This document shows, piece after piece, positions 1 through 64,000 of a stretch of DNA of 64,000 nucleotides (the first letter of the stretch is position 1; every line of letters begins with the position of its first letter). Where the stretch lies: the NCBI GenBank assembly GCA_002077065.1, contig NAJO01000055.1, positions 124,001-188,000 on the forward strand, in the 5' to 3' direction. Under the pieces are notes generated by a model. It saw only the letters and a program-made list of their open reading frames with translations, was not told the origin of the DNA and made no database searches. Source of the stretch: Cryoendolithus antarcticus (taxonomy: Eukaryota; Ascomycota; Dothideomycetes; Cladosporiales; Cladosporiaceae). Made by a program: the position numbers and the translations under genes.

Positions 1-759
1 ATCTACCTCCAGAACCAGCTGTCTAAACTCGCTAAGCGCATGTCCCTGCGTCAACAAGCCCTGGCTACAGCTCAAGTCTACATGAAACGGTTCTTCCTGC
101 GCGTCGAGATCCGCAAAACGAATCCCTACCTCATCATGGCAACTGCAGTCTACCTCGCCTGCAAAATGGAGGAGTGCCCGCAGCACATCCGACTCATGCT
201 AGGCGAGGCAGCGAGACAGTGGCCGGAGTTAGGAATCACGGAGAGCAGCAAGATCGGGGAGTGCGAGTTTGCGTTGATCTCGACGCTGAGCAGTAGGCTG
301 ATCTTGCATCATCCTTACCGTGCGCTCTCGGATCTGCAGGGAACGCTAGGGCTGACGCAGGAGGAGATCACGTTGGCGCATAGTATGCTGAATGATTCCT
401 ATGCTACCGATCTGCCGCTGTTGTACCCGCCGCATGTCATTGCCATCACGGCTATCTATCTGGCTGTGGTGCTGCGGCCGGCGCAGCCAGCTGGACTGGC
501 TGCGCACTCGTCTTCTGCGGCTTCGTCACCAGCTATGAGCGGATCTGCGGCGCAGAAAGGGTTCTCTTCGTTCGGCTTCAGGCAGGATCCGAATAAGATG
601 GGGAAGCTGATTGATTGGCTGGCTGAGAGTAAGGTCGAAATGGAGAGTGTGGTGGATGCTACGCAAGAGCTCATTAGTCTCTACGATTGTTGGGAGACTT
701 ACAGCGAGCGGGCTTGCAAGGAGGGGATCACAAAATTCATGAAAGATGGGGCTAAGTGA
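1..759 (+). CDS. SSN8: Cyclin C, Mediator kinase-module cyclin (5' partial)
   Basis: RNA polymerase II holoenzyme cyclin-like subunit, the partner of Cdk8/Ssn3 in the Mediator kinase module (nuclear, transcription regulation). The frame is open from base 1, so the N-terminus lies outside the window and the Met at base 40 is internal. Visible family features are the cyclin-box helix with LRQQALATAQVY, the block NPYLIMATAVYLACKMEE, and a second cyclin fold with YPPHVIAITAIYLA. A Ser/Ala-rich insertion of about 35 residues follows the second fold, as is common in filamentous-fungal Ssn8. The gene ends in TGA at 757-759, about 100 bp from the convergent end of NMD3. Family assignment is from recalled motifs and is strong. 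Confidence 0.9.
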   Translation: MYLQNQLSKLAKRMSLRQQALATAQVYMKRFFLRVEIRKTNPYLIMATAVYLACKMEECPQHIRLMLGEAARQWPELGITESSKIGECEFALISTLSSRLILHHPYRALSDLQGTLGLTQEEITLAHSMLNDSYATDLPLLYPPHVIAITAIYLAVVLRPAQPAGLAAHSSSAASSPAMSGSAAQKGFSSFGFRQDPNKMGKLIDWLAESKVEMESVVDATQELISLYDCWETYSERACKEGITKFMKDGAK

Positions 760-860
760 GTGCAGATGCATGTATGCAGCTCTGGACGAAGCCGAGCTTT
801 GTGCCAAACGGCAGCGATTGCTGATGAACTACATACGATCGCTTCCATCGAGCGAGCCAA

Positions 861-2414
861 CTACACCACCTCACCCTCGTCATCGTCCACCATCCCCATC
901 TCCTCCATCTCATCAATCAGCTGCTCCATCGGGATCTCCATCCCCTCATCCTCGTCATCAGTCTCCATGGCCTCCTTTATCTTCGTCGCCTCCTCGGCGT
1001 TCTTGTACAGATTCGTAGCCTGTCTCAACTCCGGATCGGCTTCCAGGTCCTGCAAGAATTGCTCGTAATCGTACTCCTCCCGTTCTGCATCCTGCTTTCT
1101 GGGTTTCATGTCGTTCTCCTCCTTCGCCAGACGACGCAACTTCCAATTCCGCGTCTTGTTCTTCTTCCGGCTTGCGTAGTGCTTCTTTACTAGTATGACG
1201 TCTGGCATTGCGCCGGCGTAAGTTTTGCTGTCGAGAATTGCATCGAAGTTGTCGTTGTTGTACTGCGTGCCGCTCAAAAGATAGCCCATCGCGGAGTCGC
1301 CCGGGTGCAGGATTGAACCCAGATGTGTCCGCACGAGGTATGTGGTATCGTTCACTCCCAAGTCCGAGGCGCGGACTATCGTAGCTTCCGCATGCGTGAA
1401 GCGGCCTTGCGGTGCAGCGATGGGCTCGATATCCATCACTACGAACTCTACGAGGTCTTTCACGTTTGCCAAAGGAGCGAATGGTGCGCGCCAGTATATC
1501 GGTGTCGAGAGATCAGCTGTGTGCATTGTGTTTGGGTCGAGGAAGTTCACTGCTGTGCCAACACGGTGGCACAGGACTAGGGGCGGGATGTTGCCGATCG
1601 CTTTTGCGATCTTGGAGGGAAGGGCAACGAGATCGTCTTTGCAAATCGGGACGATCTCGCAGGCAAACGAGAACTTGTAGGATTTCGTCGAAGTGTGGAT
1701 GTCGACTGAGATTAGCTCTTGGGACTTCTTCGTCCGGATGGGTGCGACACTGTGGAGGAAGTCGACAAACTTCTCGGCGTGGTTTCGCTGAGCAAAGTAG
1801 AAGTCTATGCCGTTCTGCACTTCTTTGATATTAATACAGTCCTTGTGTGCGCCTTGCTTGAGCATGAACTGCTCAAGATAGAGAAAAGTCCGCTTGTGTG
1901 GGACCTTCTGCCTCACTTGTACGACTGCTCGCCAGGTGTTGTGGGTGTATGACTTTTGGCAATCGGGACATTGCTTGTAGTGTTGTGCAAATTCAACCTC
2001 GAATGTCTGCTGCAGTATCGTGCCCTGCATCGCCTCTGCCTGTACAGTGACTTTCAGTTTTATTCTCCGTGAATGTGGCTCTGTCCAGATGAAGGCTGCG
2101 TCAATGATCCGTGTCTTGCTCAAGCCGCGCATCTTTCGCAGACATAATGCTAGCAATTCCCGCGACTCCAGCGATGCGACAACCCATTGTGTGGGTGGCG
2201 AATGCCATCTGTCGCAGTCTCTGCACATGTGTAGTATGCCTTCCCTGTCGATTCCATTCGTGATATCGACAGTAAGCTTGAGACAGTCTGAGCACAGCGC
2301 GCCGGCCGCAAGTGTCCCATCTATGGGAGCACCGCAATTGTAGCAGAGAATTGTAGCAGTCGTGTGTGGTATGCTCCGCATGGGGAGCGGTACTGCGTCC
2401 ACCTCCATCGACAT
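861..2414 (-). CDS. NMD3: 60S ribosomal subunit export adaptor NMD3
   Basis: Single-exon gene of 517 aa, the normal length for fungal Nmd3. Nmd3 binds the nascent 60S subunit and recruits Crm1 through C-terminal leucine-rich export signals. The N-terminal zinc region shows the expected Cys pairs (CYNCG, CSDC, CRDC and, around residue 155, CPDC), followed by the conserved core with LEQFMLKQGAHKDC and FYFAQRNHAEKFVDF. The C-terminus is highly acidic with methionine-rich helices typical of the export-signal region. Two Met codons (2414 and 2408) could start translation; the first is used here. The gene is convergent with the cyclin C gene. Confidence 0.95.
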   Translation of the reverse strand: MSMEVDAVPLPMRSIPHTTATILCYNCGAPIDGTLAAGALCSDCLKLTVDITNGIDREGILHMCRDCDRWHSPPTQWVVASLESRELLALCLRKMRGLSKTRIIDAAFIWTEPHSRRIKLKVTVQAEAMQGTILQQTFEVEFAQHYKQCPDCQKSYTHNTWRAVVQVRQKVPHKRTFLYLEQFMLKQGAHKDCINIKEVQNGIDFYFAQRNHAEKFVDFLHSVAPIRTKKSQELISVDIHTSTKSYKFSFACEIVPICKDDLVALPSKIAKAIGNIPPLVLCHRVGTAVNFLDPNTMHTADLSTPIYWRAPFAPLANVKDLVEFVVMDIEPIAAPQGRFTHAEATIVRASDLGVNDTTYLVRTHLGSILHPGDSAMGYLLSGTQYNNDNFDAILDSKTYAGAMPDVILVKKHYASRKKNKTRNWKLRRLAKEENDMKPRKQDAEREEYDYEQFLQDLEADPELRQATNLYKNAEEATKIKEAMETDDEDEGMEIPMEQLIDEMEEMGMVDDDEGEVV

Positions 2415-3023
2415 GGTGAGGTTTCGGTCTTGGTTTATCTCTGGATTGTGCTTTGGAGTTTGCAGTATCGTCTTTTAATCAGTCTTCTACAAAATGCGAA
2501 GACCTGGTGGACCGTACACTTCGACGGCAACAAGGAAACGAGAACGTCGTGCAGATGCTCGAAGAGTCGATATGAGTGACGCCGCAGCTTGGAAATCTAC
2601 GAAACTCAGCCTTACGTTATCGGCTTTATCGGAGCCGCGGCAAGGCGGGAGCGGACAATCCGCCAGACTTGGCAGACTTCAGACATATGTAGTTTGCATT
2701 CTGAGCAGTAGCATATAATGAATCTCGCACAATGGTTTGCAAGTATGGGATCCGAGTGCTATCACAAGCGAAGCCTGCGCATCGCCTTGTGTGTTCTCCG
2801 TGACCATCAGTGCGCCCGTGTAAGCCATCTTCTACTGGCGAGGCAAACATCCCTCAACAGTGACTGACTAAGGAAACTCCCCATCGCAAACGCATGAGAC
2901 CCCATGTACCCCTAACGACTGTCACAGCGTTCGCAGCCATGGTGCTTGACAGCCTCAACGCAACTCAGGCTTCGCTGAGATGCGGCAGCGCGAAACATCA
3001 CGTGCGTAAGGAAATGCAGTCAC
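2415..3023. other. Intergenic, NMD3 upstream region
   Basis: About 600 bp between the NMD3 start and the end of the next minus-strand gene. Short open frames here show no family signature. It must hold the NMD3 promoter. A CACGTG hexamer is near 2999. I see no other structure. Confidence 0.5.
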
Positions 3024-4427
3024 TCAATGCACCCAGTACCCTTCATCCTCATCATTCTCATCGCAGTAGTAACCCATCTGCCCAAGCGAGGGTCTGGGAG
3101 TTAACTTCGTCATCAGATGACCGAGTCCGTGATTGGCCTCTAACTTGACCTCGATAGGCGGTGGTGCCTTGGCTCGACGACCGGACTTAGCTTTGGCGAT
3201 CGGGGTCCATCCATCATCTTCGGGTTCGGGCTCATCTCTCAGCAAGCGTCTTCCGCGAGGCTCAGAAGAAGCTGACGTATTGTGCGAGGTGATTGAGGTC
3301 GACGCGGGAGCACGGCGCGAAGCATCCGACGTTTCGTCGTCGGCGCTCAGCTCTGGCGTGGTGTCGCCGAAACCGATTTGTTCCACGCCCTCCTCGAGTC
3401 CTTCGACAGCTTCCACTGGCTCATCACGGTCGACGTCCTCAGCTCCCGCTACAGCATCAGCTCTCGCATACCCTCCGTCGGTGATTTTCCAGTCCCAGAT
3501 CATACCATGCGCCAGCAACCGAGCATAAGCCTTCTTACTCGCCCAGCGCCAGAAGCTCTTCTTCCGCATCATTGTCTGCTGCTCCTCGCCATGCAAATGG
3601 ATCATGTCCTCCCTGATTGCGCTTCGGATCTGCTCAACAAGCGCTGTTTCGACTTTCCCAGACGGCTTTCCTGGGACCTTCAACGCGGCCAAGATGCGCT
3701 TCATGTCCGCCTCTTGGATGACAGGCTCCGCAAGTCCAGCGCGGTGCTGCTTGATGAAGCGGGCGCGCATCTCGCTGGTATTGGCCGTGCCGCGATGGTA
3801 GTACTTGTTCGTATTGATATCGTCATCATTCAGAAGTGCTTGCTCGAAGTCTGCTTCTTCTCTGTCGACCGGATGCAAGATTTGGCCGATGCGCTTGATA
3901 TCTTCAGCCCTGATGGGAGGCGCGCGCGTGGCCGCTTTAGCAGCTTTCTTGGCGTCCTTTCGATCTTTCTTCGTTGCCGAGCCCATCAGCCCTGGAAACG
4001 GGCAAGAGGGCGACGCGGGCGTAGCCGTGGGAGAAGCGATCGTGAGAGCGAGCTTAGGATCCAGCAGACGAAGCGCCTGAATCAGCTCTGCGATGTGACG
4101 GCAACGCTTGTCCTGCTGATCATCGCAATTGTTGCACGCCATGCATTGGACGCTGCCACCTAATGGAGATTATCAGCTTCGAACTTCGGTCTCGACCAGG
4201 AACTGTGATAGCTCACCTTTCTTGAACAGCTGATGGTGGTAGCGACGGCACCACTCGACATGATCACCCAGGCATTTCTTCTGAGAGCGTGGATTCGACA
4301 GCGGGGTTGCGCACACTGGACAGTGGTGGACTGTGAGGGCTCGTCAGCATTGGAACTCGCCACCACTGGATCTTGACAGCCTACTCAGTGCACCTCCCTC
4401 CTCCCAGCGATGAATGTCGTTTGGCAT
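3024..4427 (-). CDS. Uncharacterised zinc-binding protein, three exons
   Basis: Exons read 4427-4394, 4330-4217 and 4159-3024, with introns of 63 and 57 nt that keep frame, giving 427 aa. The first two exons add a compact Cys/His cluster: HHCPVC near residue 14, then a Cys and His about 15 residues on, then EWC. Exon 3 opens with CMACNNC. The spacing suggests one or two structural zinc sites. The middle is lysine/alanine-rich, with a helical block around residues 130-280 containing SFWRWASKKAYARLL. The C-terminal third is acidic and disordered. I do not recognise the family. The start at 4427 is chosen because it is in frame through both splices; a start at 4142 would lose the zinc cluster. 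Role unknown, probably nucleic-acid or protein binding (inference). Confidence 0.7.
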
Positions 4428-5225
4428 TTTGGCCCAACCGATGTGCCCTTGGGCAGCGCTTGCGAGGATTTCGGAGGAGACAGATGTTGTCACGTTCGAC
4501 GGAAGCGATCCTGCCGGTAGGACGTTTCAAAGTAGGCTGACCAATGATCAGGGGAGCTGTTCCGATGGAGAAGCTTCCTCGCATATTCGATTTGAGCAGA
4601 GACGAGCGAGCGTTGGCGTCGATAGCGAGATCGACTTGGAGCAGCAAAGGACAGTGGCGAAACTGTCCGCGCAGCGGTGGGTAAGTCTTCCTCGAATGCG
4701 CAATGGCTTTGGGCTATGCAGTCGATGATCTGTAAGTGGTCCTGCCTTTCTCCCAACCGAGCAAAATCTCTCTTATGCGCACCTTCACAACCAGTGACCG
4801 CCTCAGCAAAAACGATCACCGTCTTGCGTATGCTTATGCGTATGCGGTAACCAACTTACACAACTCGCACTACCAACTTTTCTCCTTGGTGTTCGATGCT
4901 TTGTGCGTCAAGGAATATCCTAATCTGTTGCGGTGCGTCGGAAATTACTATTCTATTCCTCCGTGGTGTCAACAAATCCGTTTGTCTGCCTGACGTAGGC
5001 GGCTAACCTGCGGGAAGGGCATAAAGGCGGTTACACAAGGGCGTAGGCCGGGGACCGGGAGTGAAGGGAGCACGTGATGACATGTGAGACGGTAGGGAAG
5101 GTGCGAGGGAGGGGTGACGCTGGAGTGAATGCTGAAGTAAGAGAGGCAGAGTTGGGGTATAGCGGTAATGACTGTGGCTATGGGAGTGTCTTTTTGCGGT
5201 GATGGAAGAAGTGTAGGGGGTGCGG
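4428..5225. other. Intergenic, no gene recognised
   Basis: About 800 bp between the divergently placed start of the zinc protein and the 3' end of the ergothioneine gene. It contains a short TATGCK hexamer run of about 3.5 copies near 4825-4846 and a CACGTG near 5070. Open frames here are short and without recognisable motifs. Confidence 0.5.
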
Positions 5226-8200
5226 CTAGATGTCTTTGACCAGACGCGCGGTGGCCCAGGCGTAGGGATAGTTGCGTTGGTACCAATTCACGCTGTTTCA
5301 GATCAGCGAATGTACCTCATTGCTCTGCGCATACGCATCGATGGTGGCACTTACAACGACCTCCTCCCTGCAATGCGTGGTAGCGTAGCCCAAGATCCTC
5401 CAAGCACGACATTATGCTTGCCATCGAAAAAGTCAGCTGTGCATGTGTGGTCAGCTTACTTGCACCCTTCACTTCACCCTTACTCTGCACATCACTCACA
5501 GCTGTAAGCAGGGTACAACTCCATCGGCTCATATCCCTCATGCCTCTCCAGCACCGAACAAGTCCACTCCCAAAGCCCACCCATGCCTCCCTGACCGGCG
5601 AGCTTATTGCCATCTTGCGTGACACTCACAGTACCCCAGTGCTTGAAGCCTACATTACTGTCTCCCAACTCAGTAAACAGTGCTTCAGTCTCCAGGCCGT
5701 CGGCCTGGCCCTTTTCGCAACGGTGGGATGGAGGCGACTCCTGGACTCCCTCGTTGATCAGGTGCGCGTTGACAGCGGGGATGTTTGCGCCCAGAGTCTG
5801 CAGGGCTTGCTTGCGCAGATTCTCTGCGTGGGAGTAGATGCTCTGGGCCTCGAGCTGAGTTGGGATACGGCCGCCCATGTAGGCTGCGCAGCCGGCAAGC
5901 TCGTCATAGGAGGCGCTGACTGGATGGTGCAGCGCAAGTGAAAGTGGGATGGGACCATGGAATGTGCGCAGGGAAAGGGGTGCAAGGAAGGCTGGGAGGC
6001 CGGAGTATCCGTTCGTGTGGTTACTGGTGCCGTTGGTGTGGCCGTCGGTGTGTCCATTCGCGTACCCGTTGGAATGGCCGTCGACTTCACCGGTCTGGCC
6101 GTTCACGCCGTCGGTTGGTCCAGTGTTGCTCCAAGAAGCAGGGAGGTGGTCCTTTCCTATCTCGAAGAGGTACTTGGCGTACTCGCCATTCGTGATCGGG
6201 CGAGCTTTAGCCTTGAAAGCCTCGACAGTCTCCTCGCGGGCAGGCTTCTCGACATCCCATCCGAAGTGTCGCACTGGTCCAACAGCCCTTTCGGGATCGT
6301 CAAGCCCAGTCTTGATAGTCTGCGAGGGGATGTCGAACCACTGATTCTCCTCCGCCTCGTGATCAGCCTTATCAGCAAGCTGCTCAAATTCCGGGCGGGG
6401 CACTCCAGTGGGCGGCAATGTCTTGTCGCTCTGTAGTAGCATGTACAAGAGCGTTTCGAGATGCATCGCTTCGTGTTCATATCCAAGCCAGAGCACTCTT
6501 CCAGTCCAGGCATCGTCGTACGCCTGTCCAGTCTTGTAGAAGCTGGCGACCCGTTCATGCACACGATCCTGATAGTCTGAGATCTCTTCGACTGGCGGCC
6601 ACTCGTCAGGCACTTCGCTGTGAGCGTGACATTGAGCTGGATCATCAACCTACATTGTTGGGTCAGCATTATTCGACATCGACGACTCGCTGATTTTCCC
6701 CGACTCGCAGAGCACGTGCTACTTTCGACTGCGCTTCCACGGTGGTTTCGCTGACATGGCGTTAACCTTCGACGCCGAGAGCCGACCAAGTCGCGATATT
6801 TGCCATCACTTATAAGTCTCAACTGTATGCCATCTTAATCTCGACCCGCGTCGACGAAGCGCAGTCGACGATAGCAACAATGATCTCAAGAATTAAGAGA
6901 GAGGGAGCTACTTCAAACGGGAGGACAGACATCTGGATCGATTCCACGCTCGAAGATCTTACTGTATGCCGCCGGTTCAATTGGCTGCATGCCCGTTCCT
7001 TCGACGAGCTTCATCGACATGAAAGTCGGAATGTGCCCAAGATAGAATATACAGGCATTGCGAAGCTTGATCGGTTTCTCGTTCAGCTCCGCATCCGGGA
7101 TCATCTGCCTCGTGACAATCGTCCAGACTTTCCAAAGTCGATGCCAGTCGTCAAGGCTTGGCACTGGATGGCGTGCGTACTCGATCGGGTTGGTAGGAAA
7201 TACCATATTCTGACGTCTCGTGAGCATGTGTATGTCTGGCATATTGATCAGTCTCGTTTCATCGATCAATAGCGTGGTCGTCAGTGCGATTTTGCAAAGT
7301 TAGCATCGCTTACGATAATCTCCCGCGGTGTTCGACCAGACGGTTTTCTCGATGACGTCTCCATTGTCCCACAGCTTCCGCGTCTGCGCAGCGCTGTACT
7401 TCACAGACTCTTCGATGCGAATGCGTTCGCCGCCACGTATTGCGATGCCTGCTACAACGCAGTCTGATCTGGGCACGACATGTGCTCGGTGCAGACCCTC
7501 TGCAGCGCTGTACTCGCCTGCAGCGTACCAATTATTGAGGTCGAACGCATCGTACCCGAGTATCTTGTTGGCGTGATTTAAGCCGTTGATGGTGAATCGA
7601 TTCGTGACACCCTGCAAATCGTTGTACGCTTGGTAGACTCGTTTCGGCTCCTGACAGGCGTCCAAGCCAAGCAACAGAGTAGAGTTCGGACCGAGCGTAC
7701 CGGCGAATTGTTTCACGAACGCAGCAGCTTCATCTCTGTTGTAGTTGCCAACGCTCGATCCCAACGACATGATCGTCTTTGTTTGGCCGACCATTTCCGG
7801 GGTTGTGAGCCATTGCAGGCCATCATCGTAAGTCCCCAGTAGACCAAAGCATTTGACATACTTGAACGTGCCTTCAGGGACGGCAGCTAGTGTGCGCTCC
7901 AGCTCGGATCGCATCAGGTCGAGGGCGAAGTAAGTCACATTTCTCTTCGCGCGCTCTAGAGCATCTAGCAGGATCTTGACTTTGCGAAGATTCCTTGGTC
8001 AAGTCAGCTATGAGCACTCTCTCTCCCTTCGCTTGTCCGAATGTTCGACGCGGTGGAAAAGCTGTCATCAGCGCGTCCGCGGCTGGCAAGCGCTACATAG
8101 CCGTCCCTGCAAGAGCGCCGAGGCTGATACAAAGACGCTGATTAGCAGTCTGGTGTCTCTCGCCGATCTCGAGTGACAGGTTCGATTTCGCGAGTGCGGG

Positions 8201-8568
8201 CAAAGCAGCATAGGAAAGTTCAAACTCATGAGAAAACGAGGGTAGTATTGGCGATCGTCGACTCACCCACTTCCCAATTCAAGCAAGACACTGTTCTGTT
8301 CGATGTTCGTGGCAATCTCATCGGCATTGCGCTCCAGGACCTCGATCTCCTGGCCAGTAAGGTAGTACTCCTCCAGGTACGTGATCTCCTCGAAGATCTG
8401 CAGGCCAGTAGCGTCGTACAGGAGTAAGGTAGGCAGAGTCTTCTGCTGTCCATCTGGAATGGCGAGACCTTCAACAATCATGCGCTTCAAATTGGCAGTC
8501 TGGCCATCACCCTGGATGTCGATAATTCGCCCATCTACTTGGGTCAACGTGATTGAACCCATCGTCAT
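5226..8568 (-). CDS. egt1: Ergothioneine biosynthesis protein 1 (EgtD/EgtB fusion)
   Basis: Six exons: 8568-8267, 7993-7314, 7235-6931, 6649-5500, 5436-5355 and 5292-5226, total 2586 nt, exactly 861 codons plus stop. The N-terminal half (about 1-330) is the SAM-dependent histidine trimethyltransferase, with LLELGSGN and MSLGSSVGNYNR. Next is a DinB-like iron-binding domain with an HxxxH-x-E motif (EHEAMHLE, about residue 487). A C-terminal FGE-sulfatase domain ends GGSWAT..RRSFVNWYQRNYPYAWA. Fungal Egt1 methylates histidine to hercynine and couples it with cysteine to the sulfoxide, giving the antioxidant ergothioneine. Oddities are two long introns (281 and 273 nt, the first with a weak GTCTGT donor) and a Gly/His/Asn-rich insertion in the FGE domain. 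Start at 8568 or 8562. Confidence 0.93.
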
Positions 8569-9302
8569 GAGTACAGTCGTGCTGAGTGTGGAAAGTCGTG
8601 CACCGGAGAGGGCATGAAATGGAAATACACAATACCTGGAAACACTACGTGTGAAGACGGATCTATTTCCATAGCTGCTGGTCGATTCCAAAGGCGCTGT
8701 CTGCAGGGCGAGTCCAAAGTCCGGATGATTACATACACGGGCCGTGAGTGGTCATCGCTCCACTACTCGGAGAGAGTACCAATGCCCAGATCAAGGCCGT
8801 CACTTCAGCTTCATTGCTTGTAGAAGTCAGTAAAGCGTTAGTGCCCGGGCATGCGGATGCGCCTCGGGCCTCGACTGAGTGCTACATGATTCCTCATCCC
8901 GTTCTCTACCCACTGCCATGTAGGACTGGATGACTGATGGATACGACGCGTCTCGGGTTCGCGACTTTGACATAGAAGTGCCGGAGAAGGTACTCCTGCA
9001 TTGAGATACGGCCAATGAAACGCTGTGGTGTCCCATGCGTTCCCCTCAGCTACTGCGTCATATCACTGAGGTGGTGATCGCATGATGAAGCGGCTAGAAG
9101 AACAAAGTGTTTACGAGATGCAGGGAAGTTCTCCGGGCGCCGTGCGCTTCCGGGGTATCGTATTACTCAGCGGTCAAGAGTGGAGTCATTTAGACGCGCA
9201 ACAGGATGAATGGCAACAAAACAAGGCCATAGCTTTGCAGACCTTGCTACTGTCAAGCAATATACTGCTCCCGCTTGCCTTGCACAGCTTCGTCGAATGA
9301 GC
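8569..9302. other. Intergenic, egt1 upstream region
   Basis: About 730 bp between the egt1 start and the 3' end of the hydrolase gene. I see no convincing coding region on either strand. It contains the egt1 promoter. Confidence 0.5.
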
Positions 9303-10146
9303 TTAAGCCCACTTCGTCGCAGCCTCCACAATGACCTTCGCGACGACACCCGGCTGCGTGACGAAGCCACAATGTCCGACGTCCCTCTCTATAACTTCCC
9401 ACTCCACCCCGCTGGCTGCGATGATAGTCCGCGCAGCCTCTGGTGGGAAAGTCCCGTCAAGCTGCGCCAATAGCCACACGCGTTTCCCATCAAGCGCCCG
9501 CTCAGCCCAGAGTGGCGGGAGGACCCCAGTATCAAACGTGCGTGAAGAGTGCCCGACGACTGTCTTGGCCAACTCTTCGGCGTCTGCGGGCGCAGCGTCG
9601 TTGAACAGCGCAGCGATAATGTGATCGAAGGTCAAAAATCCCTTCTTGGGCTGATCGTTGTCTATTAGCTGCGTTTCCGACGAGAACGACTGCAAGAGCC
9701 ATGCTTACCTGATCAATAACAATAAAGGGCGGCCAAGTTCCGCCCATAAACTCGAGCTGACCCATACCGGCTGGCACGGTGGCGATGCTCATATATAAAA
9801 TTCCCACTATGCCACCTTTCTCGCCTCGCGCGTTGCGCTCAGACTTGACGAATGATGGCCCATCGTTGCCAAAGACTGTCCCGCCGTACGAGTAGGCGTA
9901 GATGACGACGTCCTTGCCAGCATCTAGGAGCGGCTTAACGGACTTCGCGTATATCGATCGCGCATCATTTGCTGCTGTCAGTGACTGGTCCAATGGGTCG
10001 GCTGGGTCGGCAGATGGAAGAGATGCGACCACTGTCTCGTAGCCAGACTTGTGGAGCTCGGCCTTGAGAGGATCATAGCAGGTGTTGTGGGTCATGCCAC
10101 CCAGGATGAGGAGGATGATAGGTTTAGACGCCATTTTCATTTGCAT
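9303..10146 (-). CDS. Alpha/beta-hydrolase family protein
   Basis: Two exons, 10146-9709 and 9650-9303, separated by a 58-nt intron with a GTAAGC donor and a GCTAAT branch-like site; 261 aa. The fold shows an N-terminal strand (PIILLILGG), then a nucleophile-elbow region YAYSYGGT around residues 85-92 with Ser as candidate nucleophile. Near the C-terminus a strand-loop with GHCGF carries the candidate catalytic His. This resembles the small methylesterase/AB hydrolase 6 group common in fungi. Substrate cannot be told from sequence. Start could be 10146, 10140 or 10134; the last gives MASKP, closest to relatives. No metabolic cluster is visible around it. Confidence 0.8.
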
Positions 10147-10582
10147 CTAGTTGTCTCGTTGGATTTGAAGGTGAAGTAGAGTGGCGGCAGTCGACGTGTG
10201 CCAGCATGGTGGGTGAAGACTCCTGTATCCATCGCTGGCCGTGAAGACACTGCTCCATCAAGCACCGTTCGCTGACCCATAGCGCCCTACGTGTCTGACT
10301 GTATTGTACTGTCGCTTCGCAGCCAAGCATGCGCTACATTAGAGCGGCGTTACCAGCAGCGGCATCTCGAGCGGTCCATGCTCTATGTCCGCCAGCTGGA
10401 TGGCTCAGCTATGTCGTGCAGTAGCAAGCTAGCCTAGCTCGCCTGCGCCCTAGTGAGCAGTGAGCAGTGCCAGACTGCTGACATCAGCCGCACACTAGCG
10501 GCAAATTCCATCGCCTGATCCAGGATGCGCTGGACCCGGCCACGCCCTTTCCGTCCAGATCGACATTGATGACAGTGCATGG
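10147..10582. other. Intergenic
   Basis: About 435 bp between the hydrolase start and the PEX12 stop. It contains the hydrolase promoter. I see nothing else I can support. Confidence 0.5.
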
Positions 10583-11986
10583 TCAAATCATCACTCTCCT
10601 CAGACAGCTCGTTCCGCCGAGCAATCGCCGACCAGTGACGGCATCTCGGCCGGCACCACTTTCCCATTTGCCTTCTCGACTACCACCTCCCTCCTCGACC
10701 CAACCTTTCGCGCCTTCCTCTTCCTCAGCACTGCCTTCCATGAATGCCTCTTGTCGTGGATGCGTGCCGTCAACCCACTTGTGTATGCACGTGTAGCAGT
10801 ACACGTACCCACTTTGGGAGGCGGTTGCAGTCTGTATCGATGAGGAGCAGATAGGGCAGAGTGACGTGGTGTTAGGTGAGTCTGCAGTCGCGTGCGTGGG
10901 AGCTGAGACCGTAAGGATGGGCAAGTGAGTCAGACTGGAGATCGGCGGTCCATCGACACCAGAGTCGCGGCGCGACAAGGGTTCGCCAGGCTTCTCGTTC
11001 GCACCATCTACTGCAGCTGGGGTCTTTGTCTGCACTGATAGTTTAGACGCAGTCGGCGGAGGCAAGTCCAGTCCTTGGTTTGCCCGACGTGACAGCTGTT
11101 GCGCGAAGTCTGAATTGTGCCACCACTCTAAGAACTTGAGTGCGAATATAGACGTAGGCAGCAAGATCTTCAGACTCGCGAACAGTCGCGGCATAACAGT
11201 CTCAGTCATCAAGCGTGGGCTGAAAAGCGAATTCGTCTGTCCAGGTCTCGCACCAGCTCTAGGCGCCTTCGTTTGCGACGCAAGATCGATCGCTCGGTAA
11301 TCTGCTGCATTCATCCTGCGTATGCGACACCCAATAAGCCATAGCCAGGGCGAGTGATGCTTCGTGCCGTCGAAGAGGTATGCCATGTTGAACGCTAGCA
11401 TCGAAAAGTAGTACGCTGCATTCAGGGATGGGTATATCTTCCGCAAGAACCACTTATAGACCCACATCACCCTTTGCTTGAGCGTTCCTTCTGCAGGATA
11501 CCTGTCCCGATCTTGGTAGGAAGGCCCAAGCAAGTTCACACCAGCAGCATGTATATCATACGACTCGTCCAGCTTCCGCTTAATGTACGGCAGGCCCACC
11601 ATAACAGCCAGATTCTTCCACACATCGCTGCTGCGCAGTTTCAGCGTCTCCCTGACCTCCGCTGGTGCTCCGAGCTGTGCCCTGGGGATCTCGCCGCCTT
11701 TGATGCGCAGTACGCGCTCGCGCTTGAGACCATAGAAGTTCTCTGTGAAGCCCCCGCCATGTGTGCTCAGGAAGTGGCGCTCCACAAGCAGCGAGAGCAG
11801 CGCATAAAGCTCGTCGAAAGAGTTCAGCACTCGTAGAAGGTACCGAGGATTGCGGTGGGTCGCTATGGCCAGCAGGTAGCGGAGCGACGGCGGTATGAGC
11901 CCGTTGAGTTGCTGTTCGGAGAGCAGCTCGAAGAGAGACGGCTTCTGTTCGTCGAGACCGCCGGTCAGGGCGGTCATGAACTCCAT
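10583..11986 (-). CDS. PEX12: Peroxin-12, peroxisomal RING E3 ligase component
   Basis: Single exon, 467 aa. Pex12 is an integral peroxisomal membrane protein that with Pex2 and Pex10 forms the RING ubiquitin-ligase complex that recycles the import receptor Pex5. The N-terminus matches the family (PSLFELLSEQQL, then PSLRYLL). The middle has KWFLRKIYPSLNAAYY and hydrophobic segments near YYFSMLAFNMAYLF and ILLPTSIFALKFLEWW. The C-terminal degenerate RING shows CPIC followed by CYTCIHKWV, with missing Cys positions as is normal for Pex12. The C-terminal extension is Glu/Gly-rich. The promoter (about 230 bp) is shared with DAD1 on the opposite strand. Confidence 0.93.
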   Translation of the reverse strand: MEFMTALTGGLDEQKPSLFELLSEQQLNGLIPPSLRYLLAIATHRNPRYLLRVLNSFDELYALLSLLVERHFLSTHGGGFTENFYGLKRERVLRIKGGEIPRAQLGAPAEVRETLKLRSSDVWKNLAVMVGLPYIKRKLDESYDIHAAGVNLLGPSYQDRDRYPAEGTLKQRVMWVYKWFLRKIYPSLNAAYYFSMLAFNMAYLFDGTKHHSPWLWLIGCRIRRMNAADYRAIDLASQTKAPRAGARPGQTNSLFSPRLMTETVMPRLFASLKILLPTSIFALKFLEWWHNSDFAQQLSRRANQGLDLPPPTASKLSVQTKTPAAVDGANEKPGEPLSRRDSGVDGPPISSLTHLPILTVSAPTHATADSPNTTSLCPICSSSIQTATASQSGYVYCYTCIHKWVDGTHPRQEAFMEGSAEEEEGAKGWVEEGGGSREGKWESGAGRDAVTGRRLLGGTSCLRRVMI

Positions 11987-12219
11987 CGTTGTGGCGTGTC
12001 GCCTTCAGACACTTCAGGGGGTTATCATGAGTCCATGGGGAGGTTGATGTACTTTGTAGCATTTGGAGTGTCTGTCACGCAGATGCTCTGCCCTAGAACG
12101 GGCCTCGGCCCACGAGTCGGCGCGTTTCAACGCGTCTTCCACTACCGCAAGACGATCTACTTTGGATTACCTCTCTGGCATCTCAACGGATCGCTTGAGC
12201 TCGCACACAACGGGTCGCA

Positions 12220-12537
12220 ATGGCTACGACAAACGGTGCACCGCCAGAGCAATCACTGTTTGAACAGCAACGCGAGCAGCTGCTTGGCGACGTGGCAGCG
12301 AGCCTCGAAAACGTGCTTCAGAACATCAACAAGCTAAATCGCAGTCTGGAAGGCGTGATAGCGGTAAGATGGGCGAAGGGCGCTGATAGGAATAGAGACT
12401 AATGCGCCAATCAGGTTGGCAACGAGTTTGGACAAGTCGAGGGATTGTGGTCACAATTCGAAAACGTGATGTCGAAAGAGCCCGAGCCGCCCAGGGAAGA
12501 GGCGAAAGAGGGCACGGAAGTTGAGAAAGCTCCATGA
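12220..12537 (+). CDS. DAD1: DASH complex subunit DAD1
   Basis: Two exons, 12220-12363 and 12415-12537, with a 51-nt intron; 88 aa. Dad1 is a subunit of the DASH/Dam1 ring that couples kinetochores to spindle microtubules. The family block [24 protein letters not shown] is visible across the first exon, here cut to its helical core [10 protein letters not shown] and [16 protein letters not shown]. Exon 2 holds [16 protein letters not shown], also characteristic. The tail is acidic. It is divergent from PEX12. Confidence 0.93.
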
Positions 12538-12932
12538 GCGGGCAAGATGAGCTTCAGCATTTCTCGCAGAGCGGGATGTTGCATGAACTACTCTCCACAT
12601 TCGGTCGCTATCCCACCAGCTGTCCTCGATCCCTGATCTAGGCCATCTGCCCACCGGTAACCCCCACTGGACTGAAGAGACTCTCGCTCAATGGACGACA
12701 TGACCTGATGAAGATGCCCTTCCATGACCGCCTAACGCCGTGTGGACCCCAAGAGATACCTCTTCACCCCCTTCATCAACATCCTCAAATATCCAAGATC
12801 CCTCACGAGCGTCGACACACCCTCGATCTCATCTGTCGGAACACATCACACGTCAACGAAAGCTACTCTCCCCAACAATAAGCCAACTCACAGCACGCGA
12901 CTCAGCCAGGAGTCTACGAAACCAGAGCTAGA
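12538..12932. other. Intergenic between convergent DAD1 and RHO4
   Basis: About 395 bp that must hold the two 3' untranslated regions and terminators. I see no coding signal. Confidence 0.5.
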
Positions 12933-13845
12933 TCAGAGGATACTGCAGTTCCTACTTTTCTTCTTCCGCGACGGCATCATTTGCCCGCCAGGTCTTGACG
13001 AGGAGTTCTTCTCGTCTGCGAATGTGTCATCCTGGCCTCGCACTGCGATGTCGATGGCTGTGTCGAAGATCTCGTGGACACCGGTCATCTCCTTCGAGGA
13101 GCACTCCATGTACAATGCGCCCATCTTGGTCGCCACGGCTTTGCCTTGTTGTTGCGTCACGGGCGTGAGACCTTGGGTCTTGAGAAGCTCGATGCAAGTT
13201 CGCTTATTCCGGAGATCTGACTTGAGGCCGCAGAGGATTATGGGCGTTGTTGGGCAGAAGTGGAGGACTTCGGGGTACCACTGCGGATTGTCAGTACAGC
13301 GTCGATGGAGATTCGCTTTGCGCAACGTACCTTGTCCAGCACATTTTCCAGCGAGTTCGGGCAGTCAATCGCAAAGCACACGAACAGCAGATCTGTCTCC
13401 GGGTACGACAGCGGCCTCAATCGATCATACTCCTCCTGTCCAGCTGTATCCCAAAGCGCCAACTCCACGCCCTTCCCGCTTGGCTTGTGCTCGACATGTG
13501 TGATGTAGTTCTCGAAGACTGTGGGAACATATTTCTGCGCAGCTAATCAGCCTCTCCGTTCCTACATTCCCCTTCTGAAGCTACTGTACTCACCTCCGGG
13601 AACACTCCCTGGCTATAGCTGATCAAGAGACATGTCTTGCCGCATCCTCCATCGCCCACCACAACGAACTTCTTGCTGTACTCTGGCGGCGCCGTGATGT
13701 TCGTTCCCGCGCTGCCGGCTGCACTACTGCCGTCCGATCCTCGTGTACTGCGTCTGTTGTAGCTGTCCGCGCGACGGGATGTAAGTGATCGGCCAGACGT
13801 CTTGCGATTGAGATTGTCGTAGTTTTGCACTGCTTGGACAGACAT
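12933..13845 (-). CDS. RHO4: Rho-family GTPase, Rho4-type
   Basis: Three exons, 13845-13594, 13534-13331 and 13280-12933, all phase 0, introns 59 and 50 nt; 267 aa. Visible GTPase motifs are GDGGCGKT (P-loop), YVPTVFENY (switch I), [13 protein letters not shown] (switch II), LKSDLR in the guanine-specificity position, and CSSK. It ends in a polybasic stretch and the CAAX box CSIL for geranylgeranylation. The Ser/Arg-rich N-terminal extension of about 65 residues before the P-loop is the hallmark of Rho4, which acts in septation and cell-wall integrity in filamentous fungi. The [17 protein letters not shown] stretch spans the second splice and supports it. Confidence 0.93.
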
Positions 13846-14345
13846 CGTGGCGCTGTCGCCAATGAGTATCAATGAGGTGGGGCTGTATGGATGCGTGGTT
13901 GTTGGGGAGGTAATGAGGAATGCTTGGGATTGTTAGTAGCGAGTGTGGGTGGTGTCGAGTGGTGGTATGCGAATCTTGGGTAGGAAGCGCGATCTTCGGC
14001 CAAACACTTTGGTTGCTACTAGCAACGGCGCGGCACGGCATCTTCGACGTGTACTCTGCTTCTATCGCATTGCTTCAGCTATAGATTGTGGATCTGCTAC
14101 ACCAATGAGCAGACTGCTCTAGAGATCCTGTGACCACATGCAGCCTTCGGTCAAGCACATTGTTTGGGGCGACATGGTGTCGGGAAGAAGCGGCGCATCG
14201 TGATTACCGCGCAAGATCGGACCGCCAAGATCATAAAGGTGACTTCATCTCGACTTTAGCAGTCGTACTTCTACTCCTACACTATGAGTGATTAGACGAT
14301 TCGACTTCCATCTACGCGTTCCACTGTCGGCGCTACGCCAGTGCG
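13846..14345. other. Divergent promoter region RHO4 / RNase P protein
   Basis: 500 bp between two divergent starts. C/T-rich stretches on the minus strand fit an RHO4 leader. I see no additional gene. Confidence 0.5.
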
Positions 14346-14924
14346 ATGGCGACCAGGCAGTTGAACGCTCGCGCAGCCTATTTAGCCGGCGCTTCCGATG
14401 CACTCTCAATTGATAGTCCCGTGGTATCTGCGCACATGCACATGGTAAGGGAAGGCCTCGACAGCAGTATGAAGCCCGTCCGGGGAAGTATTTGCGCGGC
14501 ATGTGGGCGTGTGCTCGTGCCTGGCCTGTCTTGCGATCAGGTCAAAGGGCCCTCAAAGCGCACGAGGGCAGATCGCTCAAGACGTTCAACGGTCGAGACG
14601 AAGCGCGTTCAATGCACGACTTGCGGCACTAAGCAATTAATGCGTTGCAACCTGCGTAAGCGATCCTTACGTCCTGAGAAATCAGATACCATGGAGCGAC
14701 CCGCGACAATGTTGGCAGTGCCCGCAGGCAAGCCGATTGAGGTGGAAGAGAAGCCTCTACAGTCCACAGCGCTACCTCTCAAGAGTACATCAGCGGCACC
14801 GGTGGCTCGCAAGAAGTCTCGGGCTAAGAATGTCGGCTTACAAGCACTACTCGACAAGTCTAGGACAGAGTCCGCGAAGCCAGCAGGGTTTGGGCTGGAT
14901 CTCATGGACTTTATGAAAACCTGA
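14346..14924 (+). CDS. RNase P/MRP Rpr2/Rpp21/Snm1-domain protein
   Basis: Single exon, 192 aa. The N-terminal helix (RQLNARAAYLAGASDAL) matches the start of the Rpr2/Rpp21/Snm1 family. It is followed by two zinc-ribbon half sites, CAACG near residue 50 and CTTCG near residue 91. The intervening basic region contains VLVPG. These proteins are subunits of nuclear RNase P (tRNA 5' processing) or RNase MRP (rRNA processing). The length and Ala/Lys-rich tail fit a fungal Snm1-like member, but I cannot separate Rpr2 from Snm1 by eye. The gene is convergent with the next one, only 139 bp apart. Confidence 0.85.
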   Translation: MATRQLNARAAYLAGASDALSIDSPVVSAHMHMVREGLDSSMKPVRGSICAACGRVLVPGLSCDQVKGPSKRTRADRSRRSTVETKRVQCTTCGTKQLMRCNLRKRSLRPEKSDTMERPATMLAVPAGKPIEVEEKPLQSTALPLKSTSAAPVARKKSRAKNVGLQALLDKSRTESAKPAGFGLDLMDFMKT

Positions 14925-15063
14925 AAACCGTCACCGCCCACCCGCAACTGGTACCGTAGTCGACCTGACCATCAGAGTCCACGAGTCAGCTCTCACGCAG
15001 TCCTGGACATTGCAACTCAGGCCGCGACAGCATAGCCATCTTTCTGCCACAGGAGCACAACAT

Positions 15064-15844
15064 TCAAGCATCGTCGCTGGCTGCCTCAACCCCGCCAGTC
15101 TCCTCGGCTTCGTCATCTCCAGCGACCTCGCCGGCTTCCTCAACTTCGCCAGTCTCCTCGGCTCCGTCAGCCTCACCAACCTCGCCAGCTCCGTCAGCCT
15201 CGCCGAGTCCCTCGATCTCGCCAGATTCTTCAGCTCCGCCAGCTTCCTCAATCTCGCCAGCCTCTCCAGCCTCGCCAGCTCCCTCAATCTCACCAGTCTC
15301 CTCAATCTCGTCAACTTCTCCCGCGCCGTCAACTTCTTCAGCGCCGCCGGCAATCTCCTCGGGCACCTCTTCGTCCGCCTCGCCTTCTTCGGGCACCGGG
15401 CTATCCTTCTTGCTCTTCTTCGACTTGACGACCTTCCTCGGCGGCGCCGCCTCATCATCTTCGCCGTCGGCGGCAGCTGGCGCAAACAGTCAGTATCAGA
15501 GTGACGACCAAGATCTCGCTGGTCATGTATCTCACCCTTACGCTTCCTCCCCTTCGCTTTCTGCACAGGCGCCGCGATCGCGTCGTCGGCATTGCCATTG
15601 TCACCGGACGCTTTGAGAGCCTTATAGAGCTTCTGGTAGGCGGCTTGGGCGCTGCCGGGGTCGGTGTAGCCGCCTAGCTGTATGAACTTCTGCATGTTGA
15701 TCTGCAGGTATTAGATTTGTAAAGGGCCGCGATGTGGCAGTGAGGGACGAGGCTTACCTTCGGCTTGCCGTCGAGGCACTTGAACATGATCGGGAGGAGG
15801 GTGTGCTGGCGTGTTGTGAGGGTGGGTCCTTTGGTGGCTGTCAT
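15064..15844 (-). CDS. Myb-like small nuclear protein, paralogue A (long acidic tail)
   Basis: Exons 15844-15758, 15701-15536 and 15476-15064 (introns 56 and 59 nt, phases 0 and 1); 221 aa. Exon 1 carries LTTRQHTLL and FKCLDGKPK. Exon 2 carries INMQKFIQLGGYTDPGSAQ then YQKLYKALKAS and a basic patch GRKRK. Exon 3 begins with acidic and lysine residues (KSKKSKK) and then runs into about 100 residues of Glu/Gly/Ala repeats of the GEIEEAGE kind. The architecture is the same as the four tandem genes at 21.2-24.2 kb. It resembles the fungal Myb_DNA-bind_8 type domain (recalled, not searched). Probably a chromatin or DNA-binding protein (inference). A CACGTG lies at 16043-16048, 199 bp upstream. Confidence 0.8.
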
Positions 15845-16319
15845 GGTTGTGGTGGTGTGGGGTGGACGGAGAAGGTGTAGGTGTGTTGAGGGATTTGATG
15901 ATGGATGGTAAGAGGTGTTGTGTGTGCAGAGTGGTATGATGTGGTCAGAAGAGGTTGAGTTTAGACTAGGTATTGAGTAGGCAGAAGAGCAGGATGTGGT
16001 AGGAGGAAGTTGAGCTCAGATGAGGGATTGGAGCTGTGCGTGCACGTGCTATTTAATGGCAAGTCTCACTCCAACTGATGAAGTGCTCTGGGCTCTCAGC
16101 TGCCAGTCAGTGATGAAGAGCTCAGTCGACTGTCCCACGCACACAGCTGACAACCTCACAGCCTACTCCATCACCGCACGACTTCGTCGCCGACGTCCTC
16201 ACGTCTTACTCGTCCTTCTCTCCTTTTATATCAGTCCCCTCTCCATCGCCTCCCTCACGCTCCCCATCATCAGCAACCTTGACCGCCTTCCTCCCCCTCC
16301 CCTTTCTAACACCTGAAGC
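15845..16319. other. Paralogue A upstream region
   Basis: About 475 bp. It holds a TG-rich stretch near 15840-15930, a CACGTG at 16043-16048 and C/T-rich DNA at 16140-16300. I see no separate gene. Confidence 0.5.
16043..16048. promoter_or_regulatory. CACGTG upstream of paralogue A
   Basis: Palindromic E-box, a bHLH or Cbf1-type site, 199 bp before the A start. It is matched by similar sites before C, D and E. Binding is inference. Confidence 0.4.
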
Positions 16320-16560
16320 CTACTGCTTCTTAGCTGGCGTCGCGCTTTCATCTCCCTCCTCCGCGTTACCGTCATCATCACTACCTGAGAGATTTCGTCA
16401 GTACCTCGCGTCAATTTCACAATACCAAAACGTGGGGCTCACCCTCGCGCTTCTTCCCCGCCCCTTTCTTAGCCGGCGACGCAGTCTCCCCACCATCACC
16501 GTCGGCACCGCCACCGCCGTACAGGCTTGCATGATTGCCAAACCTCTCCGTCCAGATCTC
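16320..16560 (-). pseudogene. Possible tail of a sixth Myb-like paralogue, or C-terminal extension of the cyclophilin
   Basis: Downstream of the cyclophilin TGA, in the same frame, 16560-16443 stays open. It encodes a Gly/Asp-rich then basic stretch with SPAKKGAGKKRE, then reaches a GTGAGC donor. A 58-nt intron (16442-16385, ending CTCAG) leads in phase 1 to GSDDDGNAEEGDESATPAKKQ-type residues and TAG at 16320-16322. The order basic patch, phase-1 intron, acidic and lysine tail is exactly that of exons 2-3 in the neighbouring Myb-like paralogues. It may be a relic of a deleted paralogue or now part of the cyclophilin transcript. Seen: frame and splice sites. Inferred: homology. Confidence 0.5.
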
Positions 16561-17052
16561 TCATCTCTCATCGGCCAACGGATTCGCATGCACAACCACC
16601 CTCTCAATCATCACCTTCTCCAGCGGCCTGTTCTTCTTATCCACAGCAATCCCCTCAATAGCATCCAACGTCTCCCACCCCTCCAACACTCGTCCAAAAA
16701 CACAATTCTTCCCATCCAAATGCCTCGCCTCGCCATACGTCACAAAGAACTGACTCCCATTTGTCCCTGCCCCCTTGTTCGCCATACTCAGCATGCCGCG
16801 CTTATCGTGTCGGAGAGCCGAGCGAATCTCGTCCTCGAATGGCGCACCGTAGATGGAGGGGTTGTCCTTGACAGTGCCGGAAGCTGGCGAGCCGCCTTGC
16901 AGCATGAAGGAGGGGATGCTGCGGTGGAAGGGAGAGGAGTCGTAGGCGGAAGAGGCGCAGAGGGCGAGGAAGTTGTAGGTTGTTTTTGGGCAGGCGGTGC
17001 AGAAGAGCTCGAGTTTGAGGGGGCCGTGGGTGGTGTGCAGGGTGACGGACAT
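16561..17052 (-). CDS. cyp10: Cyclophilin, peptidyl-prolyl isomerase-like 3
   Basis: 163 aa in one uninterrupted frame, the usual PPIL3/Cyp10 length. It starts MSVTLHTTHGPLKLE. It shows the isomerase core FHRSIPSFMLQGG (catalytic Arg and Phe), GMLSMANKGAGTNGSQFF, HLDGKNCVFGRV, and the terminal VHANPL typical of this subfamily, which associates with the spliceosome. The frame stops at TGA (16561-16563) after a short tail. However, the same frame continues without stop for 39 more codons and then across a clean intron (see next entry). A 54-nt intron from 16579 to 16526 (weak GTTGGC donor) would remove the stop and give a 206-aa protein. Confidence 0.9.
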   Translation of the reverse strand: MSVTLHTTHGPLKLELFCTACPKTTYNFLALCASSAYDSSPFHRSIPSFMLQGGSPASGTVKDNPSIYGAPFEDEIRSALRHDKRGMLSMANKGAGTNGSQFFVTYGEARHLDGKNCVFGRVLEGWETLDAIEGIAVDKKNRPLEKVMIERVVVHANPLADER

Positions 17053-17716
17053 GGTTGTTGTGATGATCTGGTCGAGTACATGTCAGGGAGTGGCTTGAGC
17101 GCGACTCAGGCGCATACACCTCGACCGTCTTCCTAAAGAGCAATTACCAGATGGGAGCATGTGAAAGCCAAAAGATAAGGTTCTCGGTACCGGCTGCCGT
17201 ACAGCCACTGCGGTCACTTTCTCAGCCACAGCGCGTGGAGTACAGCTGCCGATCTCGACCCCAATCCGAGTCGATGGCGCGCCTGGAGCTGAGAGCGCAA
17301 CCAGCTACATCCAGGTTACCCGGACGGACATCAGAACAGACCAAGATCCGGCTGACAGTACGACATACCCCCGCCAACATCGCTATACTAATGAAGGATC
17401 AAAACATGAACCGATCATCACTCTGACCGCACTCATATCTACGCCCCATCGCTCCAGCAAGCCTCATTACTACATCACTACATTTGCGAGCCAGCGCATA
17501 GCACACGGGAGCCTTACCGGTTGCTGGACGCGGACTGCGGACTGCGGACCACGACTAACAGCGTTGACGGCAATCCTGGCAACACGGCAAGCGCAATAGC
17601 AGACGCTTCAACAAGCTGGACCACGGGCTCTCATTGATATACCCTCATTCACTTCTACCCGGGCTGGCGCCCTCCCACTTGCTTGCGCCCAATGCGGGCT
17701 GAGCCGCTCATACTAG
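17053..17716. other. Divergent promoter region cyclophilin / arrestin-like gene
   Basis: About 660 bp between two divergent starts. Open frames are short and featureless. A short tandem of GCGGACTGCGGACTGCGGACC is near 17528-17548. No gene is supported. Confidence 0.5.
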
Positions 17717-19040
17717 ATGGCGGCATTAGTACGGGTCTCGGGCAACCCAAACAGCAACTTCCTCGTCGGCTACCCGGGCATATCCGCGACACTCGTGAGC
17801 CCTGTCCTGAACCCATGATATGCTCAGGACACCCCACTGACAATCATGGCAGCCCCGAATAGAAGGCCGCGTCGAGATCCGCCCCGGCTCCGGCACAACC
17901 CAACCCGTCAACATCTCCGTCGTAACAGTATGCCTCCAACGCCGCGAATCCATCCACCCCGCAGCCGACTCCCTAGTCCGCGCCCACGTCTCCTCGTCGC
18001 GCAAAGAAATCACAGACATAGTCGGCAAAGAGATGCTGCTCTACCGCAGTCCTTCAGGCCGGGACTCCGAGGCCATAATGCTCATGGACTTACCGTTCGT
18101 GATCTTCATTCCGTATGGGCGAGGAGGAGAGGAGATCGCGAGACGGGTGCCGCCAGCAAGTCTGCAGCTGGATAAGAGGACTGTGGAAACATATTATGAA
18201 CTGGTCGTGACGGTGCAGCATGGGCATTCGGATCCGCAGAAGAAGTACGCCTTTCCGGTGCCAATATCGCGCTATGATACATTGTCGACGTTCGGGATGT
18301 ACAACAGACCCGAAAGCGCAGAGAGGGTCACGGATCATCTTGTGACGCTGGGGATCAGTCTGCCGAGGTGGAGCTACGGACCTCTGGACCCGGTATCGGT
18401 GTACATCAAGCTCTCACCGAACCCGGACTGGATGAGCAAGGCGAAGCGAGTGACGATTTCGTCGATCAGCGTGGGGATCGAGGAGGAGATCATATATAAT
18501 CATGAAGGCGATGAGCCGACGAGAAAGATCAATACGTTGGCAAAGCAACGGCAGACAGTAGGTGTACGAATGCCAGAGGCTGGGTACTTCACGAATCTGG
18601 GTCTGGTCTTTCCTGCACGAGAGCTGCGAGATAATGAAGGCGTGCTGCCGAGAGGGAAGCGAGAGTACCCCATGTACGCCGTTTCGGGCTTCACGACCAC
18701 AGGCACGCTATACAAGATCGAGTACTACCTCTTCGTCAAAGTGAGCTGCCCTCACCCTCCAGGACGCTTCCCCATGCTTACTGACCATCACTCCCAGGCC
18801 AAGCTCTCCTCCGCCCGCGACATACTCCTCCGACAGCCGATCGTCGTCTGTCCTTTCGACCACGCCGGCTGCAAGGAGGAAATGGAAGCCATCGAGCAGG
18901 CTGCCAAGGACGCCGCACATATAAGTCCCGACAACCCGATGTTGCCTGCAAAGACGATCATCAAGGCCAGTGATCCGGCTGGGTTGCGAGCGCTTGGCAT
19001 TGCGGTTGTGGGCGGGACGAGGAAGCCATTGATCGAGTGA
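17717..19040 (+). CDS. Arrestin-like domain protein
   Basis: Exons 17717-17794, 17853-18740 and 18798-19040, introns 58 and 57 nt, all phase 0; 402 aa. The beta-rich sequence opens with VRVSGNPNSNFLVGYPGISATL and runs through IEGRVEIRPGSG, consistent with an N-terminal arrestin sandwich. The C-terminal sandwich follows around residues 140-340 (YYELVVTVQHG, RVTISSISVGIEEEI, YKIEYYLFVK). Fungal alpha-arrestins act as ubiquitin-ligase adaptors in endocytosis and signalling. I see no PPxY motif, so a Rsp5-adaptor role is not shown. Assigned by fold-like pattern, not by a diagnostic motif. Confidence 0.75.
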
Positions 19041-19997
19041 GATCGCTACAGATCAGGCATCAGGAGTGTACTTCAATGATGGCAAAGCAAGACTGGCAGG
19101 GCTATTGCGCGGCAAGCGGCCCCTACACGCGACCCCGAACGCATCGGGCATGTTCCATGGACCGCGACTAATGTAGGCTTAAGCAGCGGTGCGCAGGAGA
19201 ACGGTGCCGAGCCGACCGCTGATCAGAATTATCGAGCTTTTGACTCGCCGTCTGCGGAATCCGCGGCGAGTATGGAAGCGCGCCACGTGAGGCACACCAG
19301 GAGGGAGAGAATGACGAGAGTGATTTTGGACGGATACCCAGGTGCGCTTATAATCGATCGAGCGTTCCCGCCTGGAGTTTGGCGCTGCATGAGTTCGGCA
19401 CTGCTTTGTGTAAGATGGAGGAGGTAGTCTGGTGAGACGAAGAATTCGACGACAGAGCTTGGCATCTGAGCTTAATGCTACATGACATCAATCTTTACAC
19501 GCCTCAGTTCTGCTCGAATGCTTCTCGTGGCATAGCCATGCAGAAGCTGAATTGACATTTGGCCTGCTCGACGAATGCTATCACGATCTCGCTGACAAGC
19601 TCGCAGTCGCAGTGGGGTTGCCTCCCAGTACCACGGACAGTACAAAGTCTACCCAACACAACGAATAGCAACACCACCAATTCCACTGACCCAGCCCACA
19701 CGATCCAGTTCGCCTTGCGCGAATGGCGCACCTCACTCGTGTGTACTCTCTTCCTCTTCCTCAATTTCATCTCGTTGGTCATCGCAAGACTGCTGCGGTC
19801 TTGTCCAATCCTTCTTGTATCGCAAATGCCACGCTCTCTCAACGAGGAGTACATAACACTGCACTGCATGAACCGACTTCAAGCCCATCCGCAGAGGAAG
19901 GTCGAGTTTCATCCGCCCTAAGAAGCGCCGATTAACGATGCCAACCGAGAGTATGTCCTGCAGCATGGTAGTCTAGGAACAGCAGTGTGCAGGCTGT
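19041..19997. other. Intergenic, no confident gene
   Basis: About 950 bp. Open frames on both strands at 19504-19921 each contain one hydrophobic stretch, but they overlap antisense and match no family I know. I do not call either. Confidence 0.4.
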
Positions 19998-20812
19998 GTG
20001 AAGTATGCTCAGTGTGTCGGAAACCTACAACGCACTCCTGAAGCGCAGTGCGCGGAGCCACAATCCCCATCGTCTAGCACGTACTCGGCCTGGCGGTCTC
20101 GCAGCCTGTCCCCAAAATCTGCAGCGTCTGCAGAGAGGTGTAAGAACGCGAAGTTCACCAAGAACAAACGCAAGAGCCGAGACATGGTGAGTCCCTCTTG
20201 TTTCTACAATGGTAATCGCACAACCTGAAGCTTTGCTGATTGCGGATGTTTTGGCAGAGAGGCAGCCACCGAATTATCACCTCCGCGCGCCACAGCGATG
20301 CCAAGGCCTTCGCGAAGAACTGGAGCAAGGCCTCGCGCAGAAAGGTCATCATCGGCCGTTCCACACAACGCACGGCCCTGCTGAATTGCTACCCGATTAG
20401 CAGCTACGGCACTTTCAGCAGTCCAGGCGCCTCTTTTGTCTCCCCTAGCGCTTCCGACCCAGGCGACAGCGGCCGAAGCAGCCCAGACTACATCCTCGGT
20501 GCTACAGGCCAGGTCATCGCCCTGTACGATAGCGGCGTCTTCATGCCTGCCAGCGCTCCGTCGAGCCCACTTGACCGTCGTGCGAGCACCCTGACGCTTT
20601 GGAGCCGGACTGCGAGGATGTTGAGAGGCTCTGGGGAGACTGAGGATGAGGAGGCGGTGGTCGGCATCTTGAGCAGAAACGAGTATCCGCAGGACGTTAC
20701 GAAGTGGATATTCCTGACGTGGGCGGCGTGGTATGTGTTGCTGCTTGTGATGGCTGTGGGGTTGTGCTGGGTGGGGACTGTGTCTGTTGGTGGAGATGAG
20801 AGAGGGATCTAG
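19998..20812 (+). CDS. Hypothetical single-pass membrane protein
   Basis: Two exons, 19998-20186 and 20258-20812, joined in phase 0 across a 71-nt intron with a GCTGAT branch-like site; 247 aa. The N-terminal part is basic and Ser/Arg-rich. The middle is disordered with Ser/Pro/Gly runs (SSPGASFVSPSASDPGDS). An acidic patch (ETEDEEAVV) precedes one C-terminal transmembrane helix (IFLTWAAWYVLLLVMAVGLCW) near residues 215-238. The cytosolic side is probably the large N-terminal part. I do not recognise a family. The start is uncertain because other short exons could lie upstream. Confidence 0.55.
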
Positions 20813-21247
20813 CGTGGGTTGTAGGATTCGTGGAGGGTAGTCTTGAAATTGAACGGAGTACGGGTTTGTGTCAGTTGCCCTGAAGCCTTGCTGTATCTCG
20901 ATATGCGCGCTGACTGTGGCATAGATTATGCGTGTACCAACAAGCTCACTTCGATACGCGGTCCATCTCACTGAGCCGGTGAGTGCAAGGATCTCATGAA
21001 GTCTTGGACATCCCATGTTCTCTTCACTTGCAAATTCTTCTTCCGCAGAAGTCACGCAACGTCGCGGATCCGCTAGATCAGTCGTGACATCTTTCAGCCT
21101 GCAACAAGAATTCTACTGCTACTCTCATCAACACTCTGCCCACTACTCCATCCAAAATGACTCACAAACATTTGACCACTACTTTCACCTCTTAGATCTC
21201 CAACTCAACACACACGCTGTCCAACAAAAACTCCACCAACTAAGACA
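20813..21247. other. Upstream region of paralogue B
   Basis: About 435 bp. The last 150 bp are C/T-rich with many CACT and CTCA runs, a common fungal core-promoter and leader style. Unlike the other paralogues there is no CACGTG. Confidence 0.5.
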
Positions 21248-21763
21248 ATGGCCGATAACTATCTCACCGCCCGCCAAAAGGAAGTCCTCTTCCTGATGTG
21301 CAAGTGCCTCAAAGAGAAGCCGAGCGTACGTACCCCCTCGGCCAATTCCCCTTGCCCCATCCTCCTGATTCTAACACCTCGCAGACTGTCGTCGACATGG
21401 ACAAATTCACAGAGCTCGGCGGCTTCGAGAACGTAGGCAGCGCTGGCGGATTCTTGCGCAAGGTGCTCAAGAAGGTCACGGAGAGCGGCAGCGGCGCTGC
21501 GGAGGCTGAGGCGGGGAAGGTCAAGACTGGTGGCAAGACGAGGGGTAGGAAGGGTGCGTTGCTGTGGTACCTTGAGATAGGGTGATGGGAGGCTAACGTG
21601 AATCGCAGTCACTACTAATGAGGATGACGATGAGGAGGCGCCGTCGCCGAAGAAGAAGAAGGCAGCTGCGCCGAAGAAGGGCAAGAAGGGAAAGGCTGCT
21701 GCTGAGGATGAGGACAGGGAGGAGGGTGTGGAGGTGAAGGACGAGGAGGGCGAGGAGGAGTGA
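21248..21763 (+). CDS. Myb-like small nuclear protein, paralogue B
   Basis: First gene of a four-gene direct tandem. Exons 21248-21325, 21385-21553 and 21609-21763, introns 59 and 55 nt, phases 0 and 1; 133 aa. Exon 1: LTARQKEVLFLMCKCLKEKP. Exon 2: DMDKFTELGGFENVGSAGGF then LRKVLKKV, a helix-turn-helix-like core, and a basic GGKTRGRK. Exon 3: acidic NEDDDEEAPSP, KKKK and KKGKKGK patches and an acidic end. The lysine-rich and acidic tail suggests a chromatin-associated protein. DNA binding is inferred from resemblance to the fungal Myb_DNA-bind_8 type domain. Confidence 0.8.
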
Positions 21764-21830
21764 GTATTCACTCTCATTAAGTGTGCTACTAAGGTGAAGC
21801 TATGCTGTTCCTAGCTGGTGAAGCCACTTT

Positions 21831-21836
21831 CACGTG
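21831..21836. promoter_or_regulatory. CACGTG upstream of paralogue C
   Basis: 174 bp before the C start; see the shared-motif finding. Confidence 0.4.
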
Positions 21837-22009
21837 GGCATGAACAGTGAGAGGTGGGAATGCTATATCTCGTGCACTCCTGACCTTTGCTCTTTCCTTG
21901 GCTCGATCAATATTAACACTCCTTCTCACACTCTACGGTTTACACTTCCACACTAGCAGACTTCCGCAACGATCCTCAGTACTATCATACCAAACAAGGA
22001 GATATCACA

Positions 22010-22565
22010 ATGGCCAAAGACGCTGCTACCCACGATCTCTCGTCGCGCACGGTCGAGCTACTCGTCTGCGTGTGTAAAAGCCTGAATGCAAAGCCGACCG
22101 TAAGTCTCACCATGCCACTCAGTGGCTGCGCCTCGCAATGAATTCCTTACTGATGTCCGTTATAGTCGCTCGTCAACATTGAGAAGTTCGCCGAGCTAGG
22201 CGGCTTCGCCAATATCAACAGTGCCCGTGCCAACCTGCACAGGGTGTTAAAGGAGGTTATGGAGAGTGGTGGCGCGACTGCTGGGACCGCTGGGGAGGAT
22301 GGCGCCGAAGGCGAGAAGGCTACGCCGAAGAAGAGAGGCCGCAAAGGTGACTTCGCAGACCATCCTGCTCCGGGGGTCATTACACTGACGGAATCGCGTA
22401 GTGACCAAAGAGGACGACGATGAGGGGGAGACTCCAGCGAAGAAAACGAAGGCTACCCCTAAGAGGGGCAAGAAAGTCTCAGAGGCCAACGAGGGGGAGG
22501 AGGACGAGGAGCTGATGAAGGTCAAGGACGAAGAGGGTGCTGGAGAGAAGGACGAGGAGACCTGA
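22010..22565 (+). CDS. Myb-like small nuclear protein, paralogue C
   Basis: Second gene of the tandem, 246 bp after B. Exons 22010-22099, 22166-22346 and 22402-22565, introns 66 and 55 nt, phases 0 and 1; 144 aa. Core: LSSRTVELLVCVCKSLNAKP, then NIEKFAELGGFANINSARAN, HRVLKEVMESGG, and a basic KKRGRK before the second intron. The tail alternates acidic runs (EDDDEGE) with KKTKATPKRGKK. It is closest to B in the helix region (FxELGGFxN). CACGTG at 21831-21836, 174 bp upstream. Confidence 0.8.
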
Positions 22566-22679
22566 TCTTCCGTGCCTGTGGATGCTGCTAGAGCGGATCT
22601 TGTTCGCCACTGCCCTATAGCGGAATTATAACGTGCGATCGTCCGGTGAGCGAAGGCGCTAGAGCAGGACAGCGATTGG

Positions 22680-22685
22680 CACGTG
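22680..22685. promoter_or_regulatory. CACGTG upstream of paralogue D
   Basis: 151 bp before the D start; see the shared-motif finding. Confidence 0.4.
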
Positions 22686-22835
22686 AAACAAGACTAGGCA
22701 ACTGAGAGGGTATCAGGCTCACTTACACTCTACACTTCCTCATCCACTCCTCTACTTACACCACACTACAACATCTTCGGTACAACAACGTTACCACCCA
22801 CTATCATCCCCATCCATCTCTACCAAGCACACACA

Positions 22836-23369
22836 ATGTCTTCTTCAGCCGCCCCATCGCTGACCGCTCGCCAAATGGAGCTCCTCTCCAACATCCTCAA
22901 GTGCTTGAAGACCAGGCCTGAGGTACATTATTCCTATCTCTCCCGCAGTGCTCCCGCCATTGACAGTCTCCTCCCAGATCGACCTCGCCAGGTTCGCCGA
23001 AATGAGCAACGTCAGCCTCGCCTCCGCGTCAACGATCTACAGTCGCACCCTCAAACTTGTCACTAACTTCAATGGCACGGAGGACGGTGGCGACGCGGAG
23101 GGGACGCCGAAGAAGGGTACTAAGGCTACGCCGAAGAAGCGCAAGAGTATGTGATTCCTTCCTTTTGCTACGTGGTGTCGGAAAGGAAACTTACTGACTT
23201 ACTGGCAGGCACGGGCGAGGACGGCGAAGACGACAATGATGATGCTACGCCGACTAAGAAGCCCAAGGCGACGCCGAAGAAGCGAGGCGAGAAGGTCGTG
23301 CAGGCTGAGAAGGATGGCGAGGGCGAGGAGCAGAAGGTGAAGGACGAGACTGAGGGTGAGGAGGACTGA
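22836..23369 (+). CDS. Myb-like small nuclear protein, paralogue D
   Basis: Third gene of the tandem, 270 bp after C. Exons 22836-22922, 22978-23146 and 23209-23369, introns 55 and 62 nt, phases 0 and 1; 138 aa. Core: LTARQMELLSNILKCLKTRP, then DLARFAEMSNVSLASASTIY and a basic PKKGTKATPKKRKS. The GG of the FxELGG motif is replaced by SN, so the recognition region has diverged. The tail has three TPKK/TKK lysine patches between acidic runs. CACGTG at 22680-22685, 151 bp upstream. Confidence 0.8.
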
Positions 23370-23709
23370 AGTGTTCGACAGACCTGCCCTACGAGCGACC
23401 GTAGTGGCCTGGCTACGAGCATGAGCGGGATGTCTTGGGCGATGAGAGATGCGATGCCTCACTTCATTGTCTCCGTGGCACGGCGACTGAATTCGCCGGT
23501 GATTTGACTACACGCATGTAAGCTGAGGCCTGCAACGGATCATGATTGAGCTCCAGACCTGCCTGGTTCAATGCTGTAGCACGTGGATGATACAACTGAG
23601 CTACACCCCTTCTCACGCTCTTCTTCCAATCCACACACAACATCCTCCGCCCAGCATCCATCGTTCCCTCCTACCAACACCCAACCAACATCCACCCAAC
23701 TGCACAACC
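23370..23709. other. Upstream region of paralogue E
   Basis: 340 bp. CACGTG at 23580-23585, 125 bp before the E start. A 15-nt stretch near 23596-23610 looks like an inverted tRNA A box, but no full tRNA can be folded. The last 90 bp are rich in CCAAC and CACC. Confidence 0.45.
23580..23585. promoter_or_regulatory. CACGTG upstream of paralogue E
   Basis: 125 bp before the E start; see the shared-motif finding. Confidence 0.4.
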
Positions 23710-24241
23710 ATGGCCCCCAAGCCCACCACAACTCTCACACCTCACCAGGTGCTCCAACTCACCTACGTCTGTCGCGCCATGACCAAACGCACAGACGTCC
23801 GCCCTCCCACCTCAACAGATCTACCCACAGGTCCATCACTGACACCTCCAGATCGACTACGAAGTCTTCGGCCAGCTAGACGGATACAGAAGTGCCTTCA
23901 ACGCGAGAAAATCCTTCCACGCGCTCATGAGAGCCGTCATGGCGAGCGGTGATGAGGGGCCGAAGGCCGGGAAGGGGAAGAAGCGCAAGGCGCAGAGTAT
24001 GTCTCTCGTAATTCTTCGCGACGGGGTTGGGGTACTGACAGCTCGCTCAGAGATGGACGATGATAACGAAGGGGAAGAAGGAGAGGAGGGTGAGACAGTG
24101 GCTAAGAAGCAGAAGGGTGTTTCTGCTGAGAAAGGGGGTATGGAGGAGATCGTGCAGGCTGAGGAGGGCGAAGCGGAGGATGCCGGGGTCGAGGAAGGGG
24201 ATGAAGAAGTGGTTGAGATCAACGGTAAGGCGGAGGAGTAG
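23710..24241 (+). CDS. Myb-like small nuclear protein, paralogue E
   Basis: Fourth gene of the tandem. Exons 23710-23796, 23852-23996 and 24051-24241, introns 55 and 54 nt, phases 0 and 1; 140 aa. Core: LTPHQVLQLTYVCRAMTKRT, then DYEVFGQLDGYRSAFNARKS, HALMRAVMASG and basic GKGKKRKAQ. The first donor is GTCCGC, weaker than in the other copies. The tail is the most acidic of the tandem four. This is the most divergent tandem member in the helix region, although residues I-D-x-x-x-F-x-x-L-x-G-Y keep the pattern. Confidence 0.78.
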
Positions 24242-24421
24242 GAGACAGGGAGGTGACGGACAGTGCCTTGTATCCCGAAGCTGAGAAAGCTTGGATCCCG
24301 TGGACTGATGCTGAGGGATGCTTAATCGGCAATGCCCTCCATCCTAGTTGTGTTCCCGAGCTGCATCAGAGATGCTCTGGCTTCTTGACCATTGCTAGCA
24401 AACTGCTCATATTACTAGTCA

Positions 24422-26479
24422 TCAGCCGTAATACCCTTGGCTTTGACTGCCATAGTCATGCCCAAATCCAGGCATGTTGTCAAGGTCCATGAACTCCTCT
24501 ATGCCCGCTCCACCGCCGCCTGCACCGTTAACCTGAATACTGTCCATCTGATCATTAGCGCCGGTGGGTAAGTCGAGGGCGTCCTGCGCAGTGTCAAAGT
24601 GCGGGTCAATCTCAAGTCCCTCGTTGGCATTGTTGGTGCCATCGCTGCTCCCGGCCAGCGCAGGATCAATCAACGCCGGATCAACCAGTGCAGAGCCCAT
24701 GTGCCCACCATGACCCTGCGTAGGTCTCGCCGGTGGGGGCGATGCAGCAGACTCCCCGTCCACTCTCGCCTCGGCAGGCATACTCCTCCCGAACGCCGCC
24801 CTCCGATCCGCATACCTCACATCCGCCTTGACCAACCTCGGCAATCTCGCGTCCCGATTGGCATTCGAAGCATCTCCCCTTCCGTTCATCCAGCTGCCTA
24901 CTTCGCTTATCTCGCCGCGACGAGCCAGTGCTTCGTAAGCCTCCTCGGACTGCAGGATAGGCAGTAGGAGCGAGGCTTCGTACCAGCGGCCTTTGACGCG
25001 ATCGAGGGTGATGCGAGTGTTTGGAGTGGTGAGTTTCCAGTAGGAGGCCCGGCGATGCGTACTGACAGAACGGCTGTTACGCTCGGCGAGGTCTTGGGTT
25101 AGGCGGGGCGAGAGGTGAGGGTTTGCGGAGGCTGCTGCAGGGGTAGGAAGATCGGGGTTTGCGTGGGCGATGGTGACTAGGGTATAGGTGTCGCCGGTGA
25201 GATATATGCTTGATGATGTTGGAGGTTGTGGTTCGACGATCGAGTGCAGAATCACCACGTCTGTGCCTGTCGAGAGGCGGATGGGGTCACCGAGCCAGAC
25301 CTTTTCGGCGCCCAGGTAGAGGGCTGTGTAGTCTATTTCCGTCGCGCTTGAATTTGAGGGCGATGGTACTGTGCGGATGGGATGCAGAGGTGTATATGAT
25401 GCGTCTACGCCCTTAGCTGCCAGAATCGAACCATCCACATTCATATCTCCACCCGCGCCATAGCGACCCTGCCGCATTCCATCCCAATCCGCGTTCTCGA
25501 AGGTCATGGGGTCAGACATGTTGTTCAGACCAGGGTGGGTGTATTGTGGCACGCTCCAGGCTAGCCAAGGACGCATCTCATTGTCGTTTGATCTAGTGAC
25601 AGCGATGGAGTACCGTTCATGAGGACCACCAGGTGGATTAGATAGCGGCTGTACTGTGTAGCTGGAGCGCGAGTCCGACTTCCAGCGGCTGAGGACCAGA
25701 CCAAGACCCCAGGCAGCATCTTTGCGGAACCAGACTACTTCGCCAAGACGGTAGACGTACATGTTATATACTTGGTCGTCGCGCTGTTCCGCGCGTGTTG
25801 CTGCGGGCAGCGGGTTGGGTCTCGGTGAGGTGGACTTGGGTGCACTCGCTGCTCTCTGCTGAAGTGATTGCGTGCTCGACTGCCTCATCATGTCTTGAGC
25901 AGCGGGCGATTTCGCAACACTTTCCGGCCTGGAAGCCGGCTTAGCTGCCTTTGCACCAGGCACGATCCCTTCCAGATCCTCTGGGGAGCACACTTTGCAC
26001 CCACAATTGTCGTGGTCGCCAGTCTCGTCCGTAGCAAGCCAGAGGAGATGCGGGAAGAAGTCGGCAGGGCTGCGAAAGCGTTTCCTCCGGCCCAGTGGGT
26101 GGCCATAAAGATATGCGTCCTGCCGATCGTTCCCTCCACCAGCGTGCATCTTCGTTTTCACCTCGGTCTTGCCATCCTTATCCGTGCGCTTGACGTGTTC
26201 GTACAGACGATAGTTCTCCGGGAAGTCGACCAGCATGACGGCCGTATCTTGCAAGCGAAGCTCTCTTGCAAGCATCCCACCAAGCTTCCGTCTCCAGTCC
26301 AGATGCTTCATCTCATCGGGTGTGACTTGGCGGTAGTAGTCACTGACGCCATCTCTGTTCGGCTTCTGATCGAGCTGATCGGTTGTGGGCTCGTTCGTCT
26401 CTCTAAGCTTCCCGGCACGACTGACGATCTCCAGCTTGCCATCGCTGCGCCGGATGTAGACAGGGTGGAAGCGGGCCAT
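24422..26479 (-). CDS. Clr2-like transcriptional silencing factor
   Basis: 685 aa from the Met at 26479 (MARFHPVYIRRSDG). The frame is open further, to a Met at 26635, but that part looks non-coding. The N-terminal domain has the Clr2 family pattern: LVDFPENYRLYEHV, DAYLYGHPLG, KRFRSPADFFPHLLWLATD, and CGCKVCSPEDL as a small Cys cluster. A middle region around residues 240-500 has EVVWFRKDAAWGLGLV, resembling the second Clr2 domain, an adaptor fold. In fission yeast Clr2 is part of the SHREC complex, which silences heterochromatin with a histone deacetylase and a SNF2 remodeller. Here it is head-to-head with a SNF2/PHD ATPase gene. Start choice is the main doubt. Confidence 0.82.
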   Translation of the reverse strand: MARFHPVYIRRSDGKLEIVSRAGKLRETNEPTTDQLDQKPNRDGVSDYYRQVTPDEMKHLDWRRKLGGMLARELRLQDTAVMLVDFPENYRLYEHVKRTDKDGKTEVKTKMHAGGGNDRQDAYLYGHPLGRRKRFRSPADFFPHLLWLATDETGDHDNCGCKVCSPEDLEGIVPGAKAAKPASRPESVAKSPAAQDMMRQSSTQSLQQRAASAPKSTSPRPNPLPAATRAEQRDDQVYNMYVYRLGEVVWFRKDAAWGLGLVLSRWKSDSRSSYTVQPLSNPPGGPHERYSIAVTRSNDNEMRPWLAWSVPQYTHPGLNNMSDPMTFENADWDGMRQGRYGAGGDMNVDGSILAAKGVDASYTPLHPIRTVPSPSNSSATEIDYTALYLGAEKVWLGDPIRLSTGTDVVILHSIVEPQPPTSSSIYLTGDTYTLVTIAHANPDLPTPAAASANPHLSPRLTQDLAERNSRSVSTHRRASYWKLTTPNTRITLDRVKGRWYEASLLLPILQSEEAYEALARRGEISEVGSWMNGRGDASNANRDARLPRLVKADVRYADRRAAFGRSMPAEARVDGESAASPPPARPTQGHGGHMGSALVDPALIDPALAGSSDGTNNANEGLEIDPHFDTAQDALDLPTGANDQMDSIQVNGAGGGGAGIEEFMDLDNMPGFGHDYGSQSQGYYG

Positions 26480-27049
26480 GATGGCTGTGTTGGAGGGTGC
26501 GCGTACGAGCCTCGTCGGTCTCGGTGCTCGATCATCAATTACTTGCACACCCCTCAGTGTATGCGTCCCTGCTCTCACTCTACACGGCGCTCCACTCACC
26601 TTGACTACTTTCACATGTAGTTCACAGCGGACCACATAAGGATGCGGGTTCCTGCATCGGGAAGCCCGCTAGCATCTTCGCTTATTGCGGGGAGTTTCGT
26701 TCGCGCTTTCTTCGACGCGTCTTGCGGAAGTGCACGCATCCATACATCGTCACTTTGGCAACATATGATATTCCTTACTACAGATCGCTTTCACCACATG
26801 CTAGCTTAACCTTGCTGCATTTTTGTACCAGCATAGCTAATCAATAGAGACGATCGACTCCAGGCGAGGAGCGAACGACACGATTCAGTGCTTCATCGCC
26901 ACTTTACAGTCCAGCGCCCCTGGGGACATTGGGCACATGTCAGCGGTCGACGTAAGACACATGAACGATTGCTCGTGAAGGCGCTTACGTACTGCTTGCT
27001 GCCTGCAGCGTGTACACCATCACTTTGTCCACTGCCAACGTCGCAACAC
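26480..27049. other. Divergent promoter region Clr2-like / SNF2 gene
   Basis: 570 bp shared upstream region of two divergent chromatin genes. I see no separate gene. The minus-strand frame from 26635 to 26480 may instead be leader. Confidence 0.5.
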
Positions 27050-30000
27050 ATGGACCAAAGCGACGAACTCCATTCATCAAAGAGGCAGCGGGTCATGGCG
27101 TACGTCGCACCTACGCCGAACAAACAGAACCTCTCAACGCTGCTCGCATCCTTTGGTGCATCCCGCTCTCCAATGTCGGCCCGGCACATGGAGAAAGAGG
27201 CACGTTTAAGAGAGACGAAGCCGATTTCCTACGCCGAGAGTGAGAGCGAAGTCTCCAATGCCTTCGCATCGCCACAGTCAAGCTTTGCTGCTGCCGATTC
27301 TCCCTCCTCGACTACGAGTGCTCAGCCACTGCAAGTTGACAGCGATAGCGAGCAAGACAGCGAGGGTGAGATCATCACAGGTAGGCTCTGACTGCTCTCA
27401 ATGACACAGGTGACTGTTTTAACTTTGTGCCAGTAGCTGGTCGGCAGCAGCATATGCCCAATATGCTTGCCACCCGAGAGCTGCCAGCGAGATCGACACG
27501 CAGCCGCGTAAGCTATGCATCCCCGAAGCGTCCAGTGAAGTCACGCAAAAGCAAGACTGGTGGCGGGGCGAAGTTCGCTCTTCGATCCGACACGATGCCA
27601 TTAACTTCCAAGGGCAGAGGCAAAGGCAGGCCTCAACATACCCCCATGAAGCTCGACACCGCTCGCAATCGAATTCGCCAAGAGATCGCCAACACCACGA
27701 AGCCAAAGCGTGAAGCGTTCCTGCTTGCTCACAAGGACATGTTCCTGCCAATCTTGCCCGAAAACAGCTACATTGACAAGTTGCAGCGTCTGCGCGACAT
27801 GTCAGGCGAGGGTGAGACTGCTTATGTGGCGCATGAGATGCTCCACAAGCAGCCTGCAGGCGTCAAAGCTGTCATGAAGCCCTACCAGATCGAGGGCTTG
27901 TCCTATCTGGTGCATATGTACAACAATGGCATGTCGTGCATTCTCGGAGACGAAATGGGTAGGTTCCCTCCTACTTCGCCCTCATTGCTGCACATGCTAA
28001 CACGCTAATCAATCAGGACTCGGTAAAACGCTTCAAACCCTGGCTTTGTTTCAGTGGTTGAAGATCAATAAGCCGATCTCGAAGTCGACAGAGGCTAGAC
28101 CGTACCTTGTGGTATGCCCGTTGAGTGTACTGGATTCCTGGGTACGCGAGGCTACGAAGTGGACTCCCGATCTCTCAGTCATCCGCATGCACGGTGCCAA
28201 GACCGAGCGTGATCGCATCAAGCAAGAGATCATGGGTTTCGTCGATCACTATGGGCAGCAAAATGCGAAAGCCAAAGCCAAGTCCAAGCCTCGCGTCACA
28301 AAGTCGACTTCGGGCCACACGGTCATCGATCTCGACAGTGAGGAGGACGAGGATGACGGAGAACGGCCTGTCGACATCGTCGTCACCACGTACGAAACCT
28401 TCGCGAGCGAGCAGAATTGGTTCAAGCGGGCGTTCGTGTGGCGGTACGTCGTCTTGGACGAGGGCCACAAGATCAAGAACGAAAAGTCGGATCTCTCGTC
28501 TTCACTCCAGTCGCTAAGTGCTGAGCATCGCCTGCTGCTTACCGGCACACCATTGCAAAACAACCTGCAGGAGCTTTGGGCGCTTCTGCACTGGCTGTAC
28601 CCAGAAGTCTTCACCGATGACACTGCTGTCAGCTTCAAGAAAGCTTTCGACTTGACCAAGGGCACTGCTTCCACGTCATTCATGGACAACGCACGTCAGC
28701 TGCTCGAATTGATTATGCTCAGACGTATGAAGACGAGCGCGGGCGTGAACCTCAACCTTCCCCCGAAAGAGGATATCTTGTTGTTCGTCCCGCTCACACC
28801 CATGCAGCGCTTCTGGTACCAGCGATTGCTTACCAAAGCTGACAACGGCCTGCTCGAGGAAGTCTTCAGGGGCGCGAAAGCGAAAGAAGAGAATTCGATC
28901 AAGAGCGAAGTTGCTGATGACACTGTGCTCACGATTGATGAAGGCGACAGCACAATGGCTGGTGCTGCACCAGAGGATGGCCTGGATGTATGGGCTGAGA
29001 GCAGGGAGATCATGGCCAAGGCCGTCGAAGAGCAGACTACTGACAGCAAGGGCAATGATTGGAAGAAGCTGATGATGCTCATCATGCAGCTTCGCAAGAC
29101 GTGCTCACATCCGTACCTAATCCCAGGCGCTTGGCCGGAGGGCATGTACGATGGCGATCACATTCGAACAGCGTCTGGCAAGTTCATCGTGCTCGACAAA
29201 CTGCTCGAGGAGCTCGTTGTCAAGCAGCGCAAGAAGGTCATCATCTTCTCTGGTTTCACCAAGACATTGGATCTTACAGAAAAGCTCCTCGAGCTCAAAG
29301 GCGCGAACAGCCACGACGCTCCATTCCGCTATGTCCGCTTCGATGGCAGCACGCAGCGCGCGAGGCGTAACCTTACCATACGCCTGTTCAACGACATGAA
29401 GTCAGACTACAACGTCATGCTCATCTCCACTAGGGCTGGCGGTCTGGGCATCAATCTGACCTCAGCCACAGAGGTGATATTTTTGGACGAGGATTGGAAT
29501 CCGCAGATTACCCTGCAAGCTGAGGCTCGTGCCCACCGCATTGGTCAGACCAAAAAGGTGACAGTCTACAAGCTCTGCACGCAAGGCACAGTCGAAGAGC
29601 AGATGATGGGCCGCATCCGCAAAAAGCTGTATCTCTCAGCCAAGATCACCGAGAGCATGCGCAATTTGCACTCCACGGAATCACAGTCGAAGAAGCGTAA
29701 GCGCGGTCCTTCGGCCGGCGATGCCTTCGAGGAGGATGCACCTCAACTTCGCACCTCTGAACTCAAGACTTTACTTCGCCGCGGAGCTCAGACCCTTTCT
29801 GCACCACAGGTCGATGTCACCGAGATGCTGAGCTGGGACTGGGCGACCACACTCGATAAGTGCAAAGATCGCCCCCAGGATGCTCTCGTTAATACCTCTA
29901 CCCTCAACCTAGCGAAGCCAGAGGATATTAGCGAAGAGCAGTGGCTGAACAATATCGAAAAAGTCGAATGCGCGGTATTCGAAGGCCGCACTTTGCAACG

Positions 30001-30799
30001 CAAGCTCGACGCGAAAGTCGCCGAGCCCGTTGATCTAACCCGCGCCGATCGCCGCCTCGGCAAGAACACTACCGTCATGCAGAACGGCTTCGCAATTTCC
30101 AAGCAGTCTCTCCTTTGTGGCGACTGGGAAGCCGTACCCACGCTATCCGGCAAGGGCAATCTCTCCCTCGCCGAACCAGTCCGTGAGAAGAAAGCTCCAG
30201 TCGTGAATCAAGTCCACTGCCAGACCTGCTGGACCGACGACGGCACCCTAACAATGTGCTCCGGCTGCCCACGCGCCTACCACGCCAAGTGTTTCCCACC
30301 TGCTTGGCGTACGAAGCTGGCGAGCAAGTTCGGCACCTTCTACTGCCCTCAACACGAGTGTGTAAGCTGCGAGAAGAAGACCGCCGACGCCGGTGGCCTC
30401 ATCTACCGCTGCCGCTGGTGCGCTAACGGGTTCTGCGAAGACTGCCTGGACTGGAACACCGCCAAGCTGGTCGGTGAGCAGTTGCCTGAGCTGGCTATGC
30501 TGGGCCACGAGACGATTGGAGGTTGGTACGTGGAGTGCCAGGATTGCGTTGGGCGGTGGGTCGGCGGCGATAAGGATGATGAGAAGAGGTTCGCGGCTGA
30601 GAAGGAGAGGATCGAGGATGACTATCGTGCTTGGGCTGAGGAACAGGGATTTGGTGCTGATGTGGAGGATGTGAAGACGCCGACTACCATCAGCGAGGCT
30701 GCTACGCCGGTTGAGGGACTTGTGATGCCGGCGGGGAAGAAGTTGAAGAAGGAGGGCTTGAGCAGTAGGCTGAGTGGGTTGCTGGAGCCGATGGTTTAG
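27050..30799 (+). CDS. SNF2-family chromatin remodelling ATPase with C-terminal PHD-like module
   Basis: Exons 27050-27380, 27434-27958 and 28017-30799, introns 53 and 58 nt; 1212 aa. The N-terminal 200 residues are disordered and Ser-rich. The ATPase core follows: the Walker A region DEMGLGKT is split by the second intron, then DEGHKIKN (Walker B), LLTGTPLQNNLQELW, and in the second lobe VRFDGSTQ, STRAGGLGINL and ARAHRIGQTKKV. Around residues 1015-1090 is a Cys/His array beginning CQTC and CSGC followed by YHAKC, then CPQHECVSCEK and CRWCANGFCEDC, an extended PHD-type zinc module. The ATPase resembles the ISWI/CHD side of the SNF2 family; exact subfamily is not decided. Divergent from the Clr2-like gene. 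Confidence 0.9.
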
Positions 30800-31282
30800 A
30801 ATGCTTGGGATTCACTATGAGGTGTCGGGAGTTGCGGATGGATGAAATTGTGGTGGCGCGAAGGCGGATATTGGCACAGAGCGCATTTGGGCGCATTGAC
30901 AGTGCATGGGATGGCGACACTTTGCCACAGAGCGCCGGAGGGTCCTTTGCTCGGGCTTGATGCGCGATGAATGGCGAATCCGCAAATTCGAAGGCGCAAC
31001 GCAGGTTTGTACGATAGATAGCACTAGACGACTGTACTATAGTCGCCTTCCCAGTATGCCGTCCTAGGTCACCGACGTAAGCCCTCACTGCTGTTGCCCC
31101 GATGCGCCCTTCTTCACAGGCTCTTGATGAGTCGGTTTCGCTGTGCAGTGCCGAAGCCCGGCTCCAACGAGCAAGAGTACCATGAAGAAGACGCCTCCCC
31201 AGTTCACCTCGCTGGCCGAAGGCTTGTAAGTCGAAGGCCAGAACGCCCAGAAGATCTAGAGATTGTAGTCAGCAACCCAGCA
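30800..31282. other. Intergenic between convergent SNF2 gene and permease relic
   Basis: About 480 bp with no supported gene. Confidence 0.45.
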
Positions 31283-32937
31283 TCAGTACGTTCGGGGCAA
31301 GGGCATACTTACTGCCCATGCAGCGTAGAGCAAAGCGGCACCATTCGCAATCAACGTCCTCCAGCCGCTCATTGGCTTCGTGGGGTTGTTAAATCTGCCA
31401 TGAGTCCGCGTAGCTATGGCCAGCACCACGATGAACATCTGCGATATGATGGCGAGGGAAAGGATGGAATCGGAAGCCGAGGGCGTGAGGAGTTGGAGGG
31501 AAGAGGAGAGGATTGTTAGGAGTACTGAGGTGAAGACAGCCAGATGTGTCGGACTGAGCTTGAGCCAGGTGCGTGCGCGTGAAGGAAGCGTGGTCTGATC
31601 TGCAAGATTGCTGATCTGCTCGGCAGCTGAAGCCGTGGTGCTGACAGCGATCATGTAGAGAAGTCCTAGCACCGCCATCGAGAAAGCCAGCGTCGGTCCG
31701 GGATCGTTGAAGGCCGTGTGGAAGACCTGCACGAATGGAGACTTGTACGTAAGTGCGTCCGGGATGGACACGATGCTGAAGCAGTAAAGTATGGCCATCA
31801 GCGTAGTCACGCCTGCGTCGGTGAGGTACCTCCAAGCAAAGCCAGACTCCGGCCGCGGGTCGTCTCTCTCGGTCGCATACGGATCGTGTACGATGGCAGC
31901 ACTGCTCGTAGCCACGTAGACATTCGGGACCTGCCCAACAAGTACCGAAAAGCTCAGACTGGGCCAGCCGCCGCCGATCTCAGTGAAGTCGATGAATACC
32001 TCCTGCGCTGAGCGCTTCGGCGCCATGATGAACAACGCCGCGAGTATCGCCATGACGCAGCAGTAGTGGCATATGGAAAAGATGGCTTCGTAGATCGGTA
32101 GGTGGTGTCTCAGGAGCACGACGCACGCTGCGGCAAGCAAACCAGTGGCGACGCTGAGGCCAGTCGTGTGATCATCCGTTGGGATGTAGGTTGGGTGCGT
32201 GACCTGGATCATTGCTTGGATTGCATCGGCCATCATGTAGCAGTTGAGTGCGAGCATGCTTTGCCATGAGATGAGGGAGAGCCAGCCAGATGCGAAGGAA
32301 AGTCGGCGACCAGTGTTGGAGGAAGTGAATTTCGATGTCCTGCCATCGGTGGTCGATCAGCAAAGCAACATGCAGCTCAGATTCTCATGTCTGAATGTAC
32401 CGATCGTAGCTTAGTCCCTTGCGCTGAACCATTGAGAAGACCTATCACATATGGTAGTCAGTGCCAGCAAGTACAAAAGGCCGCTCGGCCTCCCTCACAA
32501 GAATCTGGCCCATGTATGCCCAAACGAGGGGCCAGATTAGACAGGGCAGGCCGCCATGCTTTAGCGCACCAGGGGTCGTCGCAAGCATGATCTCCTAGGA
32601 TCTGCTGTGGTGAGCATGGATCCGTATGCTGCGCTCTAATGACAACATCGGCGTACCCTATGCTGCGGACAGTGAAGTCGAAACTTCCAGATGGGGAGTG
32701 AGCAGTTCGCGGCGGGGCTTCTGGTTTGGCGTATTGCTGTTCCGTAATCAGCTCATGGCGATAGGTCAGGTGGCAAGTCTTTGCGATGCTCACCTCTGGA
32801 CGGTTGTCATCGACGCTGTATGTCTCATCTAAGCGGTCGCGATCTTTTGGCGAGACATGGCCGGGAACGTGCTCAGGCGAGCTTGGCTGCGAACTTATCA
32901 AAGGGTCTGAGCCATGGTGTCGTGCGTCTTGACTCAT
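31283..32937 (-). pseudogene. Amino-acid/choline-type permease (APC superfamily), 5' half decayed
   Basis: The 3' part, 32257-31283, is a clean frame of 324 aa with about eight hydrophobic helices ending NNPTKPMSGWRTLIANGAALL. It continues upstream in frame to SGWLSLISWQSML. Further upstream, family pieces are recognisable but in different frames: GGLPCLIWPLVWAYMGQILV followed by AGTDYHM (family AGGQYHW), then TGA TAG in frame, and before that SFDFTVRSIGYADVV. A Met at 32937 begins a disordered N-terminus in the same frame as the last piece. At least one frameshift and two stops separate the pieces, so a full transporter cannot be made without unseen introns. Substrate unknown. Confidence 0.6.
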
Positions 32938-33194
32938 CTGCGCTCGCGCCGACGGCGTCAGAAGCGTGAGTACGCGGCTTAGGATTCTCCTAGGGCGGTC
33001 TTGAATTATGTAAGGCGAGCACGATGAACGACGATGCAGTCTGGCTTGGAAGAGCATGCCGGAGAAGTAACGCTGTCGTGACTGCCACTTCCTTGTGAGC
33101 TCAACGTGATCCGTGCAGTTTTTGACGTATAGCGGTGGCTTTATTTCTTTCTCGAGGCAGCCATTCCTCCTCAAGCTTAGTGATAAGTCAAATG

Positions 33195-34070
33195 CTACAT
33201 CAACGCATTTTCCATCCCACAATCTTTGGCAAGTTCGAACACTGTCTGGCCGTGTACGTTCTTGATACCAACGTCTGCTCCTGCGCCCAGCAGCACTGTG
33301 ATGACATCGGCATGGCCATTCCTGACGGCTCTGTGGAGTGCTATGATTCCGGTTAGCCTGATGATGCGAGGCACTCATGATGATTCACGTAACATAGGGG
33401 TCTCGAGTCTTGCAAGACTTCGCTTGTCTCGTCCAATGAGCCCCAATTCATTGACGTTCGCGCCGCTCGCAATTAGCAGTTCGACAACAGGAAGCTTACC
33501 GGCCTCTGCAGCCAGACAGAGGGGTCCATTGTTGCTAAGGTTTGCTCCGCCTTCCAGCAAAATCTTAACCATCTCTGCATCGGAGCTCTGTGCAGCGCAT
33601 TCGGGGGTGGTCTTGTGGGCCCTAAACGCAACGGAATGGTTTGGGTTTGCTCCATTTGCAAGCAGGAAGCGGAGCAGTGTGTGGCGACTACGAAAGACTG
33701 CGAAGCCAATCATGATACCCCATCGATCGAGTGTATGATTTACCTCCACAACCTGCATTTCGATCAAGTAGCACAAGACTGCCTCAGCTGCGGGCGAGGA
33801 GACCAAGTCGTACAGCGTCAGGTCACTGATCCGGGCTCCATGCTCGACTGCACATTCAACAACGTTCATAGATCCAGCCATTGCTGCAGCGGCAAGGACA
33901 GCGGAACAGTCTTCTGCATTCATGCTTGTTGCTACGTCCCGGACGCGCGTAACATCGTCTTGCTGACACGCTGCCTGAATCCCTTGGCTGAGCATCTCGC
34001 TGGGCAATGGTATGTATGAGATTTCCTGGGGGATGACCATGCTGTTGGGTATCAGATTCGGATGCTCCAT
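33195..34070 (-). CDS. Ankyrin-repeat protein
   Basis: Two exons, 34070-33389 and 33340-33195, 48-nt intron with branch GCTAAC and acceptor TAG; 275 aa. The chosen frame restores a repeat across the splice (PLHRAVRNGHADVITVLLGAGADV). At least four ankyrin units are visible: AAMAGSMNVVECAVEHGARI, LLRFLLANGANPN, CAAQSSDAEMVKILLEGGANL and CLAAEAGKLPVVELLIASGANV. Ankyrin stacks mediate protein contacts; no partner domain is present, so no function is proposed. An upstream in-frame Met at 34187 would add 39 residues with a hydrophobic stretch; I prefer the internal start. Confidence 0.78.
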
Positions 34071-34601
34071 CGTGCCGGATCGAATCTTCAGTGGATCTGG
34101 TTGATACGACCTTGCAGACAGTACAAAGTACGTGAAGAATGACCGGAAGAAGAAGGATGGGAGGAGTGTAAGTGCCTCAGGCGCCATTGGACATGCTGCT
34201 CAGCGGCACGGTCGAGGCTGTGCCTGGCTGTGCAACTTCAAGCGCACCGACTCAATCTCAGTGAATGATTTCGATGACACGGAGCGACTGTATACCATCT
34301 TGGGTTGTAGAAATTGGCCGTGCTCCGGAAGCTACAGTCCGCTTCGATCTCCCAAGCAGAAGTTGCCACCAGACCATGGAAAGCTCGTTGGACCAGAATG
34401 CCTGCCTGATGGAAGTGTACCTTCTGCGGTTGTCAACAAAGTCGGTTACAACCACTCGCCAATCGGATCTCTCGAGACAAGAGCAGATTGTGTCGACTTA
34501 TACTCCTCCAAAGTACGCTGAGGTACATACATGTTCGTACAACGACTACGCATACCCTAGTATATGATACGCTCGCAAGTTCTCGTCCGTCTTTTTGCAA
34601 G
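34071..34601. other. Divergent upstream region ankyrin / rhodopsin-domain genes
   Basis: About 530 bp with no supported gene. The first 117 bp could be coding if the ankyrin protein starts at 34187. Confidence 0.4.
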
Positions 34602-35937
34602 ATGAATCTTCGGGTGTGATGCCAGCTTTCGGTCTCGAGCCTGGTCCGGGCTAGATACTCGTTACCACAGTCACGGGCACGATCTGGACGTTACAAGCCT
34701 TCGCCATCCGACTGTATACTCGCCTATGCATCAATGGTCCTCTCGGTCTCGATGATCTTCACTGCAGCATCTCGACCTTCTTTAGCCTCCTATACTCCGC
34801 CATGATCATCATCGAAGTACACTTTGGCCTTGGACGACGGGGCACCAGCCTTTCCGACCACGAACGTACGACAATAGCTGTCGCGACCTGGGCGAACCAG
34901 TATATGGGCGTCCTCGTTTTGGGCTTTTCGAAACTATCGGCGTGTTACTTGCTGACGCGCATGACGAAGACCCAAAAGCAGCTGCGAGTTGCATACACGA
35001 TTGCCACTGTTGTCGTCATGTGGGCACTGCAGTCAATGCTCTCAGCCTCGTTCCAGTGCAAGCTGCCACATCCCTGGCTGACGAAGCCTGCAAACACTTG
35101 CATAAATCGAGTGAGCGTTCGAGATACGGAGCCCCCAAGTGGATAATGCGATGGCTGATGATCGTTTAGTGGGCTCAGTCGCTAGCGAGTGGCATTGCAT
35201 CCTGGATCATCGAGCTTGTCCTTGTCGCTGCAGCGGTATATCTAGTGTGGGACTTAATGATGCCGAAGCAAATCAAAATTGCCGTAGTGATCGCCTTCTC
35301 TACGCGTCTTCTGTCGGGTTCAGTGTCAACCAGAGAGTATACATTTGCTGATCGTGTCAGGCTTGTGCCCTTTGGCATCTGGCGGCTGTTCTACTTCCAA
35401 CAAACTCTCAGACCCAATCCTTCAGACAGCCAAGTAAAGTTCATCACAATGTCCATCATCGCTGCGCACACCAGCGTGATCAGCGCTACGATTCCCTGTC
35501 TGAAGCCGTTCCTCGCATCACTGTCAACCGGGACACTCATGCGACCAAAGGCGTGGAGCCTGCCTACACACCGCAGATCGGCACCAACAGCAGTAAACAG
35601 TCAGATCACTCGTACGATGACTTACGACCGCCACAGTAGCATCAAGACCTTGAAGCTGCGGCCGCCAGTCGGGCAGAACCGCGTTGCGGCCGAGTATGTG
35701 CCAGCACGAAAGGAAGCTCGACCGTCTATGCCACGGCGGAACGCCTCTCTATCGCATTCGCAGACCAGTCAACAAAGCAGCATCACAGTAACGAGAGATT
35801 TTGCAGTAACGTTCTCGGATGTCGGGGGCCTGCTGCAGGACGACCCAAGGGGGGTGCGACGTCTTCCGATGACACAGTCAAGCAGTCAAGCCCGGGATTG
35901 CCGAGGCAAGGGTCTCGGAAGGGCAGCTCAGAGCTGA
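34602..35937 (+). CDS. Pth11-like integral membrane protein (fungal rhodopsin-domain family)
   Basis: Well-supported exons are 34655-35110 and 35170-35937 with a 59-nt intron. A 12-nt first exon (34602-34613) with a 41-nt intron is a guess. Without it an in-frame TAG at 34652 would cut off the N-terminus. The sequence shows the family pattern: FAIRLYTRLCINGPLGLDDL, VEVHFGLG-like IIIEVHFGLGRR, then GFSKLSACYLLTRMT, MWALQSMLSASFQC, and ASWIIELVLVAAAVYLVWDL. It ends the seven-helix domain with IIAAHTSVISATIPCLKPFL. The C-terminal 130 residues are Ser/Arg-rich and cytosolic. Such proteins are numerous in filamentous ascomycetes, and a few act as surface-sensing receptors. Ligand unknown. Confidence 0.7.
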
Positions 35938-36066
35938 GGACACCAGAGTCTGGTGCTGCAGGATCAGCCCGTGGGAGCAGGAAGGGCTGTTGAAGATCGT
36001 CCAGCAAGAGCCTCGTATGACGACTGAGAGCAAGTTGAGATAGCGGAAGATCTTGTAGGTACATAC

Positions 36067-37023
36067 CTACGACGCGTCCTTATCACTACCGCTGTCATCA
36101 TCTTCACCCTCGACTTGTATCCGTCTGCCTTTCACGTTCGACTCCACCTCCGCCACGAGGCTCTCCATGAAGTCCTGATCTCGCCCGACAAGTGTCACGA
36201 CATTCCGGCTCTTACCCCATCTTGGATAAGATCCGACTTTGACGCCCTTGCTCTCCACTTTGTTTGACAACTCCGTGAGGTAGCCTGCGACTTCGCTCTC
36301 CGGCAGCGGGGTGCTGAACAGCAAGCGATATATGCCTTTCCCTTCAGGGTCTGTCAATCGAGGAAGCAGTCGGGGTTTGAGGCCATCCAGCATCTTCTCA
36401 AACAGCCGAGGTATGCCTGGGAAGATATGCACATTTCCATTCACCACATTGATCGGCACCCACAAGTCCTCCGCCGGGAATATCACCTGCTCCTCGTCCG
36501 GTAGCTTCTTGTCGTACGGTAGCTCGATCATTCGCAGCTTTGCCTTCAGTGCAGGTGAGTCTGTTTCGTAGTCGAACTTCTCCTGGCCCGGCCGAGGTCT
36601 CGAGAATTTCTTCATCTTTTCGAATGCCTCTTTGTGCAAGACAAGCGGTAGATCAAACGCCCTCGCTATGCTTTGATACGTGATATCATCGTGGGTTGGT
36701 CCAATGCCTCCTGATGTGACTACAAAGTCGTAATTCTTCGACATCCGCCGAGCAGCCTCAATGATCTCGCTCTCGTCATCTGCGATGACTTCCACACGCT
36801 TAAGATTGATGCCCAGCGAGAAGCAATACTTTGCAAACCATGCCGAGTTTGTGTCTACTGTCTTGCCGCCGAGGACCTCGTCGCCAATGATGATGCAGCC
36901 GGCCGTGTGGATCATGCTTCTGCTGCCGTTCTGCGCCATGGCTCGAGCTGCTGCCGAATTGTGTAGGTATTGCGGTAGAGGGCGTGACAGATGTCTCGTG
37001 AGTTGGTTCAGTCGTGAGAACAT
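36067..37023 (-). CDS. MoCF/CinA-type molybdopterin-binding domain protein
   Basis: Single exon, 318 aa. The first 30 residues are Arg/Ser/Leu-rich without acidic residues, resembling a mitochondrial presequence. The domain follows: AGCIIIGDEVLGGKTVDTNS, VEVIADDESEI, FVVTSGGIGPTHDDITY and later NVHIFPGIPRLFEKML. These match the MoCF-biosynthesis fold in CinA, MogA and the N-terminal part of animal FAD synthase. No PAPS-reductase-type FAD synthase domain is present. Stand-alone fungal members are thought to be hydrolases of damaged nucleotides or cofactors, but activity is not shown here. The tail is acidic. Confidence 0.87.
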   Translation of the reverse strand: MFSRLNQLTRHLSRPLPQYLHNSAAARAMAQNGSRSMIHTAGCIIIGDEVLGGKTVDTNSAWFAKYCFSLGINLKRVEVIADDESEIIEAARRMSKNYDFVVTSGGIGPTHDDITYQSIARAFDLPLVLHKEAFEKMKKFSRPRPGQEKFDYETDSPALKAKLRMIELPYDKKLPDEEQVIFPAEDLWVPINVVNGNVHIFPGIPRLFEKMLDGLKPRLLPRLTDPEGKGIYRLLFSTPLPESEVAGYLTELSNKVESKGVKVGSYPRWGKSRNVVTLVGRDQDFMESLVAEVESNVKGRRIQVEGEDDDSGSDKDAS

Positions 37024-37234
37024 AGAATCGATTCGGGAGTGGTGTTTTGGTGAAGAGCTGTGGATGTTGTACGAAAGCTTGCCGACTCCAATGCTTTCGT
37101 AGACTACATCATCGTTGCGGGGAGGGCAACTCCAGGCTCAAGTCCGAGCTTTGAAAGGTAATCGACTTCACCTAGGCAGTAGTAAGTATACAATATCCAG
37201 ATCAACCAGATCAGGAGCACTGAACGCCGCCGTC

Positions 37235-37854
37235 ATGGTACGTGGTCTTCACAGCAGCAGGTATCTCCCTCATATCCACCACTGACTTCCTCCGAGTCTT
37301 CCGAATCACGCCTCTACACGTTCAGCACGCCGACCAAAGACAAGCTTCGGAAGTTCCGATTGTCGACATCTCGAGCAAAGGATCCTCAAGCAGTCATCTG
37401 TGAGACGACTCCTGTTGAAGAATTGATAGATGCGTGAGAACCTTCGACTGATCTTGTCCCACCACGACAGAAGACCAGATCGATAAAAAGACTCTCGAAA
37501 TCAGTCAAGCTGATGATGAAACCTATACGTCCATGCCAGACTTGAGCGATGAGCTCCCAGATAATAGCCCGAGATTCGTCTTGTTATCATATCCCATCAC
37601 TATGGTCTGTGTTCTCCCAGTAATCTGCGCGTGACATTATCACTTTGCTGACGCGTAGTCAGGCTTCCGGTCGCCAAAGCGTGCCATACGTGTTGATCAG
37701 CTACCTGCCCTCTACTTGTAACCAGGAGAGCAGAATGCTGTATGCTGGCGCGAAGGAGCTTATGAGGAACGAAAGTGAGGCTGGAAAGGTCATCGAGATC
37801 GACGACGCGGAGGACTTGCTGCAGATGGAGCAGAAGCTGAAAGGCGAGGAGTGA
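37235..37854 (+). CDS. Glia maturation factor homologue (ADF/cofilin family)
   Basis: Four exons: 37235-37237 (only the ATG), 37297-37399, 37474-37604 and 37663-37854; 142 aa, the normal GMF size. Motifs: SSESRLYTFS, RKFRLSTSRAKDPQAVI, YTSMPDLSDELPDNSPRFVL, then SGRQSVPYVLISYLPSTCN and ESRMLYAGAKELMRN. GMF (yeast Aim7) binds Arp2/3 and debranches actin networks. The 37403-37470 intron contains the frame-breaking sequence and is removed between ATC-T and AC-CAG. A start codon alone in its own coding exon is unusual but fits the family N-terminus. The divergent neighbour is the MoCF-domain gene, 211 bp away. Confidence 0.9.
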
Positions 37855-38362
37855 GACTCAGGTCGTGTGCGATGCCCGTCGTGACACGAGGTGAGGTTGG
37901 ACTTTCAGGCAGAGCGAGGAAGGAGCAGCTTAGACTTATTTGAAGCTTACTTCGACTGCACTATGTTGGGTAGTTGATCAGTGATGCGCTGAGAGTCGTC
38001 TTTGAATGAATGCGCCATTGCATACACCTTCTATGCGCCTAGTCTACGCCCATGCCGAGAATTCTATCACGGCTTGCCCGATGAATGCCAGTGCCGAAAA
38101 CAGCAGATCGCTTCCCTTTTCCGAAACGAAGTGGATATAATGCAGCCTGCAATACCGGGTCTCGCAACCCTTGAACCTTTTAGCGCCCAGCCAGCGCTCG
38201 TTTCTCGTTGCGCGGCCGTGGACGCAGATACCCAGCGCAAGCGGTGTTCTTCGCGTTCGAACCCTTTTCCCATGCCAGTCTGATAGCTGGTGCACTGTGT
38301 GCCTCATCTGTCTGTCCCTCCTCGCACCATACACTCCGCAAGCCGCTTGACAAAGGATTCGC
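37855..38362. other. Intergenic between convergent GMF and Ras genes
   Basis: About 500 bp. Open frames on either strand have no family signature. It holds two 3' ends. Confidence 0.45.
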
Positions 38363-39271
38363 TTACATGACTGCGCACTTGCAGCATCCTGCTTCCTTCT
38401 CGCCATCCATATCGAAGTTCTGATGTGGCTTTTGTCCCACTGCACCATTACCTCCCGGATACGATGACATGTCCTTGTTGTACTTCCGAATTTCGCGTAC
38501 GATGTCGAAGAAAGCGTTGTCCACGTTGATGCGTGACTTAGCCGACGTCTCGATGAACTTGCAGCCGAATGAGCGAGCAAGCGCCTTACCCTCTGTGATC
38601 TTATCAGTTAATGCGACTTGTGGGACCTCAATCGCGGAAGAGCCGCCACCGTAGCCAAATCTCTACCACAACGCCGCTCTGCGTGTCCCGAACTTACCTT
38701 CTGTGCTCACTTCCCGCTCGCTCTCCAAATCGCATTTGTTGCCTACCACGATGATCGGGAAGTAATCCTTGTCCTTCACTCTCAGGATTTGCTGCTGAAA
38801 TGTGACGATCTCCTCATAACTCTGTCGCGATGTTATGCTGTACACCAGCAAGAAGCCTTCGCCTGTACGCATATATTGCTCCCGCATCGCCGAGTACTCC
38901 TCTTGCCCTGCCGTATCGAGAACATCGAGTAGTGCCACCTCTTCGTCAATGACGCATTGCTTTCGGTATGAGTCTACAGTGATATGTCAGTGCGCTCAAT
39001 AATGTACAATGCGGCTGTGACGACTGCGAACCTTCAATTGTAGGATCATACTCGTCAACGAAGTGGGATTGTATCAATTGGATGGTCAAGCAACTCTTTC
39101 CAACGCCACCGCCACCAACGACCACGAGCTTGTACTCCCTGAGGAACTGCGCAGAATTGTATCAGTACATGTTCTCGCAGTAGCCCATCCATGCAGGCGA
39201 TGCCACTCAATGGTTTTTGGCCAATTAATTCCGGGAATGATGTGTATTGGTATGCGTACTTTTGAAGCCAT
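38363..39271 (-). CDS. RAS1: Ras GTPase
   Basis: Four exons: 39271-39260, 39146-39032, 38973-38698 and 38592-38363; 210 aa. The 12-nt first coding exon gives MASK, then [20 protein letters not shown] (P-loop), the effector loop [13 protein letters not shown] across the second splice, [24 protein letters not shown] and [14 protein letters not shown]. It ends GCCKCAVM, a CAAX box with upstream cysteines for palmitoylation, as in plasma-membrane Ras of filamentous fungi. The P-loop glycine usually mutated in activated Ras is wild type. It acts upstream of adenylyl cyclase and MAP kinase pathways. The last intron is 105 nt, longer than its neighbours. Confidence 0.93.
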
Positions 39272-40781
39272 TGCGAATGTTCGCTTAGAACAGCGATCTG
39301 CTCGTCGACTGTCGCCTCAATGCTGCGTTTGTAAAGGGAAAAATCTAGCGAGGGCGGAGGCGAGGTCTGTTGCAGGGATATCGGCGCAATGGTAAATCGA
39401 TGTTGAGTAAATCGAGGACGGTGATAGTGCGATCTAGGAGGCAATCGATGTCCTGGATCGCTCGAAGTGAAGGAGATGTCGGGCAGGTCTGGTCTGGAAT
39501 CTGCAGTCGATCTCGAAGGCTGGGCAATGGCGCGAAACTGGTCTGTGGATCGCGCGGCAGCAGATTGAGAGGTGCAGTCGCTTGACAAGAGCGCTTTCCT
39601 CCTGAAGGATCGCGGTAACGTGGAGATAAAGCTCGGCGGCTTCACTTTCACGTGGCACGCAACAGAGAAGGGATGAAGTCGTTAAGGTTTACATTGATGA
39701 GGGCAGGGGAGGTTCCAGGATCATGCATCCCGTTCGCAGAAATGCAAACGCTTGTGCACCGCACATCACGACACGGGCTTGAAGTCCGCAGGGCGAGCGG
39801 AGTGCTGGGCCAGTGAAGGGGGTTGGCTGTCTTTGCCGGATATCCCGCAAGGAAAGTGGTGCACATCGGCACTCCACTCGAAGAAGAAGCGCTAGAATGC
39901 CGCACAGAAAAAGCGTGGTGAAGCGTGTGACAGGGATCGCTACATGGCCTGAGCAGCGAATGGCAATCAAATGATAGAGCCATCCTTCTACGCTCCTACC
40001 ACTCTTGCTATCTACCTGATGCTACTACAATATGCTTGACCATTAGTGATGAGTTGTGGTGTCGTCGCTGAGCGCCCACGATATCTCGCTGGAGCTCGAG
40101 AAGCGCCAGGAATGTGCATTGCTATTCACAGACCTTGCGCGGGGACGACTCGCCTGCTGCACACCATGTGCTTGAAGCACACCACGATCGACGTCCACGG
40201 TCCACCCCTGGCTACGCATTGGTCCTCAAGTCGGCTAGGCTGCATGAACGCCGACCGTTGACATCTTCATGTCACCCACGAGTCAAGGAGATTCGCCTTC
40301 CTCTAATATACTCCAGTGGTGGTCAGTCCACGATGGCTGATCATCGGTCCTAATGTGCAGTCCACGAAGTTGAAGACATGTGCTTACTTTTGCATGCGAT
40401 GCGCGCGCTAAGATCTTGCATGCATGGCCATGACAGCCAGCCACAAGCACGTGTGAGTGGATGATACGCGATGCTTAAGACTGAGTGGCTAGCAGGCTGA
40501 GCGCCTACAGTGCCTGTGTTTGCTGCATAGAAGCTCTGAGCTGTTGGGTGAAGTGCTCATTCTGCGATGCCACTCTCGGTCAACTGCGTAGCTGCACGAG
40601 TCTGAGTGCGAGACCACATCAGTGAACGAACTAGCTATGCGTTGCATGCCCAAAATGTCGTAGAAGGAAGCAGGGAACTGTATACGCGAGGTGGGGAGGA
40701 GGTCCTCAACAAGAGAACCTACCCAAACGTGTAGGACTACATCTATCCCGTAGGTCGATCTTCATTCGATTCTTTGACCGA
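39272..40781. other. Large intergenic region upstream of Ras
   Basis: About 1.5 kb, the longest gene-free stretch. The first 400 bp are probably the Ras promoter and leader. Open frames are below 115 codons with no recognisable motif. CACGTG occurs near 39650 and 40449. I see no repeats or RNA gene. Confidence 0.45.
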
Positions 40782-41578
40782 CTACCACTTCTCCAGCATT
40801 GGCCTGATATCAATCTCATTCGTAAACGCCCTCTTCCCTTGCAAGTGCAAATTCCAGTACGCCGCCGCGATCTCGTCGGCATCAATCTTCGCCTCAGGCG
40901 GCATGTCCTTCAACCAATCCTTCGTTCTCGGAATATCAATGACTCCATCGATGACAGCATGCGCAACATGGATGCCCTTCGGAGCGAACTCCTTTGCGAT
41001 AGAGGTTGACAAGGCGCGAAGGGCGAACTTTGCGTTGGCGAAGCCAGACATGAGGGCATTGGCCTTGACGGAGGCGGTAGCGCCGGTGAAGATGAGGGTA
41101 GGAGGGTGTTCAGATTTGGGGGCAGCGTTCAGGAGCAGGGGAAGGGTGGCTTGGGAGAAGATGAAGGCGCCCTTGCTGTTTGGTGTCAGCCATGCTGCGA
41201 TCATAGAATTTCAGATCAGAGCCCATCTTACCAACTAACGTCCCACCCTGCAACAAAGTCGTCGACACTCATCTCCAAAAGCGGCTTCCTCACGAACTTC
41301 CCACTCGCATTGAAGATCGCTGCCGCGCATCCATCACTCCCCCATTCCTTCTTGATCTTCTCAAAAGCACTCTTTACACTCTCTTCGCTTGCAACATCGG
41401 TGCTAATACCAATGGCCTTGCCGCCGGAGCTGTTGATCTCCTTGACCAAACCCTCATAGTTCTCGGGCGATCTTGCTAGGAGTGCGACAGGGTATGCAGA
41501 GGCAAACTTGCGGGCTACGGCAGCGCCTGTGCCTGGTCCGACACCGGCTACGACTGCGAAGAGATTGGATGATACCAT
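40782..41578 (-). CDS. Short-chain dehydrogenase/reductase (SDR)
   Basis: Two exons, 41578-41232 and 41175-40782, 56-nt intron; 246 aa, usual for a classical SDR. The N-terminal cofactor site reads VVAGVGPGTGAAVAR (GxxxGxG variant). The NNAG position is occupied by NASG. The catalytic-loop region has FTGATASVKA followed by GFANAKFALRAL; Lys is present, but the Tyr of the YxxxK motif appears replaced by Asn-Ala (FANAK), so classical catalysis is doubtful. It resembles a group of fungal and bacterial SDR-like proteins annotated only as oxidoreductases. Substrate unknown. Start at 41578 gives MVSSNLFAVVAG. Confidence 0.82.
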
Positions 41579-42384
41579 GGTTGTTGTGGGTGTGAAGCTG
41601 GAACGACTAAAGGGATCAAGGCACTGTGAGGGTGGAGTGATTGGAGTGAAAGATTGAGCTGGGAACACACAATTTGAAGCAGAAGACGATGATTCTTACG
41701 CCTCGGTGCTACTGAGAAGATTTCTAAGCTATCCTACTTAATGGCGCAATGCAGTACCTGAAGGTTAGAAGCTGCGATCCGGACCTCCATGGATGAACTC
41801 CATGAATGAGCGCATTGCGGGGCCTACATATGTGCTTACCGATCCAAAACCCGGGGTAGTCTCTCCGTGAGTTTGAGCTTCATTCGATTAGGCTGTAATG
41901 CGGATCAATCATGACCACGCTCATGCAGACCCTGACAGACCTTTGGAATCACTGATCAGGCCCTTTGCATGACTGCTGCTCTCTTAATTTGCGAGTGTCA
42001 CGTGCCCATCGGCCCTTTGCATTTAGGCTTCCGATTCTCTAAGCTCTCTCCAGAACTTGATGGCATGCTGCATTGCATAAATGAATGCGCTGAGCAATCG
42101 CATCGCAGAAGGCTACGTCGTGTTCGAGTCCAGTTGGTAGAGCTGTAGCGGTGGAGGACAGTCGAGTCTTCCATGGTCTAGAGCACAGCGCAAAGGCCGA
42201 CTGCTAATGCTGAGCTGGCGGACGCTCAAGTCAGCCATGGAACACAAATACGAGAGTAGGTATGGCGAATAACATACCGGCATTCAACGGCATGCAAGCA
42301 TTTGTTCGCAGGTCGAACACTCTTTTCCCCGTATTGAGCTTCACATCAGTCAACGGCTTGCGCCCTGACTTATTGGGCACGCTC
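41579..42384. other. Intergenic, SDR upstream region
   Basis: About 800 bp. Near 42122-42145 sits a GTTCGAGTCC directly followed by AGTTGGTAGAGC. These look like tRNA B- and A-box words but in reversed order, so not a tRNA gene. No coding region is supported. Confidence 0.45.
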
Positions 42385-43545
42385 CTAGAACCAAATTTTG
42401 ATGAGCTCCTCGCTGACTGCACTCGGTAGCAGGACTCCAGATTCGGTGATGATTCCAGAGATGTACTCCGGCGGCGTGTAGTCGACCGCATCTTCAGCCT
42501 GCGCCGGAACCATTGACTTCGCTCCGGAACCATCGTCCATATCTGCTACGCCCTCGTCTCTGTTCGCTTCATGATCCTCGTGCACGTCTCCTTCTTTGCC
42601 GCGCGAAGTCCTGAACTCGACCACGTTCTGCTCGATACCCAGATCCTGCTGTCCGATTGGGTATAGTCGTACAAACTTGTGCGACTCCGAGACCACGTAG
42701 AATGGCTTCCCCATGGCCTTGGCGAGTACGGCCATCTGGTAGGTGCCCATCCTGCTGATGATTCCTCCATTCTCGACAACGCCCTCAGCACCCACAAAGC
42801 ACTGTGTCACGCCATCCATGACATAAGCCACAGACGTAGGCGCAATGACCGCCACCGGCACGTCTCGCTCTCTCAACGCGGCAATGTTGTCCTGTGCCTC
42901 TTTGTCCATCTTCTCAACTCCAGACACAACATAAATGACCTTGAACCGTATGCTTCCCCTGCCAGAGGCGTTTTCAGACTCCGCCGCAGACTTCAGCAGT
43001 GATCCCACCACTCGTGACCCGCCATTCGTGAGCACAGTGCTGCCATCGCGAATGAAGTGCTTCCCGAACCCGGCGATAGTCTCCCGTGCAGCCTTTGCGC
43101 GCTCCACAAACAATCGACCGTTCTGCACCAAGTGTGTGCGGATCTCCTCGAAGCCGCCGTTCCCTGTGGGTCGCTGTAGACTACTAATCAAATACTGCTG
43201 GAACAGGTCGGTGCCAGCTGACAGAGAAATCGGGTTTGGTATGTTGCGCTTCAGCTGCGCCGTCAAATTCTGCACCAGGTCGAGCGTCTCGCTGACCGTT
43301 GTCGCGGGCGTGTCGGCGAGAGCTATGATCAAGGCCTCGATCGCGGCGACTGGCATAGTCAGCTCTGGGTCCTCGGCCAGGAGCTGGTGATATGTGGCCA
43401 CCACATCGCAGGCCTCGCCTCCGGGTGGAGTTGGGATGCCAGTTGTTGTCATTCTGGCATTAGGAGGGCGACCAATGACTGGAGAAGTGGTGCTGCCTTC
43501 ATTGTAGTTGAAGTAGCCCGGGGTGGACGGTCTCGAGTTCGCCAT
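42385..43545 (-). CDS. GCN3: Translation initiation factor eIF2B subunit alpha
   Basis: Single exon, 386 aa. eIF2B alpha is a regulatory subunit of the guanine-nucleotide exchange factor for eIF2 and senses eIF2 phosphorylation. Motifs: FQQYLISSLQ, FVERAKAARETIAGFGKHFI, DGSTVLTNGGSRVV, TSVAYVMDGVTQCFVGAEGVVENGGIIS split here as VAYVMDGVT and GAEGVVENGG, and KPFYVVSESHKFVRLYP. It ends PPEYISGIITESGVLLPSAV.. with IKIWF, typical of the family. An acidic insert of about 40 residues (near 315-350) lies before the last strand. The N-terminal 40 residues are disordered and Thr/Pro-rich. Confidence 0.94.
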   Translation of the reverse strand: MANSRPSTPGYFNYNEGSTTSPVIGRPPNARMTTTGIPTPPGGEACDVVATYHQLLAEDPELTMPVAAIEALIIALADTPATTVSETLDLVQNLTAQLKRNIPNPISLSAGTDLFQQYLISSLQRPTGNGGFEEIRTHLVQNGRLFVERAKAARETIAGFGKHFIRDGSTVLTNGGSRVVGSLLKSAAESENASGRGSIRFKVIYVVSGVEKMDKEAQDNIAALRERDVPVAVIAPTSVAYVMDGVTQCFVGAEGVVENGGIISRMGTYQMAVLAKAMGKPFYVVSESHKFVRLYPIGQQDLGIEQNVVEFRTSRGKEGDVHEDHEANRDEGVADMDDGSGAKSMVPAQAEDAVDYTPPEYISGIITESGVLLPSAVSEELIKIWF

Positions 43546-44120
43546 TCTGGTGACTCCTCTAGTGTAAACTTTGTTTGGTGTAACGTTTGCTGGCGGTGCA
43601 AGGAGTGAACTCCGTCCACTGCCGTCTTCCGCGCCTTCTAGTGTCGTATGCTACATCATGCTGATAGTTGACGCATGGAATCGCCGTGAGTACGACTTAT
43701 GCACGGAGTCACTACAGATGTGGACGCGCGGTATGACAAGCCAATAAGGCATGAGCCGAAGCGCCCAGATTTGGCGCTCACCGTGACGCTCGACACATAT
43801 GTCTCAATGCTCCACTTCACTACTGTACGTACCAAGCGTGAGGTATCTCTTCAAGTGCTCACAAACGCTGCTCTGCTGCTGTAGACGAGCCAGTGGAAGG
43901 ATATCGCATTTGAACCGCCGTTGAGAGCCTCACAGTCTGGTCAGCTCAGACCGCGCCACGCCCAGGCCTCTCACGAATGCAGTAGGACTTCGCTTCACTG
44001 TAGCAGCTGGTCTAGACAGAACGCTCCCTACAGCTCATCGATCTGGCGGAACGGCAGCTTCCTAATTCTCGAGAGGTCTCCGTGGCAGTCTGGCCGAGAC
44101 ATCATACGGCCAAAGCAAGC
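43546..44120. other. Intergenic upstream of eIF2B alpha
   Basis: About 575 bp between divergent units. No gene recognised. Confidence 0.45.
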
Positions 44121-45605
44121 ATGCGGAACCCAGCCAAAAATTTGGAGGTACTCGTGCATAGCTTGTGCAGACAACGTTGACTCCCCTCCCTGGTCACGGA
44201 TCTCATCGACGGCAATATCGACCAACCTGAAGTGAGCATTATCACACTGAGCACTGTCTCGAGAGAATTGCATCAGCATGCGATCTTGATGATCTATGAA
44301 GAAATTGTGATCGATTTCAGCCAGAGTCCTTCCGCTGTGCAGAAGGCCGCACTACTCCTGCGTACTTTGCGCTCCAACAAGGTGGCTGCAGGAGCGATCA
44401 TGAGCCTTCGTTTGACAGGTAAGGGCCTTGCGACGCCGCACAGTATTGACTTCAAGGACCGTAGCGCCGGCCATGCGCTAGCTGATGAAACCAATCTGGA
44501 AGATATTGCGTGTTGGAAACCGTCACAAGATTGGGCGCGGCCTATGACGCGGCGGTTCTTCGCTGCATATCTGGTCATTCCACAAATATGTCTACAACTC
44601 ATGAGCCTAAGCATGAGGCTAGAAAACTTAGATGTTGGCTGTGCGATGCTCGACTACCCTGATTTTCGAGAAGCGTGGATCGCCATGCGAGAGAGTAAAA
44701 AGCACCTTGGCCTGCAGGCTCTGCGAAGCTGCAGTATAGGCTTGGATGCAGTGAAGACCGGGAACATGGGAGTCTACATCTACTGTGCTCAGGGCTGGGA
44801 TCCCGCATTGCTGATGCCATTCGTTGCTCCCAAGATCGAATCTGTCTCAGTGGTCATGACCCTCACGCTGGGGAGTATCGACCACTTGCCGGTGTCGTCA
44901 CTCACGTGATTGGTTTTGCACCAATTCCAATATCGGGACTGTGAAGTCAATTCGCTACTAGCTGCAACACCCAAGCTACGATATCTCGAATATCACGCAT
45001 TAGTAGAGCACGGATTCTCGTGGGGGCCGCGAAAAGATCTCAGCCTTGAGATTGTGTATGGAGCATTGCATAACATCAGCGACACTTTGGAAAAACTTGT
45101 TGCAACTCAGATTTATGTGTCTAATGACAACTGCTTCGAGGGCGGGTATGAAGATTGGCATCCTCAGCCAGATCTACATATCGAGCGCCTGACAAGCATG
45201 AAGCCTCTGCGGAGTCTATCGCTGCCTTACATGTCGCTTCTTGGCCGCACGTCTCGAGAGGCGTCTAATTGGGAATGGCACAAAGTCCTCCCGTCATCAT
45301 TGCGTTCGCTTACGTTAACAAGTCATTTGTCTGAGAACGAGTGTAATGATGAGCCCTCCTGGGAGGACGAGGACGAGGATCTCATGGCAACTTTCATGAC
45401 CCTACTGGACTGGATGGCGATGGACGCAACAAGAGGGCAGCAGTCTGCATTCGCCCTGATTCTCGACGGGCTCTGTGATCAGCACTTCCCCAACAGGCAG
45501 CAGCAACAGGAACTGGATCTCTTGTGCAAGGAGCGCCATATACAGTTTTCTCTCACTAAGCTACCGTGGGGCAAGTATCCTGGACAACGGTGGCCACCCG
45601 CGTAA
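44121..45605 (+). pseudogene. F-box/LRR-like protein, paralogue 1, interrupted by two in-frame TGA codons
   Basis: One frame spans 1485 nt with stops only at TGA 44178-44180 and TGA 44907-44909. It aligns by eye with the gene at 47190-48686: NLEVLVHSLCRQR*LPSL against HLEVLVHNLCRARQLPLL, then LSTVSREL, AALLLRTLRSNKV, SVVMTLTLGSI, and after the second stop LLAATPKLRYLEYHALVEHG against LLVATPQLRYLEYRTLIEWG. The second TGA sits where paralogue 2 has CGA, a single C-to-T change. The N-terminal pattern resembles an F-box helix set and the rest leucine-rich strands (inference). No frameshift is seen, so inactivation is recent or the stops are bypassed. Confidence 0.65.
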
Positions 45606-45635
45606 AGCTATCACCAACGCGCCACTCTGCCACAA

Positions 45636-46443
45636 CTAGGCGAGTGCGACTTGCTTTGCTCTGCACCTCAGCCTTACGATCATCCACGCAGCAAGCAATA
45701 CGATCAGCACTCGAATGGCCGAGACTTCCAGCTCATGATTAATCCGCCACTGGCTTTGCACTCTCATCGCGTCTGCAAGCGATGAAGATGGGCTCGCCGT
45801 CGTCAGGGTCCTCTGCGTCGTATTAGAAACTTGCAGCCTTCCGCTGGTGTACGTCGACGGGGGTTCGTCAGTTGTGAGCTGGAGGCGAAGAACTGACTCG
45901 TCCAGATCTTTGGGCATCTCCCAGAGATAAATCATACTTGCGACGTACTGGTACTTGCAATCGGGACCGAAACGTTGCAGAGAAATCGTATGCCCATTCG
46001 ACTCGTGGGCTGGTCCGAGTCCTTCCCAAAAGAGAGAGTGCTGTTTGTTGGGCTAGATATGTCAGCTTGTCGTACAAGAGGTACGTATGACACCTGCATG
46101 ATGGACGCCCCTACTTACACATCACATTCCGGATGATCGTGGAGGTGTCGTTCGCCTTCACGAGGTTCAACGAGAACAACGTATCATCCGTGAACGGTGC
46201 GTCAATGGGATGCTCAGCTGTCGGCCCATTCCAGATGTCCCCTTTGAAGTTGATCCATGCGAAGGCAGCAGGATCACCCGCCTCATGAATTTCCAGATCC
46301 AGGACGCTTGGTGCGACAATAGTACCAGCAGGTCTGGAATCTTGGACGTCGATGTAGACGAGGCCGTGGTCGGTTTCCACGGCAAGCCAGCACAATATTG
46401 ACTCGGCATCAGGCGGCGCGGACAGGACGGAAGCAGGCGGCAT
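45636..46443 (-). CDS. Orphan protein with C-terminal membrane anchor
   Basis: Two exons, 46443-46126 and 46052-45636, with a 73-nt intron (donor GTGATG, branch-like GCTGAC, acceptor CTAG); 244 aa. The N-terminal half is acidic and beta-rich with no motif I know. The second half has GLGPAHESNGHTISLQRFGP and a C-terminal hydrophobic helix (AIRVLIVLLAAWMIVRLRC) followed by basic residues. There is no clear signal peptide at the chosen Met, so an upstream exon is possible. It lies between the two TGA-interrupted F-box-like paralogues. Function unknown. Confidence 0.5.
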
Positions 46444-47156
46444 CGCTACTATGTGGCAGGCTGGGTAGCGAAGAAAGTAACAAGACCTTCATCAGTTACG
46501 GCAGTGCGGACTGGAGCTGTTCTATAGTAATCCCAGCCGCAGTCGCCGCATTCTCAATACCTGATTCGCCTCTATTTATGTTGGTTCTTTTGGCGTAGTG
46601 CCGGAGGCTTACGCCGCTTGGCCAGCGTGCAGAAAAATGGCATCTCCTTAGCCAGTCGCTTCGCGCCTGACGAGGGTGCATCATGCGCTACATAAGGTAT
46701 ACATCAGACAGCGGCGCAGCCGCCCAAGCCGGCGGCTACGCACAAGTGACGACGAGGAGAGACGAGTACTGTAAAGCTTTGGGACAGCGGTAATTGGACC
46801 AACAAGGCACGACCGTCAATCTTGCCCGATGCATTCGATACATTATTTAGGACTCCACTTTGGACTAGATTACCGAGCGGCATCACACGACCCAGTGCTC
46901 AAGAGCACGACAAAGCGGCTCATTTGACATGACTACTGGGAACTGCCTCTTACGCCATTGCGTCTTGTACTGTGCTCCAACAACTATGGCCAGCCAACAA
47001 ACATTGGCAAGCAGTGTTGATGAGAGACAGGTTTGATTTGGCTCTCATCACTCTTGCATCTCACAGGTGCAGCTGTCAAGCGTTTGCCTACTGCAACCAG
47101 CCTGACAGAAGCACGCTCTGGTCTCCACACGTCTAGAGAACCACGATGTAGTCCGC
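46444..47156. other. Intergenic
   Basis: About 710 bp with no supported gene. It may contain an upstream exon of the orphan on the minus strand and the promoter of F-box-like paralogue 2. Confidence 0.4.
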
Positions 47157-48686
47157 ATGGGCCCTAGCATTGGTCGCCAACGACATAAGATGAGGGACAC
47201 CAAGCATCACCTGGAAGTGCTCGTACACAACCTGTGTAGGGCACGCCAATTACCCCTGTTAGTGACTGATCTCGTCGCCACTCACCTTGACGAGAAAAGG
47301 ATTGTCACCCTTGGCAGCTTCTCTCGAGAACTCCATTACTACGTAAGCGCAATCATATATCAGGACGCCGATGTCGCCTTTCGCAAGGACGTAACAGCAA
47401 TCAGAAGAGCAGCCTTACTTTTGCGCACATTACGCACGAACGAAGTGACTGCTGGTAGCGTCAGACGGCTCATCGTCACAGGCTGCAGTGTTCATCAATG
47501 GGTACCAACGAGCGGGTTCGACGACTTAGATGCAAAAAAGGCTGCACACTACGTGAACGGTTTGATCGCACTCCCATCGACGGCCTTGTCGTTGGATCGA
47601 GCTCGCCCTATGACCTTAGGCGCTTTGATTGGTCACACTAGCATCCCAGAGCTCAGTATCCAGATGCTGAAGCTATGTTGTAGAATTGAGGAGTTGACCA
47701 TTGACTCGACTCTGTTCGAGTACCCTGAGTTTCGTAGGTTCCTGGAAAGCGGCGCACTCACGACCATGCGAAATTTGCGGTCCTGTAATATCTGCTTGGA
47801 TCAGGGCACTACGCACTGTGACGAGTACAGTGAGAACGTTGGGATCTACAGGAGCTGGGACCTCTCTATCCTTGGGATATTGTCTATCCCAAATGTCAAC
47901 TCGATATCGGTCGTCATGACACTTGCACCTGAGATAATCAGCCACTTACGCGTGAGCTCCATCACACGACTAGACCTCCGCCATTGTCAGACCGGAGCAT
48001 CCACACTGGGCGCGTTGCTCGTTGCGACACCTCAGTTACGCTATCTTGAGTATCGTACCTTGATCGAATGGGGTTGATGGCGTAAATTACGACGCAATTC
48101 GTCCAATCCCCAGCCATGGCTCGATGTGGGTCTCGAAGTGCTGTTCGAAGCACTGTTTCATGTTGGTGGTACACTGGAGGAGCTCAAGACGAGTCAGGGG
48201 TATGTGATGAATCACGCCGGCTACTGCTTTGACGTTTGGCATGGGCCGACAGGATGCGATCATGGGCCACCTGATCGTCATCTTGGACGACTGCCTGCAA
48301 TGAAACGCCTACGCAATCTTGAAATCCCCTACGCATCACTGTTCGGTCGCGACGCTCGGAAGTACTCGGTCCAGGATTGGAAGGTTGTCCTGCCACCTTC
48401 TTTGCACACTCTAATATTGACCGACCATCTGAGCGACGACTGTCGCCATGCTAGAGATGACGGATTATTGGTGCCAATAATCTCGAGCCTCCTGGACTGG
48501 TCTATCCTGCGCAGAGTTGCCGATCGGCTACTGCATTTTGCGATGTATTGCTGCCAGAGTGATGTCTCAGAAAAGGAACGGCCGATCCAGAATGCGCTGT
48601 ACTACATGTGCCGCCATCGCAACATACGCTACTCATTTCAGAAAGAAGACGGCGGCATAGTATACTACACATGGACAGGCCCATGA
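47157..48686 (+). pseudogene. F-box/LRR-like protein, paralogue 2, interrupted by one in-frame TGA
   Basis: The frame runs from Met 47157 (or 47190, which matches the start of paralogue 1) to TGA at 48075-48077. It then continues in the same frame to TGA 48684-48686; without the internal stop the product would be about 509 aa. Features: LPLLVTDLVATHLDEKRIVTL (F-box-like), AALLLRTLRTNEVTAGSVRR, SITRLDLRHCQTGASTLGAL, then after the stop LEVLFEALFHVGGTLEELK, LRNLEIPYASLFGRD and LPPSLHTLILTDHLS. The latter match paralogue 1 (LRSLSLPYMSLLGR; LPSSLRSLTLTSHLS). No intron that removes the TGA and keeps frame could be found. F-box proteins would act in SCF ubiquitin ligases, but this is inference only. 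Confidence 0.62.
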
Positions 48687-49461
48687 TCCGAAATGCGAAT
48701 TACATCCGGCTGAGCCTTTGTCAATGAGAGAGAGTCGGTTGACATTCCCCCTAACCACTTTTCCTGGTCGATTTGCTCTAGCTTGTCCTAGAGTCGCGAG
48801 TCTCCTTTGAGAATTGTAGCCAGCTGCTGGTGTGTATGGTCCGAGAACGACTGTGTAGGCGTGGTCTGCTGGGCCGCACCGATTTTGCCACCTCAGATCT
48901 CCTCGTGGCGCTCAAAATCCAGTCATGTATTGGTATCGACGGACTGTCGGTGGTTAGTCCATTATCTTGGGCCTACTGATGTGCTGGAGCAACTGTAATG
49001 ACAGATAGTGCGACCACGTGACCAAATTGCACATCGACCATGATTCATTACAACCCACGGCTCGGTCAATCCACCAAGAATGTGAGAATGTCGATGCATG
49101 TATCTCCGGGCGCAGGCGCCATGTCTCATATCTTCTGCTCCCAGAATAGGTGTCTTTCCGTTTGCTGTTCAGCGCGTGTGAGAAATTCTAGTGGCCTCTC
49201 CCGGTCTAGACGTAGAAGGTTCAATTGCGGACCCGTAGCTCTTCTTTGGTAGAGCTGCTGACTATTTAGTGAAACCTTACCCCGTCCAGACCGTGACGCA
49301 AGGCACATCTAGCGTCAATCCAAAGCCACGTAGCTTGGGGCCGAGTCAAGTGCGGTGAGGCATAAGGTATTGTTGATGAACTTCTTCCCCCGCAATATAT
49401 TCCTTTCACCGGACCGTCTACTTGCTCTATCAACTTGAGTACAATCACCGAGATCATCAGC
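48687..49461. other. Intergenic
   Basis: About 775 bp. Near 49220-49262 a segment reads GTAGCTC..TTTGGTAGAGC, like a tRNA D-arm, but no matching anticodon stem or downstream B box follows. No gene supported. Confidence 0.45.
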
Positions 49462-49824
49462 ATGGCAGACGAAGCACAGCCAGTGGACCGCAAGCGTGAG
49501 CTCCAGCTCGTGAGTGCCTTCACGTTCACCAATTTAGAGTATTTATGTTGCAACGTAAACCCACTGACCATTGCGTAGTCTACACTAAAGGACGACGGCA
49601 CGCTGGTCCTGCTCAACCCTGATGGCTCGACCTATGATGATCTGAAGCTGCCAGACAACGACACGGGCAAGCGGATTAAGAAGTTGTACGACCTCGGACA
49701 TATCTTCAGTAAGTGACTATCATCGTATCAAGCCCCCAGCATCGTCTGACGATCGCCAGACGTTGTGGTCCAGACAGACGATAATGGCAAGGACGAGGTG
49801 GTCGACGTAGTGGGGACCAGCTAA
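49462..49824 (+). CDS. Small protein equal to the eIF5A C-terminal (OB-fold) domain
   Basis: Exons 49462-49509, 49579-49708 and 49760-49824, introns 69 and 51 nt; 80 aa. The sequence (DDGTLVLLNPDGSTYDDLKL, then PDNDTGKRIKKLYDLGH, VVVQTDDNGKDEVVDV) follows the pattern of the eIF5A second domain: D-G-x-V-x-L-M..G..K-D-D-L-x-L-P and a following amphipathic helix and strand. The N-terminal KOW-like domain and the hypusine lysine loop are absent and cannot be found upstream. It is therefore not a functional eIF5A. It may be a truncated duplicate that still splices cleanly, or an independent small OB-fold protein. Assigned by recalled pattern. Confidence 0.6.
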
Positions 49825-50374
49825 GCCAGTCCGCTAGGGAAGTGACGTGGATAGTGCCATCAGACAGCGACACGTATCTCACTGGAAGTCAAAGACCTCT
49901 CAATCAGGACTGCGTCAGATGGCTATCAGACCCCGATCCTCATTCCATGTTACCTCACTGTCGCCCGTTCACGTCACTTCACTCCCCCTCCCCGGTGTAC
50001 CTTCCCAGATGAGCAGTGCCAAGTCTCCCCGCCAAACTTCGTCACATCCAATCCATCTCGAAAGGCTGAAGTGAAGTTCCCATTGACTTTTGACACACTT
50101 GCACTTCGACGCAGAATTGCACAAGCACATCGCTCCGTGCGCTTTCGAATCAGGCTTTCGCCATCGAGATCACATGGAGAGCTTTCCTTCGCCTGAGATC
50201 TCTTGACTTCGCCACTTCCGCCTACTGCTCGCGAAATCCATCATCATCATCCGCCACACAATACCTACAAATCTCCTTAGCACAAAAGTCGCGTGACCAT
50301 ACGCAGAGTAGAGCGACTACGAAAGCCGAGTGTCGTGCCTTTCCTCCTGTATTCGCAATCGCAGACCACCCATC
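49825..50374. other. Upstream region of TMA46
   Basis: 550 bp. C/T-rich segments at 49950-50100, consistent with a promoter and leader. No gene recognised. Confidence 0.5.
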
Positions 50375-51442
50375 ATGCCACCCAAGAAGGCTCAGAATGA
50401 GCCTAAAAAGGTCAAGCCCAATGCCGATGACAAAACTTTTGGCATGAAGAACAAAAAGGGCGGGGCAGTACAAAAGCAGATCCAGCAACTCCGGCAACAA
50501 CATGCTGCTGGTGGATCCCCCGAGGAGAAGAAGAAAGCAGCCGACAAGCTGCAGCGAGAGAAAGAGAAGGCCGCCGCCGAGCAGGCTATGCGCGAGACAG
50601 CGGAACTCTTCAAGCCGGTGCAGATACAGAAAGTGCCATTTGGAGTGGATCCGAAGACAGTGCTCTGTCAGTTCTTTGCCAAGGGTCATTGCGACAAGGG
50701 TAGGAAGTGCAAGTTTAGTCATGACCTCGAAGTTGGGAGGAAGACGCAGAAGAAGAGTCTGTACACTGATGTGCGAGATGGCGATCAGGAAGAAGAAGCT
50801 GAAGGCGGAGAGAAGAAGAAGGACGATATGACAGAATGGGATGAGGAGAAGCTAAGGCAAGTGGTTATGAGCAAGCACGGGAACCCCAAGACCAGCACGG
50901 ACAAGGTTTGCAAGTTCTTCATCGAGGCTGTTGAAAATGGGAAATATGGCTGGTTCTGGACGTGTCCGAATGGAGGCGATACGTGCATGTACAAGCATTC
51001 CCTGCCTCCTGGCTTCGTTCTGAAGACGAAGGAGCAGAGGGCTGCCGAGAAGGCATTAATGGACAAGTCACCACTGGCAACGCTCACACTAGAGGATTTC
51101 CTGGAAAGCGAGAGGCATAAGTTGACAGGCACCCTCACGCCGGTCAACCCGGAGACGTTTGCCAAGTGGAAGAAAGAGCGGTTGGATAAGAAGGCTGCCG
51201 AAGAAGAGGCGAAGCGTGCGCAGGAGGCTACGGGCAGGGCAATGTTCGAGAAGGGAGATTGGCAGGCTTCGGAAGGCGAAAGCGATGACGATGATGGGGA
51301 TGATGACGGCGGGTTGAATCTGTCCGCTCTACGAAGGGAGACAGAAGCTCTGCGAGCCAAGCGGGAAGATGAGCGGCTGGCCAAGCTATTTGGTGGTACT
51401 GTCGACGCAGGAAACGCGACACCCGAGCTCAATGGCGACTGA
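50375..51442 (+). CDS. TMA46: Translation machinery-associated protein 46 (ZC3H15/DFRP1 family)
   Basis: Single exon, 355 aa, start MPPKKAQNEPKK. It has the basic N-terminus with KTFGMKNKKGG and AVQKQIQQL, then two CCCH zinc fingers: CQFFAKGHCDKGRKCKFSH near residue 110 and CKFFIEAVENGKYGWFWTC..CMYKH near residue 185, the second with the family's long loop. The DFRP region follows (LTLEDFLESERHKL, FAKWKKERLDKK). Tma46 binds the developmentally regulated GTPase Rbg1 and associates with translating ribosomes. The tail is acidic. A 367-codon antisense frame overlaps it and is ignored as a shadow. Confidence 0.94.
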   Translation: MPPKKAQNEPKKVKPNADDKTFGMKNKKGGAVQKQIQQLRQQHAAGGSPEEKKKAADKLQREKEKAAAEQAMRETAELFKPVQIQKVPFGVDPKTVLCQFFAKGHCDKGRKCKFSHDLEVGRKTQKKSLYTDVRDGDQEEEAEGGEKKKDDMTEWDEEKLRQVVMSKHGNPKTSTDKVCKFFIEAVENGKYGWFWTCPNGGDTCMYKHSLPPGFVLKTKEQRAAEKALMDKSPLATLTLEDFLESERHKLTGTLTPVNPETFAKWKKERLDKKAAEEEAKRAQEATGRAMFEKGDWQASEGESDDDDGDDDGGLNLSALRRETEALRAKREDERLAKLFGGTVDAGNATPELNGD

Positions 51443-52369
51443 TGAGCCACGAATAGACGAACCTTCATGAGTGGCAGAGCGCCACTGTTCACAATTTCGG
51501 GCGACGACGTCTGCCGCCTGTAGGGCATAGCGTCCAAGATCGCGGCGCTGCGATGTAGGCGTCTGAGAATGGGCCAGCAGGCCAATGCATCTCGATGGTA
51601 TGACCTCTTCCGACCGCACATGAGATGTGCGTAGCTCCACCATGTTGAAGAGCCTCGATAGCTAAGCCCAATGGTGGCTTCAAATGCGTCGCACGATGCA
51701 TACGTCTCTATCTCCACTATCATAGTACAGCCTGGTCTATGTATATTCCAACAGCGCGTGCACTCTACTCTCTTGCCGACAAGCAATGCCGAAGTCAGTC
51801 CAGTCCTCAGACAACAAAACAAAAGCTCTGGAGGTGGCTCGGCCGACTCATGATCCGAGAGCCGTGTGAAGTCGATCAAGCTCCGCAATGGTGGTGGCTT
51901 GACTCGTCATCTAACGGCGGATCATCGGCACAGTTTGCGACGCTCTCCAGCCAGTGAACAACGAGAACAAGGGACGACGTGGTAGACGGAGCGAATGTAT
52001 GAGGCGCGGTGTCTGCGCGAGAGGCTCTGGAGTGGTCGTTTCGAATCTTGGCGTGTCTGCATGAATTGAGTTCTCGCAATAAATTCTCATTCACGCAGAA
52101 GGTCGTTCCTTCCTCGTGTGAAGGTGGTCATTCTTCGGATACCGGCAGTCGTGAAGCGGGCAACCCTAAGTCACCGGTCTTCGCTTCTGGGTCGACCTCT
52201 CGATGCCTACCGGCAGTGAGTATCACCATAATTACACCTCATATGCGCTTTGGACATCGATGTAGGCGCAGGCTGATGATCATGTACAGCTCTACAGCTC
52301 ACCGAAGTACGCAGCCACTTCGGCCTGAGCGCAGCCCAGTCGCGAGACCTGGGCGAGCTGCACGAGCGC
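51443..52369. other. Upstream region and possible leader exons of TBF1
   Basis: About 930 bp. The TBF1 frame extends upstream to an acceptor at 52287-52289, and a GTGAGT donor near 52216 suggests a leader intron. The preceding frame has no ATG. A CCCTAA core (telobox-like) lies at 52164-52169. No other gene. Confidence 0.45.
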
Positions 52370-54230
52370 ATGAACAAGAGAAGGCGGCTGGATGATGGCG
52401 CGAACACGGGCTATGAGCATATAACAGGCACTGGACCATGGCTACAAAGCCCATATGGTGCGCAGCAGAGCGTGGTAGCAGCCGGCGGCGACGTGAACCC
52501 CTATGGAGAGCTTGCCGGCTACAGGCAAATGCAGAGCATGGAGTGGGAGCAAAGCTATCAGCCTACACCGCAATACTATACGCACAGCTATCAGGTTGAA
52601 GATGCTCATCGAGACGGAGGTGTGGCTGGACAGAACGCCAAAGCCGGCTTTCATTCGTTATGGCCGACGGACGCCCAGGTCCCGGAATCTGTGTCGAATG
52701 GTATTTCGGACATGCACTTCTCGATGAACCATACCAGTCCAGCTGTCCGTCAGCAGAATATAGTATTCGGAAACGGCACTCGCGTCTACGGGCCGGTTCC
52801 TTTCGCCCTCACTGACCACATCGAAACGCAGCAACAGCATCCACAGCCTCAACTGCAACAGCAACAGCAACATGCGACGGACTACTACGAGGACGTCAGC
52901 ATGCACCTCAAGCTGCAAAGTCTACCGATATTGGACAACTTGGTGAGCCAAGTCGGCCGGCAGATTTCCCATCAACGGTACTAATTGAATTACATCATAG
53001 GCAACTCAGATCATCCAGAACATCGCCACAATGAGTTCTTCGCATCTGCAGCAACTCGCGCAGAGTTGTGGAAGCGAGGAGTGCCAGCCCTACATAGCGC
53101 TGAAGAACCTCTTCGACCAAACGCGAAAAGTGTACCTACGCGACACGCCCTTCATCGACGCATTCGCAATTCACCTCTTCTTACCTCACCAGCAGAATAT
53201 ATTTCGCAAAGCGAACATTGCAACGCTCATGTCTACCATCCTTGGAGCGCACGATGTATCGCTACGGCATCTCGACACCTACTTCCTTTCAATATTCGTC
53301 CCCTTGGGCCAGAGATTACTGAAATGGCAAGGAGCAATGTATCTGGAGCTCAAGACACAAGCTTACATCTCGTCACTGATGAGTGGTCAGGTCGGCGTCA
53401 AAATTTTGCTGGAGGACCTTTTCGGAGAAGATTTGGAGAGCAATCTACGATCACGTCACTCGGACGCGCCGTCACTGTCTCCTGCAGAACAAGACTTTAT
53501 CGATCGATGTCGGTCACGAAAATCTTACCTTATGGCAGAGACGCTGGCGCCAAATGCCTTGCAAGAGCTGCGACGAAAGTACCAGTGGACCGAATTCACT
53601 CGAGAGCTTGCAGCTGCTTGTAGCCGCAATGCTGATAGCCTTTTGAATGCCTCACCGCGTGCACAGATGACGGCGGCCGGGCTGAGAACCAGTGAAGTGA
53701 CGAGCACTGGAGCCATGGAGAAAGCTGATATGTTCAATACTGCCCGTCGCCGCAGCAAGCTAGCTTCAACTCCAAGGGCCTCGAACACTGCATCACCTCC
53801 AACAAGAAAGGCTTTGGCATCACTACTGGAGACATCACAGACCTCGTCCAGTAAAGGCACGCCTGTCAGTACATCAGGTAACGCCACGCGCCAGCCATGG
53901 ACAAAGGCCGAAGAAGAAGCACTCGTAGCGGGACTCGAACAGGTCGATGGTCCTCACTGGTCTCAGATTCTTGCGTTGTACGGACGGGGCGGATCCCGAA
54001 GTGAAGCACTGAAAGATCGAAACCAGGTGCAGCTCAAGGACAAGGCTAGGAACTTGAAGTTGTGGTATCTTAAAACTGGACGGGAGGTTCCACAGAGTCT
54101 GAAGGGTGTGACAGGCGAATTGAGGAAGCGCGGAAGCGCGAGAGCCAGGGCCGCTTTTGCGACTGGGGATGGCGATGAGGAGGCAGAGGTGCTGCGGCCG
54201 GCGAAGGATGGGACGAGGTCCAAAGGGTGA
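52370..54230 (+). CDS. TBF1: Telomere/TTAGGG repeat-binding factor, Tbf1-type
   Basis: Exons 52370-52942 and 53001-54230, 58-nt phase-0 intron; 600 aa. The N-terminus is KRRRLDDG (nuclear signal-like), followed by a Gln-rich disordered region. A TRF-homology-like helical domain spans about residues 190-400 (DTPFIDAFAIHLFLPHQQNIFRKANIATL split as FIDAFAIHLFLP and FRKANIATLMSTILG, a typical dimerisation set). The C-terminal Myb/telobox domain begins near residue 488: PWTKAEEEALVAGL, GPHWSQILALYGRGG and the telobox VQLKDKARNLK. Tbf1-type proteins bind TTAGGG repeats at telomeres, subtelomeres and promoters. An AACCCT-type site lies just downstream of the gene, in the promoter of TVP15. Confidence 0.9.
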
Positions 54231-54363
54231 CGGAAGGTCATCGGCTGAAAACAACGATATTCATGCACTGACTACATATCGAATGCCCACTTTGTGTTAT
54301 TGCCATTGCAGCGGCGTGCGAACTAGTACATGTTCAGGCCAGGTTCAGCACGAGTATGTCAGA

Positions 54364-54374
54364 CCCTAACCCTA
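54364..54374. promoter_or_regulatory. Telobox, candidate Tbf1 site
   Basis: CCCTAACCCTA, nearly two units of the vertebrate-type and fungal telomere repeat (TTAGGG on the other strand). It lies about 130 bp after TBF1 and 180 bp before the TVP15 start. Tbf1 proteins recognise TTAGGG words (known for yeasts); function here is inference. Confidence 0.5.
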
Positions 54375-54554
54375 CAGTCGTGACTTCCCGTCCGAACCTA
54401 AGCTTCAGCCACATTCGCGCGCAGCTTCAAGGAGATAGCCCAGCATTTTATACATCAGGTAGCAGCTTTCTCAAGAATCACCAATTTCCACATAACCTCC
54501 CCCGATATCTACAATTCGAACCCCTTCCGCTTACGCGACCAACGACCAGCCATC

Positions 54555-55507
54555 ATGGACTTCTCCGACATCTTGTCAGCCCTTCCTTTCGCGCCTGATG
54601 CGCCGCGTCGCTACCAGAGGAGCATTGTACTGACGGATATTGGGCGCGCAGTCGCATAGTGAACCTCGCCGTTGGTGTGGGAATGGTACTTGGAGGCGTG
54701 GGACAGTTCTTCGAATTGGGCGTGTACGACTCTCTGGTCCCAGGCGCTACGATGGAAGGATGTTGTGCAGGGCAAGAGTTGACACTTGGGACAATACAGA
54801 AAGACGATCATCATTGGCATATTTGCGATTGTGTTTGGCCTTAGTGAGTCTGCTTGTGAGAAGCCTTGTGCGGGAGGGAGCGGTTTGCTGACCATGCACT
54901 GTAGCGACGGCATTGCTTGGTGAGCGCAATTGGATCTGCTCAAGAGTGGGTGATAGGGTACTGACGATACGCAGAGTTCCAGATCCCGCCTGTGGCTTCG
55001 AAATGTAAGTCTATGCCCTGCGTCAGAAGTGCTGTGTCGATTCAAGGGGATCGGCCTTACGCTGGCCGGATGAGCAAAGCGCTCCGCCCCCAAATAACCA
55101 TTCTCGGGAGCCCTTGGAGTGGCCCTACGCAACTCACGCTGACACTTTGAACAGATGCCTCGTTCATGTTCAGCTTCGTCGGGCGTGGAGTCTGTAAGTC
55201 TCCCACCATTGCGCGAGAACACGCTTCTTCGAAGCAGAAAGGATGCGCGTGGCTCTGGCGCGTACTAACAACACGCAGTCTACTTCTTCCTGGGCATGGT
55301 GATAGTCGGCGAAAACTGGTATCAATTCGTACCCGGCGGCATTGTCGCACTGGTAGGCGTAGGCTACATTGCTCTCGAGTTCATCCCAAGCATTGAGCCG
55401 CCTGCGAACATGAGGTGAGACGAGTATGCGCTGCGAACAGCGAGGGAACTTGTGCTGACACGTCTTTCAGGGACGCGGACGCTGGTTGGGGAGCCGAACA
55501 AGTATAG
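54555..55507 (+). CDS. TVP15: Golgi membrane protein Tvp15 (COPI-associated family), eight exons
   Basis: Exons: 54555-54574, 54652-54721, 54804-54843, 54905-54919, 54975-55004, 55155-55193, 55279-55414 and 55471-55507; 387 nt, 128 aa. The spliced protein follows the family throughout: MDFSDIFRIVNLAVG, GGVGQFFELG, IIIGIFAIVFGL, ALLEFQIPP, YASFMFSFVGRGVFYFFLG, VGVGYIALEFIPSIEPPANM and GWGAEQV. Four hydrophobic segments fit a tetraspan Golgi membrane protein. The fourth exon is only 15 nt. The third acceptor uses AAAG rather than the nearby CAG, chosen because only that keeps the family sequence. Role in vesicle trafficking is by family. Confidence 0.9.
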
Positions 55508-56212
55508 AACGCTGCCCATCGGATCGCAGCTCAGCGCGCTGTGACTGAAGTCTGCGCCTCGTCCCGACGAAGCGTGTCATACACTGTGGGAGTGAGGCCA
55601 GGTGTGAGGAAGCGGAACAAGATTTGGTGGAGGAACCGACCCTACAAGCACTCGCACCTGAGCTATGGCGTTCGGGCTTAGTGCCCAGGAGGCAGTGTAG
55701 GAATATATGTCCTAGTATGAACTCACTTCTTGCATTCGCAATACTGGGTCGATCTATCCTCCATGTGCCGCGTGCTGTCTTCATCTTTCACCTGTTGGTT
55801 TGCGCCAGAGCGATGTGATGCTGAAGAGCTGTGATTGGTCGGCGCGCGGGATCTCGCCGCTTCCGCGATCTGATCCCAAACCCTTGCCACAAGCACGCGG
55901 CATCTAGACTCCATCACCTAACCAACTTCGACATCAACACTCATCGGCGCGCAGCCTCTTTGCTTAGGGTGATACGATTATTCTTGGACGGAACCCACCT
56001 GTCTGCTTCACTGGATCGTTATTGACTGCGATTCTCAGAGACCTGGGTGAGCATTCATCACTGGACCCAGTATCGCGAGTGAACGAACTGCCATATTCGA
56101 GATCTGCATAGTGACCAGCGACTTTCACAACGTGTGGGAGCGTGGCGACTGCACATTCGCTGTCTGCGTCTTATTCGCGTATCGCGAGTCAGCGCTGCCG
56201 CAGGAGGCAGAG
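55508..56212. other. Intergenic and upstream region of the GATA factor
   Basis: About 700 bp. It contains a TTAGGG at 55964-55969. The GATA-factor frame is open from a Met at 56111, so coding might start there. No other gene. Confidence 0.45.
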
Positions 56213-57891
56213 ATGTCGGCAATGACCGAGCAACGCAAATCTTTGCCAGCGTCGCCACCGACCCTGGCAGTGGACCTTCACGCGACGTCACACACTGAGC
56301 GATCACAGCAAGACCTGGAGATTGCACGGCAGCTCCAAAATTTTCAATCACAAGTCGTAGCTCAGCCTGAGCCGTACAGCTACCCATCCGCGGAATCATC
56401 AGAACAGCCCGGGAATGGCGCACCTCATCTGGTGGAGTCCAATGATTTCAGTGACGCCAACGGCGAGCAACGTGCATTCCAAGACTTTGGCGAGAGTTCG
56501 CAGCAAATGTCGTACCAGCAATCGCTCCAATTCACGCCGCTTCAACAACAGCAGCCGCAGGACAGTCCTTCACCTAACAGCAGGTCGACTACTGCAGGAC
56601 AGGTATGCAGGTATGTTTCACGATTGTTATCCATGATAGTAATATCAGAGCGCTGACAGTGACAGTAACTGCGGGACTACTAAAACACCCTTGTGGCGGA
56701 GGTCTCCTGCTGGTGCTGTCATATGCAATGCATGTGGACTGTACTACAAGGCGCGAAACCAGATGCGACCGGTAGGCCTCAAGCGCGGAGCACCTCCAGC
56801 AGGCCCAATGCAGGCGAACTTTGGTGGCGGGCACGGAGGCGATCCCTCACATCCCCCGTGCATTGTCCAGGGCGGCGCCACATACGTCTCTGCCAACCAC
56901 ACTAACAATGGGACATGTCCCGGGGGCGGGCGCTGCAACGGTACTGGCGGTCACGACGGGTGCAATGGATGCCCAGCATACAACAATCGGATCTCCAAGA
57001 CTGCTCAAGTCGCCCTGAGGCATGCCAGTCAAGGACCGCAAGATCCAAATCAGACCGGACAGGGCAATGACGTGAATTCGGATCAGTCGCAGTCCTTTCA
57101 GCAGAGCCTGGTGATAGCTTGTCAGAACTGCGGAACCACCATTACTCCGCTGTGGCGGCGAGATGAATTGGGCAATACGATATGCAATGCATGCGGTAAG
57201 ATATCATACAGCATCGGAGCTCAATCAGGTATGCTGACAGCAAGCAGGACTGTACCACAAGCTTCATGGCCACCATCGCCCTGTGCAGATGAAGAAGCCC
57301 GAGATCAAGCGGCGCAAGCGAACGGTGCCAGCGACTATGGACCACGATGGCGGAAGCGTGTATACAAGTGAGATTGCTGAGAGCGAACGCCAGTCGTTGC
57401 CGCCTGGGGTCGATCCGCACTCGCCATCTTTCCAGAACGGCGATGGACCCAATTCAACTTACTCATACGCGAACCCATATCATCAGGGTGCCCATAACAG
57501 ACCACCTAGTGGTCCCATCCCAGTCGACTTCACTGACATGTTCTCTCGCAATGGCCGGCCTTCTGCGCAAAGCAACGTCGACCCCCAGCTTCAGGATTCC
57601 TCGTCACGCAAACGATCCTTGTCGCCGGTCGATGGCTTGCCATCTTACTCACACGCGCAGAATGTAGCCTCACCGACCCTTCACCACACTGAACCGCCAT
57701 TGCCACGGACACCTGCACTGACCGATGAGCCGGCGTCGGGGAGCGGACTGCCCGAGATCGCAGAGTCGAAAGAAGCTCGGCGAGCGCAACTGCAGGCTGA
57801 AGCCGACAAGATGAAACGGATGTTGGAGGAGAAGGAGAGGGAGATTCGGCAGCTGCTTGCTGACGAAGAGAGCGCGGCGGGCGGGCACTGA
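56213..57891 (+). CDS. sreA: SreA-type siderophore/iron repressor, two GATA fingers
   Basis: Exons 56213-56610, 56666-57195 and 57248-57891, introns 55 and 52 nt; 523 aa. It has two C-x2-C-x17-C-x2-C GATA fingers: the first spans the first splice ([16 protein letters not shown], then [11 protein letters not shown]) and the second the second splice ([16 protein letters not shown], then CNACGLYHKLH). Between them is the cysteine-rich region C-x5-C-x8-C-x2-C ([19 protein letters not shown]), which senses iron-sulphur status in this family. A C-terminal coiled coil is rich in Lys/Glu. SreA represses siderophore synthesis and iron uptake genes when iron is sufficient. Start ambiguous among 56111, 56213 and 56222. 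Confidence 0.93.
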
Positions 57892-58513
57892 GGGTTGACC
57901 GCCTAGCTCGATGTCATCTACTCAGAGGCCCCCCACACGGACGCGATCGAAGCATACGTTTGGCTCGCTTATGAGGTGCCCATCTGCTTAGATTGTAGCA
58001 ACTGATGGACTCCATGCGCCTCAACTCCATGTCAACATCCTCTTCCGCGCCGTTCGATCCATTCTCTGTGAGCAATCTCATGGGAAGTGTGCACATTGCT
58101 AGCTCGTGTCCGGACTATGTTACGTTTCCACAGGAATCGCAAGTCGGCACATGGACTCCTCTGCGATAATCCCGGCTCGTACAGATTTTTGCCCGATCCC
58201 AGGACTGGGATTACTGGAACGTGCAACCTCATGACAAGTTCTGTGAGCGACCTCCGCTCACTGCTTTACTCACTACGAACCTCACCACGAACCTCACTGC
58301 TTGAGGAACGATAGTGACACCGCCGTGTAGCTCGAATCAATAGTCTCATCACTCATTCGATGTCATCTTTGGCATGAGCCATCTTATTTGCCTGTCATAG
58401 GAACCCTTGCTCTCACACTCGGCTTGATATACTCGAAGTTGATCTCTTTATCTCTCTCTTTCATCCTACACCAACCCCTTTCGACAATACAGCACAAGTA
58501 ACATCATCTCGAC
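57892..58513. other. Intergenic
   Basis: About 620 bp, with a two-unit direct repeat of CACGAACCTCAC near 58272-58300 and C/T-rich leader DNA before 58514. No gene recognised. Confidence 0.45.
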
Positions 58514-59429
58514 ATGCCTGTCATACCCGACACCAACAGCATCACTCTCGAAAACCAGACACCCAACCCTCGACTGTGTAGAGTCCGTCAAGACCAACAA
58601 GACGATATGGCAAGCTTGTACACCAACCTCCCGGACACGCCTCGCCTCTTCATGACTCAGTCACCAATGCTAGACGACGGTAAGCTTCACCTCGATTGTG
58701 ACCTCTGTACGCAAAGCTGACGATGACGATCGCAAGGCTGCAGCACGTCCAGCGAAGAGAGCCCGTCGCGCACCGCGCGCAAGCTCCGAGATCCACGGTC
58801 CTCCCACCCGCAGTGCTGCGACTCAGTCCGGCGACACCAGCGCCGTTCGCGAGACAACCGAAGTCGTCGATCTTGAGAAAGAGGACGATGAGCTGGTAGT
58901 CACCATTGCGTATACCATGCCACGTGAGTCTCAAGGTCATGCATGAGAAGCGCAGGTTCACACCAGATACTGACAGTATACAGGTCTCCCACGCACCGGG
59001 ATTCGCACCGATAACGACGCTCGCCTGTTTCAAACCATCAAAGTCCGCTTCACTACCCGCCTCGAGGCACTAGCCCGCGCCCTCGCCAATAAGGACAAGC
59101 ATCCCCACGACACCCACGAGTTGCTGCAGCGCGGCATCTCCGTCAAGATCTCCGAGCTATCCCTGGTCGTCCCAAAGGACCTCGAGCAGCTTCGCACCCT
59201 ATACTCCAAGAGGCTTAGCAAGAAGCTTGATCAAGCCGAGAAGTTTATGCAGTGGGAGCTTGATCAGTGCTTGGAGTTGCACAAGAACTTAAGCGAAAAA
59301 GACCAGGGTGATTTGGACGATGCGCTGTTGCGCACCAAGAAGGCAAATGTGGCGGGCATGAAGCAGGCAAGGATCTCGTTCACAAAGCTCGATAAAGATC
59401 TGGCGGAGTATCTAGCTGCTCAGCCCTAG
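58514..59429 (+). CDS. Hypothetical protein, basic N-terminus and helical C-terminus
   Basis: Exons 58514-58679, 58744-58923 and 58984-59429, introns 64 and 60 nt, phases 1 and 1; 263 aa. The first intron could instead end at 58716, giving a 37-nt intron, but the chosen acceptor has a typical length and a GCTGAC branch-like site. Exon 2 is basic (ARPAKRARRAPRA), nuclear-signal-like, then acidic. The C-terminal half is long amphipathic helices with KDLEQLRTLYSKRLSKKLDQ and a Glu/Lys pattern that could form a coiled coil. I do not recognise the family and propose no function. Confidence 0.62.
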
Positions 59430-60073
59430 TGATCAGAGGACGTTTGCTAGACCAGACTAGTGGCACCGTACTCCTCAAGGTACGAAACCGGGCAAGCAAC
59501 ATCTTTGGCTGCCTCACTAACATCGATTATGCATGGCACAGGCAGGACTAGATCCTGCCAATGTTGCAACAAACCGGGATTGACACATGGCTTGGCGGGA
59601 GAGGATGGACATCGAGATGGCGTAGGGAGGCATTATGGGCAAGAAATTTCCCAGAACTCAGACTAGGAGAGCAGAGTCTGCGGAGGGCAGGACTCGATAC
59701 TACTGATAAAGGCATGAGATTTTTAGTGAACTCTGATACCTTCACTTCTCAATACCTTGAACGTGGCATTGACGTGACGTTTAGCTTAATCTTGATTAAG
59801 ATTCCAGACACAGCACGATCCCTAAAACGAGCTCACAAATCGCGTCCTAATCGATGCATACCTGCAGATGTGATTTCTGGAGCGGAGCATAAGTGGCTGC
59901 CGTGAGATCATTGATGTCGCAAGCCCAGGACATCACTTCTGGCATGACTGTAGACTCACATCTCCATTACCGCCTTCGTCGCGCACCAAGTCCCGCTCGA
60001 GCGCCAGTGTGGTATATGTGAGTCGAAGGAGCATCTTGTTCGGCACATTATCGTACACTGCTATAGGAGTAGC
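59430..60073. other. Intergenic between convergent genes
   Basis: About 640 bp. A perfect inverted repeat CTTAATC-TT-GATTAAG lies at 59784-59799. A 114-codon open frame at 59561-59905 has no motif. No gene supported. Confidence 0.45.
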
Positions 60074-61516
60074 CTACGTGACCAGATCGCCGACCGCCTC
60101 CGGAAACCCTCCCCACACCAATGCCCGATTACCCCATCGCTGCGGATGTGGCGCCAGAAATCGTACTCTCTTCTTCACCTCATCGACGTCCGCCACGTAC
60201 AGCCAGCCCATAACTGCGCTATCCCGAACCTCGCTTTCCTCCGTCCCACTCCCACTGCAGAACTTGATCGCCATGAGTGATGCAGTCATAGCTGTGCTAG
60301 GCTCAACCTTCTCGAACAGCGATCCGGATGAGTGAGATGAGCCATCAGGCTCGAAGTCCATACCAGGCTGGTACGCAGCATCGTCAGCTTCATCCGAGGG
60401 TGTCCTCGCGCGGTAGATAGACAGCTCGGAGAAGGGTATCGAGTGTGAGTGAGGGTTCAACGGCGTGTGTGGAGGTCCGAAGAAGTACTGTCGCGTTTCC
60501 TGTGCGCGAAGCAACTTCATAAACGCTGCATCGCGCTCCACGGCGCCTCCAGGTTTCGTGAGGCGAAGTACGGGAATCGCCTTGTCGTCGCCACGAGTCT
60601 GGCCGAAGCGGCGGTTGAGGTCATTGTACATTCGCTCTGAGCCGATGGTGATGAGATGCGTGATGCTGAATTCGCTGATGATGTGGGCGAGGAGGTCGTA
60701 TGACGACTTAGGATCGTTGAGGAAGCCGGGACTGTCGATTAGGAGACCACTGTGCTTCGCAGCTAGGGTTGCTTCGAGTTTGCCAGTCACATGAAGCGCG
60801 GCGTGAGTGAGCAAAGACTTGAAGGCGGCAGGATGCTCGGTAGGCGAGGCGTATGGCCAGCTGTAGATTAAAGGCGTCCTGACCGAAGCCGCCGTCGGGC
60901 CAGAGACAGGAGTGATGCCGAAGCCACTTTCGGTATCAGTCTGACTGGACACTGTCACAGCTGTGATGCAACCTGCGGGAGATAGTAGCCCTTCGCGTGG
61001 GTCGAGGTTCAATACTGTCGGAGACCGTCCAACGCGCACGCCCCAAGCTGCGAGGCTGCGAAGCAGACTGCTCTTCCCAACAGCGTCTGGACCAACTACG
61101 AGCACTCTCGGCCCTTCACCTTGCGTCCCAGAGTCCTCGGCCTCAGCACGCAGCGTCTCGAGCATGCCGTGCACGTTTAGCCATTCTGTAGCGTGCTCCG
61201 TTTCCTGTGCGACATACTCGCTCTCGGCGTCACCAGTGATCTCCAGAGTACAGCCATGCCAAGTGAAGACAGCGCCTTTGTAGCCAGCGAAGTCGCAGGT
61301 CTGTCCTACGGCGAGCTCGGTGCCCCAAAGCTCAGCCGTGCCCTGGGTAAGTTTGATGGTGTATTGCCTCCCGAAGGCGACCTCGAATCGCCATTCTGTC
61401 CGCTCATTCAGACGCTGTGTGCGCGTAACAGACTCTGCAGCCGCGAATGAGGGCAACGGCGCGCTCCGAGACTGTGGTGCTGTGGACAGTCCAAGGCCGG
61501 GCAGTGAGAAGGCCAT
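60074..61516 (-). CDS. CLP1: mRNA cleavage and polyadenylation factor CLP1
   Basis: Single exon, 480 aa, start MAFSLPGLGL. N-terminal beta domain (LNERTEWRFEV, GTAELWGTEL). The P-loop is VVGPDAVGKSSLLRSLAAW, followed by TVLNLDPREGLLSPAG, then LLIDSPGF (Walker B-like) and SERMYNDLNRRF. Clp1 is a subunit of cleavage factor IA, bridging Pcf11 and other 3'-end factors. It binds ATP, but fungal forms are not known as active RNA kinases. The P-loop here reads GPDAVGKSS, close to the consensus GxxxxGKS/T. C-terminal ELSIYR to end matches the family. It is divergent from the PT-domain gene, 407 bp apart. Confidence 0.93.
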   Translation of the reverse strand: MAFSLPGLGLSTAPQSRSAPLPSFAAAESVTRTQRLNERTEWRFEVAFGRQYTIKLTQGTAELWGTELAVGQTCDFAGYKGAVFTWHGCTLEITGDAESEYVAQETEHATEWLNVHGMLETLRAEAEDSGTQGEGPRVLVVGPDAVGKSSLLRSLAAWGVRVGRSPTVLNLDPREGLLSPAGCITAVTVSSQTDTESGFGITPVSGPTAASVRTPLIYSWPYASPTEHPAAFKSLLTHAALHVTGKLEATLAAKHSGLLIDSPGFLNDPKSSYDLLAHIISEFSITHLITIGSERMYNDLNRRFGQTRGDDKAIPVLRLTKPGGAVERDAAFMKLLRAQETRQYFFGPPHTPLNPHSHSIPFSELSIYRARTPSDEADDAAYQPGMDFEPDGSSHSSGSLFEKVEPSTAMTASLMAIKFCSGSGTEESEVRDSAVMGWLYVADVDEVKKRVRFLAPHPQRWGNRALVWGGFPEAVGDLVT

Positions 61517-61923
61517 GTTGTAATGTTCATTGGTGGTCGAGTGGTGGTTGGCGAGATTGAGAGATGAGTCAGCATTTCGCTTCACAGCCGCTGCCTGCGC
61601 TTGGCAGAACTCAGCTCGATGGAACGTCGGTTCACTTCTAGCCTCCGACTTTTCGCATGCATCAGCAGCTTCACCATCACTTGGCGGCCATAGCTACGCT
61701 CTTGCCACGAAGTGGTACTCACACCGAGAGACAGTGACAAGATGGCAATGCAACGTCCGATGTGTGTCGAATACAAGAGCGATGGTAACGCCTCTCATCC
61801 CCCGTTTCCTCTGTCCTCCTCAGCTTCTATCCTACTACTTGCCGAAGTATATTTCCTAAGCCTTCTGGCCTATCTCGACTCGTTCACTGTGTCCTCTTCA
61901 CACAATCAAGTAATCATTCATCC
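61517..61923. other. Divergent promoter region CLP1 / PT-domain gene
   Basis: About 400 bp. T/C-rich DNA at 61800-61920 precedes the PT-domain start. No polyketide synthase domain upstream in any frame. Confidence 0.5.
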
Positions 61924-62967
61924 ATGCATCCAACCAGCACATACGCTCTCTCGGCATCCTGCCAACAGATCACTGCCGAGTCCTTCGATCTGCAAGCAGG
62001 GACAGCAGACATCACGGTCAGATCATGCATCGCAGACCCCTGTCTTTGGCCCATCATTCGCGACCACAAATGCAATGGCGTCAACCTCACACCCTCCGGT
62101 CTATACGGAGACATGGCAATGACAGTCACAAAGTACATCGTATCGAAACTCCACCCAGACTCCGAGCACCCAGACTCCAAGCATCTTGGCCTGAACGTAG
62201 CAGACATGCACGTCGAGAAGACACTCATAGCCGACAATCCACAAAAGCCTGAGGGTCAGTGGATCGAGATGACAGCCTCTTGCGCTGGCCCAGAAGAACC
62301 CTCGCCAATTTACTGCACGATCTCTCAAGTCCAGCCTGATGGGACCGACATGCACAAGCTCGCCCACTGCATCGTTCATCTCGAGCCCGAGACTTCCTGG
62401 CACGCAGACTGGGCACCTATGAACCCTCTGATCCTCACGCAGATCCAGTCCCTCGAGTCCCGCTCTCGTGCCGAAGCCACAGGCAACATTCGTACAGTGC
62501 ACAAGGCTAAAACGTACGAACTTTTCAAATCCTTCGTCGAGTATAACGGGAAGTACCAAGCTATGACATCCGTCATCTACTCGACGCAACCTCTCGAGGC
62601 GACAGCTACGCTCTCCATCACCGCGTCGGTGGCTAAGGGCGATCTGGCTGGCCCATACCATCTAGACGGCTCATGTCACTTGTCGGGCTTCCTGTGCAAC
62701 GCTGCGGACAACGACTCGAAGAAGAACGCGTATATCAGTCATGGCTGGCACTCGGCGAGGATCTCTAGTAAGTTCCAGCCCGAGGGTGACGAAGTGCTGA
62801 GGAACTATGTCAGGATGATGCCCGAGGGAAAAGACGTGCTAGGTGGAACAGTGTGGGTGTTGCAAGGGGATGAAATTGTGGTTGTGTGGGAGGGTGTGCG
62901 CTTCAAGAAGATACCTCGACGAGTGCTGAATGTGTTCTTGCCGCCGCCGAAGGTAAGAAAGACTTGA
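61924..62967 (+). CDS. Stand-alone product-template (PT) domain protein
   Basis: Single uninterrupted frame of 347 aa that corresponds from end to end to the PT domain of non-reducing polyketide synthases, a double-hotdog aromatase/cyclase that directs folding of the polyketide chain. Seen: IIRDHKCNGVNLTPSGLYGDMA with His48, GLNVADMHVEKTLI, YELFKSFVEYNGKYQAM, LDGSCHLSGFLCN with Asp248, AYISHGW and IPRRVLNVFLPPP. His and Asp are in the positions of the known catalytic dyad, 200 residues apart as in PksA-type PTs. The start is at the normal PT boundary and the end just after it. No KS, AT, ACP or thioesterase is found within this window. Role could be a trans-acting cyclase or a remnant of a lost synthase. 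Confidence 0.85.
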   Translation: MHPTSTYALSASCQQITAESFDLQAGTADITVRSCIADPCLWPIIRDHKCNGVNLTPSGLYGDMAMTVTKYIVSKLHPDSEHPDSKHLGLNVADMHVEKTLIADNPQKPEGQWIEMTASCAGPEEPSPIYCTISQVQPDGTDMHKLAHCIVHLEPETSWHADWAPMNPLILTQIQSLESRSRAEATGNIRTVHKAKTYELFKSFVEYNGKYQAMTSVIYSTQPLEATATLSITASVAKGDLAGPYHLDGSCHLSGFLCNAADNDSKKNAYISHGWHSARISSKFQPEGDEVLRNYVRMMPEGKDVLGGTVWVLQGDEIVVVWEGVRFKKIPRRVLNVFLPPPKVRKT

Positions 62968-64000
62968 GATATTTTGCGTCCGCTCAACATAATCGGTATA
63001 TCGGGAAACGGGTAGAAATGTGGCGTTCTGTGCTTCTGCAGAGTGTGTGCTTACCTACCTACTCGTGTCGTTTGGCTTTGCGTTAGTTTCAGATATTGCA
63101 TTTGACCCTTACTTTCCTCCTGCATTGTCAACAGCTACAATTCCGCTTCACTATCTTGTCGACGCACGCCAGGCATGCAAGACTGACCATGCGCCGTCTA
63201 GGCCGCCAAAGAGTGAAGAAAATGTGATTTCGCAGCTCTGTAGGCCGGCTCGCACCAGACTTCCAACCCACATGTGGCGAGCTTTGATGCCTCTGCCTCG
63301 TGCAACCGAGAGCAGCATGACCGGAAAACACACCAAAATTCGAGACAGTGCGCGATTGGCTCAAGTGAGTAGTGGCATGCGATTGACGGACCCAAAGCTG
63401 TTCCCTCGTGCTCAATTTAAGTAGGGCTCTAAACATTCTATGCAACCTCACGATCCGGATCTTGAAACAGTCTCATGGTAAGGCCTCGAGGTCGACAGCC
63501 ACAAGCTTCAGCCTCGGCGATCCGCCTGAGCTGGTTGTCGTTTTTGTTTCGCATTCATCTTTCCTGTTGCAACCCATAGCGAGTGATCACGGGAAATGCA
63601 CTTACGACCCTCGTTACGCCACCGAGCCCCTCTTCTAGCGATTACCTCCTCACTGCGTCTCGGACGTCCTCGTCCTTTTTCGTCAGAGATCAGAGCATTC
63701 TGTCTAGCGAGTGCTACCCGACTGGCTATCATGCGGTTTTTTCGCAAGTCGTCGCTTGCTGGCCGGATGTATGTGCGGAGAGCTACTTTAGCATTAGAGC
63801 TTTGTCATAGGTAGGCAATGAAGAAGTCACTGCTGCTGTGTGCTGACCCAGGTGAGCGAATCCAGCTTCAGCGGTCGCTGAAATAGCCTGATCGAGAAGG
63901 TAGTGGCTGTTCGAACTATCATGGACTTGGCTGCTTTGACGATGGCAATAGCATCATCTCCATTCCAAGCGGACCATGACAGGGCAAGACTCGAAGCGAG
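62968..64000. other. Downstream region to window end
   Basis: About 1 kb without a supported gene. A frame from ATG 63921 is open to the window end (26 codons) and might be the start of a gene outside, but there is no motif to judge. Confidence 0.35.

Follow-up and report, generated by a model that had tools for sequence, protein, structure and literature searches.

The window analysed here, a 64,000-nucleotide stretch of the Cryoendolithus antarcticus genome, contains near its right end an uninterrupted open-reading frame for a product template (PT) domain that stands as its own gene. The frame runs from the first in-frame methionine codon, separated from the upstream stop by 45 methionine-free codons, to a TGA, and encodes 347 amino acids with its own start and stop, as read in the first-pass annotation. 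The minus-strand ORF beside it, taken there for the housekeeping gene CLP1, is CLP1. The features of the locus are as follows.

60074..61516, minus strand: CLP1, mRNA cleavage/polyadenylation factor, divergent neighbour, which adjoins the second PT copy of the genome as well
61924..62967, plus strand: free-standing PT coding sequence, ATG to TGA, 347 amino acids, stop codon at 62965-62967
62065..62067, plus strand: codon of the catalytic His48, equivalent to PksA His1345 by alignment
62092..62094, plus strand: codon of Pro57, equivalent to PksA position 1354
62557..62559, plus strand: codon of Gln212, a position that is nearly always Arg in synthase PTs
62665..62667, plus strand: codon of the catalytic Asp248, equivalent to PksA Asp1543 by alignment
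62950..62967, plus strand: C-terminal codons with the splice-donor-like AAGGTAAGA, and the stop codon that we take for the genuine gene end

The folding of fungal aromatic polyketides is decided by PT domains. The sole NCBIfam family matched by the protein was TIGR04532, the polyketide product template domain, at 255.7 bits (cut-off 168; E = 7.2e-76), a match far beyond chance. The match covers residues 11-341 and profile positions 2-329 of 329, in agreement with the earlier view that the domain is complete from its usual first strand to its usual end. Pfam returned PS-DH at 31.9 bits, and a sequence search of the PDB (E up to 1) returned four chains labelled aflatoxin, noranthrone or norsolorinic acid synthase; the protein matches the PksA-PT-like double-hotdog fold. 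Identity to the PksA PT (3hrq, 3hrr, 5kbz), a domain crystallised after being cut from a synthase, is 23%. In the alignment His48 falls on PksA His1345 and Asp248 on Asp1543, at a spacing of 200 residues versus 198, so the dyad is where it had been placed. In a non-reducing polyketide synthase SAT-KS-AT-PT-ACP lie on one chain; here the PT is alone on its chain. The residue aligned with PksA Thr1354 is Pro57. This position is Thr in group IV, the C4-C9 type to which the PksA PT belongs, and Pro in all C2-C7 groups according to the part of PMC5386248 available to us, and by this single marker a C2-C7 regioselectivity is predicted for the free PT.

The neighbourhood of the gene is not that of a polyketide cluster. 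Of the 25 other window ORFs of at least 250 codons, 19 were scanned with Pfam, giving a family in 14 and none in 5; CLP1, NMD3, Pex2/12, Clr2, SNF2, IF-2B and TRF are among those scanned, and no synthase domain, polyketide gene or cluster was found in the 19. The window sits on contig C101 of a 47-Mb assembly, and six-frame profile searches of this contig (best candidates scored) for PT, KS and PP-binding gave no other PT, KS or PP-binding among the matches listed. The claim that the window holds no other synthase domain was borne out for these domains and for the ORFs scanned. Past 64 kb, where synthase genes had been thought worth looking for, the next large ORF is CTNNBL1 and not a synthase exon. 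Elsewhere in the window, a minus-strand ORF at 5495-6649 has an FGE-sulfatase domain (33.8 bits) and is possibly an ergothioneine-type enzyme.

A search of the whole genome with TIGR04532 found six places: the free PT twice (C101 and C2), a synthase twice (C88 and C95) and a further synthase (C89 and C92) with two matches that stay under the cut-off, at 35.5 and 33.5 bits. Both free copies are flanked by CLP1 and CTNNBL1. C88 and C95 each hold a 2219-codon frame in which KS, PT and two PP-binding domains are matched; a near-identical protein, P0111, has the Pfam domains SAT, KS, AT, PP-binding and thioesterase. No non-reducing synthase other than this melanin-type one was found in the C. antarcticus genome, and the PT of this enzyme scores 390 bits to TIGR04532. 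We take such synthases to be makers of DHN melanin, with which labels such as PKS1 agree, and two genome matches to scytalone dehydratase above 268 bits make a DHN-melanin pathway likely. Four modest matches (46.6 to 50.7 bits) were to FrsA-like hydrolases, the family of the melanin hydrolase Ayg1, and two matches of the chalcone-synthase type (type III) lie on contigs other than that of the PT. The synthase at C89:334470-345659 and on C92 has KS, weak PT/DH similarity, two carrier domains and long frames, and is perhaps a PKS-NRPS hybrid. Most searched genes occurred as diverged pairs (C101/C2, C88/C95, C89/C92, C72/C106 and C46/C13), with dS of 0.35 to 0.78 in the four gene pairs for which it was determined, a pattern suggestive of a hybrid or duplicated genome; conserved gene order between paired contigs was seen at the PT locus only. 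Protein counts above expectation are described for R. antarcticum in the part of PMC11412873 that was available.

Single-domain relatives, for which the first-pass annotation had proposed a search, were found as 108 proteins (109 aligned sequences with that of the window) in many genera, including Rachicladosporium, Oleoguttula, Cercospora, Fulvia, Pseudocercospora, Septoria, Zasmidium, Lecanosticta, Hortaea, Elasticomyces, Friedmanniomyces, Venturia and Tothia. Because this search was restricted to lengths between 0.55 and 1.75 times that of the query, no full synthase is among the 108. Some relatives lie on contigs of 4 to 5 Mb, and at least those are not contig-end fragments; others have no N-terminus or come from short contigs. 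When synthase PTs and the Venturia and Tothia free PTs served as queries, a second search returned 49 proteins, 38 of them new, such as one of 348 amino acids on a 2.4-Mb contig of Trematosphaeria pertusa. In viral_contigs the pattern matched 20 times, with no relative among the matches. A free PT and a long PT-bearing synthase occur together in Cercospora beticola, Pseudocercospora fuligena, Zasmidium cellare, Lecanosticta acicola, Hortaea werneckii, Recurvomyces mirabilis, Meristemomyces frigidus, Elasticomyces elasticus, Teratosphaeriaceae sp. CCFEE 6253, Venturia nashicola, Tothia fuscella and the window species, so that in these species the free PT is an addition. In P0003 (Oleoguttula sp. 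CCFEE 5521), about 25 residues present in close relatives (window residues 283-307) are missing, perhaps through a wrongly predicted intron. P0249 (Cadophora gregata, 606 amino acids) and P0264 are short proteins in which Pfam finds PS-DH/PT and PP-binding but not ketosynthase, representing either another partial-synthase architecture or an incomplete model.

Trees that include synthase-embedded domains, as had been suggested, nest the free PTs among synthase PTs. The synthase set of 121 sequences comprised 120 among the matches listed (of 449 proteins) plus P0110, and includes a few shorter partial proteins. In a maximum-likelihood tree of 85 sequences (43 of the 109 free-standing and 42 of the 121 synthase sequences, chosen as named species and a spread of others), the free PTs form two clades of 37 and 6, each with 100/100 support and each among synthase PTs; the larger joins 21 synthase PTs on a branch of 58 sequences, also at 100/100. 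A tree of 94 sequences, with 49 free-standing PTs (32 of the 109 and 17 of the 38 new proteins) and 45 of the 121 synthase sequences chosen in the same way, again gave two free-standing clades, of 26 and 23, the second grouping with synthases of Venturia, Tothia, Rhizodiscina and Aulographum at 100/98. A single origin of all free-standing PTs was rejected by an AU test (p = 0.0039, for the unrooted 85-sequence tree only). Both trees were built without an outgroup, and a root inside a free-standing clade is formally possible; if the root lies among the synthases, the PT was apparently liberated at least twice. For the counts below, clade 1 is the 109 sequences minus eight (101) and clade 2 is those eight plus 24 of the 38 second-search proteins (32), with sequences outside the trees assigned by elimination; P0231, P0232, P0249, P0250 and P0259-P0268 were left out as partial, as bearing other synthase parts or for poor coverage. 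Within clade 2, P0098, P0102-P0108 and P0233-P0246 often have a lysine-rich C-terminal tail, which may serve in localisation or binding.

At 44 and 43% identity, the free PT shares with the two synthase PTs of the same genome the TIGR04532 profile, the His/Asp dyad and Pro57, and among such domains the trees place it; it differs from them in having no other domain on its chain and its own gene beside CLP1. The catalytic His is kept in all 90 clade 1 and all 29 clade 2 sequences that cover position 48 (11 of 101 and 3 of 32 do not), and the catalytic Asp in 101 of 101 and 32 of 32. Where covered, position 57 is Pro in 84 of 90 clade 1 sequences (6 Ser) and 29 of 30 in clade 2 (1 Ser). The listed synthase PTs have 87 positions with at least 97% invariance. 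At 37 of these, H48, N51, P57, D63, D248, H252 and N259 among them, at least 90% of clade 1 has the same residue, and at 39 the share is below 80%. At nine of the 110 positions conserved at 95% or more in the listed synthase PTs, most sequences of either clade no longer have the synthase residue, and at three of these (169, 180 and 212) the commonest new residue is the same in both. The clearest common change is at position 212, which is Arg in 118 of the 121 listed synthase PTs, Gln in 86 and Arg in 15 of the 101 clade 1 sequences, and Gln in 31 of 32 in clade 2; the stretch Tyr207-Gln212 resembles the dehydratase pattern YGPxFQ. The motif SHGW (272-275) is present in 121/121 listed synthase PTs, 57/101 clade 1 and 31/32 clade 2 sequences. 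It reads NGGV in P0055, P0057, P0061, P0065, P0089, P0100 and P0109 (a Cercospora/Septoria group), which suggests a different pocket in these proteins although the Asp is kept. Asn51, found in all 121 listed synthase PTs, is His in the seven free-standing PTs P0039, P0046, P0047, P0050, P0060, P0062 and P0064. The PksA dimer-interface residues K1489, T1490 and K1493, as named in the available text of PMC9135731, map by hand from the alignment to window residues 195, 196 and 199, which are G in 121, M in 118 and K in 121 of the 121 listed synthase PTs. Clade 1 has G195 in 23/101 and K199 in 27/101, with M outside the six commonest residues at 196, and clade 2 has G195 in 27/32 and K199 in 21/32; a dimer-surface change common to both clades was therefore rejected.

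Least probable of the alternatives is a gene-model artefact, in which the frame would be an exon of a larger gene. A good donor-like sequence does lie immediately upstream of the stop: the codons of K343-V344-R345 read AAG-GTAAGA, with the stop codon 12 bases downstream. The second genomic copy has GTGAGG at this site, relative P0002 has Lys in place of Val344 and the C-terminus KKRKT, and clade 1 relatives end 3 to 19 residues past Pro340 (within a search that admits only 0.55-1.75 times the query length), for which reasons we read the stop codon as the real gene end; clade 2 proteins end 5 to 41 residues past Pro340. Fusion to a synthase exon outside the window was discarded on the GTGAGG of the second copy, the absence of KS, PP-binding and any other PT from the C101 matches listed, and CTNNBL1 as the next large ORF. 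Very improbable, too, is a relic of a broken synthase with its frame intact by chance. A domain of a larger enzyme without synthase neighbours would suit this account, as would two odd residues of the window copy, His276 and Val320 against Asp and Gly in the second copy, the Val being the only one at position 320 in clade 1. However, dN/dS between the two copies is 0.081 (bootstrap 0.054-0.119; 48.5 nonsynonymous and 117.5 synonymous differences; dS 0.78), a sign of purifying selection and not near 1 as in a pseudogene, the frame is intact in both, the neighbours are shared, and among the 108 relatives are proteins with the same domain limits, some on the 4- to 5-megabase contigs. By the same method dN/dS was 0.063 for CLP1, 0.082 for CTNNBL1, 0.017 for the whole synthase and 0.015 for its PT, placing the constraint on the free PT close to that of its housekeeping neighbours and weaker than that of the synthase. 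As a general account the relic already fails on dN/dS and the relatives, and these with the second copy rule out debris. The first-pass argument for a selected function rather than debris holds up on the relatives in many genera, the dN/dS and the lack of any synthase exon found. The odd residues make relaxation of the window copy alone possible, and this copy might be under weaker constraint.

We consider it somewhat probable that the protein is a single-domain enzyme derived from a melanin-type synthase PT and kept for a C2-C7-type aldol closure. The PT of a melanin-type non-reducing synthase would have been duplicated, cut free and retained as its own gene, and its product would be a soluble protein of double-hotdog fold, where Asp248 would polarise His48 and the latter would abstract an alpha-proton of a poly-beta-keto chain for an intramolecular C2-C7-type aldol closure. 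The chain might reach it on a synthase carrier domain, with the PT acting in trans, or else as a thioester or free chain that has already been released. Since it is the only non-reducing synthase found in the genome, the melanin-type enzyme would most simply be the partner, with a type III synthase as another possible chain source. Against this explanation stand the location among housekeeping genes, the losses in clade 1, where 39 of the 87 synthase-invariant positions are below 80% and SHGW is found in 57 of 101, and the 390-bit PT of the synthase itself, which makes a second PT not obviously needed. These same losses, with Gln212 in most of both clades, the variable dimer-interface positions of clade 1 and the two type III matches, would fit a neofunctionalised hotdog enzyme that closes or dehydrates a small diffusible substrate, such as a type III product chain, a CoA thioester or a pathway intermediate, and no longer serves the melanin-type synthase. 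We regard this, the strongest of the rivals, as unlikely: the dyad and much of its surroundings are kept, clade 2 mostly retains G195 and K199, the type III matches are on other contigs, and nothing found ties the protein to a gene of another pathway. Both roles named in the first-pass annotation, cyclisation in trans and a hotdog enzyme of some other pathway, are plausible. That the synthase has its own PT, so that catalysis in trans may be redundant, would also suit a non-catalytic dimerisation or stabilising partner of the synthase, or a binding protein; we think this improbable, as the dyad is invariant in all covered sequences of both clades and a structural role would not demand it.

Known systems bear on the aldol-closure reading. 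In work by Crawford et al. in 2008, the isolated PksA PT reportedly functions when added back to other pieces of the synthase. The activity of a different synthase was not restored when a SAT was provided in trans as a discrete domain (PMC10401856, as far as its available text goes), which advises caution in assuming that free domains act in trans. In the available text of PMC9135731, the bacterial AviM PT is an aldol cyclase for C2-C7 closure with a His-Asp dyad, as in the free PT; unlike the free PT it is embedded in a KS-AT-PT-ACP synthase, and its fold, dimer and dyad orientation are described as nearer to dehydratases. Type II aromatase/cyclases such as TcmN and ZhuI are free-standing single-domain cyclases that guide first-ring closure, a likeness of function rather than of demonstrated descent; they belong to type II bacterial systems, and TcmN has a helix-grip fold (PMC12664062, in part).

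In the literature as available to us, largely as partial texts, PT domains appear only as parts of large synthases, and a natural free-standing PT was found in none of it, including the accessible portions of PMC9239057, PMC12139152, PMC10401856, PMC12664062, PMC5635595, PMC12470490 and PMC4936691; nor could we find there an earlier description of the family, its repeated origin or its constraint. The proteins themselves are already in public databases, some labelled polyketide synthase or PT protein. From what was available of them, PMC5635595 uses a KS signature and a KS-AT tree and PMC9239057 selects synthases by SAT and PT; screens of this kind were likely to pass the family by, and it was perhaps overlooked by surveys aimed at ketosynthase or starter domains.

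A domain that usually closes rings inside a giant pigment-making enzyme here has its own small gene, in an Antarctic black fungus and many relatives. Our broader proposal, which is tentative, is that fungal type I non-reducing synthases shed their PT at least twice to yield a type II-like trans cyclase that retunes the folding of melanin-type or other polyketides in many Dothideomycetes. If true, a conserved, repeatedly freed PT would mean that fungi also use a type II-like division of labour, and would offer a compact cyclase for biochemistry and engineering and a direct test of trans PT action in vivo. It may add an unrecognised step to the synthesis of melanin and related pigments in black fungi.
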